A stretch of 11,724 bases of DNA from an uncultured Pedobacter sp. GTDB taxonomy: Bacteria; Bacteroidota; Bacteroidia; Sphingobacteriales; Sphingobacteriaceae. Position 1 is the stretch's first letter. Each line of letters opens with the position of its first letter. The notes beneath the pieces are model-generated. The model was given only the letters and a program-made list of their open reading frames with translations. It had not been told where the DNA came from and made no database searches. Where the stretch lies: the NCBI GenBank assembly GCA_946478755.1, contig CAMLDJ010000165.1, positions 1 to 11,724 of the forward strand, in the 5' to 3' direction. The position numbers and the translations under genes were made by a program. Below are positions 1 to 11,724 of this stretch, one piece after another.

Positions 1-439
1 CAGGCATGCCGAAAACACACTTTTTACAGGGTAATTTAATTTCATACGGTTTAATTTGTAAGGGTATATATCATAATAAATATCGTCACAACATTTGTTC
101 TGTTAGCAGGGGTAGTTTTGTTATATTTTATAGACATACAAATCTTTATATAATACTCTATAAACTCCATTTTATGAGCATGAAAATCCAATTTATACTT
201 TCATAACTCATCGTCTTTATCCCTGGCAAAAAATATAATTTGGCAATAGTCATGATTGTGAGTTAGTGGACTATAATTCTTTTATCCAAAAATTCAGTGC
301 TCTTAATAGCGCGCTCATTTTTTATAGTTTCTGGCAAGGGTGTCATCTAAAATATGCATTAATAAATTCAACCAGGTTATTACGGTCTGCCCGATAGACA
401 ACAAACACCAAATGATATACCCAGAACCTAAATTTAGAT
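1..439. other. AT-rich stretch with no supported gene
   Basis: This stretch downstream of porV holds no gene I can support. A plus-strand frame at 6-206 has unremarkable composition, no recognisable motif and no start signal. On the minus strand an ATG at 43-45 opens a 15-codon frame that runs off the left edge with a Lys-containing, mildly hydrophobic start, so it could be the beginning of a next gene, but it is too short to judge. I found no convincing terminator for porV here; the only inverted repeat noticed near its end (385-399) has 4-bp arms. The sequence is visibly richer in A and T than the flanking coding DNA, as expected for intergenic DNA in this group. Confidence 0.6.
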
Positions 440-1615
440 TTACTTAAACCTGTTGAACCTTGTTTGTATCCCGAACCGCAGGGTATTCCTAAGGGGATTA
501 TAACCCGATCCTACCAAATATGAAAAATCAAGGGAAAGGCTACTATAATGGACTCCAAGGCCAAGGGTAAGGTAAGAGGTATTGGCTTTTTCGGGGTGCT
601 GGTACAAGTAACCAGCCCTGAGGTACAGCGTCTCTTTGAAGCTCATTTCTGCGCCCGTTGATATGCCAACCTCTTTTAATTCTTCACGAAAGCCCCCTGG
701 AGCGTCACTGAAAGAGCCTAGAATCCCTGATGGCACCGAACGGTCAGGATCCCGGCCCTTTACTATATACCCATCGGGGCCGTAAATTGGCTGCGTTGGA
801 GCCATCAGTTTATTAAAATCAAGCAATAATGTAAGCTTGTTCTGGCCTTCGCCTATTTTAAGTGCAGATCCTATCTTCATATTTGCAGGAAGGAAGTAAG
901 ACTGGGCAGTATTGCGATAGCTCATTTTTGTGCCGATATTGGACAAGTTAAGGCCAAAGCTTAAAACCGCAGGAGTGCCTGCCAGCGTTATATCCGATTT
1001 CTGAAAAGCAGAAATATCTACAGCCAGGGCTTTTCCCGAGCCCCTGTTTCCATTAACTGTTCCTCCGCCAAAAAGGTTACTGCTGATATACCGTACATTT
1101 CCGCCAAGAGCGAAATCCGGACCAAGCCTGAGCGAATAGCCAAGATCGAATGCAGCTTCACTGGGGCTATAAACACCGAGATTCTGAAAATTTTCGTCGC
1201 TGAAATTAATATCCCCCATAGAAAAATACCTAATGGATGCAGATACTGTATTCCGCTGGTTCACCCTATAATACCCGCTAAGGTATGAAATACTCATATC
1301 AGGGGCCAGCTGCTTGAGCCAGGGGCTATAAGAGCAGGAAATACCGAAATCTCCCTCTGTGAGAAATGCAAGTGCAGATGTATTCATAACAGTAGAATTG
1401 GCATCAGGATCAAGGGCCACGCCAGCATTTCCCATTGCTCCTGATCTTGGCTGTGGCGTAATCAATAGGAATGGTACCGCAGTGTAAATATTGTTCCTGG
1501 CACTGGCATCTGTCTGGATACCGTTTATAGACTGAGCAGATACTGCTTGATGCAAAAGAATCAGAATTAATAAAGTCCACTTTTTAGTAGACACCTGGTT
1601 TGATCGTATTTTCAT
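440..1615 (-). CDS. porV: Type IX secretion system outer membrane protein PorV
   Basis: PorV (also called LptO) is an outer-membrane beta-barrel of the type IX secretion system. In the family it collects cargo carrying a C-terminal sorting domain from the translocon and passes it to the PorU sortase/attachment complex. The 391-residue product has a signal peptide (about residues 1-27, ending VSA before QS) and family-typical stretches: FLLI near the mature N-terminus followed by GAMGNAG, the YFSMGDINF strand, FLPAN(M)KIG, the DFNKLMAPT strand, SFSDAPGGFREELKE, and a C-terminal strand ending in TLRFGIQTRF. Length fits the family. I chose the ATG at 1613-1615; an in-frame GTG 11 codons upstream would put polar residues before the signal peptide. 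The gene lies downstream of a giant T9SS cargo gene with a terminator between them, and no porU is visible. Family assignment is firm; whether this is the main copy or a paralogue cannot be told here. Confidence 0.9.
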   Translation of the reverse strand: MKIRSNQVSTKKWTLLILILLHQAVSAQSINGIQTDASARNNIYTAVPFLLITPQPRSGAMGNAGVALDPDANSTVMNTSALAFLTEGDFGISCSYSPWLKQLAPDMSISYLSGYYRVNQRNTVSASIRYFSMGDINFSDENFQNLGVYSPSEAAFDLGYSLRLGPDFALGGNVRYISSNLFGGGTVNGNRGSGKALAVDISAFQKSDITLAGTPAVLSFGLNLSNIGTKMSYRNTAQSYFLPANMKIGSALKIGEGQNKLTLLLDFNKLMAPTQPIYGPDGYIVKGRDPDRSVPSGILGSFSDAPGGFREELKEVGISTGAEMSFKETLYLRAGYLYQHPEKANTSYLTLGLGVHYSSLSLDFSYLVGSGYNPLRNTLRFGIQTRFNRFK

Positions 1616-1650
1616 AGTGTTAGATATATAAATGTGGATCGATTGCACAT
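1612..1650 (-). other. Mini reading frame overlapping the porV start by ATGA
   Basis: A 12-codon frame (MCNRSTFIYLTL, then TGA) starts at the ATG at 1648-1650, and its stop codon shares the bases ATGA with the chosen porV start. Such overlaps can couple translation of a short leader to the downstream gene. This is a sequence observation only; an upstream ATG before any stop in this frame is expected by chance in roughly a quarter of starts beginning ATGA. Confidence 0.2.
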
Positions 1651-1751
1651 TAAGTTTCGATGAGCGCTTATTATCGTTAAAGCATTTTTACTGGATTCCC
1701 TTTCTCAAAGCAGTTTTAACAGGTAAGTTAAAATACCCACTGGCCATACTT

Positions 1752-1789
1752 AAAAACAGGAAGGGCATCAATTAAAAGCGCCCTTCCTG
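1752..1789 (-). terminator. Rho-independent terminator of the giant lyase-like gene
   Basis: CAGGAAGGGC (1757-1766) is perfectly complementary to GCCCTTCCTG (1780-1789), giving a 10-bp GC-rich stem with a 13-nt loop. On the minus strand the stem is followed by five T (complement of 1752-1756). It lies about 25 bases past the stop codon of the 2288-residue gene and upstream of porV, so it probably ends or attenuates transcription between the two genes. Confidence 0.8.
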
Positions 1790-1813
1790 AACGGATAAAA
1801 ATTAAATCAAAGA

Positions 1814-4800
1814 CTAATTGATAAGCACTTTGCCTGCATACTGGTTATTAAGTAGCAGAATATAAAGCCCAGCAGATATCTGCCGCTGTAACTGCACTTC
1901 TATATCGCCTGAATTGTTAACCGCAGATTTTGAATACACGGTGCGCCCGGTTAAATCTACTAACTTCACTTCTACTTCCTTCTTTAACAGGTTTGCAGTT
2001 GTGGTAATATTAAACCTGTTGTTTGTTACCGGGTTTGGATAAATTACGATACTGCTGGCTAAATTAATGTTGGATTCTTTCGGTGCTGTAATAGCCAACT
2101 GGTTATTTGTACCGGTAGGCACTGTGCCATAAATCAATTCTCCCTTGTAGTAAACACACACATGGTTATTTTCAGCAAAATTGCCCGTCTGGTAAGAATG
2201 ATCATTTAACTGGTTAAACGCTGACCAGTCTGACTTGGCAATCCGGTACTGGATGTTTCCTGTTTCACTTAAGGGATGCAGCTTACCGGCACTCGAATCT
2301 ACTTTCAGTTCCAGATATGCACCACCATTAGTGCCTATTGACGGACTTATAGCCACAAACTGCCCCTGAATTTTAGACACTCCCAAATTGGCATAGTCTA
2401 CCCAGAAGTTCAGGCCTGCTGCACTTTCAGGGGTAAAGAAATACCTGATGGAAATATCTTTGTAATCTACTGGAGTATTGCCTGTGTTCTCTAGCTTTAA
2501 ATAGGTGCTGATTGTGCTGCTTCCAGCACTTTTACCCTCTGTAAGTACTTTTACACTTTTGGTTTCGGTTATCAGCGCTGGCTCATTTCCCCAGATCAGG
2601 GTTCCGTTACGGTATAAGGTAATTTTGCTATTGTCAGCGTAGGTAGAACCTGTACGATAAGAAAAGTCGTTACTTTCGGTTAAGTTTGCCCAGTTTGAGT
2701 TGGCAAGGCCCGATTCGATAATGCCTGAACTGGCACCAGCGCTAAGTGTTCCTGCGGTAGCATCAAAACTGTATTCGATATAGCCATATGCATCGTTTCT
2801 TGGCTGAGGTAACGCAACATATTTGGTTTTAACCTTGCTGTTGCCCATCTGGGCATAATCTATCCAGGTATTAATGCCTGCAAAATTTTCTGCCGTAAGC
2901 CAGTAACGGACTGTAAGTATGTTATAACTGGTTGAAATGGTATCTCCGTTTACGATCTTTAGCTTTGGCCTGATTACATTGTTCGATTGCTGTCCGTTAT
3001 CACCATCAGCCGATAAAACCTTTAGATTTAAAGGCAGTATAGTCAGGTTTTGTGTAACACTGGCAGAATTGTATGTTTCATTTCCGGGCTGACTGGCTGT
3101 AAATACCGTAGTTCCGGCTTTTAAAATGCGTGCTACGCCATTTATAACTGTAGCGACACGCTCGTCCGAACTGCTAAAGCTTACAGGAATACCCGAAGAA
3201 GCAGCGGCCTCAAGGGCAAAATCAGCATCACCCAGAACTTTCGGGGCAATGGCAGCAAAGCTTATAGTTTGTACATTTTTAACTGTTAATGCCTGGCTTA
3301 TCGGCTGTGCTGCCGAATAATCTGTATTGCCAGCCTGTGATGCGGTAATGTTCGAAGTTCCGGCAGCTACAATATGTATTTTTCCATCCACAATGGTAGC
3401 CACCGATAAATCTGAACTTGTATAAGTTACCGGAAGACCCGATGTTGCAGTAGCAGCAGGATCAAAATCGGCATCTCCCTGTCCTTTTTCTGCCAGTACA
3501 TTAAATATAATATTCTGGCCCGCCTTCATATTTTGAGCAATCTCTGCAGCGGTTAAGGCCCTGCTGTAGATTTTAAATTCGTCAATCGAACCATTAAACA
3601 ACGGATCGTTAAACTGCGATTTACCCAGATAATTCAGCGTTGTGCTGCCAATAGCAGAAGGCTTTATTGTAAGACCCGTATTGGAAGCAACAGCAGTTCC
3701 GTTGACATACATTGTGCAAGTATTGCCAGATTGGGTAATGGCAAAGTGGGTCCAGGTATTGAGCGGTAAAGTATAATTATAACTTACAACCTGCTCCGCT
3801 CCTCCATTTTTAATGGCATAACGCATTACATTGGCACTTCCTGCCTGAATTGATAAAAACATATATTTAGTGGTTCCGGTACCAAAATCAAACACACGCA
3901 TCCAGTTTGTCTTGGCATCCATCTTTAACCATGTCGAAATGGTGAAATCATTTAAAGTGCTAACTATTCCTGTTGGAAGCGTGGCATAAGCGTTGGCTGT
4001 CCCATCCAGTTTAAGTGATGTTCCGTACTTTCCGGAGTTCCGGGTTGCTGTGGCTGCTAAGCTGCCATGAGTAGCTCCCCAGCTATCGATCCCCCGTACG
4101 CCGCTGGCTTCGTCAAATTTCAGGTAAGTTAACTGACCCACATTTGGTGTTGCCAGCACCTCTACGCTTGAAGGCATTTCTCCTACGCTGTCAACCGCTG
4201 CAACTACATAATAATAAGAAGTTCCATTGCTGATATTGGTGTCGATGAATTTTGTAGCGCCTACATTTGCTATGGTGGTATAAGGTCCGCCTGAAGTGGC
4301 CGAACGCTTAACATTATAACTAAAGTTTTGAATAGCATCCCATTCGATGATGTTCTTAGCATCGCCAGAGGCAACCAGAACGTCTTCTACTGTAGTATTC
4401 AGGATCCTTAATGAAAGGGTTGCAGTATCTGCTCCAGTCTCGTTTGAAACGGTTAATGTAACATTAAAAAGTCCGGCTTCGGTTGGAATTCCGGATATTA
4501 CACCCGTAGCAGCATTTACACTCAATCCGGCAGGAAGACCAGTGGCATTAAAGCTCGTCGGTGATTTAAGCGCGGTAATCGCATAAGAAAAATTCTTGCC
4601 TATGAGTGCAGTATCGGCCAATGCACTGATAATTGTTATGGGAATGGTTCTATCGTCAAGCAATTGTATATCATTACCCGATCCTCCTTTATAAGTAATA
4701 CGGAAATTATAGCTGCCTGCCGAAATAAGTGACATCTCAGGAAGATGCTTGAAAATACCGTTGATTTGATTAGCGCCCGTATTGTCTAAAATAGTAAAGT

Positions 4801-7800
4801 TTGTACCCGATGGCAATGAACCTGAAACAAGGTTATTTAATACCAATTTTGACTGGTTTAATGAAGCACCGCCTGCAATCACTTTGTCAGACGTAGCAGC
4901 TGGACCATTCACATCAACTTTATAGGTTGCATCCGTATTTAGGGTAATAAGTCCTGTTGTACTTAAAGTACCGATGGTTCCATCAGTGCCTGGCACTAAT
5001 GTAGCTCCAGTACCCGAACCGGTACCGATGGTTATCGTACTGGTATTTTTTCCACCTCCACCTAACGAGCCTTGTTTGGCAATAATAGGGCTATTATATG
5101 TACCTGCAGAACCGTTATTTAATAAAAATGTTCCGTTTAAAATAGTTGTTGTTCCTCCAAAAGTACTATTTCCTGAGAAAGTTAGGATTCCTGTTCCAAC
5201 TTTTTCTACTGAAAGTGTACCAGCCGCATTTGCCATTGTTCCACTAAAATTTGAATTGGTATTCAATGCTCCAATCCTGATAATAGGTGTTCCTGCAACA
5301 TTACTGCGGATACCGCCCCTTCCTGAAAGCGAACCGAATTCAAGGGCTCCGGTACCAAACATAATCCGATGGCAATCTGTACCCTGAGCATCCAATAACC
5401 AGTTAGCGTTCGCACTGCCCGATTGTGGCGCAGCAAAAGCCAAGCGGTGGCTTCCACTGCGCAGTTTGGTAATAAAAGTCCCGGTGAAGCCGCTATTATC
5501 GCCGTAGAGAGTAACAGTGGCATAGTTATCAGATCCATCATTATATAGTCCCCCACCTCCCGAAATTTTTCCATATAAATTTAAATGTCCCAGGCGCTCA
5601 TAAAGGAATCCGCTTTTACCTGCCGGAACTTCAATATCGTTATACAAAGTGGCCGTTTCGGTAGTTAATCCGGTATACAGCGCACCACCTTCCATGATGA
5701 TTTTTCCCGTTCCCAAAGGGCCACTGGTTGGAGCACTCGGTGCGCCTGTACCTATACCCATAACCTGGATACCATCAGTTGAACCCCAGGCATAACCTCT
5801 TGTTCCCTGGATAATTGTATTACCTGAATACGTATTTGCCCCAGACATTACAAGTGCCGAAGTTCCTGTTTTAAGTAAACTTCCTGTTCCGCTTACAATG
5901 CCATTTAGCTCAATGCTGTTTGTTTTTGCAGCCACATTTAATTGTCCGCCCAAAATGATAGGCATGGTTAATTTTTCGGGATTTGATGAGTTGTTAACCA
6001 GGTCGTTCTTTAACGTTAAAGCATTACCCGAAATAGTATAAGCATTTGCTTCGGTTTCAAATTGAATTCTCGATGCTATTATACCGTTTATATCGTTGGT
6101 CAGTAGTGAATCTGTAGTTGCATTGAATGTTAATATGGCAGGATTTACCGGAAGCGCATTTCCGATCCAGTTGCTGGCCAGATTTAACGAATCTGTAAGT
6201 GGTGTTGAGCTCCATACCGAAGAACTTGCGCCCGGAACGCCAAAGCTTTCGGGTGAATTGGCACTTTCCTTTGTGCTTCCTACAGAAGAAAGCACATAAT
6301 AATATGGGCTGCCACTGGTAACAGCTGTATCTTCGTAGGCGGAAGTGCTAACCGTTGCAATGGTGGTATAAGGGCCACCACTTACTGTACCACGTTTCAC
6401 CTTGTACGAAACAGCGCCTAAAACTGCATCCCATGTAAGGTTGATCCGGTCGCTTTGATTAACTACTGTAGGCCGGCTGGGAATTGCTGGAGGCACAGAT
6501 GCGAAAACTTCGCTGGAATTACCACTTTCCATATTGCCTGTAAATGCCGTAATAACATAATAATTATTTACTTCAGGTGCAGGAGCCGGATCTGTAAAAC
6601 TGGTGAGGGTAATAGCTGCCTGAATAGTGGTATATGGCCCTCCTGCTGTTAGCGAACGTTTTACCGAATAACTGGTAGCATTGGCTGAAGCTGGCCAGCT
6701 CAGTTTGATCTGTGTACCATTAACAACAGATACCGTAACCGGAGCGGGTGCTACAGGCGCCTGGTTATTGAGCACTTTCAGGATCAAAGTTGCAGTGCCG
6801 CTACCGCTGGTATTAGTGGCAGTTAGTGTTACTTCACTTTGTCCTAGCGCCGTAGGCGTACCCGATATTATACCGGTAGCTGCATCCAGGCTAAGCCCTG
6901 CAGGTAAACCGCTGGCACTATAAGCTGTAGGATTAGCACTGGCATTGATGTTGTAACTGAAGGGTAGGCCAATGGTAGTTGTGGCAGTGGTAGCACTGCT
7001 AATCTCCGGAGATCCCGCCGGTGCAGATTGGCTATAACCTACATTACTGAACGTGGCTGTATTATGTAACGATGTATTATTAGAGATGGTGTAAAAACCG
7101 AGGTACAGTTGTGCAGGGAAACCGGTTGCTGAATACCAGCAACTAAGATTCGTCCAGTTAACGCCATCCTGTGAGTGGTATGCAAATATGCGTGTGTTTA
7201 CACGTTCAATTTTTAACCACCAGGGGGCTTTGGGCTGTCCATGCCTTCCGATACCGCCATTTGCCCCAAGAAAAAGATCCCAAAAAGGGGAACCAGGCGC
7301 TAATGATTCGCGTATCATAACACCGCAGCCTCCGGTAGTAAGCGACATATTATCAACCTTTACAACCAGACCTGCATCGCCGCTCATTTTTTTAAAGCTA
7401 AAACTGAAGGCATTACTGGTGGAATTTCCGGCACCTTTTATTGTCCAGATCCCGTTATTGAAGGATGCGCTGCCTGCCAGTCCGGGGTTACCAATATCAA
7501 TATTGGTTAGGTTATTTACTGGCTGCACGTGCTCTGAAGGATAAAACACTGGCGGCAAAATAACCGCAGTAGAAGTATCGGATGATTTCAGATACAAGAA
7601 ATCTCCTCCTGCTCCACCTAAAGCAGCCCGCATCCTATCGGTATGAGGGGTAGGTATTCCCTTACGCCTGTTATATGCATTATGAATGATATTGGTCATG
7701 TCGCCACGCCTTTCTCCCGGCATAATTCCCCAGTTGGTCCAATAACTGGCATAACCGCCAAAGGGGATATAGGTCATGCTAGCCCCATCAAAAGCATATT

Positions 7801-8680
7801 GATGATACAGCTCACCAATAGCCAATACCCTGTTATCAAGTTCGGCAAACATATCTACCTTCTGCTTGTAGGCTACTTCTGCGCCCCATGCCAGGGCAGC
7901 TGCCTGTATACGCCAGTGGTCATCGCGGCCTGTATCTCCTACTTCGCCATTGGGCAGCGAGTTGCGCATACCTCCACCGGCATCCATCCTGTATACTTCT
8001 ATCGACTGGTTAAACCGGGTAATATCATTACAAAAAACCGATGCTGCGAGGGCAATTTTTAATTGGATAGCTCCCTTGTTTTGATCGCGCAACGGAAATG
8101 GAACAAATGAGGTTGGAAATAAAACTTCAGAAAAATATTTTTCTACATGCTGTGTATTAGCTGCAGTCCAGCCAGGAAAAGTATAGCGCAGAATTTCTGC
8201 TCCTACCCCCCAATACTGGGCATAATCGCCAATATCCAGCATAGATTCAATGCCTCCCCAGGTGGTATTGGTAACTGCCCAGGCATCCAGCATATTGGTT
8301 GCTTTTCGGGCATAGGCACTATCTGCGGTAAAAACGTACATAAAGGCCAGGTTACGGATAGCAACCATATCGTTTATCCATGCATTGTTATTTAGGTGCG
8401 GAGCACGGCTTACCGTAGCGTATGGCCCTGCCATCACATAGCTTAGCTTAGACTTGCCGTCATTTTTAAATGCGTTGTAAGCCGACAACCAAGGTTCCTG
8501 GGTAATGTTGGCTTTCAACTGATTCAGGTCAGCCTGGTTTAGCGCAATACCCGGATGAACAAAGGTTTGTATCTGCGCTCTTGATTTCTGAGCGCCCATA
8601 AAAGTCAGAAAAGCAAAAAAGAAAATAATCAGGTTCTTTTTTGCCATCAGTTTTAGCTGGTAAAGTAAAAGTTTTCTCAT
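1814..8680 (-). CDS. Giant T9SS-secreted alginate-lyase-like protein with PATR, LamG and CBM3 modules
   Basis: A 2288-residue secreted multidomain protein, probably a polysaccharide lyase attacking uronate-rich glycans at the cell surface. Rough domain order: signal peptide (1-35, SRA before QIQ); alginate-lyase family domain of the PF05426 type (about 40-365), with NDMVAIRNLAF, DAWA, and NGEVGDTGRDDHW at 244-256; DUF1349-like ConA sandwich (395-548, GVMIRESL); putative Ig (555-634); two FN3 (640-727, 731-816); autotransporter-type beta-helix with PATR repeats (817-1345); second putative Ig (1347-1430); third FN3 (1433-1515); LamG/ConA (1516-1720); two Ig-like repeats (1722-1885); two CBM3 (1886-2035, 2037-2190); T9SS type A sorting domain (about 2198-2288, IYPNPV). 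Start: ATG at 8678-8680; ATG at 8645-8647 (Met12) also gives a good signal peptide. The usual His after the candidate catalytic Asn201 is Lys. Exact substrate is unknown; CBM3 suggests cellulose-containing walls. Neighbour porV fits its export route. Confidence 0.85.
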   Translation of the reverse strand: MRKLLLYQLKLMAKKNLIIFFFAFLTFMGAQKSRAQIQTFVHPGIALNQADLNQLKANITQEPWLSAYNAFKNDGKSKLSYVMAGPYATVSRAPHLNNNAWINDMVAIRNLAFMYVFTADSAYARKATNMLDAWAVTNTTWGGIESMLDIGDYAQYWGVGAEILRYTFPGWTAANTQHVEKYFSEVLFPTSFVPFPLRDQNKGAIQLKIALAASVFCNDITRFNQSIEVYRMDAGGGMRNSLPNGEVGDTGRDDHWRIQAAALAWGAEVAYKQKVDMFAELDNRVLAIGELYHQYAFDGASMTYIPFGGYASYWTNWGIMPGERRGDMTNIIHNAYNRRKGIPTPHTDRMRAALGGAGGDFLYLKSSDTSTAVILPPVFYPSEHVQPVNNLTNIDIGNPGLAGSASFNNGIWTIKGAGNSTSNAFSFSFKKMSGDAGLVVKVDNMSLTTGGCGVMIRESLAPGSPFWDLFLGANGGIGRHGQPKAPWWLKIERVNTRIFAYHSQDGVNWTNLSCWYSATGFPAQLYLGFYTISNNTSLHNTATFSNVGYSQSAPAGSPEISSATTATTTIGLPFSYNINASANPTAYSASGLPAGLSLDAATGIISGTPTALGQSEVTLTATNTSGSGTATLILKVLNNQAPVAPAPVTVSVVNGTQIKLSWPASANATSYSVKRSLTAGGPYTTIQAAITLTSFTDPAPAPEVNNYYVITAFTGNMESGNSSEVFASVPPAIPSRPTVVNQSDRINLTWDAVLGAVSYKVKRGTVSGGPYTTIATVSTSAYEDTAVTSGSPYYYVLSSVGSTKESANSPESFGVPGASSSVWSSTPLTDSLNLASNWIGNALPVNPAILTFNATTDSLLTNDINGIIASRIQFETEANAYTISGNALTLKNDLVNNSSNPEKLTMPIILGGQLNVAAKTNSIELNGIVSGTGSLLKTGTSALVMSGANTYSGNTIIQGTRGYAWGSTDGIQVMGIGTGAPSAPTSGPLGTGKIIMEGGALYTGLTTETATLYNDIEVPAGKSGFLYERLGHLNLYGKISGGGGLYNDGSDNYATVTLYGDNSGFTGTFITKLRSGSHRLAFAAPQSGSANANWLLDAQGTDCHRIMFGTGALEFGSLSGRGGIRSNVAGTPIIRIGALNTNSNFSGTMANAAGTLSVEKVGTGILTFSGNSTFGGTTTILNGTFLLNNGSAGTYNSPIIAKQGSLGGGGKNTSTITIGTGSGTGATLVPGTDGTIGTLSTTGLITLNTDATYKVDVNGPAATSDKVIAGGASLNQSKLVLNNLVSGSLPSGTNFTILDNTGANQINGIFKHLPEMSLISAGSYNFRITYKGGSGNDIQLLDDRTIPITIISALADTALIGKNFSYAITALKSPTSFNATGLPAGLSVNAATGVISGIPTEAGLFNVTLTVSNETGADTATLSLRILNTTVEDVLVASGDAKNIIEWDAIQNFSYNVKRSATSGGPYTTIANVGATKFIDTNISNGTSYYYVVAAVDSVGEMPSSVEVLATPNVGQLTYLKFDEASGVRGIDSWGATHGSLAATATRNSGKYGTSLKLDGTANAYATLPTGIVSTLNDFTISTWLKMDAKTNWMRVFDFGTGTTKYMFLSIQAGSANVMRYAIKNGGAEQVVSYNYTLPLNTWTHFAITQSGNTCTMYVNGTAVASNTGLTIKPSAIGSTTLNYLGKSQFNDPLFNGSIDEFKIYSRALTAAEIAQNMKAGQNIIFNVLAEKGQGDADFDPAATATSGLPVTYTSSDLSVATIVDGKIHIVAAGTSNITASQAGNTDYSAAQPISQALTVKNVQTISFAAIAPKVLGDADFALEAAASSGIPVSFSSSDERVATVINGVARILKAGTTVFTASQPGNETYNSASVTQNLTILPLNLKVLSADGDNGQQSNNVIRPKLKIVNGDTISTSYNILTVRYWLTAENFAGINTWIDYAQMGNSKVKTKYVALPQPRNDAYGYIEYSFDATAGTLSAGASSGIIESGLANSNWANLTESNDFSYRTGSTYADNSKITLYRNGTLIWGNEPALITETKSVKVLTEGKSAGSSTISTYLKLENTGNTPVDYKDISIRYFFTPESAAGLNFWVDYANLGVSKIQGQFVAISPSIGTNGGAYLELKVDSSAGKLHPLSETGNIQYRIAKSDWSAFNQLNDHSYQTGNFAENNHVCVYYKGELIYGTVPTGTNNQLAITAPKESNINLASSIVIYPNPVTNNRFNITTTANLLKKEVEVKLVDLTGRTVYSKSAVNNSGDIEVQLQRQISAGLYILLLNNQYAGKVLIN
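2110..3031 (-). repeat. Tandem CBM3 modules inside the giant protein
   Basis: Two adjacent family 3 carbohydrate-binding modules (about residues 1886-2035 and 2037-2190). Each has the CBM3 order: an RYWLT or RYFFT strand, a W(I/V)DYA segment followed by a glycine two residues on, an aromatic AY(G/L) strand, a SxW segment, a (F/Y)-containing SYRTG or SYQTG turn, and an LIWG or LIYG end. The first closes with the canonical WGNEP; the second has YGTVP. They share the pattern but differ at most positions, so this is an old duplication. The family binds crystalline cellulose or chitin; actual ligand is inferred. Confidence 0.8.
3035..3517 (-). repeat. Tandem bacterial Ig-like (MBG/BIG type) repeats inside the giant protein
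   Basis: Two 82-residue units (1722-1803 and 1804-1885) align end to end: Q-x-I-x-F, then GDADF, then SG(L/I)PV with SSD and VAT, then G(T)S or GT before TASQ(A/P)GN, and a closing LT(V/I). They probably act as stiff spacers between LamG and the CBM3 pair. The period of 82 residues was counted from the DNA. Confidence 0.8.
4663..6230 (-). repeat. Autotransporter-associated beta-helix region (PATR repeats) within the giant protein
   Basis: Residues about 817-1345 are rich in Gly, Ser, Thr and Asn and carry at least two autotransporter-associated beta-strand repeats: G(S)LLKTGTSALVMSGANTYSG (near residue 944) and a later copy with VEKVGTGILTFSGNSTFGGTT (near 1160). The region closes with the TILDNTG, FRITYKGGSGNDIQL pattern usual at the end of such passengers. 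No autotransporter barrel follows; the protein ends in a T9SS domain instead. Confidence 0.75.
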
Positions 8681-8730
8681 AAGGATGATTTTAGTTGGTT
8701 GTAGATCAGATTTTGAGAGCCGATTTCCAT
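8677..8730 (-). other. Mini reading frame overlapping the giant gene start by ATGA
   Basis: A 17-codon frame (MEIGSQNLIYNQLKSSL, then TGA) begins at the ATG at 8728-8730 and its stop shares ATGA with the giant gene's first ATG. If translated it could couple to the downstream start, and would favour the start at 8680 over Met12. No ribosome binding sequence of Shine-Dalgarno type is visible for either, which is normal in Bacteroidota. Evidence is positional only and chance occurrence is likely. Confidence 0.2.
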
Positions 8731-8883
8731 AAGGACACCTGACATCAACTTTGATACTTAGGTATTTAAAAAATATTTTCAGGAATAACTATAATTAATA
8801 TTATAAGTTGGCGGCGTTATTTCGGCATGGAGGTGCTTGCTTACAGGACAGCCTTATTGCTAAGGCTTGTGTCAGGACACAAT
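8681..8883. other. Intergenic region upstream of the giant gene with nested inverted repeats
   Basis: This region must hold the promoter of the giant gene if the terminator next to it works. I found no good match to the Bacteroidota -7 box (TAnnTTTG) in minus orientation; TATTTTTT inside the A/T-rich stretch around 8766-8778 is the nearest and not convincing. Two dyads sit at its far end: GCCTTA-TTGC-TAAGGC (8851-8866, extended by GACA/TGTC) and TTGTGTC-AG-GACACAA (8867-8882). The heptamer CAGGACA occurs directly at 8844-8850 and 8873-8879. They could be an operator or merely structure next to the terminator. Confidence 0.4.
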
Positions 8884-8920
8884 AAAAAAGGGATGCAGTG
8901 TCATAAACTACATCCCTTTT
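8884..8920 (-). terminator. Rho-independent terminator of the thioredoxin operon
   Basis: Bases 8886-8899 pair with 8907-8920 around a 7-nt loop. In the minus-strand RNA all 14 positions pair, one of them as G-U (8896/8910); in the plus-strand RNA that position is a C-A mismatch, so the structure favours the minus strand. The stem is followed on the minus strand by six U (complement of 8884-8889). It begins 17 bases past the stop codon of the thioredoxin-fold gene. Confidence 0.9.
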
Positions 8921-8936
8921 ACTTAATCTTAAAGGT

Positions 8937-10154
8937 TTATTCGCCTTTTTTCATTTTCTCCAGGGTAACCTGGTATTTCGCTTTATTTTCGGCTGCAACC
9001 AGGTCCACCGCTTTCTGCTGCATGGCAATCGCCTGGTCCTTTTTGCCCAGCTTATACAGCAGATTGGCATAGGTGTCCAGGTAGGCAGGCTCCTTAGTTT
9101 GGGTCTCATCCACGCTGCGTTTACTCCAGCTCAGCGCCTCAGTAATACAGTTTGTATCTTTACAGTTTTCAAAAACCGCCCATGCAAAGAAATTCAACAT
9201 ATCAGCGGTCACTTCGGCACCATATTTTTTCATATAGCTTAGTAATGCCGGCTGAAATTTATCCCATTTTTTTTCGGCATGGAAAACCTGAATCTTTATC
9301 AGTTCGGTGGCTTTGCTGATGTCTACAGTTGGATATTTCACTTGTGCGGCAGCAACCAGTGAATCTATATTAGCATTGGATTTTCGAAGTCCGGGATAAA
9401 TATTTTCCTCCAGAATAACGGAACCCAGGATTTCATTTGATTTTCCTTTTCCCAGAACGGCATCTACTTTTTCAGGATCTTTTAACATCAGCTCAAATCC
9501 CTTGCTTTGGCTGCTTTTGGTGTATTTGCTCACAAACTCCAGGTTTTCTTTGCTATACAGGTCTTTTTGTGTAGCCATGTAAGCGCTGGCAAACTTTTCG
9601 GAGTTTTCCTCATCATAGGCGGCCTCGGCACTAGTTGCCAACTGTTTCAGGGTCTCAGGAGTAGCATTTCCCGACTCGCTTTTTTTCAGTAGCGTGTAAT
9701 ATTGGGTTTCTGGGTTTAGCGCCATCTTCGCTTTGGCGATAAATTCATCCGCCTCACCGCCGCCTACAATACGGTGTACAAGCTTGCCCTGTGGAGAAAA
9801 GATCAGGAAGGTAGGATAGGCATTTATCTTGAACTCTTTGCTCATCGATTTGGCATCCGCATACCAGCTTTTAACTTCTTCGCTGTCATTTTTGGTCTGA
9901 TCGAACTGTACCTTAACATTTACAAAGTTTTTGTTGAAGAATTCACCGACCTTTTCCTGCGGAAAAATGGTACTGGCCATGTATTTGCAGGGGCCGCACC
10001 AGGTTGTAAAGCAGTCTACCAAAAGGTATTTGTTCTCTTTTTTAGCTTTATCTTTTGCCTGCTGCCAGGAAAGTCCATGCTCAAAATGTGTGCCTTTAAC
10101 TTGGGCCGTACCAATAAAAGGCAGCAGCAGGAATATTAAAAATAATTTTTTCAT
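8937..10154 (-). CDS. Exported thioredoxin-fold protein with C-terminal helical repeats
   Basis: A 405-residue periplasmic protein with a thioredoxin fold at its N-terminus. The signal peptide covers about residues 1-18 (MKKLFLIFLLLPFIGTAQ). The thioredoxin domain spans about 25-145, with the redox motif TWCGPC (Cys53, Cys56) and the cis-Pro after Tyr113 (AYPTF, Pro114). The rest, about 150-405, is mostly alpha-helical and charged; residues 350-395 read like a TPR hairpin (AYLDTYANLLYKLG then AIAMQQKAV). Two further Cys occur in ENCKDTNC. It probably reduces or isomerises disulfides of exported proteins, but the partner is unknown. The ATG at 10152-10154 gives the signal peptide directly. It lies 39 bases after the TlpA gene and before a strong terminator, so it is the last gene of that operon. 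Confidence 0.88.
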   Translation of the reverse strand: MKKLFLIFLLLPFIGTAQVKGTHFEHGLSWQQAKDKAKKENKYLLVDCFTTWCGPCKYMASTIFPQEKVGEFFNKNFVNVKVQFDQTKNDSEEVKSWYADAKSMSKEFKINAYPTFLIFSPQGKLVHRIVGGGEADEFIAKAKMALNPETQYYTLLKKSESGNATPETLKQLATSAEAAYDEENSEKFASAYMATQKDLYSKENLEFVSKYTKSSQSKGFELMLKDPEKVDAVLGKGKSNEILGSVILEENIYPGLRKSNANIDSLVAAAQVKYPTVDISKATELIKIQVFHAEKKWDKFQPALLSYMKKYGAEVTADMLNFFAWAVFENCKDTNCITEALSWSKRSVDETQTKEPAYLDTYANLLYKLGKKDQAIAMQQKAVDLVAAENKAKYQVTLEKMKKGE

Positions 10155-10193
10155 ACAGTTTGTTTTCTATGAGTTTCTTTGGGTGATTAAATT

Positions 10194-11369
10194 TTAACGG
10201 GACATCTCTATCATGGCTGAAAGTTGCCTGACAGCAACCTCATTTGGCCAAAGTAATCCCAGCTCTTTGAAACGTATTTTACCGTTGCCATCAATAATAA
10301 ACTTCGCGGGGATTCCTGAGACGCCAAATGACGATACTGCAGGATTCTTTTTTGTAACGGGATCTTTAGTATCCATATACAAAGGCAAATCCAGGTTATG
10401 GGTTAACAAGTAATTTACAGCATCAGGTTTTGGGTTTGGAACCGTTTCCCAGGTGTGTATAAACAGAAACTTTACCGTCGGGTCGTTTTTATATTTATTA
10501 ACCATCATTTGCATCGCTGGAAGCGACTTTTTACAGGGCCCACACCAGGTTGCCCAAAAGTCGAGAACAATGGTCTTTCCTTTAAAGTCTGACAAGGATA
10601 CTTCTTTACCATTTATGTCTTTAACTTTAAATTCAGGTGCCTGCTCCGTTATCATTTTGGCTGCTATTTCTGCTTTATATTTGTCGTCAAACTGCTTGGT
10701 TAAAGTAGCCAGGTAAGCATTTGAATCTTTTCCCGGATGCACATTTATATAGGCCTTTTTCAGTTCATTCTTAAAATCATCATCGGCCAAGCCTAACAAA
10801 ACTGCTTTTTCCAGCTCTGGAAGCGCTTCCTGGTACCTGCCTGTTTTGCTCATCAAATAATAATATTGCGCGGTTAATCCTGCACTTTTTCTGGCGGCCT
10901 GCTCATAGCACTCCTTAATGGCGGCAAAAGCTTTGTTATGGTCGCCCATTTTATCTGCCACCTGACTATATAGTTGTAACAAAAATAACCGCTCTTCTTT
11001 CGCATTTTTTGGGTTATTCAATTCTTGTCCAACTAATGTTTCAGCAGCTTTCAAATCGTAGGTCATAATGCCTGTCGCAACTGTTTCAACATACATGATC
11101 CTTGCGGTCTGTTCAATCTGGTTGAAGTAGTGTAAAGCCTTGGCTGAGTTTTTTGCAATCACAAAGTTTTCGGCCAATTTAGCTCTGTATTGGTCAAAAT
11201 TGTCGTTCGGATGGGCTTTGACCAAACGGTTAAGAATGGCTTCTTTTTCTGAGAGATCAATAAAGATCTTCAGAGAATCTAAACTTGCCTTATATGCCGG
11301 CTGTGCCTGCTGAGTAAATGCAGACTTTCCGATAGTCAGGATTGCAATGAGCAGGACTATTTTTTTCAT
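10194..11369 (-). CDS. TlpA-family disulfide reductase (thioredoxin-like, periplasmic)
   Basis: A 391-residue exported protein whose C-terminal half is a TlpA/ResA-like thioredoxin domain. Residues 1-20 form a signal peptide (MKKIVLLIAILTIGKSAFTQ). Residues about 25-235 are helical with TPR-like character (YYLMSKTGRYQEALPELEKAV). The redox domain starts with APEF (244-247) and KGK before FWATWCGPCKKS (Cys276, Cys279); cis-Pro354 lies in SGIPAKFIID. TlpA-type proteins keep periplasmic thiols reduced, for example on cytochrome or SusC-type partners; here the substrate is unknown. I chose the ATG at 11367-11369: an in-frame TTG 11 codons earlier would spoil the signal peptide. The gene lies 41 bases after the stop of the upstream partial gene, suggesting cotranscription. 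It mirrors its neighbour: there the thioredoxin domain comes first, here last. Confidence 0.92.
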   Translation of the reverse strand: MKKIVLLIAILTIGKSAFTQQAQPAYKASLDSLKIFIDLSEKEAILNRLVKAHPNDNFDQYRAKLAENFVIAKNSAKALHYFNQIEQTARIMYVETVATGIMTYDLKAAETLVGQELNNPKNAKEERLFLLQLYSQVADKMGDHNKAFAAIKECYEQAARKSAGLTAQYYYLMSKTGRYQEALPELEKAVLLGLADDDFKNELKKAYINVHPGKDSNAYLATLTKQFDDKYKAEIAAKMITEQAPEFKVKDINGKEVSLSDFKGKTIVLDFWATWCGPCKKSLPAMQMMVNKYKNDPTVKFLFIHTWETVPNPKPDAVNYLLTHNLDLPLYMDTKDPVTKKNPAVSSFGVSGIPAKFIIDGNGKIRFKELGLLWPNEVAVRQLSAMIEMSR

Positions 11370-11410
11370 TATCGTATTTGTTAAATAATTAATATAATTC
11401 AATTGGGTGT

Positions 11411-11708
11411 TTACAGGTTATCTCTGGCAGGGGCAATTTGTATAATTTCACCAAAGCCGGTAAATTTCTTGGCATAAGTACCATTACTAAATTCCCCCTG
11501 ACCATTGATGCTGAAATAATAAACTTCACCCGTTGCACCATTATTAACACCGATTACCAATTGTTTACTGGTGCTACGCAACATTTCAATGTCTTTAATT
11601 ACGTATCCTGATGGGAACGTGTAAATCAGACGTGCGGCGTTTGCAAGCATATCGTACAAATAAACCTTGTTGCCAACAGTGTAATAAAGTTGTTTTAAAA
11701 TTGATGAG
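11411..11708 (-). CDS. 3' end of a gene, possibly PKD-like family lipoprotein (partial)
   Basis: An open frame enters from the contig end and stops at 11411-11413, leaving about 99 codons of genuine sequence. The visible part is beta-rich: YYTVGNKVYLYD, then ARLIYTFPSGYVIKDIEML, GATGEVYYFSINGQG, and TKKFTGFGE-like KKFTGFGEII near the end. This resembles from memory the C-terminus of the PKD-like lipoproteins found in Bacteroidota SusC/SusD loci beside DUF4843 proteins and TlpA, which would fit the next two genes. A TTG at 11657-11659 is an internal codon, not a start, because the frame stays open to the edge. The first codons from 11709 on derive from adapter sequence and should be ignored. 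Family name is a guess; being a real partial gene is well supported. Confidence 0.6.
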
Positions 11709-11724
11709 AGATCGGAAGAGCACA
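11709..11724. other. Illumina TruSeq adapter remnant at the contig end
   Basis: The final 16 bases read AGATCGGAAGAGCACA, identical to the first 16 bases of the TruSeq Read 1 adapter; the last three bases ACA separate it from the Read 2 adapter. It should be trimmed as contamination and not read as genome. Confidence 0.95.

Follow-up and report, generated by a model that had tools for sequence, protein, structure and literature searches.

A giant T9SS cargo of Pedobacter as a probable cellulose-tethered uronate lyase with a candidate PorV shuttle encoded beside it

The stretch of DNA analysed here (the window, 11,724 nucleotides from an uncultured Pedobacter sp.) encodes a 2288-residue multimodular protein whose most probable function is that of a uronate lyase, of unassigned family, that is tethered to cellulose and acts on plant-wall material. 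A preliminary description of this sequence had proposed an enzyme that cuts an acidic polymer while anchored to a cellulose-containing wall, and our analysis supports this as the best guess. We consider it somewhat better than an even prospect that the fuller picture holds, in which this giant is a uronate lyase exported by Sec and T9SS, held on cellulose by its CBM3 modules and collected by an adjoining PorV that is kept for it. Computational analysis established the module order, the fold, the conserved residues, the gene neighbours and the fact that extra PorV genes are statistically paired with type-A cargo genes; the repeated occurrence of that pairing is the less expected result.

Modular architecture of the giant

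The giant gene lies at 1814..8680 on the minus strand, as do all other features located below, and forms a single open frame from ATG to stop in the ORF listing, with homologues at up to 90% identity. The uninterrupted frame agrees with the preliminary description, which had not named the strand, and what was proposed there on the order of the modules, the signal for T9SS export, the lyase fold and the cellulose-binding modules was borne out. A putative export signal, recognised by inspection as a hydrophobic stretch, occupies residues 1-37 (8570..8680) and is followed by the lyase-fold domain, residues 38-370 (7571..8569), within which residues 97-231 match Alginate_lyase PF05426 at 21.9 bits for the whole protein and 26.3 bits for the isolated domain, the cut-off being 22.2. 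A DUF1349-like beta-sandwich, residues ~385-548 (7037..7528), is placed by similarity to homologues; Pfam gives no match there in the giant itself, and DUF1349 is found at this position in two of the 12 members of alignment A1 and in many relatives of the lyase. Beyond it lie a He_PIG Ig-like domain identified by Pfam (residues 560-636, 6773..7003) and two FN3 modules (residues 640-815, 6236..6763), the first defined by homologue similarity only and the second (residues 731-812) by PDB similarity to 3mpc_A (4.6e-16) and 5g56_A (1.8e-15). After a long beta-helix the chain continues with a second He_PIG domain and a third FN3 (residues 1358-1515, 4136..4609; Pfam and segment similarity, respectively), a LamG domain (Laminin_G_3, Pfam 112.7 bits; residues 1561-1715, 3536..4000) and two Ig-like repeats (residues 1723-1884, 3029..3514), which had been described as such and are upheld by segment similarity to homologues, although their Pfam match is weak. 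Two CBM3 modules, residues 1885-2036 (2573..3028; PDB 2l8a_A, 9.1e-28) and 2037-2192 (2105..2572; PDB 6d5b_A, 5.9e-25), correspond to two CBM_3 stretches scored by Pfam at 119.2 bits, above the cut-off. The C-terminus is a type-A T9SS sorting domain (residues 2213-2280, 1841..2044) matched by both TIGR04183 (30.6 bits, cut-off 23) and PF18962 (38.6 bits, cut-off 27). Neither Pfam nor NCBIfam detects a glycosidase domain in the giant.

The flat cellulose-binding strip of CBM3 includes Trp, Arg and His. In the PDB alignments both modules keep the Trp, as W1997 and W2152, and the second alone has the Arg (R2146); the His is replaced by Tyr in both, the same substitution as in the Bacillus-type endoglucanase module 2l8a. 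Both modules resemble solved cellulose binders and probably bind cellulose.

The beta-helix, residues 816-1356 (4613..6235), is matched by TIGR02601 over two stretches and by PATR slightly below its cut-off. Structure modelling predicts these 541 residues to be an all-beta solenoid (pLDDT 90.7), in keeping with the helix of ~500 residues noted earlier, and Foldseek places the model nearest to the beta-helix domain 7jvi (1.9e-6) and to Ag43 (7.1e-4), Ssp and pertactin, Ag43 and pertactin being autotransporter passengers. The earlier designation of this region as an autotransporter module therefore stands for the passenger-like helix and fails for the translocator: Pfam and NCBIfam find no translocator barrel family, and the C-terminus consists of CBM3 modules and a T9SS tail, so that we rejected a type V autotransporter. 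The model is most simply read as a passenger-like solenoid serving as a spacer. None of 46 Foldseek matches up to E 10 is a polysaccharide lyase by title, and glycosidase-type beta-helices (GH110, phage tailspikes) match only at E >1; the helix might still be a second catalytic domain.

Homologues and their distribution

A whole-length search returned 500 proteins at E <=1e-5 among 7994 scored candidates, and the best 120 of these 500 were compared segment by segment with no sorting tail required. The lyase, sandwich and beta-helix are each present in all 120, LamG in 119 and at least two CBM3 in 58; these five features occur together in 57. The layout, which the preliminary description had thought unusual, is thus common in Bacteroidota. 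The ConA sandwich that it named is one of its weaker points: the segment is present throughout the 120, Pfam gives no match for it in the giant, and relatives carry DUF1349 at this place. A read error joining two genes, which had been named as a possible refutation, is very unlikely because the core forms a single chain in every one of the 120 homologues compared, and we rejected it. A tail similar to that of the giant occurs in 40 of the 120, the other tails being too divergent for this similarity test. P0001 of Pedobacter ginsenosidimutans (2370 aa) shares 90% identity with the giant over 82%. Homologues differ in their rear part, which may have extra copies of LamG, Ig or sandwich modules or be without CBM3. 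A second DUF1349-like sandwich later in the chain was noted at L018, L023, L027, L028, L033 and L034 and in P0047, P0056, P0059 and P0098.

Outside Bacteroidota (Massilia, Duganella, Verrucomicrobia and others) the lyase and sandwich are kept, often with F5/8C or RICIN in place of the remaining modules. Within Pedobacter its distribution is patchy, with a match at 1e-10 in 17 of 119 genomes, four of which have a close one (87-98%). The named hosts of the relatives that were fetched belong mainly to genera of soil and plant dwellers. Tandem giant paralogues were seen in Flavobacterium, and a tandem sister giant in Pedobacter (L003, L007, L074).

The lyase domain and its presumed active site

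The lyase domain has the helical toroid fold of PL5, PL17 and PL38, and its best structural matches are alginate lyases, with 8-15% identity to the solved enzymes. Profile comparison with PDB sequences gave no significant full-length similarity to characterised PL5, PL17 or PL38 members, the best being 1.5e-4 over 39 positions, and direct comparison of the family profile with PL38 failed (24 columns, 5% probability). An intermediate family bridges the two: the family profile aligns with single-domain relatives of the ESGRDQ type over 327 columns at 100% probability, and these relatives align with PL38 at 75-79%, with the merged profile reaching 62%. By this route N201-K202 stands opposite the Asn-His of PL38 (Asn201, 8078..8080), and the segment Arg252-His255 (7916..7927; alignment and hhalign) falls in the catalytic-Tyr segment of PL38, His255 lying opposite or beside that Tyr with a register that shifts by 1-2 residues between comparisons. 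Our active-site alignment held 240 lyase domains, the query plus 239 of 249 retrieved proteins, the other ten having aligned over too little. R252 and H255 are each invariant (240/240); at position 201 there is Asn in 234 domains and Ser in the remaining 6, and at 202 the residue is Lys (208) or Gln (32), never His.

The residue at position 202 bears directly on whether the domain is an alginate lyase proper that cuts bacterial or brown-algal alginate, as its Pfam name says. The structural matches point that way, as does the fact that every one of the 12 members of alignment A1 matches PF05426, and soil bacteria do encounter bacterial alginate. However, every aligned domain carries Lys or Gln where alginate lyases have His, and of three Pedobacter genomes searched, two have a separate PL38-type gene with the usual His. 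Alginate lyases of PL5, PL15, PL17, PL38 and PL39 are described as conserving this Asn-adjacent His, and the same residue as key to the alginate activity of GAGase III (PMC12088678). Alginate as a substrate is disfavoured because this His is absent from the lyase family, and we regard an alginate lyase proper as unlikely. The emphasis that the preliminary description placed on alginate and brown algae is consequently not supported, in view also of the plant-wall genes found near relatives and of the mainly soil- and plant-dwelling genera that host them. In each of the two Pedobacter genomes just mentioned there are two PF05426 genes that keep the Asn-His pair (L076, L077, L079, L080); L076 is PL38-like by PDB match and the other three by look.

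A lyase fold could also have turned to glycan binding, making the whole protein a non-catalytic adhesin that glues cellulose-containing particles to the surface. The domain is without the usual His, and possibly without the usual Tyr, and binding and spacer modules make up most of the protein; in addition, two relatives have a type-B tail, a kind described as serving adhesins in F. johnsoniae (PMC12618676). Against this, the residues presumed to form the active site rank among the most conserved, and a dead enzyme is disfavoured because N, R and H are conserved in the lyase family. The lyase module is never missing from the best 120 homologues, and in the distant loci L040-L073, most of which are without the other modules, it is conserved at 38-44% while the sandwich is conserved at 24-35%. 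We judge an adhesin improbable, to about the same degree as an alginate lyase proper, and continue to read the domain as a probable uronate lyase.

Neighbouring genes and substrate clues

Upstream of the giant the window encodes a thioredoxin-like protein (8937..10154) and a redoxin of AhpC/TSA type (10194..11402), both assigned by Pfam, followed by what is probably the C-terminal portion of a protein of the PKD_2 family (11411..11722). This last frame has no Pfam match of its own; it matches at 98% part of a longer frame at L002, whose cluster mate at L118 is a PKD_2 protein. The thioredoxin gene is the same neighbour at L002, L004 and L118, where a block of SusC, SusD, DUF4843, PKD_2, redoxin and thioredoxin genes stands upstream of the giant, and window positions 8937-11722 match that conserved block as far as the window reaches. 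The same genes precede the giant in genomes G002, G003 and G059 (scanned at L118), and they do not point to any sugar; G001 has a SusD and a 504-aa frame next to the giant. A terminator-like hairpin of 14 pairs (8886..8920), called by a consensus scan only, separates the thioredoxin gene from the giant, and the giant and PorV may therefore form their own transcription unit.

For a wider view, the first 39 of 75 loci, all from Bacteroidota, were surveyed over as much as 10 kb to either side of the lyase match; these stretches reach only ~3 kb past most giants, and each neighbour cluster takes its name from one or two members that were scanned. SusC and SusD clusters each occur at 19 of the 39 loci, GH28-like and HTCS clusters at 9 each, GH97 at 7 and LacI at 4, and an additional gene of the lyase similarity cluster lies nearby in 11. 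GH43, GH88, GH42 and arabinofuranosidase genes were found near relatives in single loci. For GH28, 120 matches in 16 genomes (~115 Mb) lead to an expectation of ~0.35 of 16 stretches, and 7 of 16 were observed by contig position, with L011 left out. This excess points to a pectin-type or other acidic plant-wall polysaccharide, although sugar genes tend to cluster in any case. The scanned neighbours of relatives are glycosidases of plant-wall type, which further argues against alginate as the substrate. Among the five close relatives of the giant a sugar cluster adjoins it in G042 only (L116/L117), related clusters lying away from the giant in G059 and G003 (L119, L120).

A PorV gene beside the giant

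Directly downstream of the giant, at 440..1648 and across a gap of 165 bp, lies a PorV gene, unmentioned in the preliminary description, that we regard as a candidate satellite copy; it scores 389.3 bits against NF033710, well above the equivalog cut-off of 250. PorV is the next gene after the giant in all five close Pedobacter relatives, at a distance of 155-167 bp in four and 1017 bp at L116. G001, G002, G003, G042 and G059 each encode two PorVs, one of 482.7-484.3 bits away from the giant and another of 389.0-399.9 bits after it, so that for these genomes we rejected the giant-adjacent gene as a single housekeeping copy. The arrangement was seen in Pedobacter only, at 3 of the 39 loci and at L116 and L118. 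The comparison of downstream genes took the longest frame as the giant and left out L022, L025, L033, L036 and L039, in which the longest frame is another gene or a fragment.

The adjoining PorV could also be a chance neighbour or spare copy, the giant using the canonical PorV like other type-A cargo. The published account has PorV recognising and collecting all type-A tails (PMC12618676), and eight type-A giants of other genera that were checked have neither SprF nor PorV adjoining. A different arrangement is found at L010 and L021 of Mucilaginibacter, the only two of ten relatives with scanned tails that carry a type-B CHU_C tail: alone among these ten, their giants have a PorP/SprF gene as the next one, at a distance of 17 and 10 bp (identified by scanning at L021, the L010 gene being its cluster mate). 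PorP/SprF proteins are described as cognate shuttles of type-B cargo (PMC12618676, PMC10202324). What tells against a chance neighbour is the genomic placement of extra PorV genes, described next; we hold that alternative to be quite possible, at rather less than an even prospect.

Extra PorV copies across genomes

The canonical PorV lies between GldJ and IspF in 20 of 20 inspected loci. TIGR04183 occurs at the C-termini of neighbours of extra PorVs in 7 of 40 cases (20 loci) and 6 of 38 (19 later loci), as against 0 of 40 for canonical PorVs; L171, whose context was canonical by eye, was dropped before this comparison. Type-A cargo genes are scarce, at 2-11 per genome. In a first set of ten genomes, 12 of 17 extra PorVs lie within 10 kb of a type-A cargo gene where 0.40 would be expected, and 9 of 14 (expected 0.33) once the three giant pairs are removed; this count leaves out a partial match in G005 (23 bits) and, in each of G012 and G053, an additional copy that fell below the listing limit. 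A second, non-overlapping set of fourteen other genomes gave 11 of 17, with 0.45 expected and six within 200 bp. The best-scoring PorVs, none of which lies within 10 kb of type-A cargo (0/10 and 0/14), served as the canonical copies in both sets, their context having been inspected at 20 loci outside the second; in G190 and G158 of the second set two copies score alike, and the best-scoring one of G190 is 12 kb from a cargo gene. The pairing is thus far above chance in both sets; for 11 of the 34 extra PorVs, no type-A cargo gene was detected within 10 kb. P values for these counts are too small to be taken literally because random placement and independent genomes are assumed and the genomes are related.

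Several arrangements were observed around extra PorVs. At L133, L135, L147, L150, L184, L186, L187 and L188 a recurring cassette comprises a protein of ~163-193 aa with a type-A-like tail, the extra PorV and a protein of ~1000-1580 aa with a conserved C-terminus. At L131, L137, L175, L178, L180 and L181 the extra PorV is followed by proteins of ~168-178 and 282-284 aa and then by a long repetitive frame of >2100 aa that runs off the stretch end, in L131 after a 460-aa frame. At L139-L144 and L185 it lies near very large frames of between 877 (cut off) and 2241 aa, in which inspection showed no T9SS tail. In G094:C2, G052:C25 and G004:C16, sister giants whose lyase domain is 38-42% identical are 34-44 kb from a PorV copy, and these regions also hold single-domain lyase relatives.

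Proposed mechanism and significance

We infer the activity, substrate and cellulose binding of the giant, and the service of the adjoining PorV to it, from these observations as follows. The giant would be exported by Sec and T9SS to become a cell-surface or secreted protein, and its type-A sorting domain, once past the translocon, would be collected by the next-door PorV reserved for it. The twin CBM3 modules would hold it on plant-wall cellulose, with LamG, Ig, FN3 and the stiff beta-helix providing spacing and perhaps additional glycan contacts. The N-terminal domain would then open an acidic (uronate) polysaccharide by beta-elimination, Asn201 and Arg252 neutralising the carboxylate and His255 acting as the putative proton-handling residue, and the fragments would be imported by SusC/SusD systems such as those that adjoin many relatives of the gene. 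More generally, and with the scales close to balanced though tipping slightly against it, type-A T9SS cargo may have its own PorV, the extra PorVs of Pedobacter and relatives accompanying single type-A cargo genes and being their cognate shuttles in the way that PorP/SprF are for type-B cargo, and tail and shuttle having been exchanged together in the giant-lyase family (type-A with PorV in Pedobacter, type-B with PorP/SprF in Mucilaginibacter).

Within the alginate-lyase fold, the lyase domain belongs to a large and unassigned branch that conserves a different set of active-site residues and is often linked to plant-wall genes; this branch may be a new polysaccharide lyase family. If PorV copies are indeed dedicated to single cargoes, the choice of shuttle, in place of one general PorV, would sort type-A export, and prediction of cargo destination would change. 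By title and abstract start, open-access PubMed Central yielded no description of this lyase family or of PorV copies paired with type-A cargo, and the available part of a Cytophaga hutchinsonii PorV study mentions no further PorV copy (PMC8564354).

Comparison with known systems

Among characterised enzymes the nearest are PL17 (Alg17c, 4nei), PL5 (A1-III) and PL38 (BoPL38, BACOVA_01668), at the 8-15% identity given above; unlike these, the giant has Lys/Gln for the Asn-adjacent His, a His in the catalytic-Tyr segment, and a DUF1349-like sandwich after its lyase domain. Proteins of Massilia, Duganella and Verrucomicrobia (many of P0141-P0249), mostly of 800-960 aa, share the same lyase domain at ~35-46% identity and usually the same sandwich, combining lyase and DUF1349 with F5/8C or RICIN, but most are without the beta-helix, LamG, CBM3 and T9SS tail. 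CelAly and related marine modular enzymes (GH5+PL31) are described as likewise multimodular and from Bacteroidota, and CelAly, like the giant, joins an alginate-lyase-type domain and cellulose targeting in one chain; whereas CelAly couples a cellulase with a PL31 lyase in marine bacteria (PMC13235733), the giant has an unassigned lyase and no glycosidase partner. For the shuttle, the closest parallel is the PorP/SprF systems, in which an outer-membrane barrel gene likewise lies downstream of a T9SS cargo gene; the pairing as published joins PorP/SprF to type-B tails (PMC12618676, PMC10202324), whereas that at the giant joins PorV to a type-A tail.
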